This document shows positions 1-37,837 of a DNA stretch of 37,837 nucleotides, piece by piece (position 1 is the stretch's first letter; each line of letters opens with the position of its first letter). The notes below the pieces were generated by a model. The model worked only from the letters and a program-made list of their open reading frames with translations, made no database searches and was not told the DNA's origin. The stretch comes from a virus. The stretch spans positions 1 through 37,837 of IMG/VR virus record IMGVR_UViG_3300022707_001498; one strand, written 5' to 3'. Both the position numbers and the translations under genes were made by a program.

Positions 1-1
1 T

Positions 2-400
2 GAATTCTCTGACCAGCGAGGAGAGCAGACAGATCCATCTATCAGGGCCGGCCGGCAGCTTGTCATGAATGCGGAGAAGTCATCCAGCAGCGAGGCATGC
101 ACACAGCGCGCTATCTGGCAAGCGAATATAGCCCGGGTCAGAGGCCGGAATTACTCAGTCACTGTGCAGGGCACTCGCCCGAAGGGTGGCGATATCTGGG
201 AACCTAATAGGCTACAAGAAGTAGTCGACGATCAATCGGGAATAAATGAGCTCATGCTGATAGATTCAGTTCGATTCTCGCAGAGTAGAAATCAAGGCAC
301 TTTGACAAAACTAGGCCTAGTCGATCAAGATGCCTATTCCGTGAGCCTGGCCGAGCCTCCACCATCACAGAAAAAGGATGACGTTTTTGCTTTATTTTAA
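2..400 (+). CDS. Tail baseplate hub protein, Mu gp44 / P2 gpD-like, C-terminal part (5' truncated)
   Basis: The reading frame is open from the left edge of the window with no stop before it, so the true start lies upstream; the Met at 65 is internal. The visible part carries the typical end of the gp44-like hub: DPSIRAGRQLV, then an AIWQANIARVRGRNYSVTVQG segment (the second half of the hub barrel), then DIWEPNRL and a GINELMLIDSVRFS strand. In the Mu family this protein forms the hub that joins the tail tube to the spike. It overlaps the next gene by 23 nt, in the order hub, spike, gp46, gp47, gp48 that is conserved in Mu-type baseplates. Confidence 0.82.
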   Translation, partial: EFSDQRGEQTDPSIRAGRQLVMNAEKSSSSEACTQRAIWQANIARVRGRNYSVTVQGTRPKGGDIWEPNRLQEVVDDQSGINELMLIDSVRFSQSRNQGTLTKLGLVDQDAYSVSLAEPPPSQKKDDVFALF

Positions 401-1001
401 TAGACGAGCAGCCATCACTAATACTGCGACAGACACAGCAGAAAAGCGTGTCCAGCAAGTATCGATGCAAGGCGTTCCAAAGGACGTAGAGGTATGGTTC
501 CCGTATGGGATGAGCGGAAATGTGCCCGTCGGCAGCCTGGGCGTAATAGTTCAGATAGGTCCGGACCCGGGCAATCTTGTTTTTTTTCCAGATCGATCGC
601 AGGACAGAATCAAAGATTTGAAAGACGGTGAGGTCGCCTTCTTCAATCCGATCACCAAGAGCAAGGTAGTATTCAAGCAGAACGGCGATATTGAAACTAC
701 CACGGCTGGTTCGAACGGTGATTACAAAGTCACTGTGAAAGGCGATAATACCCTGGAAGTCGCTGGCAATGTGGTAATTAACGTGGCTGGTGATTGCAAT
801 GTCACCGTCGATGGGGACACTAACTGGAAGGGCGATTTCAATCTAGACGGTGATTTTACCGCAACTGGCGATGTTGATGGAAAAACACTAACCGGATCTA
901 CTGATGTGAAAACAGGTAGCATTAGCCTTAAAACTCATTTACACATCGGTTCACCAACCGCGGCCACCGGTCCAGTTACTCCGACAGGAGCTCCAATTTA
1001 A
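378..1001 (+). CDS. Baseplate spike protein, Mu gp45 / P2 gpV-like
   Basis: The 207-residue protein has an N-terminal OB-fold-like segment (about 25-95, with GVPKDVEVWFPYG and GSLGVIVQIG), then many short beta repeats (GDYKVTVKGDNTLEV, GNVVINVAGDCNVTVDG) that would build a trimeric beta-helix. It ends in a tip motif with THLHIGSP followed by a Gly/Pro/Thr tail. The HxH tip is the metal-binding apex known from gp45/gpV spikes. It acts as the membrane-piercing needle under the baseplate. Its stop overlaps the start of the gp46 gene (taATG). Confidence 0.9.
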   Translation: MTFLLYFNRRAAITNTATDTAEKRVQQVSMQGVPKDVEVWFPYGMSGNVPVGSLGVIVQIGPDPGNLVFFPDRSQDRIKDLKDGEVAFFNPITKSKVVFKQNGDIETTTAGSNGDYKVTVKGDNTLEVAGNVVINVAGDCNVTVDGDTNWKGDFNLDGDFTATGDVDGKTLTGSTDVKTGSISLKTHLHIGSPTAATGPVTPTGAPI

Positions 1002-1453
1002 TGAGCGATGCATTACTTAACAGACCGGAAGGGGGATTCTTTGATTTCTCGATCGCGTCAGATGGGGATATTCGCACGGTCGATTTCTTCGATACTACAA
1101 TTTTGACATCTATTTACGAAGAAAAGCGCGCAAGTTCGACAGAGGTTGAGTTACCTGAATTACGCCGAGGATGGATAGGGAACGAATCAACTCCTAATTT
1201 TGAGCGGGGCTCCAAGGTCTGGCTATACAGTCAGTCTCGATTGACTGGTGGGATACTCAATAAAATCAGTGCCGCGTCCAATGAAGGCTTGCAACATCTA
1301 GTTGATGATGGATTTGCGGTGTCTGTGCAGTCAATAGCTAGCCAGAAAAACGGGGAAGTGAAATTGAACATCACTACTCAACGCCCTAATTCAGTGACCG
1401 AGCGCAGAGAGTTGTTTTTGTGGGACAATAGTGGAATAACTGAGGCGAAATGA
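1001..1453 (+). CDS. Baseplate wedge protein, Mu gp46-like (Phage GP46 family)
   Basis: The 150-residue protein has the GP46-family pattern: an N-terminal D-G-D-I-R-T segment, and a central LRRGWIGNE motif of the kind that defines the family (RRGWWGD in others), followed by GSKVWLYSQSR. It is the small baseplate wedge component, like gp25 of T4 in function. It lies between spike and baseplate J as expected. Confidence 0.88.
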   Translation: MSDALLNRPEGGFFDFSIASDGDIRTVDFFDTTILTSIYEEKRASSTEVELPELRRGWIGNESTPNFERGSKVWLYSQSRLTGGILNKISAASNEGLQHLVDDGFAVSVQSIASQKNGEVKLNITTQRPNSVTERRELFLWDNSGITEAK

Positions 1454-1454
1454 C

Positions 1455-3059
1455 ATGGCGTTCGAAGACAATATTCCGCAAACGGCCGATGAATTGGTGC
1501 AACGCTCGAAGACTGATGTACAGCGCGAGCTTGATCTTGTCGATAACGAGAACGATGCCAATGCATTTTTAAAGGGGTCATGGTTAGGCGCCATTGTCAC
1601 TGCCAATGCAAACCGGGTATTTGACTACTTCCTGCAACTCACCGAAGCACTGAGGCTGAATTTTCCGGACACTACAGAGGGTGTATTCGCTGATCGATGG
1701 GGTGTGCCATACATCGGCACTCGGAATGCGGCCGTAGGATCTGTTGGTAATCTGGTTTCCACCGGCACCGCCTCTAGCGTTCTTCCCATAGCCACTAATT
1801 TCCAGAGTACTGAGGGCATAACCTACACATCGACTGCCGAGGCCACCATCACGGTGCAGACACCGGCCGTGGCCAGTTTTACATCCGTTGGTACCATTGC
1901 AACCGCTACTACTGACGATCCGCACGGACTGGCATCTAATGTACTCGTCACCACTAGTGGCGCCGTAGAGACAGAATACAATATCACTGATGCTGAAATT
2001 CAAGTCACTGGTGCTAATACATTTACCTACACCCTGGAGAATTCCACCACTAGCCCGGCTACTGGTACGCCGGCGATAAGCTTTACCGCTGCCACTGTGC
2101 CGGTGGAGGCCGTACCCCCTTCTGACCCAGATGATCCATTCGGCGCTGCATCTAATCAGACTCTTGATACCCCGCTGACATTACAATCTGCGATCTCTGG
2201 TGTCGACAATGTGGCTAATGTGGATATAGGAGAACTGGCGGGCGGTGCCGATCTCGAGAGTGATGATGATTATAAAACTCGCTACCTGGACAAGATGCGA
2301 AACCCGGTTGCCCATTTCTCGCCTGCTGATATTGATCAGAAGATTCGAGATGATGTTGCTGGGGTGACCCGAATCTTTATCAATAAATCTGGGGATGTAA
2401 TTACCTCCGATCTCTCTGTTACTAGCATAACCAGGGTCGGTGGCATTGCCACTGCGACCACAGCATCTGATCACAATTTATTCACCGGCGGCGAGGTCAC
2501 TATTACTGGTGCTGTAGAGACTGAATACAATGTCACGAATGCCAAGGCGTTTGTGATTAGCTCAACTAAATTCGAATATCTGATCACTGGAACTCCCACT
2601 ACTCCGGCCACTGGAACCATTCTCACTGACGTCATAATCGGCCTTGGTTTCGTACAAATCTACTTTACTCGCGATCTCGATGACACACCTATACCGAACC
2701 AGACCGAAATCGATGATGTGAAAACCACTGTCCTGGAAATCACGCCAGCGAGCACACCCGACACCTATGTTATTGTCCTGGCGCCTACTGCGCTACCCGT
2801 TGCTTTCACATTCTCAGAGTTAACCCCTGATACCCCTAGCATGCGAACAGCGGTTACAGCACAGCTTCAGCAATTCTTCGATGAAGAGGTATCTGTAGGC
2901 GTGAACATAGATGAAGATGCGTATAGATCCGCAATTTTTACCACTGTCGACACAGAAAGTAATACCTCTGTCGAGTCGTTCGAATTGGGTTCACCGACAG
3001 GCGATGTGTCTGTCGGGGTAGGTGAATTGCCCACACTGGGCACGGTGATATTTCCTTGA
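1455..3059 (+). CDS. Baseplate J-like protein (Mu gp47-like) with two inserted repeat domains
   Basis: The 534-residue protein is longer than a typical gp47 homologue. Core baseplate-J features are visible: an N-terminal helix region (1-80), FADRWGVPYIGTRNAA, a V-N-V-x-x-A-x-G-G-A-D-like segment (GELAGGADLESDDDYKTRYLDKM) and a C-terminal domain starting with QTEIDDVK. The extra length comes from two related inserts (about 139-206 and 322-389). Baseplate J builds the outer wedge ring that triggers sheath contraction. It starts with ATG 2 nt after the gp46 stop and its stop overlaps the next start. Confidence 0.9.
   Translation: MAFEDNIPQTADELVQRSKTDVQRELDLVDNENDANAFLKGSWLGAIVTANANRVFDYFLQLTEALRLNFPDTTEGVFADRWGVPYIGTRNAAVGSVGNLVSTGTASSVLPIATNFQSTEGITYTSTAEATITVQTPAVASFTSVGTIATATTDDPHGLASNVLVTTSGAVETEYNITDAEIQVTGANTFTYTLENSTTSPATGTPAISFTAATVPVEAVPPSDPDDPFGAASNQTLDTPLTLQSAISGVDNVANVDIGELAGGADLESDDDYKTRYLDKMRNPVAHFSPADIDQKIRDDVAGVTRIFINKSGDVITSDLSVTSITRVGGIATATTASDHNLFTGGEVTITGAVETEYNVTNAKAFVISSTKFEYLITGTPTTPATGTILTDVIIGLGFVQIYFTRDLDDTPIPNQTEIDDVKTTVLEITPASTPDTYVIVLAPTALPVAFTFSELTPDTPSMRTAVTAQLQQFFDEEVSVGVNIDEDAYRSAIFTTVDTESNTSVESFELGSPTGDVSVGVGELPTLGTVIFP
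1869..2072 (+). repeat. Inserted domain copy 1 in baseplate J gene
   Basis: This encodes residues about 139-206 of the baseplate J protein. It shares GAVETEYN(I/V)T and SPATGT/TPATGT with a second copy at 2418-2621, plus the pattern TSVGTIATATTDDPHGL against TRVGGIATATTASDHNL. The composition (Thr, Ala, Gly, beta-type pattern) suggests a small beta-sandwich displayed on the baseplate. The copies are diverged, so the duplication is not recent. Confidence 0.75.
2418..2621 (+). repeat. Inserted domain copy 2 in baseplate J gene
   Basis: This encodes residues about 322-389, the second copy of the domain at 1869-2072. It sits in a different loop of the baseplate J fold, just after the IFINKSGDVITSD segment, so the same module was inserted at two sites of one protein. 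Confidence 0.75.
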
Positions 3060-3985
3060 GTTTCCAACTAGTCAATAAAACGCTCGCAGAGGTACAGCAA
3101 TCGCTAGCCGCTTACTTGCCTGGTGGCATCCTGTGGGAAGCGGCTCTGGTGCCTGGTACTAATCTCAATGCGGTGCTCGCCGGTCAGTCTGGGATATTGC
3201 TTGATACCGAGGTCTTCAATCAGATATACAATTCAGAATGGATGCCTACTAGCGAGGGTACTAATTTTCTCGAAGACTGGGAACAGGCGATTAGCATCCC
3301 AGATGATTGTTTTCCGGGTCCCGATGAACCAGATCGAGAAATAAGGCGGTTGCATGTCATAGTAAAACTTGCTTCGCTCGGAATACAGACATCCGATGAA
3401 TTCGAGAACTTGGCTACATTATTAGGATTCCCTGGTACTGAGGTAGTAGCCGGCGTGGGTTCTGAGTTCGAATCTATTATCAATGGGGCTTTCGACACTG
3501 ACACAGACTGGACTAAAGGCACTGGCTGGACGATCAGCGGCGGCACCGCGAATAAGGCTGCCGGCGTAGGTAGTGATCTATCTCAGGATATAGCTTCTGA
3601 TAGTGGCAAACTGTATGTGTTGAATTATGACGTTTCTGGTCGCACGGCTGGCACTATCACGCCTGATATCGGTGGCCAGGACGGCGTTGTTCGATCGAAT
3701 AATGGCTCATTTCAGGAAAACATCACCGCACTTGCCGTCGATACACTGTTCAGATTAGAGGCAGATAGCGCGTTTGATGGTAGTATCGACAATGTGAGTG
3801 TGCGCGGCTCTTTGCCGTTACCCGATGCGGTGTTTACAATAGTGATCAAATACAAGATAACTACTAACAAGTTCCCGATAAAATTCCCGATCATATTTGG
3901 CAGCGATCAATTTAATATCTTGACCTGCTTATTCAATAAACTGAAGCCGGCCAATACCAAAGTCATTGCCCAGGTTGGAGGGTAA
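3056..3985 (+). CDS. Baseplate/tail-tip protein, Mu gp48-like (YmfQ/DUF2313) with inserted carbohydrate-binding-like domain
   Basis: The protein has 309 residues. I take the TTG at 3056 as start because it overlaps the baseplate J stop (TTGA), and no ATG occurs before the conserved region. Residues 1-138 match the gp48 pattern (LPGGILWEAA, SEWMPTSEGTNFLEDWE). Residues 255-309 hold the usual end (FPIKFPIIFGSDQFNIL, LFNKLKPANTKVI). Between them, residues about 139-254 form an inserted module starting NGAFDTDTDWTKGTGWTI and ending DNVSVRG, typical of glycan-binding jelly-roll modules in tail proteins. Confidence 0.85.
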   Translation: MSFQLVNKTLAEVQQSLAAYLPGGILWEAALVPGTNLNAVLAGQSGILLDTEVFNQIYNSEWMPTSEGTNFLEDWEQAISIPDDCFPGPDEPDREIRRLHVIVKLASLGIQTSDEFENLATLLGFPGTEVVAGVGSEFESIINGAFDTDTDWTKGTGWTISGGTANKAAGVGSDLSQDIASDSGKLYVLNYDVSGRTAGTITPDIGGQDGVVRSNNGSFQENITALAVDTLFRLEADSAFDGSIDNVSVRGSLPLPDAVFTIVIKYKITTNKFPIKFPIIFGSDQFNILTCLFNKLKPANTKVIAQVGG

Positions 3986-3987
3986 GA

Positions 3988-4494
3988 ATGAAGGACTTAA
4001 CACCCAAGTTTGACGACACATCAGGGCCTACCGGCGAATATACAGCTGATGAGTTCAATGATTTGCATGATGATGCGCAACAAGCGGTAACCGGGTCTGG
4101 CCAGACGTTGACTGCTGGTGTTGGCGATAATAATGAACAGCTAATGAATGCGATAGGTGTCGGCGGCCGAAGAAAGTCCAGAGCTGATGCTGAAACCGCT
4201 GATGTGGGCGATATTGTACTACCTGATAACTCATCTGGATCATTGACTATCAAACTCCCATTAGTGGCTAGTCTTTTTGTGAATGCTACGGTGGTATTCG
4301 AGCAAGTTATTGATCAATTATATTCAGTTAATTCGCTTACCATCGATAGAAACGGCGAGGATATAATGGGCCTTGCTGAGGACATGGTCGTAGATAGTTC
4401 TGCTGCTGACAACATCATATTCAAGATGACTTGGAAAGCCGGCTCTGTTGGCTGGCTTGTTTCGAGAACAGGGACAGTAGGCACAACATTATGA
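3988..4494 (+). CDS. Putative tail-tip or fibre protein, unknown
   Basis: The 168-residue protein starts 2 nt after the gp48-like gene. The N-terminus (DTSGPTGEYTADEFNDLHDDAQQAV) resembles the attachment end of phage fibre proteins that follow gp48. The middle is Gly/Asp-rich, and the C-terminal half alternates hydrophobic and polar residues like a beta-structured fibre head. No enzymatic motif is seen. Position in the late tail operon supports a structural role; the exact role is inferred. Confidence 0.6.
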   Translation: MKDLTPKFDDTSGPTGEYTADEFNDLHDDAQQAVTGSGQTLTAGVGDNNEQLMNAIGVGGRRKSRADAETADVGDIVLPDNSSGSLTIKLPLVASLFVNATVVFEQVIDQLYSVNSLTIDRNGEDIMGLAEDMVVDSSAADNIIFKMTWKAGSVGWLVSRTGTVGTTL

Positions 4495-5045
4495 GCAATA
4501 TTAATGATTTCATACGAGCCGAGGCACCAGCTGTTGAATTTATTTCTGACGCTTCTGCCTCGAACGATGCAAATATAGATTTTACTTTGCCTGCTGGGTT
4601 CGATGAATACGAAATCAGGATGTTAAATATTGTTGCAGCAACAGATGATGCTCCTTTTCATCTTCGAACTTCTACTGATGGGGGATCATCTTTTGATTCT
4701 GGCGCATCAGATTATATCTGGTCTGTTCTTTCAGCGGCCGAAAGTACTGCTAGTGTGAGTTCCAGCACTGGGGATACTCAAATTGTTTTGAGTGGAGGAA
4801 TTGGAGACGCTGTATCGCAAGCATTTTCGGGACTTATAAGAATTGTAAGGCCTGCTGAGGCAACCGAAACAATGGTATATGGAACTTCGGGTTATGCTAA
4901 TTCTAGTGTGACGCCTAAAGCGACATTTGGTGGTTCAATGGGTCAGAGACAGAGTGCGGCTGATGTGGATGCTGTACGCTTTCTGTTTAGTTCAGGGAAC
5001 ATAGTTTCAGGACTTTTCGCGCTGTATGGGGTGAATAGAACATGA
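4491..5045 (+). CDS. Putative tail fibre/tip protein, unknown
   Basis: Start chosen at ATG 4491 (protein MSNINDF...), which overlaps the previous stop as ATGA; an upstream in-frame Met at 4431 would sit deep in the previous gene. The 184 residues include IDFTLPAGFDEYEIRMLNI and LRTSTDGGSSFDSGASDY, a pattern seen in phage structural proteins of the beta-sandwich type with a repeated-unit look. No catalytic residues are evident. It is translationally coupled to both neighbours. Confidence 0.6.
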   Translation: MSNINDFIRAEAPAVEFISDASASNDANIDFTLPAGFDEYEIRMLNIVAATDDAPFHLRTSTDGGSSFDSGASDYIWSVLSAAESTASVSSSTGDTQIVLSGGIGDAVSQAFSGLIRIVRPAEATETMVYGTSGYANSSVTPKATFGGSMGQRQSAADVDAVRFLFSSGNIVSGLFALYGVNRT

Positions 5046-5380
5046 GAACTGGTCAACTAAATGGTGTGAAATACAATTATTCTGCTTCCCAGGAGACTGC
5101 GCGAGATGCTGAGGAAGCTGCTTTTGATCCCAATGCTAAAACAGCGAAAAGAAATCAGATTAGAATCGCTCTTATTGATCTGGGTAAGTTAGGCCAGGTA
5201 AAAACATTCTTGTCTGGCCTGTCGAACTCCGAAGACGATCAAAAAATTGTGGAATATTGGACTAGTCGAGATATATTCCATATTGATGACGCCGAGGTTA
5301 CATCTGTAACGGTGGGATTGGGGTACGGCGACCCTGAAAAAATAACCCTATTTAATGCAGCATCACAAATTGAGCAATAG
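5042..5380 (+). CDS. Small tail-region protein, unknown
   Basis: The 112-residue protein starts by ATGA overlap with the upstream fibre-like gene. It is predicted mainly alpha-helical in the first 80 residues (ETARDAEEAAFDPNAKTAKRNQIRIALIDLG), then ends in a short beta-type segment. A role as fibre chaperone is possible from its position directly after a fibre-like gene, but nothing in the sequence proves it. Confidence 0.55.
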   Translation: MRTGQLNGVKYNYSASQETARDAEEAAFDPNAKTAKRNQIRIALIDLGKLGQVKTFLSGLSNSEDDQKIVEYWTSRDIFHIDDAEVTSVTVGLGYGDPEKITLFNAASQIEQ

Positions 5381-5382
5381 CC

Positions 5383-5607
5383 ATGAAGAAACTATTACCG
5401 GTGATCTTTCTAGTCTTTATCTCTGGCTGTGCCGAGGTCAATGCCCTCCGGAAGTCAGTTGGGCTCTATGGCGCTGATGCTGCCGACCAGGCATTAGATA
5501 CTGCGATATACACTCTCTGCGTAGGATCGACAGTTGGGGCTATTGATCGGAGATTCAAGACAGAGGAAGAAAGGGCTGCCTATCGTTCCATCTGCCCTGC
5601 CCCATGA
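5383..5607 (+). CDS. Small outer-membrane-type lipoprotein
   Basis: The 74-residue protein has a short Lys-rich start (MKKLL), a hydrophobic core and a lipobox FISGC at residues 12-16, so Cys16 would be lipidated. The mature part is about 58 residues with three more Cys. It lies between tail genes and the endolysin, a usual place for Rz1-like spanin subunits, but it lacks the Pro-rich stretch of Rz1. I therefore call it a lipoprotein of the lysis region without assigning spanin function. Confidence 0.65.
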   Translation: MKKLLPVIFLVFISGCAEVNALRKSVGLYGADAADQALDTAIYTLCVGSTVGAIDRRFKTEEERAAYRSICPAP

Positions 5608-5621
5608 TATGACAAATCCTT

Positions 5622-6026
5622 ATGTTTGAATTCGGCACCAGGTCAAAACAGCATATCTCCGAGGGAAAGCCTGACTTGCAGAAGTGGGTATACCGAACGC
5701 TGGAGCTCTGTGGTGTAGATATCTCGGCAGTAGATTGCCGGCGCACGATCGAGGAGCAGAAGGAGAATATCGAAAAGGGCGTGTCATGGACAATGGATTC
5801 GAGACACCTACCGGATCCGGACGATAACCTGGCGTATGCAATAGACCTCTACCCGTACCATGAGGGCAAAACAGATCATTCTGAGTGGCTGTACGGGAAA
5901 ATAGCTAAAGCCGGATTTCAAGCGGCCGTAGAGCTCGGGATAGATATTCGTTGGGGCGGGAACTGGAAGAAGCCAGATAGGCCACACTGGCATCTCAGTC
6001 GGTTAAAGTATCCGAAATCTAGCTAG
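5622..6026 (+). CDS. Endolysin, M15-family peptidoglycan peptidase
   Basis: The 134-residue length is typical for T5-like M15C endolysins. The zinc site is visible: SRH (His62), AIDLYP (Asp75), and DRPHWHL near the end (His122). The family phrase GIDIRWGGNWKKPDRPHW is present at residues 106-123. The enzyme cleaves the L-Ala-D-Glu or a D-Ala peptide bond in the cell wall during lysis. No signal sequence is present, so it needs a holin or similar for access. It is the last rightward gene before the convergent leftward fibre block. Confidence 0.88.
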   Translation: MFEFGTRSKQHISEGKPDLQKWVYRTLELCGVDISAVDCRRTIEEQKENIEKGVSWTMDSRHLPDPDDNLAYAIDLYPYHEGKTDHSEWLYGKIAKAGFQAAVELGIDIRWGGNWKKPDRPHWHLSRLKYPKSS

Positions 6027-6324
6027 ATGGTGAGATGATGGTATTTACATCCGAATTAGTGGCAGTTAACAGAAACTGTTCAACGTCAATCAAATCAAGT
6101 ATCACTACCTCCCCAGATATAGATGTGATTTCGGCCAATGCAAGTTGGCCGAATACCTTGGCCTCTATCTTTAATGTGCCGGCACCTTCAGCTGTGACCT
6201 GGTAATGTGCCTTCTGGTGAAATGCGAGCTTATCTCTGTTTTTTTCCTCATCAGGATCAACATTCACAGTCACCGGAGTGCCGGTCTCGATAACCTCAAC
6301 AAAATAATGATTTAAATCTGACAT
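6019..6324 (-). CDS. Hypothetical protein of the fibre region
   Basis: The 101-residue acidic protein (MSDLNHYFVEVIETGTPV...) has a GAGGTL-like beta pattern in the middle (YQVTAEGAGTLKIEAKVFG). A good ribosome site (GAGGGAA) lies 6-7 nt before the ATG. It is the last gene of the leftward block and its 3' end overlaps the endolysin gene by 8 nt tail to tail. Function not recognised. Confidence 0.6.
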   Translation of the reverse strand: MSDLNHYFVEVIETGTPVTVNVDPDEEKNRDKLAFHQKAHYQVTAEGAGTLKIEAKVFGQLALAEITSISGEVVILDLIDVEQFLLTATNSDVNTIISPSS

Positions 6325-6408
6325 ATCAATTCCCTCAAGTGCTCACATTATATACTAGATTGAAGCCAAAATTTGCCCAGGCCAACATCCCAAATCCATT
6401 GGGGTGCT

Positions 6409-6843
6409 TCATAGCCGCCTTGAGCCGCCGATTGTGTTGACCTGGGTAAGTAGTGGGTCGCGCAAGTGAGCGTTATAGGCTGCGCTGTTGAATTGATCAG
6501 GCTCACCCTCGATGTCCTGGATAGTGACTTCTCCTGTTTCTGGATCCGTCACGTATTCTTCATGCAGCTTCAGGCCGTTCTGCCACCAGGCACCCAATAC
6601 CTGTATTTCAGGATTCATAAACACCGCGTTCAGGTGATCTACCATAGCCGTTACATCCTTCACCACCATTCGGTGAGCAATCCACCCACCCACTTCTTTC
6701 ATTTCTGGGACAACGGTACAATCAAAGCTAGTCAAGCCTTGGACCGCTGTGGCGGCTTGTAGGAAGGCTTCTCGATCTTCTTCAGACAGTGAATCAATAA
6801 AATCTGGTACGTTAGCCTTGATCCTTAATAGTAAATCGATCAT
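6409..6843 (-). CDS. Hypothetical phage tail-region protein
   Basis: The 144-residue protein has a helical N-terminus (MIDLLLRIKANVPDFIDSL) and Trp-rich middle (LGAWWQNGLK), then TDPETGEVTIQDIEGEPDQFN. Its ATG overlaps the stop of the large fibre-like gene upstream. Such small proteins often follow fibre genes in contractile-tail phages. The function is unknown. Confidence 0.6.
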   Translation of the reverse strand: MIDLLLRIKANVPDFIDSLSEEDREAFLQAATAVQGLTSFDCTVVPEMKEVGGWIAHRMVVKDVTAMVDHLNAVFMNPEIQVLGAWWQNGLKLHEEYVTDPETGEVTIQDIEGEPDQFNSAAYNAHLRDPLLTQVNTIGGSRRL

Positions 6844-8429
6844 TAACCTATTCCTAACTTAGTCGAGAAGATTTCCAGGTTCTTTATCGCCATGCCGAGA
6901 GTCAAGCCTTTTCCGAGGGTTATAGCCACGCTTGGCGTGAATGAGCCATCATAGGAAACTTCATTGGATAGAACTCCATCAGATTCGAATTGCATATTTC
7001 CGTCACCCCATGGAGCTATGAGCTTGATAGTGTCACCAGTCGCGGACCAAGAATCTGCCAGTACCGCAGTGTTGCTTCCGTCTTTTAACTCAATTCTTTT
7101 GGCTGTACTACCACTGATATAAAGAAGAAGTTCAGTAAAAGAAGTATTTGGGGTTACTATGCCCTGACCTGCCCCAGTAGCAACATCAAAAAATAGCGTC
7201 GGCTCAACCTCAAGAGTTCCGGCCGCATCGGCCCCGGTAAAATTAGCCAAATCCAGCGTAGCCCCAACATCAGCCAGCCTGGTTTTAGTCGTGCCGCCTG
7301 TGGTTTTGATTGGGGACCATGACCATGTGTCATTGGTTAGTTCACATACGGCAATTCCAGAACTGCCTTGAACGGTTACATCTTCCGTGACTGTGCCATC
7401 CGCGTTATAAGCTGATTCGAAGGCTTGGATTGCAGTCACATTGCCAGATGTGTCGTTGGTTATGGAGAAGAGGACAAACCAAAAGTCGCCGACTTGAACC
7501 ACATGGAGAACAGTTCCATCAGTGCTTGACTCAACAAATGACCCATCAAAAGCGTTGAAAATCATTGTCTGCTCAAGAACACTTCCCCCTATCAGGCGGC
7601 CACCAAGTCTCATGAACACCGACGGCGTTGAACCGACTACAGGAATTCTCCAGTGCCAAAACCACGTACTACTGTCATCACTTATTGTTGTGTTTTTCTG
7701 CCGACTTTGAGTTACTGAGTTGCTGTTGTCGGTAACTGTGAACGCCTCATTTGGTAAGCCCAAAAGACCCACGATATCTTGAGCAACACTCGCGGTTGTT
7801 ATATTCGGCCAGTTTGCTACATCTGCGCTGCGGCCGCTCGCTTCTGTTACGCTGCCCTCCATGAACGCGCCTTTGAGAATGGAGTCTGCTATAGCGGCCC
7901 CTTGGTTCTCCGTGACTACGTTTGAATCTACGGTGTTGCCGTTGAGGAAGGTGGAATATTTGACGCCATCAGTATTTGCGCCTTGGTCGATTTGTTTGAT
8001 GGTGGGATTTCTTAATAGGTGAGTATCACCTACCGCCAAATTTGTAAAAGTGTTGAAATCGCTCGTGCCGTTATAGCTCTCTAGTACGTGTGTGATGGTC
8101 TGGAAAGTTGACGTTAGCGCAACACTAGGTGAAAGGTCAGCCCCAGCCCCAATATTGATATTCACCGTTGAATCATCAGACTTGACCTCGGCAGAAATTA
8201 GGTAAGTCCTTCCCGCTATCGCCCCTGTCTTACTTGCTGGCAACTTCATCCTTTGAGTACCGGCAGTTCGGGTCAACATCAACTCGCCGCCTGATGCAGA
8301 TAGAGTGCCGTCTTCCCCGATCCAATTACCCACGCCACCTGAGAAATCTATATCAGCAGGATCGATTATCTCTTCGCTGCCAGTAGTAACGCCTGTAGGA
8401 ACATAACTTCTGGGAATAGTTAGCGACAT
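6843..8429 (-). CDS. Tail fibre / adhesin protein with glycan-binding-like and LamG-like modules
   Basis: The 528-residue protein has an N-terminal segment with RSYVPTG (residues 7-13), then a jelly-roll-like module (about 25-150: DFSGGVGNWIGEDGTLSASG, then TYLISAEVKSDD, then HLLRNPTIKQID). A second beta-rich module covers about 190-370, and a LamG/concanavalin-like C-terminal domain covers about 390-528 (PTLFFDVATGAGQGI, ELLLYISGSTAKRIELKDG). These folds bind surface sugars, so it is likely the host-recognition fibre. The start MSLTIP may be secondary: the true N-terminal half may be the gene at 9067-9753, cut off by the HNH gene between them. Confidence 0.75.
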   Translation of the reverse strand: MSLTIPRSYVPTGVTTGSEEIIDPADIDFSGGVGNWIGEDGTLSASGGELMLTRTAGTQRMKLPASKTGAIAGRTYLISAEVKSDDSTVNINIGAGADLSPSVALTSTFQTITHVLESYNGTSDFNTFTNLAVGDTHLLRNPTIKQIDQGANTDGVKYSTFLNGNTVDSNVVTENQGAAIADSILKGAFMEGSVTEASGRSADVANWPNITTASVAQDIVGLLGLPNEAFTVTDNSNSVTQSRQKNTTISDDSSTWFWHWRIPVVGSTPSVFMRLGGRLIGGSVLEQTMIFNAFDGSFVESSTDGTVLHVVQVGDFWFVLFSITNDTSGNVTAIQAFESAYNADGTVTEDVTVQGSSGIAVCELTNDTWSWSPIKTTGGTTKTRLADVGATLDLANFTGADAAGTLEVEPTLFFDVATGAGQGIVTPNTSFTELLLYISGSTAKRIELKDGSNTAVLADSWSATGDTIKLIAPWGDGNMQFESDGVLSNEVSYDGSFTPSVAITLGKGLTLGMAIKNLEIFSTKLGIG

Positions 8430-8446
8430 ATCGTATACTCCACCCT

Positions 8447-9100
8447 ATGAAAGCAATTAATATACAAGGCAGAAAATTCGGCAGACTTACGGTTTTGAGG
8501 ATGAATGGACGCCTCGACAGAAAGGTTTTGTGGCTCTGCGTTTGCGAGTGCGGTGGTACTACATCTTCCATGGGGACACTTCTTCGAAGCGGTGACGTTA
8601 AATCGTGCGGATGCCTTGTCGGTGATGCCAACAAAGAAAAGAGCTTTAAGCATGGTCGATGTAACACTCCTGAGTACAGAATTTGGACTGGCATTAAAGG
8701 CCGATGCCTTTCCGAGTCTCATCAAGATTATCTTAACTATGGAGGAAGGGGAATTACAGTTTGTGAAAGATGGAAGAATGACTTTTCTGCCTTTTTTGCT
8801 GACATGGGGGAGAAACCTAGCCCCAAACATTCTATCGATCGAAGAGACAATGATGGGGATTACACTCCCGAAAATTGCCGATGGGCTACTGCGCTTCAGC
8901 AATGCAACAACCGAAGAGATAATAGATTCGTAACCGCAAGGGGCGAAACTCACACCATTTCCGAATGGTCTAGAATCAGAGGTATCGGCCCTGCCACCAT
9001 TAAAAGGCGGCTTGATAATGGATGGAGCGATGAGAAGTCCGTATTTCATCCTGTTGGAGGAAGTCATCAGGCGCTCCTCCCCGTGGCATCTTCTAGTTGA
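8447..9100 (+). CDS. HNH-type homing endonuclease (free-standing), inserted in the fibre region
   Basis: The protein has 217 residues. The N-terminus has a treble-clef-like CVCECG ... KSCGCL zinc site (about residues 32-60). The centre carries RIWTGIKGRC, YGGRGITVCERW and SIDRRDNDGDYTPENCRWAT, the H/D-N-H-like signature of phage-encoded HNH endonucleases with RDN..NCRW. No Shine-Dalgarno is visible before the ATG, and the coding strand is opposite to both flanking fibre genes. The last 11 or so residues overlap the end of the leftward gene and probably read the fibre sequence backwards. Confidence 0.8.
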   Translation: MKAINIQGRKFGRLTVLRMNGRLDRKVLWLCVCECGGTTSSMGTLLRSGDVKSCGCLVGDANKEKSFKHGRCNTPEYRIWTGIKGRCLSESHQDYLNYGGRGITVCERWKNDFSAFFADMGEKPSPKHSIDRRDNDGDYTPENCRWATALQQCNNRRDNRFVTARGETHTISEWSRIRGIGPATIKRRLDNGWSDEKSVFHPVGGSHQALLPVASSS

Positions 9101-9753
9101 AATTTTGTTGCCGTGATCACGACAGAATCATCACATCTCAAAATAATGTCTATATCGCCCGCAGCGTCTGTGGTAGCTGCGTGAGTAAGTCTTAAAGTTG
9201 ACCCCGTTATGTTTGATCCTATATCGGCAACATCATCGCCAGTGAAAGCTCCAGACGTGGAGGCAAACCCCAGTTGCAATGAAGCATCCGAGCTTATAGT
9301 ACCGGACGCGAGCGTGAGAAATACAGAAATTATAATGGATGAGCCCGATGGGACAGATAACCCACCAACTGCCAGTTGTCTTAATTCTCCGTTTGCGGTT
9401 CCATCGAAAGAGACAGATGTTGCGGTGTCGGCATTGGCCCCATTAGCTGTGGTCCAAGCAGATTGTGTAATGTCCTCAGCAAACGCAATCGCGTTAAATG
9501 TGCGAAGAAGCCCATACTGCCGCATCTCTTCTGCCAGTACAGCTTCCCAAAAGTCCTCGTTATTAAGAGTGAGCCTATTGCCGTCTACGTCACCTACTAC
9601 GGCGGGAGCATATGGTGGAACGCCGCGAATTATGTCGGTACTAAATAGCCTCGATCTGAAGATTGACAGGGGATTACCAGCAGCGTTTCTGACTACGCCC
9701 CTTACGGGACTTCTAGCAGGACTCCTGACTACAGGTCTGACTATTGAATTCAC
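9067..9753 (-). CDS. Tail fibre protein, probable N-terminal half of a split gene
   Basis: The 228-residue protein starts at GTG 9753 with CGGAG 8 nt upstream. The first 60 residues are basic (VRPVVRSPARSPVRGVVRNAAG), as in fibre N-termini that bind the baseplate. Residues about 85-225 form a beta module ending ITATKFQLEDATGRSA. In homologous modules, FQLE..... is normally followed by SYVPT, and SYVPTG is exactly what opens the next leftward gene at 8429. Between the two lies the HNH gene, so this looks like the 5' part of a fibre gene. Confidence 0.65.
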   Translation of the reverse strand: MNSIVRPVVRSPARSPVRGVVRNAAGNPLSIFRSRLFSTDIIRGVPPYAPAVVGDVDGNRLTLNNEDFWEAVLAEEMRQYGLLRTFNAIAFAEDITQSAWTTANGANADTATSVSFDGTANGELRQLAVGGLSVPSGSSIIISVFLTLASGTISSDASLQLGFASTSGAFTGDDVADIGSNITGSTLRLTHAATTDAAGDIDIILRCDDSVVITATKFQLEDATGRSA

Positions 9754-9801
9754 TGGATATGCTCCGAAGTGTTTGGCCTATCATAATGATTTCCAAGGCA
9801 T

Positions 9802-9829
9802 AAAAAAAGGGCCATATCTCTATAGCCCT
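9802..9829 (-). terminator. Intrinsic terminator of the leftward operon
   Basis: The hairpin AGGGCCATA / TATAGCCCT (9808-9816 with 9821-9829, one C-A mismatch) has a TCTC loop and, on the - strand, is followed by seven T residues (9802-9808 read in reverse). It stands about 40 nt beyond the stop of the gene at 9871-10209 and would end leftward early transcription before the fibre block. Confidence 0.85.
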
Positions 9830-9870
9830 TCTGATTCACTACATCGCTTGTAGCGTTCTCTTATAATCCC

Positions 9871-10209
9871 TTACGCTTGCAAGTATTGCCAGGGTACTTT
9901 CAAATTGAGCCTGAACGATTCAATGGCGACATAAGCCGGCAATGCCACGGGTTTAGATGAGCGCGAAAATGCGCTAGACCTCTCAAGTTCGGCGGCTGCA
10001 GCAGCGTTCCATTCAAGGGCGTATGTATAGTCGGTTTTATCGATGTCATCACTGGCGATGTCAGCATCAACCATTACGGCCGGTTGCCATAGCATCAACT
10101 CAAGCGAAACATCGAAGGTCGGGTCATGGGTCGCGCCAGCATGGGCAATGACGCTAAATAGCATCAATCCCAACACTGTAAGAACCAAATACCGGATTTG
10201 TCTTAACAT
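9871..10209 (-). CDS. Exported hypothetical protein
   Basis: The 112-residue protein has a signal peptide: basic start (MLRQIR), a hydrophobic core (YLVLTVLGLMLFSVI) and an AHA-G cleavage site near residue 24. The mature part is Ala- and Asp-rich with no recognised motif. It sits at the end of the leftward operon, next to another membrane-anchored protein, which may mean both act in the envelope. Confidence 0.65.
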   Translation of the reverse strand: MLRQIRYLVLTVLGLMLFSVIAHAGATHDPTFDVSLELMLWQPAVMVDADIASDDIDKTDYTYALEWNAAAAAELERSSAFSRSSKPVALPAYVAIESFRLNLKVPWQYLQA

Positions 10210-10265
10210 GGTTCAATCTCCATCATTTAAATGAATGACACTGGTTTCCCAGTGGGTTTAAGGTA

Positions 10266-10628
10266 CTACTTGGTGCTCAGTTTATCAACAATGGTAGTAG
10301 GATCCACAGCTGTTCGGTAATAATCTAAGATATCGGCATCGCACTCGACGGTGAATCGGACTGTCTGAGGTCTGGTATGAAAGTGCAAAACCGGTTCCTC
10401 GGCAATGACACACCCTATCCCGTCGACATCGATCACTATGGGCGGATCTGGCTCTATGATGTTGATGATAATCGGCTCTGGCTCTACAATGACAGGCTCT
10501 GGCGCTACGATAACGACATCATTCTTTGCGGTATACACCCCGAATAGATACCCAATGCCGCCGACAAATGCAGCTATGGCAATAATAGCAGCTACTGTTC
10601 CTAGATTTATTTTCTGATTCTTATTCAT
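10266..10628 (-). CDS. Membrane-anchored periplasmic protein with Pro-Glu repeats
   Basis: The 120-residue protein has one transmembrane segment (residues about 9-30) followed by a run of PEP/EPD repeats (residues about 43-66: APEPVIVEP, EPIIINIIEPDPP) that would form an extended periplasmic linker like that of TonB, then a small C-terminal domain with two Cys. It might act as an inner-membrane envelope-spanning factor, but no spanin partner is certain. Function unknown. Confidence 0.6.
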   Translation of the reverse strand: MNKNQKINLGTVAAIIAIAAFVGGIGYLFGVYTAKNDVVIVAPEPVIVEPEPIIINIIEPDPPIVIDVDGIGCVIAEEPVLHFHTRPQTVRFTVECDADILDYYRTAVDPTTIVDKLSTK

Positions 10629-10638
10629 ATTATCCTCG

Positions 10639-11424
10639 CTATGGGTTGATTACTGGGAATTCTCTAATCATCAAATCTGGCGGTATTATTGGCATTGACC
10701 GCTTAACGGGGCCTCCCATTTGCTTCATAAAGAATGGCACACCCGCTATTCTGCACTGATCCCGCAGAGACCTAGCCCATAATGCAAGCATTGGCCTGGC
10801 GCCGGGCCCTGATTCACCGCCGACAATTACTTGATCAAGACGCGGTAAATAATTGTTTGGGTGAATTGGAGGCATGATAAAAGGTGAAATATCGACATCA
10901 GATAGAAGTGGCTCCATGCTGAGAAAGTGAACATCGACCGGGATCTTCAAGAGTTTTTGTATGTCTCTATCTGCCTCTTCCTGATTGACTATTGTGGCGC
11001 CCATCCAAATGTTACTAGGTAGCTTCATATACCCACACTCAGAGAACATTGTTATCGCGTTCCCAATTCGTTTGGTAAGCAGGAGCCAGTCAAGATGCGG
11101 TGTGTTTTGTATTAATTCGAATAGATCGGAACGCCATTTATAATCGATTTCATTATCGAAAATATCAGCCAGGGATGCACAGAATACCCTGTAGCGCACT
11201 CCAAACCTTTTTGCCTTCCGTTCCCACTTCAATGGGTTTTCCCAGTTGGTGGCAGTAGTTCGCCTTCGTGGCATACCCGTGCCCCAGTTCGGAGAGATGC
11301 CGCCACCGAACCTGGAATTGCGCGCTTCTGCATAGCAGTGATCGCAACCAGGACCAACTTTTGTACAGCCTTCCCATGGATTGAAAGTATGATCACACCA
11401 TTCTATTTTTGAATTCTCAGCCAT
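10639..11424 (-). CDS. DUF5131 / phage Gp37-Gp68 family protein
   Basis: The 261-residue protein has the family hallmarks: SKIEWCDHTFNPWEGCTKV, then GCDHCYAEA (Cys cluster), FCASLADIFD, LLLTKR, WMGATI, FLSMEPLL, VIVGGESGPGARP and PFFMKQMGG. The architecture resembles a TIM-barrel with radical-SAM-like cysteine motif (CxxCYA), although that activity is not demonstrated for the family. It is common in phages. It overlaps the small zinc-ribbon gene upstream by 8 nt, so the two are translationally coupled. Confidence 0.88.
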   Translation of the reverse strand: MAENSKIEWCDHTFNPWEGCTKVGPGCDHCYAEARNSRFGGGISPNWGTGMPRRRTTATNWENPLKWERKAKRFGVRYRVFCASLADIFDNEIDYKWRSDLFELIQNTPHLDWLLLTKRIGNAITMFSECGYMKLPSNIWMGATIVNQEEADRDIQKLLKIPVDVHFLSMEPLLSDVDISPFIMPPIHPNNYLPRLDQVIVGGESGPGARPMLALWARSLRDQCRIAGVPFFMKQMGGPVKRSMPIIPPDLMIREFPVINP

Positions 11425-11572
11425 CTGACTTCTCCGATTTACTGATTACGATCTGGCAATAGACAATATTGGTATCGTGATTCGGGCATAGCGCGAACTC
11501 TTCACCGTCTGGCTGGGTATACCAATCAGCTTGGACGCGATAGCCGCACTGTGGGCATTTAGTGATCTTCAT
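11417..11572 (-). CDS. Small zinc-ribbon protein
   Basis: The 51-residue frame MKITKCPQCGYRVQADWYTQ... holds a CPQCG knuckle, a further Cys in ALCPNHDTN and one in YCQ. It starts at ATG 11572, ends at TGA 11419-11417, and overlaps the DUF5131 start by 8 nt. It is colinear with the leftward operon. The spacing and Cys content support a real gene, though the ribosome site is weak. Confidence 0.6.
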   Translation of the reverse strand: MKITKCPQCGYRVQADWYTQPDGEEFALCPNHDTNIVYCQIVISKSEKSDG

Positions 11573-11580
11573 ATCAGCGA

Positions 11581-11895
11581 CTAGCTTTTAGATTCGGCCA
11601 TTTCCCTTTTTATCTGCGCATCCCATTTAGGGAAGTGAGGCTCTTCGTAAGGCGGCTGAAAATATTCGTAATCTCTTCGCCTTTGTGGATTAAACACAAT
11701 GACTCCAATCGCAATAACCACGAGGGCCAAGCCAAATATTCCAACCACGCTCAGCAAATAGGTAGATACAAAATATGCTGATAGGAATGTGGCCAAGACT
11801 GATATCACCCAGTAAATGGCGCTTATTAAAAATGCGCCGCCCCAAGACCCTGTAAACTCCCTGGCGTTTAAATACAGCATGGTTTGTGTAAACAT
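11581..11895 (-). CDS. Two-pass inner-membrane protein
   Basis: The 104-residue protein has hydrophobic segments at about residues 21-44 and 46-68, followed by an RRR stretch and a charged tail with PPYEEPHFPKWDAQ, so the C-terminus is likely cytosolic. No family recognised. A holin-like role is possible by size and topology but not supported further. Confidence 0.6.
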   Translation of the reverse strand: MFTQTMLYLNAREFTGSWGGAFLISAIYWVISVLATFLSAYFVSTYLLSVVGIFGLALVVIAIGVIVFNPQRRRDYEYFQPPYEEPHFPKWDAQIKREMAESKS

Positions 11896-11936
11896 CGTGT
11901 TTTCTCCGTTGTTTCCGGTACTGTTAAGTTTCGGAG

Positions 11937-12068
11937 TTAGTAAACCGAATGCCCAGGCTCATAATATTTATGATCTTTCAGATAATCACCGAAAGTAATT
12001 TCAAGATCAAGGCTCTTAAACCGCCTGTACCTTTTCTGCGATCTGGTCATTTGCCGAACTGGCTTCAT
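11937..12068 (-). CDS. Small basic protein, hypothetical
   Basis: The 43-residue frame MKPVRQMTRSQKRYRRFKSLDLEITFGDYLKDH... is colinear with the operon and sits 11 nt after the stop of the preceding gene. The Arg/Lys-rich start and the conserved-looking FGDYL segment suggest a real small gene. The GGGGAG directly before the ATG is too close to be a perfect ribosome site, and a TTG 36 nt upstream in frame is an alternative start. Confidence 0.45.
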   Translation of the reverse strand: MKPVRQMTRSQKRYRRFKSLDLEITFGDYLKDHKYYEPGHSVY

Positions 12069-12079
12069 CTCCCCGTACT

Positions 12080-12262
12080 CTACTTCTGACGTAGGTGACA
12101 AGGCAAAATGTTTGTAGGCTTATCGCCATCAAATAGAACGCCGATGTAGTTGCCCATGTCTTCAACAATTACACCTGGCTTGCCGCCGACAATGACCGCC
12201 CTGCCGTAGTTGGCAAGAACGCCATAGTGTTTTCTTATCCATTCAAAATTTGCCATTTTCAC
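12080..12262 (-). CDS. Small conserved phage protein, SH3/KOW-like
   Basis: The 60-residue protein contains GKPGVIVEDMGNYIGVLFDGDKP, a pattern like the small beta-barrel proteins that phages encode beside recombination genes, and ends PCHLRQK. The start could be Met1 or Met3. It overlaps the previous gene by 20 nt. Function unknown. Confidence 0.6.
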   Translation of the reverse strand: MKMANFEWIRKHYGVLANYGRAVIVGGKPGVIVEDMGNYIGVLFDGDKPTNILPCHLRQK

Positions 12263-12863
12263 CCCTTGATGCCGGGATTGTTAAATTCTTTAGCGCTTTC
12301 TTTACCAACCCAGCGCAGTCCTCGCAAATGTCTTTGCAAGTGTCGAGTTCGCCGTCCGAGTCTACAAAACCTATTTGCATTCCACCTGGGTAGCATTGAA
12401 TTTGCATGTCGGTATCTGTATTCGAATGCACCTTATTGCAGTTATCACATTTTGCCGAATTTCCTGTAGACATTTCACTCTCCTTAACTAACTGACTAGG
12501 GAATTTATGTGGCAGATCGAATGGTGGATCGAGCTTCGGTGCCATTTTTCTCAATTGAGTGTAAACACTCCAGTTCCAGTACTGATCATCGTCCTGTGCT
12601 CTACATAAAAGCCACGTACATGCTTGACCATATCCACTCCACCACGCTTCAGCTTCTATAGATGGCTCTGGATGTGGACATCTCTTGACCTCTTCATGCA
12701 TTTTAAACCCTGTCCTAAACGCGAAATAGAATCCTTCTTTGTAGACATCAGAATAATTGTGATGCGCACAGGAAAACCACCGCTGCGCCACCTTCTGAAT
12801 AAACTCTTCTTCGTATAAAAAAGCATTCTCGAATTCTTCACCATCTGGTGTCTTGTCTAGCAT
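12243..12863 (-). CDS. Fused protein: DKTPDGEEF-type domain plus zinc-ribbon domain
   Basis: The 206-residue frame begins at ATG 12863, supported by GGAGAG 5-6 nt upstream and by the paralogue start MQDKTPDGEEF. Residues about 1-130 are homologous to the separate protein at 18690-19076 (shared WWSGYGQACTWL, DDQYWNW, MAPKL). Residues about 133-206 are homologous to the separate protein at 18038-18232 (shared SAKCDNC, IQCYPGGMQIGFVDSDGEL, CEDCA). At the junction the code reads LVKESEM; the ESEM Met has an AAGGAG ribosome-type sequence before it, so the fusion probably came from loss of a stop between two genes. A second, internal start for the zinc-ribbon part is possible. Confidence 0.75.
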   Translation of the reverse strand: MLDKTPDGEEFENAFLYEEEFIQKVAQRWFSCAHHNYSDVYKEGFYFAFRTGFKMHEEVKRCPHPEPSIEAEAWWSGYGQACTWLLCRAQDDDQYWNWSVYTQLRKMAPKLDPPFDLPHKFPSQLVKESEMSTGNSAKCDNCNKVHSNTDTDMQIQCYPGGMQIGFVDSDGELDTCKDICEDCAGLVKKALKNLTIPASRGENGKF

Positions 12864-12875
12864 TTTGCTCTCCAA

Positions 12876-12968
12876 TTTATACACAAATATCGATGTTTTG
12901 GTGCCTTTTATACATGAATAGTGTTGTTTTGATGCTGTTTATACACAAATCGTTATCGGTTGTTCCAT
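12876..12968 (-). repeat. Array of three 31-nt repeats with DnaA-box-like sequence
   Basis: TTATACACA occurs at 12877-12885 and 12939-12947 on the + strand, with a degenerate TTATACATG at 12908-12916; the start-to-start distance is 31 nt each time. The flanking parts of the first two units also match (AATA...TGTTTTG.TGC). TTATACACA fits the DnaA-box consensus TTATNCACA. Seen from the - strand each unit ends in TGTATAA, which could also serve as a -10 element. The array lies just upstream of the leftward fused gene and also covers the last 16 nt of the Lar-like gene. Confidence 0.75.
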
Positions 12969-13147
12969 GCGTCCATTGCATCCTCTTCGTCGTGTCTTCT
13001 TGGCCCCTGTGCCTCGCACCCAAAAGTCAGACAAATTACTCTGTACTGGCCCCCATGTGATTTGTAGCTATGAATCCTCACTCTATCGTGACCACAAAAT
13101 GGGCACCTCTGCATAGCATAATCTGGTGTCAGTGCAACTAGACCCAT
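12953..13147 (-). CDS. lar: Lar-like restriction alleviation protein
   Basis: The 64-residue protein has the Lar-family layout: RCPFCGHDRV near the start, VICLTFGCEAQGPRR in the middle and AMDAWNNR at the end. It has CPFC and CLTFGC motifs that would bind zinc. Lar proteins protect incoming phage DNA from type I restriction by favouring modification. It belongs to the leftward early operon. Confidence 0.8.
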   Translation of the reverse strand: MGLVALTPDYAMQRCPFCGHDRVRIHSYKSHGGQYRVICLTFGCEAQGPRRHDEEDAMDAWNNR

Positions 13148-13173
13148 AATTCCTCTCCTTCCGGTATTGTTAA

Positions 13174-13497
13174 TTACCGGCTGTTATTTCTAGCCTTAGA
13201 CCCTACCCGCTTTCGAGGTCGATCAAAATAAGTGGAATAGTAGTCAGTTGGCAACGAACCGATGATTTCATCCGTAGTGACCTTGTATATCACTGCCAGT
13301 CTGGACAATATCTCGAGGTCAATATGGCAACCGTAGTTACGTATAGTCTCAATATCTTCCAGGCATTTTCGACTAACACCTAACAATCTGGCGCCTTCGT
13401 TCATGGAATATCCGGCATTGAGTCGTAACCGTTTTATGTTCTTCTTCGTGGCTACAGTGATAGGTGAGAACTTCGAATATTGGGGTTGTGTGCCCAT
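13174..13497 (-). CDS. XRE-family helix-turn-helix regulator
   Basis: The 107-residue protein has a Cro/CI-type domain at about residues 17-70: KNIKRLRLNAGYSMNEGARLLGVSRKCLEDIE, then a IDLEILSRLAVIYKVTTDEIIG segment. No protease-like C-terminal domain is present, so it is not a full CI with autocleavage. The basic tail (RPRKRVGSKARNN) may assist DNA binding. It is transcribed leftward with the recombination genes. Confidence 0.8.
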   Translation of the reverse strand: MGTQPQYSKFSPITVATKKNIKRLRLNAGYSMNEGARLLGVSRKCLEDIETIRNYGCHIDLEILSRLAVIYKVTTDEIIGSLPTDYYSTYFDRPRKRVGSKARNNSR

Positions 13498-13524
13498 GAT
13501 ATCTTCCTCTTCTTTGGTTAGAAA

Positions 13525-14001
13525 TTAATTCAATTTATGATCACCTGGAGCCGGCAACAGCGCCGGCATTGTATTGGATTTATAGGCTATAGCGATTTGT
13601 GGCTTCATCCATTCGCCGGCTGTGCTTCCATCTGGAAGCGCTATATGTGCAAGGAATTCATCTTCAAATTCCGTGATGCCTGATTCTACGGCTTCAAGTT
13701 TCGCTTTTAGCACCAGCAATAGAGCTCGCCATCGCTGCCGTTGTGCCTGGTCATAGGCCTTTTCTATTTGGGAATCATCTCGAATACGTCCTCGGCCATC
13801 CAGCCGGATATCATCTGAATTGATGTTCGGCATAGGCACATTAAAAACAATTCGACGCTGGCACATTTCAAAAGCAATCATGGCTTTCTCGCTATTCCAC
13901 CCAGACATAAAACCAGTTGCTCCGTATTTGCATAGAATGTTTTCTATCTCCATTTTGGATTTAGAAACAGCCACTGTTGTATTTGCAGCAAATTTAGTCA
14001 T
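13525..14001 (-). CDS. Conserved phage protein of recombination modules
   Basis: The 158-residue protein has a pattern common next to phage RecT/Erf genes: MTKFAANTTVAVSKSKMEIE...YGATGF, then RIVFNVPMP, AYDQAQRQRWRALLLVLKAKLEAVESGITEFEDEFLAH, and DGSTAGEWM. It is conserved in many siphoviruses and myoviruses but has no assigned function. The position beside Erf and YqaJ suggests DNA replication or recombination. Confidence 0.7.
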   Translation of the reverse strand: MTKFAANTTVAVSKSKMEIENILCKYGATGFMSGWNSEKAMIAFEMCQRRIVFNVPMPNINSDDIRLDGRGRIRDDSQIEKAYDQAQRQRWRALLLVLKAKLEAVESGITEFEDEFLAHIALPDGSTAGEWMKPQIAIAYKSNTMPALLPAPGDHKLN

Positions 14002-14343
14002 TTATTTCCTTCTCCATACGTTTGCATTAGCACAGTGCGCTGCAGGGTTCTTCACCTGGCCGATTCTGACCTTCACTATCATGTCTAATCTTGCCGCTCT
14101 CATTATCACGCCGCCCCAGGCGCGCTTGCTGGGAGTCTCTGGTAGGCCTTTGTGGTGAGCCCATTTCCTGACATCCTCCGTCATAAATTCAAGGTGTGGA
14201 TAGGTGTCAATAAATGCCCGCACCATATCCAATGCCAAGTCGGACCAGTTCGGTGTTTCCTGTTCTGCATGATCGATAGCCTGCTGCATGCCGGCATCGC
14301 GCAGTACTTCCCCTTCGTCACCAAACATGGAAGATTGATTCAT
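14002..14343 (-). CDS. Conserved hypothetical protein, winged-helix-like
   Basis: The 113-residue protein is followed 0 nt later by the next leftward gene. The C-terminal half holds FMTEDVRKWAHHKGLPETPSKRAWGGVIMRAARLDMIVKVR, a pattern found in phage proteins with a winged-helix arrangement. Function unknown; the context is recombination/replication. Confidence 0.6.
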   Translation of the reverse strand: MNQSSMFGDEGEVLRDAGMQQAIDHAEQETPNWSDLALDMVRAFIDTYPHLEFMTEDVRKWAHHKGLPETPSKRAWGGVIMRAARLDMIVKVRIGQVKNPAAHCANANVWRRK

Positions 14344-14345
14344 GG

Positions 14346-15452
14346 TTAATAAGCAATTGAAATATTGGGTATATTCTTTTTGGCAATGGACTCGACGATA
14401 CTTTGAGCCACTTCCTCTGATGCGCCGAGATCCACCATAGCTTTCACAATTCCGACATTGATGGCCCTTTGGTGGTTACGGTTATCAGCCTTCTTTTTGG
14501 CCTCTGCAGTTTCGCGATCGGTTATTATCTGCTGTTGGCGCTCTACCTCCTCCTTGCGTAGGGTTTCGGCCTTCTCTTCCTCCAGGCTCTTCAGCTTGGA
14601 CTGGTCGAGTTCATATTTCTTGCGTCTATCCATAGCCTCTTGAATACCGATAATGGCCCGGGACTGGGCAAGCGATGCCTCTGTGATGAAGTCTGAGTCC
14701 CAATCTTCTTCAGTAATTTTCATCAACCGAATTTCTTTAAGAAGAGATTCGAAAGTGGGAATATCGATATTTTCCAGGGAGTGAGTTTTGTAGTTGGTAA
14801 AGACCAGCATTTTATTGTTTTGAGCCTGGACCCGATCGCGTTTGACATTTTCTAATCTGATACGCTCCCTTTCTTGTCCTGCGGCTTGTGCGTGGGCTTC
14901 TCTAGATATCCTTTCTTCTTCAGTTTTCTTTTCGGCTACAACTCGCTCTTGTTCGATTCGATCTGCCTCGGCTGCAGCCTCCCTGTCGTATTTATCATCT
15001 AGCAGCAAAGCCATTTCATGATCTTGTTCGAACTGTTTTCTGAGATTTTCAGCCAATTCTTGATCGACTCTTTCTTGTTCGATTCTGGCTTGTTCTGCTT
15101 CCTCGGCAGCTTCCCGCGCCTCTTGGTCCGCTTCCCAGTCAGTCAATGGCTTTCGTGCAATGACTTTCACAGCGTCTAGTTGGTCTCGGAAGTTTTTCCT
15201 GGTGTTGTCTACAACCTTTGATTTGGCTTTCCATTCACTGACCAAATCCTTGCCCAGATCATCCACTTTCCCTTTAAATTTAGACACCTTGCTAGCTAGA
15301 GATGTTATTTCTGCCCTGCTTTGGCCTGTTCTTAAATCGGGTTCAAAATTGGAAACTACGTCCTTAACTTGTTGGATAATAGGGCCGAGACCTTCCTTGC
15401 TGGAAAAGGCTTCAAGGATTGTTTTTTCTTCTATCTCAACTAGATCATTCAT
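14346..15452 (-). CDS. Long coiled-coil protein of the recombination operon
   Basis: I take ATG 15452 (MNDLVEIEEKTI) as start: AGAGGA lies 8 nt upstream and the gene overlaps the previous stop; an upstream in-frame Met at 15503 lies inside the previous gene. The 368 residues contain long Glu/Arg/Ala-rich coiled coils (about 105-205 and 275-320). A C-terminal helix (MVDLGASEEVAQSIVESIA) resembles those in phage proteins that accompany YqaJ and RecT/Erf. The function is likely accessory in recombination. Confidence 0.65.
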   Translation of the reverse strand: MNDLVEIEEKTILEAFSSKEGLGPIIQQVKDVVSNFEPDLRTGQSRAEITSLASKVSKFKGKVDDLGKDLVSEWKAKSKVVDNTRKNFRDQLDAVKVIARKPLTDWEADQEAREAAEEAEQARIEQERVDQELAENLRKQFEQDHEMALLLDDKYDREAAAEADRIEQERVVAEKKTEEERISREAHAQAAGQERERIRLENVKRDRVQAQNNKMLVFTNYKTHSLENIDIPTFESLLKEIRLMKITEEDWDSDFITEASLAQSRAIIGIQEAMDRRKKYELDQSKLKSLEEEKAETLRKEEVERQQQIITDRETAEAKKKADNRNHQRAINVGIVKAMVDLGASEEVAQSIVESIAKKNIPNISIAY

Positions 15453-15672
15453 GCTCATTATCCTCTGATGATTTCTTAGCTTCGGCGTCCCAGCAGGCAG
15501 CAATTACTTGTTCTGTCTGCTCCTTGGATAGATCAAATTCTATGTCATATTCACCGAGCATCACCGATTCAATCTCAACCTCCGCAGGAACTTCGGGTTC
15601 TGTTTGAGTCTGAGGCTCATGCGGCTGGTGGTGATAGTTGACATCGATTTCTAGCTCAATCCACATTTTCAT
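15445..15672 (-). CDS. Small acidic hypothetical protein
   Basis: The 75-residue protein begins MKMWIELEIDVNYHHQPHEP and is very acidic later (EVPAEVEIESVMLGEYDIEFDLS). Its start lies inside the end of the YqaJ gene and its stop overlaps the next gene's start, both typical of coupled phage genes. It is not recognised. An acidic protein beside an exonuclease could be a regulator, but this is speculation. Confidence 0.55.
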   Translation of the reverse strand: MKMWIELEIDVNYHHQPHEPQTQTEPEVPAEVEIESVMLGEYDIEFDLSKEQTEQVIAACWDAEAKKSSEDNEHE

Positions 15673-16444
15673 TTTTATGCCCCCTGGCTCTGATTCTTTT
15701 TACCCAATTACAAACAACTTCTTCGAAAGCAACCATGTCCATTTCTAGCTGCTCGATGAAATCTTCATCGCGTACCACTCGCTTCCTTATGAAGTCTAGA
15801 CGGGCGCTTCTCAGCGCTGGGCAATACAAACACGTGTCGAACCATTTCCTGCCTGTAAGCCAGAGACCGCCCTGAACCTGATCAGGTATAGTCCCCCAAT
15901 CATCGTAGATAACAATATCGCGCAACTTGCCTGGATCGATAAAGCACTTGTATTCGCCACCGCCATCCTCGCCTATCAGTGAATCAACAGAAACGCCAAA
16001 TTTCTTGTCATCGGTAGTCATAAATCCAACTTGTTGCACGAACTGTCCCAAATCTTCTACATGCCTTGCTCGAGCTTCAGGCTCTAATTCGTTGCCGCGT
16101 CTCATTGCGTAAGTCTGAAACATCCCTTCATCCAATGGTTCGCCGCTGATGCGTTCTACTGCAAGCCTAAAAGCATAGTCTTTCGAGGCATCTGAATAAT
16201 CACCCACCTTCTCGCCTTTAAGAGTTGCGTCGATGGCCTTTGCCTTCGGAGTAGACTTGTAGCCTGCTTTCGATTTGGCAAGTTGCTCACTATCACCGGC
16301 GATTAAAGATTTGACGTAAATGTCTTGCTGTTTAGTGAGCTGCCCTACCATAGATCTGGCTGTAGCAAACATGGATGCGGTGACTACACCAGCCCTTAGA
16401 TCATGCCATTCTGGGGATCCTTGCTGACATTCATAAGTAATCAT
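15656..16444 (-). CDS. YqaJ-type viral recombinase exonuclease
   Basis: The 262-residue protein shows YqaJ motifs: QGSPEWHDLRAGVVTAS (residues 8-24), RGNELEPEARA (116-126), VSVDSLIGEDGGGEYKC (151-167, catalytic Asp154, Glu164, Lys166), and PDQVQGGLWLTGRKW (187-201). It is a lambda-exonuclease-like 5'-3' dsDNA nuclease that makes 3' tails for strand annealing. It overlaps the Erf gene by 4 nt, so the exonuclease and annealase are coupled. Confidence 0.93.
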   Translation of the reverse strand: MITYECQQGSPEWHDLRAGVVTASMFATARSMVGQLTKQQDIYVKSLIAGDSEQLAKSKAGYKSTPKAKAIDATLKGEKVGDYSDASKDYAFRLAVERISGEPLDEGMFQTYAMRRGNELEPEARARHVEDLGQFVQQVGFMTTDDKKFGVSVDSLIGEDGGGEYKCFIDPGKLRDIVIYDDWGTIPDQVQGGLWLTGRKWFDTCLYCPALRSARLDFIRKRVVRDEDFIEQLEMDMVAFEEVVCNWVKRIRARGHKNENVD

Positions 16445-17265
16445 TGTGCCGCCTCCGTGCAGTCTCTAATATGGTCTTTGGCTACCCCGAAGTGCTTTTT
16501 TCGAAGTTCAGATAATTCAGATATTCCAGCCTGCTCACATAATGATTCGGCTGTGGTGCTGGATTTGGCAATTAATTTCTCAAGCTCTTTAACCTGCTTC
16601 TCAGTGATGGTTTTCTGCTCGGTTTCCTTTGGGTCTTGGTTCTTGGTGCCATCGGTATCGTCACCAGTGGAGATATTAAGAATGGCACCGACTCCATACC
16701 GTTTCCCGTAGCTGATAGTTGAGCCAACAGCCTGGACATCGTTTTTGTTACCAGAATTCTCGAGAGGTAATGGAATAGACAGGGTTTGTTTGTGGCCTAA
16801 TCTGTGAGCAAGTATGGTTTTTATTACCATCCCCGCTTCAAGAGTCAAAATATCAAAGGTAATCGCAAATCCATGCGCTTGTAGCGCCGGCCGGATGGTA
16901 TCGTTTATATCCTCGAGCGGCGCATATTTGCTGTTATGTCCATCCTTGCTCTTGATTACCCTTGGTAACTTGTCCTGCATCGCTGCAAAATCGGCATAGA
17001 AAGCCTGTTCAGCTTCTCGATTCAATACCCTTTCCTGCAAATCCATCAGCTGACTGAGCTTTTCCGGGTCTGCATTCGGGTCAGTAGCCAGCTGAATAAT
17101 TGCCTGATCGAAGCTTTTAGCAGGCGCTGTGAGTTGATTTGATGGCTTTTCTTCTTCAAGAGGAACCAAGTTAAGTTTGGATTCCGCGACTCCATGATCA
17201 GCCCACAAAGCATCCTGCGCGGCTATTTCTGCTTCTGTTGTAGTGTTTTCTGTTTTGTCGTTCAT
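16441..17265 (-). CDS. erf: Erf-family single-strand annealing recombinase
   Basis: The 274-residue protein has the Erf core: SKYAPLEDINDTIRPALQAHGFAITFDI in the middle, TILAHRLGHKQ, and AVGSTISYGKRYGVGAILNIST. The N-terminal 50 residues are low-complexity and acidic. Erf promotes annealing of complementary DNA, for example to circularise the phage genome. It is the second gene of the leftward early operon and pairs with YqaJ. Confidence 0.93.
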   Translation of the reverse strand: MNDKTENTTTEAEIAAQDALWADHGVAESKLNLVPLEEEKPSNQLTAPAKSFDQAIIQLATDPNADPEKLSQLMDLQERVLNREAEQAFYADFAAMQDKLPRVIKSKDGHNSKYAPLEDINDTIRPALQAHGFAITFDILTLEAGMVIKTILAHRLGHKQTLSIPLPLENSGNKNDVQAVGSTISYGKRYGVGAILNISTGDDTDGTKNQDPKETEQKTITEKQVKELEKLIAKSSTTAESLCEQAGISELSELRKKHFGVAKDHIRDCTEAAQ

Positions 17266-17324
17266 GTTATTTCCTATTAAAAAATGCCCAATTGATGCGA
17301 TCGTATGGGCTAAGGGCCTTCGGG

Positions 17325-17606
17325 TTAGTCTATAAATGTGGTGTCACACAATGGGCAGCCGGTGACGTTCTCATTTCTAAGCTTATGTTCGGAGATTACG
17401 TCGACCAGGCGCGCTCTGCAGCGGTGGCAGCGGCCGTCGATTGGAAAGAAGCTCATGCCCATTGTCCCTACCTGATGTTCACGCTGCGCCTTTATTAGCT
17501 CTGCCTCTCGTTCCAGTTCTGAGATATCGGCGGCATTGATAGCGACGGCTGCTGGGCTGAGTAGATTCTGGATAAGGGTGTTGAAATCGGGTTGGAGATT
17601 GTGCAT
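17325..17606 (-). CDS. Small zinc-ribbon protein at the head of the leftward operon
   Basis: Start at ATG 17606 (MHNLQPDFNTLI) with AGGTGA 5 nt upstream. The 93-residue protein ends in a zinc ribbon: CHRCRARLVD ... CPLCDTTF. It contains an Ala/Glu-rich helix (AADISELEREAELIKAQ). It is the first gene after the leftward promoter. Its function is unknown, possibly regulatory. Confidence 0.65.
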   Translation of the reverse strand: MHNLQPDFNTLIQNLLSPAAVAINAADISELEREAELIKAQREHQVGTMGMSFFPIDGRCHRCRARLVDVISEHKLRNENVTGCPLCDTTFID

Positions 17607-17647
17607 TTGGTCACCTGTGTAGTTGTTGTTCCGCTTTATTAATGGTA

Positions 17648-17676
17648 AATATACGCGCATAATTCCAAAGATGCAA
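17648..17676 (-). promoter_or_regulatory. Predicted leftward promoter
   Basis: On the - strand, TTGCAT (17676-17671) is separated by 17 nt from TATATT (17653-17648), a good sigma-70 match (4/6 and 5/6). It would drive the leftward recombination operon. It faces the rightward promoter 29 nt away, so the two can be controlled by the same operator DNA. Confidence 0.65.
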
Positions 17677-17704
17677 TTAAATCACGCTAAATATGCAAAT
17701 AAAC

Positions 17705-17733
17705 TTTACATTAGGGTTCGGCGCCTGTAGATT
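17705..17733 (+). promoter_or_regulatory. Predicted rightward promoter
   Basis: TTTACA (17705-17710), a 17-nt spacer and TAGATT (17728-17733) form a plausible promoter 28 nt before the start of the Cro-like gene. The space between the two divergent promoters (17677-17704, TTAAATCACGCTAAATATGC) is AT-rich and is the best candidate for regulator operators. Confidence 0.6.
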
Positions 17734-17761
17734 ACAACCATGCCAAACTGGAGAAATGAAC

Positions 17762-17971
17762 ATGGGTAAAGATAAAATAAGTCGTTGCATCAAAATGGCG
17801 ATGATCAAAGCAGGCATCACTAATGATGAGCTGGCCAAGGTGCTGAGCAAGACCAGGGCAACAATCCAGGCCTATCGCCGCGGCGACTGTGGAAGCATCC
17901 CCAAACTGACCGATGTCGCCGAGGCCTGTGGCATGACCTACGAAGAAATGATGAAGCTGGCTGATAAATGA
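17762..17971 (+). CDS. Cro-like XRE regulator
   Basis: Start at ATG 17762 because GGAG lies 8 nt upstream; an ATG 6 nt earlier is an alternative. The 69-residue protein MGKDKISRCIKMAMIKAGIT... has a helix-turn-helix with TNDELAKVLSKTRATIQAYRRGDCGSI. It is the first gene of the rightward operon, divergent from the leftward operon, which is the lambda-like Cro position. No CI-like repressor with a peptidase domain was seen in this window. Confidence 0.75.
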   Translation: MGKDKISRCIKMAMIKAGITNDELAKVLSKTRATIQAYRRGDCGSIPKLTDVAEACGMTYEEMMKLADK

Positions 17972-18037
17972 ACGCCTCAGTTGACCATATCGACGTCAGC
18001 CAGATCAAGCCGCCGCCCCGGATGCAAGGAGAATAGA

Positions 18038-18232
18038 ATGACTACGGGATATTCAGCAAAATGTGATAACTGCGATAAAGTGCATTCCATCCCAGATAGC
18101 GATTTCCAAATTCAATGCTACCCCGGTGGAATGCAAATAGGTTTTGTAGACTCGGACGGTGAACTTGGCTCTTGCAAAGACATTTGCGAGGACTGTGCTG
18201 AGTTGGTAAAGAAAGCACTAAAGAATTTATAG
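18038..18232 (+). CDS. Zinc-ribbon protein, unfused paralogue of the leftward fusion's C-terminus
   Basis: Start ATG 18038 with AAGGAG about 7 nt upstream. The 64-residue protein has CDNCDKVHS, IQCYPGGMQIGFVDSDGEL and CKDICEDCAELVKKA; it is nearly the same as residues 133-198 of the fused protein at 12243-12863. The Cys pairs would bind a metal. Unknown function. Confidence 0.75.
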   Translation: MTTGYSAKCDNCDKVHSIPDSDFQIQCYPGGMQIGFVDSDGELGSCKDICEDCAELVKKALKNL

Positions 18233-18270
18233 TTCCGAAAGTCAACAGTACTGACAACAGGGCGAAAGAC

Positions 18271-18450
18271 ATGAGTAACTTACAAGAGAAGGTAACCCAA
18301 GCACTAAGAACCTGGCATGAAAAGCATACAATCGGTGGTATTAGATACGTAATACTTTTTGAATCAGATTGGGACGAATTACGCTGCACTTTAGCTAGTG
18401 CAAATGACCTTCTTCTCGGCAGAAAAGATGATGAAACTAAAGACAGTTAG
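18271..18450 (+). CDS. Small hypothetical protein
   Basis: The 59-residue frame MSNLQEKVTQALRTWHEKHT...GGIRYVILFESDWDELRCTL ends at TAG 18450. The ribosome site is weak (GGCGAAAG). The frame fits between the zinc-ribbon gene and the next gene and overlaps the latter by 23 nt. Codon pattern looks coding; function unknown. Confidence 0.55.
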   Translation: MSNLQEKVTQALRTWHEKHTIGGIRYVILFESDWDELRCTLASANDLLLGRKDDETKDS

Positions 18451-18649
18451 GGCGCCGTGCCCTTCTATCAATGTGATTCTGGATGAGTACATAAACCAGA
18501 TATTTCAAAATGGATTATATGGAAGGACTAAAGCAGAGTGCGTCATGTGGTTACTTTCAGATGCGGTCAAACAGCAGTTGCTAGATGGAAAAATCAAGCC
18601 AATACCATTCCATTTTGAAAGGCATGAAGAACCGGAAAGCGAGAAATAA
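18428..18649 (+). CDS. Ribbon-helix-helix-like small DNA-binding protein
   Basis: Start at ATG 18428 (another ATG follows directly). The 73-residue protein MMKLKTVRAPCPSINVILDEYINQIFQNGLYGRT.AECVMWLLSDAVK... fits the RHH pattern of a short strand, then helix, GLYGRTKAE turn and helix. Proteins of this size with GLYG.T..E often regulate phage promoters. Confidence in function is moderate. Confidence 0.55.
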   Translation: MMKLKTVRAPCPSINVILDEYINQIFQNGLYGRTKAECVMWLLSDAVKQQLLDGKIKPIPFHFERHEEPESEK

Positions 18650-18689
18650 CGCTTCTGATTTAAACAATACCGGAAACTGGAGATAGAAA

Positions 18690-19076
18690 ATGCAAGACAA
18701 GACCCCAGATGGTGAAGAGTTTGATAACCCGTTTCTGTTCGATGAGAAAACAATAAAGAGAGTTTCAGATAACTGGTTTTCGGCCCCATCAGAGAATTAT
18801 TCTGAAGAATTCAAAGAGGGATTTATCTATGCGTTTAAAACAGGGTTTAAGGGTCACGCAGAAATAAAGAAATGCCCTCATAAAAGGCCGTCTTGTGAAG
18901 CTGATGCGTGGTGGTCTGGTTACGGTCAGGCTTGCACATGGCTTTTTGTTAAGGCACAAGACAATGACCAATACTGGAATTGGAGAGTTTACAGCTCACT
19001 CAGAACAATGGCACCGAAACTTAATTTTAAGATGCCATCCAAAATGCCACGAGAGTTGGCTAATTCCGAAACTTAA
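18690..19076 (+). CDS. Protein with DKTPDGEEF domain, unfused paralogue of the leftward fusion's N-terminus
   Basis: The 128-residue protein starts MQDKTPDGEEFDNPF, with GGAG and an A-rich spacer upstream. It shares WWSGYGQACTWL, DNDQYWNWRVY and MAPKL with residues 1-130 of the fused protein at 12243-12863. It ends NSET just where the leftward version continues into the zinc-ribbon part. The function is not known. Confidence 0.7.
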   Translation: MQDKTPDGEEFDNPFLFDEKTIKRVSDNWFSAPSENYSEEFKEGFIYAFKTGFKGHAEIKKCPHKRPSCEADAWWSGYGQACTWLFVKAQDNDQYWNWRVYSSLRTMAPKLNFKMPSKMPRELANSET

Positions 19077-19102
19077 CAGTACCGGCAATAGGAGGAAGAA
19101 GA

Positions 19103-19291
19103 GTGGCTAAATTCAAGAAAAACTTACCAGCATTTCTCAGCATGGCCTTTGTATTATTGGCGTTTTTGTGGGCATCTGGCGAAGACTATAAGCTCGGGAA
19201 GGCAGAGGATTTGAGCTTCTGGTGCGAGATGGTAGAAAGCCAAGTATGGTATTCATCCAGAGATGAATATGTGGAGAGATGTGTTGAGTAG
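19103..19291 (+). CDS. Small membrane-anchored hypothetical protein
   Basis: GTG start at 19103 with AGGAGG 7 nt upstream. The 62-residue protein has a basic N-terminus, a hydrophobic segment (FLSMAFVLLAFLWASG, residues 11-26) and an acidic C-terminal half. It overlaps the HNH gene start by 29 nt. Confidence 0.6.
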   Translation: MAKFKKNLPAFLSMAFVLLAFLWASGEDYKLGKAEDLSFWCEMVESQVWYSSRDEYVERCVE

Positions 19292-19877
19292 TTATCTTTT
19301 AACTCAAGAAATAGTAGCAGAATCAATAGACTATGATCCTGATACTGGAATTGTTACCTGGAGAGAAAGACCACCATCACATTTTACAAGGCTGTGCGAT
19401 TGGGCAACATGGAATGCTCAGCATTCAGGATTGACGGTTGGGCATGTTGGTAAGCAAGGATATTGTGATATTAGAGTCTTTAATAGACCCTATCGTCTTC
19501 ACACTCTTATATGGCTTTATGTTCACGGGGCTTTCCCAACACTCGAAATAGACCATATTAACGGCATCAGATCAGATAATAGGTTAGTCAACTTACGAGA
19601 TGTCAGTCGCCATGAAAATACTAAAAACCAGAGAATGCGTAAATCAAATAAGTCTGGATTTAATGGCGTGTTTTGGCAGAGCAACGCTAAAAAATGGAGA
19701 GCGCAGATAAACGATGGGGGGAAATCTGTTCACTTAGGGTATTTCGTAAACATAGAAGATGCTATTTCAGCCAGAAAGATTGCCAATGTTAGATACGGCT
19801 ATCATAAAAATCATGGTGCTAGTGCCGATCGCATATCTACTGACCAGAATACTTTCCATAGGCGGTGCGGGGAATGA
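19263..19877 (+). CDS. HNH homing endonuclease with AP2-like domain
   Basis: The protein has up to 204 residues. HNH core: LHTLIWLYVHGAFPTLEIDHINGIRSDNRLVNLRDVSRHENTKN (His.., DHINGIRSDNR, NLR). A C-terminal AP2-like DNA-binding segment follows: SGFNGVFWQSNAKKWRAQI and SVHLGYFVNIEDAISARK. It is related to the enzyme at 23965-24534. The start is uncertain: the ATG at 19263 overlaps the upstream gene, while GTG 19281 or TTG 19284 lies just after GGAGAG. It is a free-standing selfish endonuclease gene. Confidence 0.85.
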   Translation: MNMWRDVLSSYLLTQEIVAESIDYDPDTGIVTWRERPPSHFTRLCDWATWNAQHSGLTVGHVGKQGYCDIRVFNRPYRLHTLIWLYVHGAFPTLEIDHINGIRSDNRLVNLRDVSRHENTKNQRMRKSNKSGFNGVFWQSNAKKWRAQINDGGKSVHLGYFVNIEDAISARKIANVRYGYHKNHGASADRISTDQNTFHRRCGE

Positions 19878-19898
19878 ATTATAAAACGGAGAAAAATT

Positions 19899-20129
19899 AT
19901 GAGCTCATCAGACAGTAGTAGTAATGGGATTGGAATTCTAGGGTTACTCGGGATTTTATTTATCGGGTTGAAATTGACAGGGTTTATAAACTGGTCTTGG
20001 TGGTGGGTAACTGCTCCATTCTGGGGTGGATTCGCTTTGGTTGTTTTCATCGGTCTGGTTTGGGGAATCGTTTGGGGGGTATTGAAGTTCGTTAGGGCTA
20101 GGAAAAAGAGGATTATAAGGCATGAATGA
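19899..20129 (+). CDS. Two-pass small membrane protein
   Basis: The 76-residue protein is mostly hydrophobic: a first segment (GIGILGLLGILFIGLKLTGF) and a second one (APFWGGFALVVFIGLVWGIV), followed by a basic tail (KFVRARKKRIIRH). The ATG is 21 nt after the HNH stop. Holin-like by size and charge distribution, but too common a shape to assign. Confidence 0.6.
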   Translation: MSSSDSSSNGIGILGLLGILFIGLKLTGFINWSWWWVTAPFWGGFALVVFIGLVWGIVWGVLKFVRARKKRIIRHE

Positions 20130-20745
20130 ACGGCCGATTTTGTTCAAAGCTGAGATGGTCAACGCAATCATCGAAGGTCGAAAGACACAGACTAGGCGGA
20201 TCTTAAAAGGGTCTGCGGAATTCAAAGGCCCATATAATTCAGCCTATATTGAACAATACAAAAATGACAGAGGATGGAAACGCATTTGCCCACATGGAAA
20301 GCCAGGGGATCGTCTCTGGATCCGCGAGACACACGCATTCGATAAACAGCTAGACTACCTCAAGGCTAGTCAACTTAGTAAATACGAACCTGTTTTCTAT
20401 CACGCTAATACCATGGTCAGGACGGTAGCCTGTTCGATGATAGAAAAAGGCAGAACAAGGCCGTCAATATTCATGCCCCGATGGGCTTCCAGAATCCAAC
20501 TCGAGATAACAGATATCCGTGTCGAGCGGCTGAATGATATCAGCGAGGAAGATTGTGATGCCGAAGGATTTGGTGGCGATTTCCCGCATGTGGTTATGCC
20601 TACCCTCGACCCAGGTGATTGGTCTGATGGACAGAAATCATTGCCTGAGTGTTACCGGGATATTTGGGAGTCAATAAACGGCCCGGGATCATGGGATAGT
20701 AACCCGTTTGTCTGGGTGATTTCGTTCAAGAGGGTTGAACGGTGA
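20122..20745 (+). CDS. ASCH-domain-like phage protein
   Basis: The 207-residue protein opens MNERPILFKAEMVNAIIEGRKTQTRRIL, the common signature of phage proteins of the ASCH/morphogenetic-like group, then GKPGDRLWIRETHAF, ASRIQLEITDIRVERLNDISEEDCDAEG and NPFVWVISFKRVE. ASCH folds bind nucleic acid. It overlaps the previous gene by 8 nt. Confidence 0.75.
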   Translation: MNERPILFKAEMVNAIIEGRKTQTRRILKGSAEFKGPYNSAYIEQYKNDRGWKRICPHGKPGDRLWIRETHAFDKQLDYLKASQLSKYEPVFYHANTMVRTVACSMIEKGRTRPSIFMPRWASRIQLEITDIRVERLNDISEEDCDAEGFGGDFPHVVMPTLDPGDWSDGQKSLPECYRDIWESINGPGSWDSNPFVWVISFKRVER

Positions 20746-20951
20746 AGAAATTCCTGCAGTACACATCGAACCGGTTTGGATATAGTGGGTGGGCATTAAA
20801 GATAAAAGACGCCCCTAAGCCAATGGGTTGGTCAACCTGCACCACCAGAGAAGAAGCCCGGGAACTGAAGCGGGAATGGGAGGGAGGCTCTGATTTATTT
20901 CGGCGCATTGAGGTCGTGAAAGTCAAAATAAGTGTAGGTGTAGTGGAATAA
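20742..20951 (+). CDS. Small hypothetical protein
   Basis: GTG start at 20742 overlaps the previous stop as GTGA. The 69-residue protein MKKFLQYTSNRFGYSG... contains GWSTCTTREEARELKREWEGG, a helical stretch. Not recognised. Confidence 0.55.
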   Translation: MKKFLQYTSNRFGYSGWALKIKDAPKPMGWSTCTTREEARELKREWEGGSDLFRRIEVVKVKISVGVVE

Positions 20952-20983
20952 ACAGTAACTGATTATTGAAATAGGAGAACAAG

Positions 20984-21166
20984 ATGGAATATGTTTTTTG
21001 TTATGTGGTGATGGCCTTTGCCACAATGTGGGCTTCTCATCTTGTGCTACAAGACACCAAAAGTTACAAAAAAGGCTATGGGGTGATCTACGGGGTGTTT
21101 TGGCCAGCAGTTCTATTGATTGCCATGATTGCCAAGATTATCGATCCCCCCGGGCGCCGTCGGTGA
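20984..21166 (+). CDS. Small two-pass membrane protein
   Basis: The 60-residue protein has hydrophobic segments at about residues 4-22 and 35-53 (GVFWPAVLLIAMIAKII) with a short basic link (KSYKKGYG). AGGAGA lies 7 nt before the ATG. Ends DPPGRRR. Function unknown. Confidence 0.6.
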   Translation: MEYVFCYVVMAFATMWASHLVLQDTKSYKKGYGVIYGVFWPAVLLIAMIAKIIDPPGRRR

Positions 21167-21222
21167 TTATGAGTTGCTGGGTAATAAATTTTGTGCCAAT
21201 ATGTGGGTGAGTGTTAGCGCCT

Positions 21223-21246
21223 GGGGAGGTCCGCCTCCCCTTTTGT
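21223..21246 (+). terminator. Intrinsic terminator, rightward
   Basis: GGGGAGG (21223-21229), loop TCCG, CCTCCCC (21234-21240), followed by TTTTGTT. It is a 7-bp GC hairpin with a T-run and would end transcription of the first rightward gene block. Confidence 0.8.
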
Positions 21247-21247
21247 T

Positions 21248-21453
21248 AAGACTAGTCGAACGGCCGACCAGGGCCTCAGTTGATAATGTAGATATCTTCC
21301 TCCACGACTTGTGGAAAGTATTTTACCCTATCTTTGTTAGCTTTGTCACCACTTCGACCCGCCACGGGTATACCCACGGCAGCGGTTATGCGCAGACGAA
21401 CACTATTCAGACCCCTTGAGACCGGGGGTTAAAACCAGTTATGAGAGCATGAT
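21248..21453 (+). other. Intergenic region with several hairpins, candidate structured RNA
   Basis: No convincing gene is present; the overlapping 96-residue frame has neither a good ribosome site nor a recognisable motif. Three hairpins are visible: TCCAC-GACTT-GTGGA (21300-21314), CCGCC...GGC(A)GCGG around 21360-21386 and ACCCC...GGGGT around 21412-21430. They lie between a terminator and a new gene start and may be a leader or an RNA gene. The assignment is speculative. Confidence 0.35.
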
Positions 21454-21672
21454 ATGAGTCATACAACTAAATTAGTAGGCAACTGGATTGCCATCCACGA
21501 TCAAACTCCAAACAATCGATCTGATGTGATTTTTAGAAAATTGGGCGATAGACATGAAGGAGATGATCTTGTGATTCCATATGGAGTGTTGTTTGATTTT
21601 ATAGCCGAACAAGTCCGAGCGAACAGAATACACCAGTTGGAAGATGCGAACGCTAGAGATATTTTGGCTTAA
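21454..21672 (+). CDS. Hypothetical protein
   Basis: The 72-residue protein MSHTTKLVGNWIAIHDQTPNNRSDVIF... has a short helical C-terminus (ANRIHQLEDANARDILA). No family recognised. It is flanked by two structured noncoding stretches, which is unusual for this dense region. Confidence 0.5.
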   Translation: MSHTTKLVGNWIAIHDQTPNNRSDVIFRKLGDRHEGDDLVIPYGVLFDFIAEQVRANRIHQLEDANARDILA

Positions 21673-21674
21673 AT

Positions 21675-21814
21675 AGCAGTAGTCTGCTGATGGGGCTGTC
21701 CCGGCCACAAGGAAGAAGTAGGGATTTGGACAATCACTGAATAGGGTAGTACATAATCGATAGAGACTAGTGGGGATGCTCCTAAGGTCTAAATGATAGT
21801 TATGGGAGAAAACA
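21675..21814 (+). other. Leader region before the YopX gene, hairpin-rich
   Basis: The region has no gene. AGCAG-TAGT-CTGCT (21675-21688) is a clean hairpin, and AGAC.../...GTCT around 21762-21790 can pair. Its end (GACTAGT, then GTTATGGG, then AAAACA-ATG) resembles the end of the long noncoding region before the YopX gene at 32852, so both YopX copies may have inherited the same leader. Confidence 0.4.
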
Positions 21815-22240
21815 ATGCGAGAGATTAAATTCAGGGCCTGGGATAGAGCGACCAACTCAATGGTGACCGAATCATGGAAGTTATTTTTAAATGGTTGTGT
21901 GAGCATTCAAGACACTTGGGCAACTAGCGATGTTCACTTAATGCAATTCACCGGACTCAAGGATAAGAACGGCAAGGAGATATTCGAGGGGGATATATTG
22001 GCTCACATGAGCACTCGCAGAGCAGGCTATGAAAAAGATGGTGACACGATTTACAAAAAAATTGTCTTTGGTAGATCAAATCCTCAATGTAACTCGGTAA
22101 CTGATTACATGGGATTTTGGGCTGTTTCTCTCGGCGATGATGACCTTTCATGCGGCGGGTCAATAGGATATCAAACCAAAAGCCTTGGAGCAGTGGTAAT
22201 CGGCAACATCCACGAGAACCCAGAACTTCTACAGAAGTAA
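21815..22240 (+). CDS. YopX-family protein
   Basis: The 141-residue protein has the YopX pattern: MREIKFRAWDRATNSMV, then HLMQFTGLKDKNGKEIFEGDI near residue 60, then GAVVIGNIHENPEL at the end. YopX proteins are frequent in phages; their function is not known. It is a close paralogue of the protein at 32852 (shared SWKLFLNG.VSI.DTWAT.DVHLMQ). Confidence 0.88.
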   Translation: MREIKFRAWDRATNSMVTESWKLFLNGCVSIQDTWATSDVHLMQFTGLKDKNGKEIFEGDILAHMSTRRAGYEKDGDTIYKKIVFGRSNPQCNSVTDYMGFWAVSLGDDDLSCGGSIGYQTKSLGAVVIGNIHENPELLQK

Positions 22241-22243
22241 TTT

Positions 22244-22603
22244 GTGGGAACCCAGATAACAGACTATAGACCTAATTTCGAACGCTTATGGAAGTGCTTC
22301 ATTGAGTTGGAGAAACGGGGTCTTGGAAAACGGGGCAATAAGAAAAGAGCCAAGGCGCAGTATGATAAGTTGGTGGTCACACAGAGTGTGTTCAGGGCCA
22401 TGATTGAGGGTCTCAGGATTCAAGCGAGATCGAAACTTGACGAGAAATATTCAACGAAATTCTGTGAATCGTTTCAACATGCCGAGCGCTGGATTAGAGA
22501 TCGATCCTGGGAGGATTTGCCGGTTACCCAGGATGAAGAATCCAATCAAAAGTTACAGGAAATAATCCAGAAACACACCGATAGAAGCTGGGCGCAAAAA
22601 TAG
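22244..22603 (+). CDS. Replication-associated-like protein
   Basis: GTG start at 22244, 3 nt after the YopX stop. The 119-residue protein has FERLWKCFIELEKRGLGKRGNKKRAKAQYDKL, then FCESFQHAERWIRDRSWEDLP. This order (W..F, basic KK..A...W/Y, then W-L-D-R-W-E) resembles the C-terminal part of phage helicase-loader/replication proteins, but the match is weak and the N-terminal domain is missing. Unknown function otherwise. Confidence 0.5.
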   Translation: MGTQITDYRPNFERLWKCFIELEKRGLGKRGNKKRAKAQYDKLVVTQSVFRAMIEGLRIQARSKLDEKYSTKFCESFQHAERWIRDRSWEDLPVTQDEESNQKLQEIIQKHTDRSWAQK

Positions 22604-22611
22604 GGGCCAAA

Positions 22612-22809
22612 ATGGAAAATAATTTTATTAGTGACTTAAAACGCACAAGACAATGGTGTCAACTCAGCAGAGACGACTACAAGAAAGCCGGAAAAAAGAT
22701 AAAAGCCTCTGTTTTTATACGCTGCATAATTAGCATTGAAGAAGTGATTATGGAGTTAGAACAAGAAATGAAAAATTCTCAAAAACCAGGGGTGAGGATT
22801 GAGGGCTAA
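22612..22809 (+). CDS. Small hypothetical protein
   Basis: The 65-residue protein MENNFISDLKRTRQWCQLS... is helical and basic at the start, with an EEVIMELEQEMKNS helix. Ribosome site is poor (GGGGCC). Unknown function. Confidence 0.5.
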   Translation: MENNFISDLKRTRQWCQLSRDDYKKAGKKIKASVFIRCIISIEEVIMELEQEMKNSQKPGVRIEG

Positions 22810-22845
22810 CACTTTTTACCAACCAATGAAAAACCAGGAGGCAAC

Positions 22846-23355
22846 ATGCCACTAGATATAAGAGTAGAAAAAGCAGAATTGAGAAATGTCAATTTGGGCA
22901 ATGAGGGATCGGGTGACGGCCAGATTAGCCGCCTTGACCTAAAATTATTATTCAGTGCCACATCCGACATTCTGACCAGCCTGTTAAACTGTGGTGATGA
23001 TCATCAGAATATATTCTGGCGAGAAGGTATCGTAATAGAAGGGCTAGGAGAGGTTGAGGTAACCAGTGAATGGAGTCATAACAAATTCAGATTCGGTATA
23101 TTGGAAAGCCTGTTTGACGAAGACAGCGAATATCGAGTTGTTGCCGAGAACGTCACGGTGAAAAACGCGAAGCTGAAGCCAATGCCTAATCATCTACTGG
23201 AAATTTCAATCACTGCGCAGATCAGGGATCCGAGTGCAGAACAGCACAAGCGTGTTGCTGACTTCCAGAAGAAGGATGGAGGCCTGGTTATCGAGTTCGA
23301 TGACAGTGTTGTCGCGGAAAGCAGCGAAGATGACGAGCAGCAGGAAGCGGCTTAA
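22846..23355 (+). CDS. Conserved phage protein, beta-rich with acidic tail
   Basis: The 169-residue protein has AGGAGG 6 nt upstream of the ATG. It has a beta-rich body (ELRNVNLGNEGSGDGQISR, DYRV-like strands) and a very acidic C-terminus (SSEDDEQQEAA), which recalls the tails of single-strand DNA-binding proteins. The actual activity is unknown. It lies in the nin-like replication/recombination region. Confidence 0.6.
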   Translation: MPLDIRVEKAELRNVNLGNEGSGDGQISRLDLKLLFSATSDILTSLLNCGDDHQNIFWREGIVIEGLGEVEVTSEWSHNKFRFGILESLFDEDSEYRVVAENVTVKNAKLKPMPNHLLEISITAQIRDPSAEQHKRVADFQKKDGGLVIEFDDSVVAESSEDDEQQEAA

Positions 23356-23407
23356 ACCATTGATGGGCGGCTGTTTCGGTGGCCGCTAGATCAACTCACT
23401 GGAAAGA

Positions 23408-23896
23408 TTGACTATGATTCTAGAGTTTCAAGTTATCAACGGCACCTACATTCCCTATTCGACCCAGTGTAAAACATGGTCGGATAAACAGACTGATAGG
23501 GCAGTAGTGAAACTAAAGGTCGCTGATACGGATGTCGGTACATGGTCGATGTCTAAAACCTGGAGGAAATGGGTAAGCGAGGCCGCTCTACACTGGCATC
23601 ATCGAGGCATTACTATGCCGCTGTTCGTCGATAAGGAAGGGAAGCCACACGGCACCAGGCCGATTAACGCCGATGATTGCCACTCGATGTACACTATTCA
23701 GTTTCTGGGTGCTGATGAAAAAGGTAACCGGTTGTCGTGGAAGATGGACAGCGATGGTGGTGTGACAGTAGCGACTAAGGAACAAAGATTGCACGCCATG
23801 GACAGATTTTGTCAGCACGCTGCTGAATATAGTATCCCGATAACCATACCAAACCAGGGCGACTACCAAGAATATCGAGAAATACAGGAGAAATAG
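23408..23896 (+). CDS. Conserved phage protein of the nin region (NinB-like position)
   Basis: The 162-residue protein shows a pattern seen in phage nin regions: MSKTWRKWVSEAALHWHHRGITMPLF, then GTRPINADDCHSMYTIQFLG and NRLSWKM. It stands upstream of a methyltransferase and NinG, where lambdoid phages carry NinB-type recombination proteins. I infer relation by position only; homology to NinB is not clear. Confidence 0.55.
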   Translation: MTMILEFQVINGTYIPYSTQCKTWSDKQTDRAVVKLKVADTDVGTWSMSKTWRKWVSEAALHWHHRGITMPLFVDKEGKPHGTRPINADDCHSMYTIQFLGADEKGNRLSWKMDSDGGVTVATKEQRLHAMDRFCQHAAEYSIPITIPNQGDYQEYREIQEK

Positions 23897-23905
23897 GTTA
23901 TAATC

Positions 23906-23937
23906 GGGGAACAGAGTGCTAGATACACCCTGTCCCC
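23906..23937 (+). promoter_or_regulatory. Strong hairpin ahead of the HNH gene
   Basis: GGGG-A-ACAG-A-GTG pairs with CAC-C-CTGT-CCCC around a CTAGATA loop, giving about 11 bp with a bulge and a mismatch. No T-run follows, so it is not a classical terminator. It lies just before the GAGGTAA ribosome site of the HNH gene, and could limit its expression, as known for free-standing endonuclease genes in T4-type phages. TTATAATCGGGG with a -10-like TATAAT immediately precedes it. Confidence 0.55.
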
Positions 23938-23964
23938 TACCAATGACTTATTAGAGGTAAGCCA

Positions 23965-24534
23965 GTGATTCCGAATATCATATCATACCAATACGCTAGC
24001 GAAGCTGTTTCCTATAACCAGGACACAGGCATCTTAAAGTGGCGTATTAGGCCGCCCCATCATTTTAGAGCAACTCGCGGGCATAAAATATTCAATACAA
24101 AACACGCCGGATCGAAAGCTGGAAATCTTAGTGAAAAAGGATATTTGCGATTAGTGTTGAATGGGAAGACCATCGTTGTTCACCGAATAATTTTTTTGCT
24201 TATGACAGGAAGATTGCCGTATCACCAGATTGACCACAAAAATCACAACAGGTCAGATAATAGGTGGGGAAATTTAAGAGAAGCGACCAATGACCAAAAT
24301 CATTTGAATCAGAAGTTAAACAGCAGTAACACTTCTGGCCATACTGGGGTTTGTTGGGATAAGGCAAATAAAAAGTGGAGGGCGCTGATTTGCTTTAGGG
24401 GGAATAAAATTAGTCTTGGTAGATTTGGAGACATTGAAGACGCGATTTCGGCCCGAACGAGTGCCAATAAAAAATATGGATTCCATAAAAACCACGGGAA
24501 AACTAAAATTGAAATAGAGGCCCAGGAACGATGA
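23965..24534 (+). CDS. HNH homing endonuclease with AP2-like domain
   Basis: GTG start at 23965 with GAGGTAA 5 nt upstream. The 189-residue protein has an HNH core, HRIIFLLMTGRLPYHQIDHKNHNRSDNRWGNLREATNDQNH, then an AP2-type segment (SGHTGVCWDKANKKWRALI, SLGRFGDIEDAISAR) and KYGFHKNHGK. It is homologous to the enzyme at 19263-19877. It inserts between the nin-like gene and the next small gene. Confidence 0.88.
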   Translation: MIPNIISYQYASEAVSYNQDTGILKWRIRPPHHFRATRGHKIFNTKHAGSKAGNLSEKGYLRLVLNGKTIVVHRIIFLLMTGRLPYHQIDHKNHNRSDNRWGNLREATNDQNHLNQKLNSSNTSGHTGVCWDKANKKWRALICFRGNKISLGRFGDIEDAISARTSANKKYGFHKNHGKTKIEIEAQER

Positions 24535-24734
24535 CCACACAACTGATTGTAAATACAAAACATCATTTCATCGCCGGCGAAGTAGCAGACTTCAAAACGG
24601 TGTGCACTCTGGCTAAATTCCCCCCTGAATTTGTTTCAAGGATGAAATATCTCCATCAAGACGGACGTAGTGGGTCCATGGGTCCAGCTGACAGACTGCG
24701 CGTGAACACTGGAACGAGGTTTAGTGTGACATGA
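24531..24734 (+). CDS. Small hypothetical protein
   Basis: The 67-residue protein overlaps the HNH stop by ATGA and the methyltransferase start by ATGA. It contains TVCTLAKFPPEFVSRMKYLHQDG and GPADRLRVNTGTRFSV. No family recognised. Confidence 0.55.
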   Translation: MTTQLIVNTKHHFIAGEVADFKTVCTLAKFPPEFVSRMKYLHQDGRSGSMGPADRLRVNTGTRFSVT

Positions 24735-25381
24735 GCGTAGAATTACTCAATATCGATTGCATGGAGTACATGAAAGGGCTTGAGGATAATGCCTTTGATT
24801 TGGCTATTGTGGACCCGCCGTATGGGATAGGTGAAACCTGGAAGAAAAACAACGCTAAAAAATCAAACAAAGCAACCAGGATTTATAAAGAGAGAAGTTA
24901 TAAGAATGAGGCCACTCATGGAAAGGAGTATTTCTTAGAGTTGGAAAGAGTTTCGAAAAACCGAATTATATGGGGCGCAAACTATTACACTGATTTTTTG
25001 CCGCAAAGAAACAGCTGGATTATTTGGGATAAGAAAATTAATTATCCTACTCAGCATATGTCAGAAGGCGAAATGGCATGGACAAATTTTAAAATACCGT
25101 TACGAATAGTTAATATTATGTGGTGCGGATGTGCTGGGAACAACAAAATAAGATCAGGCATTCACCCCCACGAAAAACCCATAAAACTTTATGAATGGAT
25201 ATTGTCAAATTATTCTGAACCTGGCCAAAAAATACTTGATACCCACATGGGAAGCGGTTCAAGCGCTATAGCTGCCCATTATTTCGGCTGTGATTTTGTC
25301 GGCACAGAGATCGACAAGGACTACTACGATGCCGCATGCAAGCGGTTCGATATGGAAACCAGACAAGTGGCGTTAATCTAA
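24731..25381 (+). CDS. DNA methyltransferase, beta-class N4/N6-type
   Basis: The 216-residue protein has DLAIVDPPYGIGE (motif IV, DPPY at residues 28-31) and later ILDTHMGSGSSAIAAHYFGCDFVGTEID (motif I, SAM site), in the beta-class order. It likely methylates adenine or cytosine in phage DNA to evade host restriction. Start by ATGA overlap; its stop overlaps the NinG start. Confidence 0.9.
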   Translation: MSVELLNIDCMEYMKGLEDNAFDLAIVDPPYGIGETWKKNNAKKSNKATRIYKERSYKNEATHGKEYFLELERVSKNRIIWGANYYTDFLPQRNSWIIWDKKINYPTQHMSEGEMAWTNFKIPLRIVNIMWCGCAGNNKIRSGIHPHEKPIKLYEWILSNYSEPGQKILDTHMGSGSSAIAAHYFGCDFVGTEIDKDYYDAACKRFDMETRQVALI

Positions 25382-26019
25382 TGGCTAATAGCAAATTCAG
25401 GTGCTTATTTTGTCGAGACTATTTCCCCAGAGATCAGATGGTATCTACACCTAAAGGCAATTTCTGCTGCTACGATCACGCTACCAAGTACGGAATCGCG
25501 AGCATTCCTAAAACCAGAAAGAGGTTGGAGAAAGAACGAAGGTCTGAAGAATTTCAGGAAAAGCAAGCGAGGCTCAAAAAAGACCTGCCTCATCAGTTAG
25601 AGCTTACTCGAGTGGTCTGCAACTCGTTCATAAGGGTGTTGGATGCCGGAGAGCCCTGCATATCATGCGGCCGCCTAAGGTGTGGTCATAGAATGGAGGC
25701 AGGTCACTTCAAATCGGTTGGCTCTCATCCGGAGCTTAGGTTTGATCCCAGGAATATTTACCTCCAGGGATCCGGGTGCAACCAGGCCACTTCGAAGAGA
25801 AAGCGCAGCAATCTAACAATCGCCAAGGAATATGAGAAGCGCTTGGCTGTAAAAATGGGTCAGGAAATGGTCGACTGGCTAAACGGTCCTCACAAGGCGA
25901 AGCACTATACGTGCGCCGATCTAGTGGAATTAAGGGCTATATTTAATGCAGAGAGTAGATTTATCAAGGATAACGGTAGACCGTCAAAAAACTGGCGGAA
26001 AATGGAGGGTATATCATGA
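25381..26019 (+). CDS. ninG: NinG / Rap-type recombination endonuclease
   Basis: Start at ATG 25381, overlapping the methyltransferase stop. The 212-residue protein has CLFCRDYFPRDQM near the start, CISCGRLRCGHRMEAGHFKSVG in the middle, and LRFDPRNIYLQGSGCNQ with SKRKRSNL, the NinG zinc and nuclease pattern. NinG (Rap) resolves recombination joints in lambda. It supports a lambda-like recombination set together with Erf and YqaJ. Confidence 0.88.
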   Translation: MANSKFRCLFCRDYFPRDQMVSTPKGNFCCYDHATKYGIASIPKTRKRLEKERRSEEFQEKQARLKKDLPHQLELTRVVCNSFIRVLDAGEPCISCGRLRCGHRMEAGHFKSVGSHPELRFDPRNIYLQGSGCNQATSKRKRSNLTIAKEYEKRLAVKMGQEMVDWLNGPHKAKHYTCADLVELRAIFNAESRFIKDNGRPSKNWRKMEGIS

Positions 26020-26228
26020 GCTTAGGCGAGAACTTGAAGAGGCTTAGGGTGGAGAGAGGGCTTAATCAGGGTCAGCTTGGGGATCTGTGCGGTTTTACAG
26101 GGGCGAATATATCTCACTTTGAGGTAGGTAATCGAGAGCCGACATTGCCAAACTTGAAGAAATTACGTAAAGGGCTTGGATGCTCTTATGACCAATTACT
26201 TGTTGACAGTAAAACTACAGGAGCGTAG
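26016..26228 (+). CDS. XRE-family helix-turn-helix protein
   Basis: The 70-residue protein MSLGENLKRLRVERGLNQGQLGDLCGF... has the XRE pattern with TGANISHFEVGNREPTLPNLKKL. It overlaps the NinG stop. It could be a late- or delayed-early regulator; target unknown. Confidence 0.8.
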   Translation: MSLGENLKRLRVERGLNQGQLGDLCGFTGANISHFEVGNREPTLPNLKKLRKGLGCSYDQLLVDSKTTGA

Positions 26229-26238
26229 ATTAAAACAT

Positions 26239-26297
26239 TGCCGGGGGCTTGCGAAGCTTTCGGATCAGATAGACGAGTATCGTAATCCTCCCCGGCA
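26239..26297 (+). ncRNA. Candidate RNA hairpin with long closing stem
   Basis: TGCCGGGG (26239-26246) and CCCCGGCA (26290-26297) form an 8-bp GC stem. Inside it, GCTT-GCG-AAGC forms a small hairpin. No T-run follows. It lies in the gap after the XRE gene and before the next gene, and may act in translation or as a small RNA. An overlapping reading frame (88 residues) looks unconvincing. Confidence 0.4.
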
Positions 26298-26371
26298 TGA
26301 TGGGGAATTGTACCAAACCTACCTGATCTTTGAAACCCAAGCCTTCTTAATTAATTTTAGGAGGATTTATT

Positions 26372-26794
26372 GTGGAGAGTGTAGAAGACATATTAAAAAT
26401 GGCAAACATCCATTTGGAGGGATTAGCCGAAGTCAGAAGTGATTATCACGTTACTTTAGGCGAATTAATCGAAAAGCTAAAAGAAGTCCCAGAAACTCTG
26501 CAGGTGTTGTTTGAGGATGGTACTTATATTGGAGAGTTTGACTCGTATAGGGGCTATTACAGCGACCTAGCTATATCTCAGGGAGAGAATCCAGTAGAAG
26601 CCAAAGACCTTTTGGAAAATCTCGAAAATAAAGTCTTAGATAAAATATTCCAAGGTTATAAGGGCGGTGATATCACTATGTCAGCAAACAAACCGCTGTG
26701 GCGCTCTGAATATGGTATGGCTTCTGGTGATGCTGTTATTGATATGAGTCATGAAGAACGAGGGCTTCTGCTGAGAATCAAGAAAGTAGATTAA
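26372..26794 (+). CDS. Hypothetical protein
   Basis: GTG start at 26372 with AGGAGG 7-8 nt upstream. The 140-residue protein is acidic with TLGELIEKLKEVPETLQVLFEDG and YRGYYSDLAISQGE. The function is unknown; the sequence looks well-formed and the ribosome site is the best in this part. Confidence 0.65.
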   Translation: MESVEDILKMANIHLEGLAEVRSDYHVTLGELIEKLKEVPETLQVLFEDGTYIGEFDSYRGYYSDLAISQGENPVEAKDLLENLENKVLDKIFQGYKGGDITMSANKPLWRSEYGMASGDAVIDMSHEERGLLLRIKKVD

Positions 26795-26819
26795 TCCCTT
26801 TTATGGTGACGCACAAAAT

Positions 26820-27040
26820 AGCAGCAGCCATAAATGCGAGGTTCTACGAAGTAAGGTAGATCACTAGAATAACTTTTATTACGAACTACGTTCGAGCGCG
26901 GATAAAGCGGGTAGTAAGCAGGGCATAGGGTTGGCCTTCCACATGGATGAAATAGGTGCCGTCTATCGTAAGTAGTAGAAGTAGATATTCAATCTGGGCG
27001 TTACTAGCATCCCTGCTTATACGCTCTAACGGAAATATGG
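26820..27040 (+). ncRNA. Candidate structured noncoding RNA
   Basis: About 255 nt without a gene hold a long-range stem: TAAGCAGGG (26915-26923) pairs over 9 bp with CCCTGCTTA (27011-27019). Around it, GAGCG (26894-26898) pairs with CGCTC (27022-27026). A clean CGAAC-TAC-GTTCG hairpin stands at 26882-26894. Inner pairs GGCAT/GTGCC are also possible. The following gene starts at 27051. I cannot name a family. Confidence 0.45.
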
Positions 27041-27050
27041 GAAATTAAAT

Positions 27051-27242
27051 ATGAAAAATGCAATCTTGATTTTTTTGGCGTCTCTAGCTTTGATGTCATG
27101 CGACCCGAAGGATGATAACGGGGAGTTCCCATCAAAAGAATTCAATGGAACTGTTCGAGAGTTTACCACTGATAGCGGGGTGAAATGTATATTCGCTAAA
27201 AATGGATATGCTGGAGGCCTTTCGTGTGATTTCCCTGATTAA
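27051..27242 (+). CDS. Small lipoprotein
   Basis: The 63-residue protein has a signal peptide MKNAILIFLASLALMSC with lipobox LMSC (Cys17) and a short mature part rich in Asp and Gly. It is a phage-encoded lipoprotein, perhaps for superinfection exclusion or lysis. No family recognised. Confidence 0.65.
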   Translation: MKNAILIFLASLALMSCDPKDDNGEFPSKEFNGTVREFTTDSGVKCIFAKNGYAGGLSCDFPD

Positions 27243-27296
27243 CCATGGTATGCATAGTGGGGTTGTGACCCTGACAATAACTGAATAGGTGGAATC

Positions 27297-27668
27297 ATGT
27301 GGAATCCAGAAACAGAATTAGTAAAACATGCGGTTAAGATTGCAAAAAAGAAACATCCATCCGGGTTTAACAAAAAGCAATTAATTGCATCAAGCAAAGA
27401 AGTGTTCGGTGGTTTTGGGTCCGAAGTTCTAAGCCCTTTGAGAACCAAGAATATATCGACCATGGAAGATGTAAATAACATGGGTAATGCGATGGCTTTT
27501 ATCGATGGGCATTATCCTGCTGGAATGTCTGGGTGCATGGTTGTTGGTATTAATGGGGGTTGTGGTTTGGAATGTCCAATATACCTAGAGGGCGATTGTG
27601 GAGAGCCTAGCCCGTTCTTGCCGTTGGAGGGTGCAGACCTTGAATTTTACAATGAGCACTATCAGTAG
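27297..27668 (+). CDS. Hypothetical protein
   Basis: The 123-residue protein has AGGTGGA before the ATG. Residues 1-60 are Lys-rich with LVKHAVKIAKKKHPSGF; the second half holds a Cys-rich part (GMSGCMVVGINGGCGLECPIYLEGDCGEP), perhaps a metal-binding loop. No family recognised. Confidence 0.55.
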   Translation: MWNPETELVKHAVKIAKKKHPSGFNKKQLIASSKEVFGGFGSEVLSPLRTKNISTMEDVNNMGNAMAFIDGHYPAGMSGCMVVGINGGCGLECPIYLEGDCGEPSPFLPLEGADLEFYNEHYQ

Positions 27669-27697
27669 CTTAATCAATACACATAGAGGGAAGTGAG

Positions 27698-28048
27698 ATG
27701 GCAACAATCAAATGCTACGAATGTGAATGTGGCGAGGATTTTTACGAAGACGATACCGAGTGCTGTAATTGTGGTGCGCCAGTCGATCAATCCAAATTCA
27801 AGGAAGAGCCGTTAGTTGAAATCATCGAACAAAGTGAAGTTGAATTGGTATCGCTCCCTTTGCTAAACCTAAACAGCGAACAGAAGCATATCATTGAGCA
27901 CACGATTTCGAATGGTACTTACTGCGGTGATAGCCCTGATATGGATGCCCTTGTGAAGCTCGGGCTGATGCAATACATGGGCAAAAAGTCCTTTGTTCCT
28001 GATGGTTATTATAACGTAACTCGCGCTGGTCGTGAGGCTGTAAGTTAA
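27698..28048 (+). CDS. Zinc-ribbon and winged-helix-like protein
   Basis: The 116-residue protein has an N-terminal ribbon (CYECECGEDF, ECCNCGAP), a helical linker and a C-terminal segment ending DGYYNVTRAGREAVS, typical of a winged-helix end. A transcription-related role is possible; not verified. Confidence 0.6.
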   Translation: MATIKCYECECGEDFYEDDTECCNCGAPVDQSKFKEEPLVEIIEQSEVELVSLPLLNLNSEQKHIIEHTISNGTYCGDSPDMDALVKLGLMQYMGKKSFVPDGYYNVTRAGREAVS

Positions 28049-28080
28049 CCACCCTATCAGACAAAAAGGAAAGACAGACG

Positions 28081-28269
28081 ATGAGTGCGTGGACAAAGCC
28101 GGAACTTGAAAACATGCTGGAAGACGTTGTGAGCGAGCTAGACTTGTCCGATGGTATGGTCGATGAACATGGCCCTTTAGGTACTGCTCCTGCTGAATTG
28201 GTTAGGCTTGTCTTGGAACGAAAAGATCTGGAAATTCAAATGCTGAAGCAGGGTTTTATAGCTATATAG
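28081..28269 (+). CDS. Small hypothetical protein
   Basis: The 62-residue protein MSAWTKPELENMLEDVVSELDL.. is helical and acidic. It has no recognised motif. It sits in a run of small early genes with moderate ribosome sites. Confidence 0.5.
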   Translation: MSAWTKPELENMLEDVVSELDLSDGMVDEHGPLGTAPAELVRLVLERKDLEIQMLKQGFIAI

Positions 28270-28298
28270 CAGCTTAACCGATACACATGGGGGTAATG

Positions 28299-28844
28299 AT
28301 GGCCGAAGAAACCAAATCTTTAATTGATCGAGTACGAGAACAGGCTGGTAGCATGTCGGCAGTCCTGCACTGGAATGTAAGTATGTTCTTTGAGGCAGCA
28401 GACACCATTGAGTCACTACAGTTAGAGAAAAAAGAATATCTGCAACTGGCGGCTCACAATCTAAACGGTGACTGTATCTGCCCAGCAGGTTATCCAGGAG
28501 CGCATCCTAAAGCTTCACACTACCCTGGTTGCCCCATAGTATTAAATCAGAAGATTGAGTCACTACAGGCAGACAAGGCAGAACTGGTGAAGTACGCCGA
28601 CCAAATTTGTCAGGCCAAGCTAGAGGGCAACAGCCATTACCTGAGCCAACTTATAGAGAACTTAGAGCCTTTAATTACCAAGCATGGCTCTACCAGTACC
28701 AGTGGGGGTGAGGAACTTAAATCTTGTCAAGCGGGTAAGGATGGAGATTGCATACACGCTCAATGTCCGCAGCTTAGAGATAATGAGCCAGCCTCCACCG
28801 GGCGTCATTGTCCGATAGATACTCAAACTTACGGTGATGATTAG
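28299..28844 (+). CDS. Hypothetical protein with Cys-rich segments
   Basis: Start at ATG 28299, with GGGGGTA upstream; an in-frame ATG at 28287 is possible. The 181-residue protein is helical (ADTIESLQLEKKEYLQLAAHN) with CICPAGYPGAHPKASHYPGC in the middle and a Cys pair near the end (DCIHAQCPQL). Unknown function. Confidence 0.55.
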   Translation: MAEETKSLIDRVREQAGSMSAVLHWNVSMFFEAADTIESLQLEKKEYLQLAAHNLNGDCICPAGYPGAHPKASHYPGCPIVLNQKIESLQADKAELVKYADQICQAKLEGNSHYLSQLIENLEPLITKHGSTSTSGGEELKSCQAGKDGDCIHAQCPQLRDNEPASTGRHCPIDTQTYGDD

Positions 28845-28867
28845 CCCCTACTACAGAAGACAAATAG

Positions 28868-29056
28868 ATGTTCGAACAAGTTAACTTCCCCGCACAGTGT
28901 TCTTGCGGTCACATCATCTTAGAGAAATATGTGTTTTCTGAGGATATTGTCAAGGAGACAGGTATAGCGGGATTCTCGTGGTGTGGTTTTTGCAGGACCA
29001 GGCGGAATGTGAAATCTAAACTTATAGCCACTAATACAGGTGATGATAATGAGTGA
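28868..29056 (+). CDS. Small zinc-ribbon protein
   Basis: The 62-residue protein has QCSCGH and WCGFCRTRR motifs, likely zinc ligands. It overlaps the next gene by 8 nt. Function unknown. Confidence 0.5.
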   Translation: MFEQVNFPAQCSCGHIILEKYVFSEDIVKETGIAGFSWCGFCRTRRNVKSKLIATNTGDDNE

Positions 29057-29639
29057 GATGGAATATTGCTTCGATTGCGACGGACCTACTGGGAATGCAG
29101 GGAGAGGTGAAGGTTCTATTTATATCGAACTTCCCAGTGGCGCAGAAGTCGGCCCGTTGTGTGATAAATGCCGGGGTCGCTACGATCATCCTACGCCCAT
29201 AGTGACCAGAGAGAGTAATGAGCGGTTCTATTTGAATTGCCATGGGATTATTACATACATACACGACAGACGATTTGATCCTCCAATTAAAGATGTGCTC
29301 GACGCTCTTAATGCCCATGATGCCAGTAAGGGAAACGAACTAGCAATAGAATGTCTGCGTGAAATTATGCGTTCTCACAGAGATCCTAATAGCGATATCT
29401 ACAATGAATGCGATGAGCCTGGAGAAGAATGTCTGTGGTGTGCCAATGCCGAAAAGGCTATAGCTTCTCTTGTTCCTGTGGATGCCAGTAAGGTAGTAGT
29501 AAACGAAAAATCGGTAAAAGTTGCTCTCCACTGGCTAGGGAAAGCATCAAGTAACTTAGATAATCCGGGGGCGGCGGATAGTGTAGAGATCCTTGTTGCT
29601 ATTCACGATCTAACCGTATTGTTAAAGGACAAGGACTAG
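29049..29639 (+). CDS. Zinc-ribbon hypothetical protein
   Basis: Start at ATG 29049, with AGGTGA 5 nt upstream. The 196-residue protein has YCFDCDGPTG and PLCDKCRGRY near the start, then a helical middle and EECLWCANAEKAIASL. Function unknown. Confidence 0.55.
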   Translation: MSEMEYCFDCDGPTGNAGRGEGSIYIELPSGAEVGPLCDKCRGRYDHPTPIVTRESNERFYLNCHGIITYIHDRRFDPPIKDVLDALNAHDASKGNELAIECLREIMRSHRDPNSDIYNECDEPGEECLWCANAEKAIASLVPVDASKVVVNEKSVKVALHWLGKASSNLDNPGAADSVEILVAIHDLTVLLKDKD

Positions 29640-29703
29640 CACTAGCGCATCCCATTCACTAAATGCAATAATCAGGCTTTATAACTCAAACGGAAGTAAT
29701 CGC

Positions 29704-30084
29704 ATGACACAGATTCAAGGTGAAGTAGCACGCCTGCAGGTGATGGCAGATGATTTATTGAAAACACTACCAGTATCAGAGTCCGCAACAAGAATGTCGG
29801 TAACTGTTGTGCCTAATATCGAATCCTTGCGCGAACTAGCCCGGACTGAGTTTGATGAAACAGGCAGCGTGACACCAGATACCATCAGCGCAGTTTCAAA
29901 AGCAATGACCGGCGGTGAGAATTTGGCATGGGATATCATATTTCACATAGCCAAATCTGAGAACGAGCAGAAGGCGGCCAAATTGGTTGCTAGACACTTC
30001 GACAACATTCACATTATGATGAATGCCTTCCTAACCACCGAAGGCCTGAAATGCTGGCCTCCTGAAGATCCAAACTGCCCATAA
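29704..30084 (+). CDS. Hypothetical helical protein
   Basis: The 126-residue protein MTQIQGEVARLQVMADDLLKTL.. is mostly helical with GGENLAWDIIFHIAKSENEQKAAKLVARHFDNIH. It lacks a recognised domain. Confidence 0.5.
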   Translation: MTQIQGEVARLQVMADDLLKTLPVSESATRMSVTVVPNIESLRELARTEFDETGSVTPDTISAVSKAMTGGENLAWDIIFHIAKSENEQKAAKLVARHFDNIHIMMNAFLTTEGLKCWPPEDPNCP

Positions 30085-30093
30085 GGATCAAAG

Positions 30094-30660
30094 GTGATTT
30101 TTTTACTGCAATGGCTGGAAGTTATTTACACAGTAATCTGGCTCGGGACATCCTTGTGGTGTTTCGGGCTGGGCACTAAAGATAGCGTACCGGCCGGGAT
30201 ATTTCTAAGCGCCATTTACTGGGGATTCTGGCGCCATGAAATATTTGTATCACCACAAGAAACTCTATCGTTCCACTTTCTTCTTTTGATAGCCTTACTG
30301 TTTTCATCTAAGAGCGTATTTTGGCGCATATTTTTTGGTGTGATTGCACTGATGGCAATGGCTGATTCGATATGGATTTTCATGCCAGATTTACAACCAT
30401 ATTTGATGCGCTATATACCTGAAATGCCACACTTATTCCCATATGCTATATTCTGGTGGCAGTCATTACTTATCGTTCTGTTTTTAATTCTGTGTGGACA
30501 CACGCTCATAATGAATTATTATACCCACAGGATTGATAAGTTAGAGAGGCAGTTGAAACATGGAAACTTTTGGGCGTATTGGGGAATTATTCTCGATTTT
30601 ACGAAAGGCCATATCGGCGATAAATTCATTGGTCATGCAGAGAATAAGAGAATTAGATAG
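30094..30660 (+). CDS. Multi-pass membrane protein
   Basis: GTG start at 30094. The 188-residue protein has at least four hydrophobic segments (e.g. LQWLEVIYTVIWLGTSLWCF, LLLIALLFSSKSVFWRIFFG, SLLIVLFLILCGHTLIM) and a cytosolic helix at the end. It could be a phage membrane regulator or superinfection factor; no family recognised. Confidence 0.6.
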   Translation: MIFLLQWLEVIYTVIWLGTSLWCFGLGTKDSVPAGIFLSAIYWGFWRHEIFVSPQETLSFHFLLLIALLFSSKSVFWRIFFGVIALMAMADSIWIFMPDLQPYLMRYIPEMPHLFPYAIFWWQSLLIVLFLILCGHTLIMNYYTHRIDKLERQLKHGNFWAYWGIILDFTKGHIGDKFIGHAENKRIR

Positions 30661-30713
30661 TTTTAAATTATTGGTATTCCTGTTTCTAATTATATTTCTA
30701 GTGGTACTGAGTC

Positions 30714-31052
30714 ATGCCAGGTGATAAAAAAAATACCTTCTCGGGCTGGATACTCGGACTGATAACCCCAGAAACTTTTATAAAGATGTTTGTCCTATTG
30801 TGCGGTTTTAGCCTATCTACTGGTTACTTCCTGAATAAAGCATCAAGTTCAATCAGTGACAATGCGGCCAAAGACGTTGCCCAGGACATCGCCTCTATGC
30901 AAAAACATGCAGAGACAGATGGTTCGATCGTGGAACTAGAATCCGTTGTCATGGGATTAGTGATAAGCAATGCAGAGACCAGGGTGTCAATGAATAATGT
31001 CGATAGGCAACTGGTTGAAATTAAAGAAATGATTCGGAATATCGGCAGGTGA
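30714..31052 (+). CDS. Single-pass membrane protein with coiled coil
   Basis: The 112-residue protein has one hydrophobic segment (FIKMFVLLCGFSLSTGYFL, about 21-40) and then a long helical part (VELESVVMGLVISNAETRVSMNNVDRQLVEIKEMI). The layout resembles holin/antiholin- or i-spanin-like proteins, but the evidence is only topological. Confidence 0.55.
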   Translation: MPGDKKNTFSGWILGLITPETFIKMFVLLCGFSLSTGYFLNKASSSISDNAAKDVAQDIASMQKHAETDGSIVELESVVMGLVISNAETRVSMNNVDRQLVEIKEMIRNIGR

Positions 31053-31234
31053 ACAACATCTTACAGCGCATGTCCCAAATGTTTTCAGGGGAAATAAGCG
31101 CCAAAGATATGAGCCAAAAAGAAATAGAACAGGCATTGTCGCTCATGAAGAAGAAATATGCTGCTCTTCTTGACGCCGACGAACGCCCACCCAGAGAGCT
31201 CCTAGTCCTTCCCGAGTGCACAATCAGGCAGTAA
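31049..31234 (+). CDS. Small hypothetical protein
   Basis: GTG start overlaps the previous stop (GTGA). The 61-residue protein MNNILQRMSQMFSGEISAKDMSQKEIEQ... has helical character and ends with a proline-containing stretch. Unknown function. Confidence 0.5.
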   Translation: MNNILQRMSQMFSGEISAKDMSQKEIEQALSLMKKKYAALLDADERPPRELLVLPECTIRQ

Positions 31235-31278
31235 CCGTATGCCAGCCCCGGCAGTGGCGCCAGAGGGGTTCTAATTCG

Positions 31279-31350
31279 AGTGTATATAGACCCTAATTAC
31301 CTCCTGAATTGTGTATAAAACGAAGTAAAACCCCTCTTTTTGTGTATAAA
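31279..31350 (+). repeat. Array of three 31-nt repeats with DnaA-box-like sequence
   Basis: TGTGTATAA, the complement of TTATACACA, occurs at 31310-31318 and 31341-31349; a 7/9 match stands 31 nt earlier at 31279-31287. The period is exactly 31 nt, the same as in the array at 12876-12968, which runs in the opposite orientation. It lies in a 200-nt gap without genes before the accessory block. It may be a replication origin or a control region. Confidence 0.72.
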
Positions 31351-31430
31351 TTGCCGAATTCCACTTGCACTTCCCCGATAAGTATTGGACAATCAGATTA
31401 TAAGATATGATTTGTCGATATGGGGATTAA

Positions 31431-31628
31431 ATGTCATACATGCTATACAACGCGATCGCTTCAGTTTGCTGGATATCTGGTGCGGTTTTCTTGATTATTT
31501 ATGATCACCCTGTATTTGGCTTCTTGTTTGCAACTGCTGCCTTGTTTGACCATTTTACTTCTAAGACAAAGACAACAGTAAATACTAAAGAAGAAACACA
31601 GGCGAGTTCCCCCGATGCCGACGACTGA
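31431..31628 (+). CDS. Small membrane protein
   Basis: The 65-residue protein has two hydrophobic segments (YNAIASVCWISGAVFLIIY and VFGFLFATAALF) and a Thr/Glu-rich tail. It is the first gene after the DnaA-box-like array. A TTGGAC ... TATGAT promoter-like pair with 15-nt spacing precedes it, which is weak. Confidence 0.55.
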   Translation: MSYMLYNAIASVCWISGAVFLIIYDHPVFGFLFATAALFDHFTSKTKTTVNTKEETQASSPDADD

Positions 31629-31794
31629 TTACTATACAGGGCTAATCAAGCTGAAGGGTTGGAAGGTTACCGACGCCGTTAAATATTGGGGAAGGGGCTA
31701 CGACTGGTACCACCGAAATTGTACCGGCACCGAGAAGCAGAAAATCAGACTCGAGTGCATGTGTAAAGGACTCCCAGAGGCTAGCGAGAAATGA
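31615..31794 (+). CDS. Small phage protein, helix-turn-helix-like
   Basis: The 59-residue frame MPTTDYYTGLIKLKGWKVTDAVKYWGRGYDWYHRN... fits phage proteins in which GW.VTDA..YWGR..DWY is a short DNA-binding helix set. It ends ASEK, overlaps the next start as ATGA and begins inside the end of the previous gene, a common arrangement here. Confidence 0.6.
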   Translation: MPTTDYYTGLIKLKGWKVTDAVKYWGRGYDWYHRNCTGTEKQKIRLECMCKGLPEASEK

Positions 31795-31976
31795 ACATTC
31801 AAGAGATATTGACTAAAGCTGTCATTCAATCGAAAGAGGTTGAGAGAATGCTTGTTGATGCAGCTAACCAGGAAATCCCGGCACCACCGGTGGTAGATCC
31901 TATCCAAGCTGAGGAAGACGAATGGCTCGAGCCGTTGCGCCTGGGCGGGACAATCATCTTGAGGGATAGTTTATGA
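31791..31976 (+). CDS. Small acidic hypothetical protein
   Basis: The 61-residue protein MNIQEILTKAVIQSKEVERMLVDA... then QEIPAPPVVDPIQAEEDEWLEPL. It is coupled to both neighbours by 4-nt overlaps and directly precedes the Acb2-like gene. Unknown function. Confidence 0.55.
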   Translation: MNIQEILTKAVIQSKEVERMLVDAANQEIPAPPVVDPIQAEEDEWLEPLRLGGTIILRDSL

Positions 31977-32227
31977 AAAACCAGCATGAACAAATTAAGG
32001 GCTATCGTGATCTGCGCCAGGAAGAAATCGACCTAATGAATGAGATCAAGGAGATGGCCAGTAAAGTCGAAGAGCTTATCGAAAAAATGGGACACATGAA
32101 TTACGGTGAATCAAAAATTGATCCAGAGTTGTGCCCTAACGCGCGATGGCTTGCAATTGGGAGGACTGACCTGCAGACAGGATTCATGGCGTTAGTCCGG
32201 AGCGTGGCAAAGCCGACAAGTTTTTAA
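31973..32227 (+). CDS. acb2: Acb2-type anti-CBASS cyclic-nucleotide sponge
   Basis: The 84-residue protein is a helical hairpin with the family pattern: IKGYRDLRQEEIDLMNEIKE at residues 8-27, then ARWLAIGRTDLQTGFMALVR and SVAKPTSF at the end. Tyr11 and Lys26 match the numbering I remember for the residues that contact cyclic GMP-AMP in the Pseudomonas phage Acb2. The family binds cyclic di- and trinucleotides and blocks CBASS. It sits between small phage genes and the tRNA-Leu, in an accessory block. The call rests on pattern and memory, not on a search. Confidence 0.82.
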   Translation: MKNQHEQIKGYRDLRQEEIDLMNEIKEMASKVEELIEKMGHMNYGESKIDPELCPNARWLAIGRTDLQTGFMALVRSVAKPTSF

Positions 32228-32235
32228 AGAATTAC

Positions 32236-32321
32236 GCCGGTGTGGCGAAATTGGTAAACGCAAGGGACTTAAACTCCCTAGGCTATTTGCCTTGCTGGTT
32301 CGATCCCAGCCTCCGATACCA
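32236..32321 (+). tRNA. tRNA-Leu (anticodon TAA), with a weak acceptor stem
   Basis: Class II layout: D arm GCG...CGC, anticodon stem AGGGA/TCCCT with loop CTTAAAC (anticodon TAA), variable arm GGC-TATTT-GCC, T arm GCTGG-TTCGATC-CCAGC and an encoded CCA end. The acceptor stem is poorly paired: GCCGGTG against CTCCGAT gives only four Watson-Crick pairs and one G-T pair out of seven. The gene may therefore be defective or be folded together with the long RNA behind it. Confidence 0.85.
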
Positions 32322-32329
32322 CATAACCA

Positions 32330-32845
32330 TAGAGAGAACTCGGGGGTCAGTTAGATCGGTATTCGCCGGCGACAGATCCGAGACAGGGATAACCCGCCGA
32401 TTAATATTCGGAAAGGGAGCTAGAGCAAGACCGGCTGGGAGGAATACCCGCCTGGAGATGCTAAGAGCAAGCCCTAAATAGGTTTGTGCTATGGGAGGAT
32501 ACCCCTACTAAAGAGTAATAAGGCTACTCTCCCGGAGAGCCTGGCCTCGAGTAGGATGACGCGACATTCTATGCTGACGGCCGAAATCAGTAGCGCAGAG
32601 GAAACCAAATTCTAGAATGGTGAAATCTGAGCAACGCTAAACCGGGAGATACTAATACCTGGCCCTGGAGGGCACTACGCGAGAGCCGTAGCCGATGTAG
32701 TAAGGCTCCAATCCCGCAAGGGAGAAGAAACAGGGGGATGGCTCTATCGGCGAGCTACCCCAGATGGAGTGATCAATATAGATCATATTTGATCAGCCGC
32801 GGAATCGACTAGTAAGATACCAGTAACTTATGGGCAACCGAGTAG
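32330..32845 (+). ncRNA. Large structured noncoding RNA candidate downstream of tRNA-Leu (GOLLD/ROOL-like setting)
   Basis: About 510 nt without a gene hold many compatible stems. The whole region can be closed by ACTCGG (32338-32343) with CCGAGT (32838-32843). Inside: CCGGC(T)GGG with CCCGCC(T)GG (32431-32455); GGCT(A)CTCT with GGAGAGCC (32522-32541); TAGCG(CAG) with CTG..CGCTA (32591-32639); GCCC-TGGA-GGGC (32662-32673); CTACG/CGTAG (32675-32691); TCCC-GCAA-GGGA with a GNRA loop (32712-32723); a 4+4-bp stem 32734-32761; and a 10-bp TGATCAATAT hairpin at 32770-32795. Location beside a phage tRNA is as for GOLLD and ROOL RNAs, but I see no sequence proof of either family. Confidence 0.6.
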
Positions 32846-32851
32846 AAACAA

Positions 32852-33226
32852 ATGTCAGAACAGCGTGAAATCAAGTTCAGGGCTTGGGATAAAGCCACAA
32901 ATTCAATGGTCAAGGATTCCTGGAAATTATTTCTAAATGGTACAGTTAGCATTGCCGACACTTGGGCGACCGGAGATGTTCACTTAATGCAATACACCGG
33001 ACTCAAGGACCAGAACGGCGTCGAGATTTATGAAGGTGACATAATCCAAGACCCAGACCACGGGCCGGCATCTAATTGCATTATTAAATATGAGGAAGGG
33101 GCGTTTTTTGCTGGTGCAATAGATTCAATAGATGGAGATGATGGGTTAGCCTCAGAATATGCACCATCAGCAGTCGTAATCGGTAACATCCACGAACACC
33201 CTGAATTAGTGGTGAAGACAGCATGA
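32852..33226 (+). CDS. YopX-family protein, paralogue
   Basis: The 124-residue protein has REIKFRAWDKATNSMV, HLMQYTGLKDQNGVEIYEGDI and AVVIGNIHEHPELV. It is close to the copy at 21815 and starts directly after the long noncoding region, and it overlaps the next YopX gene by ATGA. Confidence 0.88.
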   Translation: MSEQREIKFRAWDKATNSMVKDSWKLFLNGTVSIADTWATGDVHLMQYTGLKDQNGVEIYEGDIIQDPDHGPASNCIIKYEEGAFFAGAIDSIDGDDGLASEYAPSAVVIGNIHEHPELVVKTA

Positions 33227-33579
33227 GAGATAGTGAGATTAAGTTTAGAGCTTGGGATATTGAAAGCCCTGCAATGCTTTCTTATGAAGAGTGTATTGAC
33301 GAGTGGGAATGTGGGGAATTCTGGTTTGATGCCCTTTTTCGGCAAGATCATTACCATTGCATGATGTTCACCGGCTTCAAGGATAAGAACGGCAAGGAAG
33401 TCTATTACGATGACATCTACAGAGATAGTTTCGGCCCTGTTGGATGCAACCTATTAGTAACAGAACTGACTGTAGCTCATTGGCTTATTGCTGAAGACAA
33501 GATGAATACACCAATGGAACGAATAGAAATCATAGGCAACCGCTGGGAGCATCCCGAACTACTGGGGAAGGCAGCATGA
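33223..33579 (+). CDS. YopX-family protein, second diverged copy
   Basis: The 118-residue protein has SEIKFRAWDIESPAMLSYEE, then MMFTGFKDKNGKEVYYDDIY and IIGNRWEHPELLGK. It is less similar to the other two YopX proteins, so it is an older duplicate or a separate acquisition. ATGA overlaps on both sides show tight coupling. Confidence 0.85.
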   Translation: MRDSEIKFRAWDIESPAMLSYEECIDEWECGEFWFDALFRQDHYHCMMFTGFKDKNGKEVYYDDIYRDSFGPVGCNLLVTELTVAHWLIAEDKMNTPMERIEIIGNRWEHPELLGKAA

Positions 33580-33959
33580 CCCAATCATTCGGATCCGGAA
33601 ACCAATCAGCCCCACTAACTGGCTTACTCAACTCTGCCGGCCTAGTGATAAATGCCGTTTCCCCGTTCGAGGCTGAGAGCAAAGAAATCGAAACCCTAAA
33701 AGCCATGGTGCTCAGCCGAAAGAAACACCTAATCACCAAATTCAAATCCGAGTCCCCCAATCGCAAGAAGGCCCCTAGCCTGGCAGAGCAGATCGAACTC
33801 CACGCCATCCTGTTAACTGATCGATCGATAGTCAAAGCCGAGAAGGATATCCAGAAAATCATCGACAAGATGGTGAACACTAAATATGCACAGACAGTCG
33901 GAGATGAAGTTCTGAATGGCACTTCTAAACTAATGGGTATTCCCAGTGGATTTCTATGA
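33576..33959 (+). CDS. Hypothetical helical protein
   Basis: The 127-residue protein has a Ser/Gly-rich start and long helices (SKEIETLKAMVLSRKKHLI, AEQIELHAILLTDRSIVKAEKDIQKI). The pattern suggests a structural or regulatory helical protein; no domain recognised. Confidence 0.55.
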   Translation: MTQSFGSGNQSAPLTGLLNSAGLVINAVSPFEAESKEIETLKAMVLSRKKHLITKFKSESPNRKKAPSLAEQIELHAILLTDRSIVKAEKDIQKIIDKMVNTKYAQTVGDEVLNGTSKLMGIPSGFL

Positions 33960-34168
33960 AAGCTGAAATTCATAAAGATGGTTGCATTCACGTAATTGCT
34001 GAGACTGTTGTGGAAGCATTCGCGCTGAATCAAATAGCACCTAACTCCAATGTTTGCCCGGAATGCGATCAAATGAAAATACCATTACTAGTGGATTGCT
34101 CAATACTCATTGACCACGAAGAAAAAGGGGATACACCAGGAGGAAACCGTGGAGATATCACGTCGTAA
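33956..34168 (+). CDS. Small hypothetical protein
   Basis: The 70-residue protein MKAEIHKDGCIHVIAETVVEAFAL... has one CPEC motif and a short acidic end. It overlaps the Tat protein start by 20 nt. Function unknown. Confidence 0.5.
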   Translation: MKAEIHKDGCIHVIAETVVEAFALNQIAPNSNVCPECDQMKIPLLVDCSILIDHEEKGDTPGGNRGDITS

Positions 34169-34604
34169 ATTCATCAAGTCAGCTGCTATTGGTATTGGGG
34201 CTAGTGCTGTAGGTATTCCCGCATTGGGTAAACCTGCACAAGAGATTAATTTTTCTCCTATTTTTACTACCGCAGTGGACCCGTCAGGTCATGTATTAGA
34301 CGCTTCCAGATATGTTCGAATTGCAGTAACTGGTGGTAGTGGTTTTGACGGCGAATACCATGTTGAAGGCAGTCTTGACGGGATTAACTTTCAGCCAATG
34401 AACACTATAGATAATCCACAACCCCATATCATTACTACCGGTCAAGGAAGCGTCATTCTGCGACCAGTAGACCAATTCGAGGAAGCCACACAGACCGGCC
34501 ATGCTTGTGAGAACTGGCAGATAGAGGAACTGGCCTACAAGGGACTAGCTCGGCGTAAGCACGATATCCGGGGATGGAATAGAATGCTTTCAAGGTACAG
34601 TTGA
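34149..34604 (+). CDS. Tat-exported protein with beta-sandwich-like domain
   Basis: GTG start at 34149, with CAGGAGGA about 4-10 nt upstream; this gives a 151-residue protein that begins with EISRRKFIKSAAIGIGASAV. The SRRKFIK motif, the moderately hydrophobic run and an ALGKPAQ cleavage zone form a clear Tat signal. The mature part (YVRIAVTGGSGFDGEYHVEGSLDG) looks like a beta-sandwich of phage structural proteins. It would be exported folded, perhaps to the periplasm. The role is unknown. Confidence 0.7.
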   Translation: MEISRRKFIKSAAIGIGASAVGIPALGKPAQEINFSPIFTTAVDPSGHVLDASRYVRIAVTGGSGFDGEYHVEGSLDGINFQPMNTIDNPQPHIITTGQGSVILRPVDQFEEATQTGHACENWQIEELAYKGLARRKHDIRGWNRMLSRYS

Positions 34605-34667
34605 AACCATGAGTCAGATAAACCAAATGTTAGCTATATTGACCAATTAAACCGGCATAAATTCGGC

Positions 34668-35210
34668 ATGAAGAACCTGACAGGCAAGCAGCGGAAGGCT
34701 GTCGACCATTATATTGAGTTCCGTAGCAAGGTGGATGCTTACAAATTCGCCTATAGTTGTGGGAACATGACACCCAAAACAATCTACCGAAAGGCCTGTG
34801 AAGTCTTCGATGTGCCGCATGTCAAGGCAGCGGCTGAAGCAGCAATATCACGGGTATCTGAAAAAGCTGAAATTAATGCTGCTTGGGTACTGAAGAGAAC
34901 GGCAATGATTGCCGATTTCAACATCAATAGGTTTCTGGTGTTCCAAGATGGCTTGGCTCTATACGACTTTTCGGAGGCTACTGATGATGACTGGTACTGT
35001 ATCGGCGAGCTCACAATTGATCAGATTGGGGTTAGCAAAGATGGTAAATTCCTCGTTGACAGGATAAAACTAAAACCTCATAGCAAAGAGAGAATGCTCG
35101 AGCTCACCGGAAAGAATGTTTTAGTGAAGGCATTCGAAAGCGATATCAGCCTCAATATTCCTCAGTTGCCGGCACTTATCACCAGGACGATAGTTGACCC
35201 CAAGAAGTGA
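34668..35210 (+). CDS. Terminase small subunit
   Basis: The 180-residue protein has MKNLTGKQRKAVDHYIEF with a helix-turn-helix-like N-terminus (DAYKFAYSCGNMTPKTIYRKACEVF) and a helical middle typical of TerS. It recognises the packaging site and recruits TerL. It precedes TerL by overlap, the usual order. Confidence 0.82.
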   Translation: MKNLTGKQRKAVDHYIEFRSKVDAYKFAYSCGNMTPKTIYRKACEVFDVPHVKAAAEAAISRVSEKAEINAAWVLKRTAMIADFNINRFLVFQDGLALYDFSEATDDDWYCIGELTIDQIGVSKDGKFLVDRIKLKPHSKERMLELTGKNVLVKAFESDISLNIPQLPALITRTIVDPKK

Positions 35211-36415
35211 CAGAGCAACAACATATAGAAATTGCCACGCCCAGATGGGCCCTACCTTTTTTGGCTCCATCAGCCTTTAAGGGCGCCAAAGGCGGAAGAT
35301 CCGGAGGCAAGTCACACTTCTTTGCAGAACGTGCTATAGAGTGCCACATCTGTGATCCGAGCTTTTCAACAGCCTGTATCCGCGAAGTACAAAAATCCCT
35401 GAAATTTTCCATGAAGCGCCTGCTTGAGCAGAAGATACGAAAGCTTGGTGTATCTCATCTGTTCGACGTGCAGCATGATCAGATAAAGCGCAGAGGAGGT
35501 ACAGGTGTAATAATTTTTGAGGGCATGAAGGACCATAACGCCGAATCAATAAAGTCACTTGAAGACTTCGATTTGGCTCTGGTTGAAGAAGCGAGGAATA
35601 TTTCTCAGCGTTCTTTAGACCTGCTTACACCGACATTCAGGAAAGATGGATCAGAAATATGGTTTATCTGGAATCCAGATCAGGACAACGACCCTGTTGA
35701 TGTATTTTTCTCAAGCGCAGACCCAGAGGACAAGGATTTCATCCAGGTTCACGTCAATTACATGGATAACCCGTTCTGTCCGGACAAAGCGAAGAGTGAC
35801 GCGGCCAGATGGCTAAAGAGAGATCCTGAAAGCTATGATCATGTATGGCTAGGGGGATACAACACTAAATCAGACGATCAAGTGCTATCTGGTGTGTGGT
35901 CTGTCGATGAAATTGAGATAGACGATACTTGGGATGGGCCGTATTTCGGCGGTGACTGGGGTTTCTCTGTAGATCCGGCCACGGTTATCAAGGTATGGAT
36001 AAAGGGGAATATCTTATACGTCGAAAAAGAAATCTATGAGCACGGGGTAGAAATCGATGACACTCCTAAGTTTTACGATGGCATGCCAGGTGCCAAAGAG
36101 CATGTCGTTCGCGCTGATTCTGCCAGACCGGAAATAATTAGCTATATGAAGCGGAACAAATATCCCAAGGTTACTTCTGTCAAGAAATGGGATGGGAGTG
36201 TAGCGGACGGCATCAGTAAACTCAGGAGTTTCGACATTGTAATCAATCCTGCATGTGACCATACGATTGAGGAAGCGAGGCTTTGGAAGTATAAGCGGGA
36301 TAGGCTTACTGGCGATGTTTTGCCCAAATTGGTTGACGCTAACAACCACTGCTGGGATGCGATACGATACGCCATCGAGCCCCTAATCAAGAGAGGTGTG
36401 GAATGGCATGCCTAA
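35207..36415 (+). CDS. Terminase large subunit
   Basis: GTG start at 35207 overlaps the TerS stop. The 402-residue protein has Walker A GGRSGGKS (about 29-36), Walker B FDLALVEEA (about 121-129) with catalytic Glu, and coupling motif IWFIWNPDQDNDPVD. The RNase-H-like nuclease domain starts about residue 245 (GGDWGFSVDPAT) and ends with a CWDAIRYAIEP segment. It resembles the PBSX/Terminase_3 family. It drives ATP-dependent headful or cos packaging; which one cannot be read here. Confidence 0.92.
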   Translation: MTEQQHIEIATPRWALPFLAPSAFKGAKGGRSGGKSHFFAERAIECHICDPSFSTACIREVQKSLKFSMKRLLEQKIRKLGVSHLFDVQHDQIKRRGGTGVIIFEGMKDHNAESIKSLEDFDLALVEEARNISQRSLDLLTPTFRKDGSEIWFIWNPDQDNDPVDVFFSSADPEDKDFIQVHVNYMDNPFCPDKAKSDAARWLKRDPESYDHVWLGGYNTKSDDQVLSGVWSVDEIEIDDTWDGPYFGGDWGFSVDPATVIKVWIKGNILYVEKEIYEHGVEIDDTPKFYDGMPGAKEHVVRADSARPEIISYMKRNKYPKVTSVKKWDGSVADGISKLRSFDIVINPACDHTIEEARLWKYKRDRLTGDVLPKLVDANNHCWDAIRYAIEPLIKRGVEWHA

Positions 36416-36431
36416 ACCTGGAGATTCACTT

Positions 36432-36716
36432 ATGAGTCATCAACCTTACGATATCATGTTGACCATCGCTCTTTTCATCTCTGGATTCTGGGGAGTTACT
36501 TATCACCTGGAGCATGGCGTATCGATGGGGTTTGCCATTGCGTCTGCAATTTCCATGGTCTGCGCTATGTGTTATATGTTCCTAGTCCCGAAATTTGCAC
36601 AGATGCCGGATAGAGATGAGAACAAGAACCTGATCAGATTTTTGACTGAAGTGAACCAAAAAATTGCCATGTTGTCAGTTGGAGTGCAGTGCATTATCAT
36701 TCTAGCTTCGACTTAG
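36432..36716 (+). CDS. Small membrane protein between TerL and portal
   Basis: ATG 36432 with GGAG 9 nt upstream gives 94 residues; an earlier ATG at 36408 is possible. Hydrophobic segments are at about residues 8-26 and 36-54 with a third near the end (VGVQCIIILAS). Membrane proteins at this spot occur in several phages, but the role is unknown. Confidence 0.55.
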   Translation: MSHQPYDIMLTIALFISGFWGVTYHLEHGVSMGFAIASAISMVCAMCYMFLVPKFAQMPDRDENKNLIRFLTEVNQKIAMLSVGVQCIIILAST

Positions 36717-36731
36717 GGCCAGTAATCACCT

Positions 36732-37837
36732 ATGTTTTATCCTCTCGAGAAAAAATCAGTAGGTAAAGTGCTTGGCCTTAGTGATGAGCTAGGGGCCTTT
36801 CTCAAATTCGGAAATCAGACTGCAGCTACCCCCAGTGGCGCTAAACGTCTGTATCGAGACTCCACCGCAGTATCTATTCCGGTCAATTGGGTTGCCGAGG
36901 CCTTCGCGTCTCTTCGACCAGTGATATTAGAAGATGGGAAATTCATTACCGATCATCCTGTACTTGATTTGCTTCAAATGCCTGGGCCGGATTATACCGC
37001 CAAGTTGTTCATGGAGACTCTGGGTAAAGATTTCCTAATAACCAGCGAGTCTCACTTAGTCGCCATAGGGAATATCAACCGATCGCCATTCGAGTTACAG
37101 CCTATAGGGCCAGAGAACACTTCCCCGAACCAGGGTATGGGAGGCCTTGCGGACAGCTGGACTATCTCCGGTGTCACTATGTCGGGTAATTACAAGCGAA
37201 CGAGAGTCGGACGAAAGGTGCGGTATATCCGAGATAACCTATCCGAGATGAAGACTATCAGGGGCTACTCCCCCCGCAATAATTCATTGCTCCGCGGCGA
37301 GTCTGTGCTGAAAGCGGCTAGCGCAGAAGCTCGTCAGCATATAAAGGGTAATGCTCACAATCTCAGCATACTTGAAAAAGGAGGCCGTCTATCTCTTCAC
37401 TTTCACCGTAAAACTGATCAGCAACTAGACGATCATGATGAGTGGAGCCAGAAGGTCAGGGCTCAATATGGCGGTACTGGCGGCGAGAGAATAGCTGTTA
37501 CCTCCGGTGGTGAGCTGATGATCGAGGAAATGGGCGTCAATAACAAAGATATGGATTTCGCCACGCTTCAAGATATGGCTAAGACAGCATGCGCCCTGGT
37601 ATACAAGGTGCCTCTTCCTCTACTGGATAACAAAGCTGCCACCCTGAATAACTACAAGGAGGCCCGCGCTGCATTGATAGTCGATGCTGTTCTTCCCCTG
37701 GCAGATACAATCTATCCTGGTCTTACTGGATTGCTCATGCCGCGCTTCGGTCTGGATCCTGCTAAAACTCAGATCACATATAACCGGCAGACCATCGCTG
37801 CACTAGCCCATCTTATCCTTGAAGAGATCAAACTACG
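36732..37837 (+). CDS. Portal protein, HK97-type, 3' truncated
   Basis: The frame starts at ATG 36732 and runs open to the window end, 368 residues so far. Portal features: SIPVNWVAEAFASLRPVI near the start, then HPVLDLLQMPGPDYT, LITSESHLVAIGN, GYSPRNNSLLRGESVL, RIAVTSGGELMIEEMG, and YKVPLPLLDNKAATLNNYKEAR. It forms the dodecameric ring through which DNA enters the head. The stop codon lies beyond the window. Confidence 0.9.
   Translation, partial: MFYPLEKKSVGKVLGLSDELGAFLKFGNQTAATPSGAKRLYRDSTAVSIPVNWVAEAFASLRPVILEDGKFITDHPVLDLLQMPGPDYTAKLFMETLGKDFLITSESHLVAIGNINRSPFELQPIGPENTSPNQGMGGLADSWTISGVTMSGNYKRTRVGRKVRYIRDNLSEMKTIRGYSPRNNSLLRGESVLKAASAEARQHIKGNAHNLSILEKGGRLSLHFHRKTDQQLDDHDEWSQKVRAQYGGTGGERIAVTSGGELMIEEMGVNNKDMDFATLQDMAKTACALVYKVPLPLLDNKAATLNNYKEARAALIVDAVLPLADTIYPGLTGLLMPRFGLDPAKTQITYNRQTIAALAHLILEEIKL

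Follow-up and report, generated by a model that had tools for sequence, protein, structure and literature searches.

The window analysed, the whole stretch of 37,837 bases, is an IMG/VR virus record with tail genes on the left and terS, terL and the portal gene on the right; its bacterial-genome relatives were found in Gammaproteobacteria. On the plus strand, an Acb2 gene and a tRNA gene precede a block at 32322–32851 that is followed by two yopX genes, with terS lying 1.8 kb beyond the block. The features of the locus are as follows.

31973–32227, plus strand: Acb2/Tad1-hairpin gene (PF24729, E 2e-18)
32236–32321, plus strand: intact tRNA-Leu(UAA) gene (ARAGORN; Rfam RF00005, 50.5 bits)
32338–32843, plus strand: candidate large structured noncoding RNA of about 506 nt, bounded by helix P1 (absence of a coding signal, fold z, composition)
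32852–33226, plus strand: yopX, the first gene 3′ of the block (PF09643, 6.9e-25)
33223–33579, plus strand: the following yopX gene

The tRNA and the Acb2-like gene that the sequence-only reading had placed upstream of the block were therefore both recovered, and the tRNA-Leu(UAA) is probably its co-transcribed upstream neighbour. The Acb2/Tad1-hairpin product, of the anti-CBASS sponge family, is short (84 aa) and 72% identical to a protein of the relative L064. Both the tRNA and the block are absent from two Acb2-carrying relatives, L064 and L078, the latter sharing Acb2 and terminase with the record, which indicates that the block lies in variable DNA. The leaders of two yopX genes, at 21795–21815 and 32829–32851, both contain TTATGGG and a stretch resembling GAGAAAACA/GTAGAAACAA ahead of the ATG, and it looks as though a leader piece was copied along with the gene.

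No ORF of at least 50 aa was found in 32482–32808 on either strand, and the sole longer frame in the block region, of 79 aa, starts inside the tRNA. The period-3 signal of the block was 1.23, within the shuffle range of 0.32–2.08, compared with 4.0–8.7 for four flanking genes. The earlier description of 32322–32851 as gene-free thus held, both by ORF content and by codon periodicity. The block consists of 31% A, 22% C, 29% G and 18% U, with 51% G+C, and none of the 7,218 other 530-nt windows of the record, both strands included, combined U of at most 17.9% with GC of at least 51%; this low-U/high-GC composition is strand-specific and unique within the record. Internal repeats were mostly near chance level.

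The whole block folded with -176.8 kcal/mol on the plus strand (z -3.36), an energy reached by 1 of 600 dinucleotide shuffles, and the plus strand folded better than the minus strand (z -2.30, 10 of 600 shuffles). The following elements of the fold were predicted.

32338–32343 (ACUCGG) with 32838–32843 (CCGAGU), plus strand: terminal helix P1, 6 bp (pair probability 0.90)
32356–32370 with 32796–32808, plus strand: long-range helix (pair probability 0.55–0.66)
32416–32421 with 32704–32709, plus strand: long-range helix GGAGCU/GGCUCC, closing the central domain (p 0.66)
32528–32649, plus strand: core domain, the most stable one (helix probabilities 0.92–1.00)
32712–32723, plus strand: UCCC-GCAA-GGGA hairpin with a GNRA tetraloop (p 0.96)
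32734–32761, plus strand: 10-bp hairpin with a bulged A (p 0.85–0.95)

For two segments that were picked after the fold had been seen, z was -2.84 (central domain, 32416–32709) and -4.19 (core, 0 of 200 shuffles equally stable). In the core, three elements lie within an 8-bp helix, UCUCCCGG/CCGGGAGA: an 8-bp hairpin with the loop ACGCGA, a 4x4 internal loop rich in purines, and a hairpin whose loop, AUUCUAGAAU, is palindromic; as about 0.5 palindromes of 10 nt are expected in 530 nt by our estimate, palindromic loops are taken as a hint only. Ten local hairpins had a pair probability of at least 0.6, the GCAA hairpin and the 10-bp stem among them, in agreement with the at least eight that had been proposed from the letters. 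The end-to-end helix of 6 bp proposed at the same time is likewise there, but it is unremarkable against chance, as 58 of 500 shuffles contained an equally long helix, and P1 is not significant alone. In a 250-nt scan of the whole record the block ranked among the top but not first, and several coding windows had equal or lower z; the block is thus not set apart by its fold energy alone. The case for a structured RNA therefore rests on a combination of evidence, in which fold energy supports, and does not prove, an RNA.

Based on the lack of a coding signal, the position next to a tRNA, the unusual composition and a fold beyond that of shuffles, we favour, with a probability of about 0.62, the reading that the block is a large (~506 nt) plus-strand structured noncoding RNA gene, which works like the GOLLD, ROOL and ICP1 RNAs and has no described sequence family. 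Against it stand the lack of a homologue, hence of covariation support, the failure to recognise any promoter- or terminator-like site on the plus strand, a fold energy that other parts of the genome match, and the relative L078, which has neither tRNA nor block between Acb2 and terminase.

The main rival of the RNA-gene reading is that the block acts in cis, as a long structured 5′ leader controlling yopX, in which P1 hides a ribosome-binding GAG and unfolding or binding opens it. The only Shine-Dalgarno-like GAG, a weak one at 32840–32842, indeed forms part of P1 on its 3′ strand, 9 nt before the start, its unpaired probability is 0.10–0.12 with the whole block folded, and the block ends 8 nt ahead of the start codon. 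However, the GAG was still mostly paired (unpaired ~0.2) when the last 50–150 nt were folded alone, so that 500 nt are not needed to hide it. Further, a second yopX copy, at 21815, is equipped with a clean GGGAG, and nothing significantly similar to the block was found elsewhere in the record. We consider a cis-acting leader unlikely.

Similarly improbable, in our view, is that the block gives no functional RNA at all and is a decayed gene, a DNA-level site for recombination, packaging or replication, or a neutral sequence with a chance fold. A fold energy that some coding windows also reach and the non-significant terminal helix would suit this explanation, and so would the orphan state of the sequence. 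When the block was searched by blastn at E≤10 against 50,697 records of phages and 72,556 of plasmids, nothing beyond 4–8% chance matches was obtained, and with the tRNA included the matches were confined to the tRNA part. Four IMG/VR pattern scans, whose motifs allowed for changes in the stems, gave matches whose contexts look coding, none of which extends to the block. The block was also unmatched in the loci of relatives collected via terminase, YopX and Acb2 and in 90 whole related virus records, and no homologue was found in 369 gammaproteobacterial genomes searched by DNA and by R1, a single-sequence covariance model of the core domain. In 1.6 Mb of loci, R1 recovered itself and one weak match at 36305–36424 of the record (E 0.11), taken as chance. 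Records lying very close to this one may have been outside the reach of all these searches. On the other hand, the composition and the combined fold statistics argue against a sequence without RNA function, no protein-coding remains, iterons or AT-rich origin-like stretch were seen in the block, and with terS 1.8 kb further on, a pac site is not obviously placed in it.

A terminase relative, L257, carries a gene-free block of ~700 nt at 4910–5621, just upstream of terS, with a fold z of -3.5 on the plus (coding) strand, as against -1.0 on the minus strand, for which neither an Rfam family nor a homologue in phages was found. Like the tRNA-adjacent block it is gene-free and folds stably, whereas it has no tRNA neighbour, and the two showed no significant similarity, as 5 of 60 shuffles reached their best local score. 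A gap sequence shared by L240, L249 and L274 was considered as a giant RNA and rejected, being a small Cro-like gene followed in two of them by a terminator structure. Downstream of a Cro-like gene, L240 (2800–2925) and L274 (1485–1600) have a conserved stem-loop region that ends in a T-run terminator and contains a GCAA-loop hairpin and a GGCGG/CCGCC pairing; in appearance it is a structured phage RNA of small size.

GOLLD and ROOL assemble into cages made of RNA alone, whose function is unknown, and many GOLLD members are longer than 800 nt, unlike the ~506-nt block. The location of these RNAs, in a phage and next to a tRNA, is also that of the block, where the tRNA-Leu ends at 32321 and P1 starts at 32338. 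ROOL is ~500–600 nt long, phage-borne, often near tRNAs and folded into many helices (PMC12286853), which the block resembles, and GOLLD is likewise phage-borne and often near tRNAs, GOLLD env-38 lying downstream of a Met-tRNA (PMC12286853). However, among the 4,227 families of Rfam 15, only RF00005 (tRNA) reached its gathering score in the record, and the block itself gave just two short sub-threshold matches (E 2.6 and 8.1). The ROOL model (RF03087; gathering score 99.1 bits) did not match the block at E≤10, a search of unproven sensitivity, as 14 control genomes gave no match either. The GOLLD model (RF02032; gathering score 150 bits) likewise found nothing in the record at E≤10, and the weak matches that it gave below the cut-off in 5 control genomes demonstrate no more than a working search. 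ROOL is further defined by an octameric cage in cryo-EM, and both kinds of RNA by a secondary structure backed by covariation. Membership in GOLLD or ROOL, which the sequence-only reading had suggested from size and setting, was thus not borne out; what stands of its giant-RNA interpretation is a gene-free, probably structured noncoding block of ~506 nt beside a tRNA. RNase P, a group I or II intron and tmRNA were rejected as identities for the block, with no support from Rfam or ARAGORN. That the block is a GOLLD, ROOL or other registered large RNA, too divergent for the Rfam models to detect, would agree with its size and tRNA neighbourhood and with the strong variation of parts of the ROOL and GOLLD sequences between members (PMC12286853), but as neither ROOL nor GOLLD nor any other large-RNA family matched at E≤10, this is very unlikely.

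The ~800-nt noncoding RNA of Vibrio phage ICP1, proven by RNA-seq and the most abundant transcript of the phage (PMC7567579), served as a yardstick. Its locus matches no Rfam family and has a fold z of -2.2 (20 shuffles), weaker than that of the tRNA-adjacent block. Patchy blastn matches revealed relatives in at least eight Vibrio phages (henriette 12B8, 11895-B1, eugene 12A10, 1.121.O, 424E50-1, 1.193.O, 355E48.1 and F98), and Shewanella phage 1/4 gave one short match. The loci of this family are the following.

L283, 20098–21108, minus strand
L284, 1001–2291
L285, 1011–1912
L286, 1329–2286
L287, 464–1841
L288, 453–1600
L289, 186–1570
L290, L291 and L292

In eugene 12A10, 424E50-1 and 1.193.O (L286, L288 and L289) the RNA is located 3′ of same-strand tRNAs, and in henriette directly 5′ of terL; its modules are rearranged, lost or inserted from phage to phage. 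A 3′ module is common to six of these RNAs, in which 13 of 26 pairs were changed on both sides with 96% of cells paired. Against a covariation score of 0.538 for this module, shuffles gave 0.200 (0 of 500) and slid controls 0.149 at most, although the slid control leans in its favour because these six sequences had also supplied the structure. A covariance model of the 3′ module, R2, recovered the ICP1 RNA, L285, L287, L288, L289, L291 and L292. These results indicate that the ICP1-type RNAs are an unregistered, strongly covarying mosaic family of large phage noncoding RNAs, a firmer result than that on the block; our literature search found no description of this family.

The ICP1-type RNAs resemble the block in being large and gene-free, in occurring in gammaproteobacterial phages, in lying directly 3′ of tRNAs in three relatives and in having no Rfam family. 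They differ from it in being longer and richer in U (25–32% vs. 18%), and the terminator-like hairpin and T-run at the end of the ICP1 region have no counterpart in the block. A divergent member of this mosaic family would share the tRNA-then-RNA layout and the gammaproteobacterial-type phage, its sequence matches could be patchy through module shuffling, and one weak local similarity to module D was found at 32550–32588 (E 0.56). However, nhmmer searches with whole members gave no match to the block at E≤10, and R2, which finds members, did not recover the block in the record even with filters off. By sequence and module comparison the block is not detectably a member, and such a divergent origin appears highly improbable.

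The tRNA-then-RNA layout thus recurs for real phage RNAs, as the three ICP1 relatives show. Under the RNA-gene reading we infer the following course of events for the block. It would be transcribed with the tRNA-Leu as one operon, and 3′ processing of the tRNA would set the 5′ end of the block RNA and cut it free. P1 would then close the molecule, and the nested long-range helices would give it a compact fold. Most speculatively, the RNA might serve as a scaffold during lytic growth, and loop-loop contacts of its palindromic loops might join it into a multimer, as in GOLLD and ROOL. A rather unlikely but more novel proposal is that with the block a new homo-oligomeric class of large ornate phage RNAs has been seen for the first time, one that has no sequence relationship to GOLLD, ROOL or the ICP1-type RNAs.

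The block is a credible orphan structured RNA. If it does represent a new ornate class, giant tRNA-adjacent RNAs would have originated more than once in phages, or else have diverged until they can no longer be recognised. Should the place behind phage tRNAs be occupied time and again by unrelated sequences, that place, with its tRNA co-transcription and processing, would be a handle on the function of these RNAs. The ICP1-type family occurs in culturable Vibrio phages, including the well-studied ICP1 with its abundant RNA (PMC7567579), which makes its function directly testable.

In F98 (L292, 164–1526) and 424E50-1 (L288, 599–1566), the public annotation places many tiny 'hypothetical proteins' across the noncoding RNA region, and annotation of this kind may hide such RNAs in phage records.
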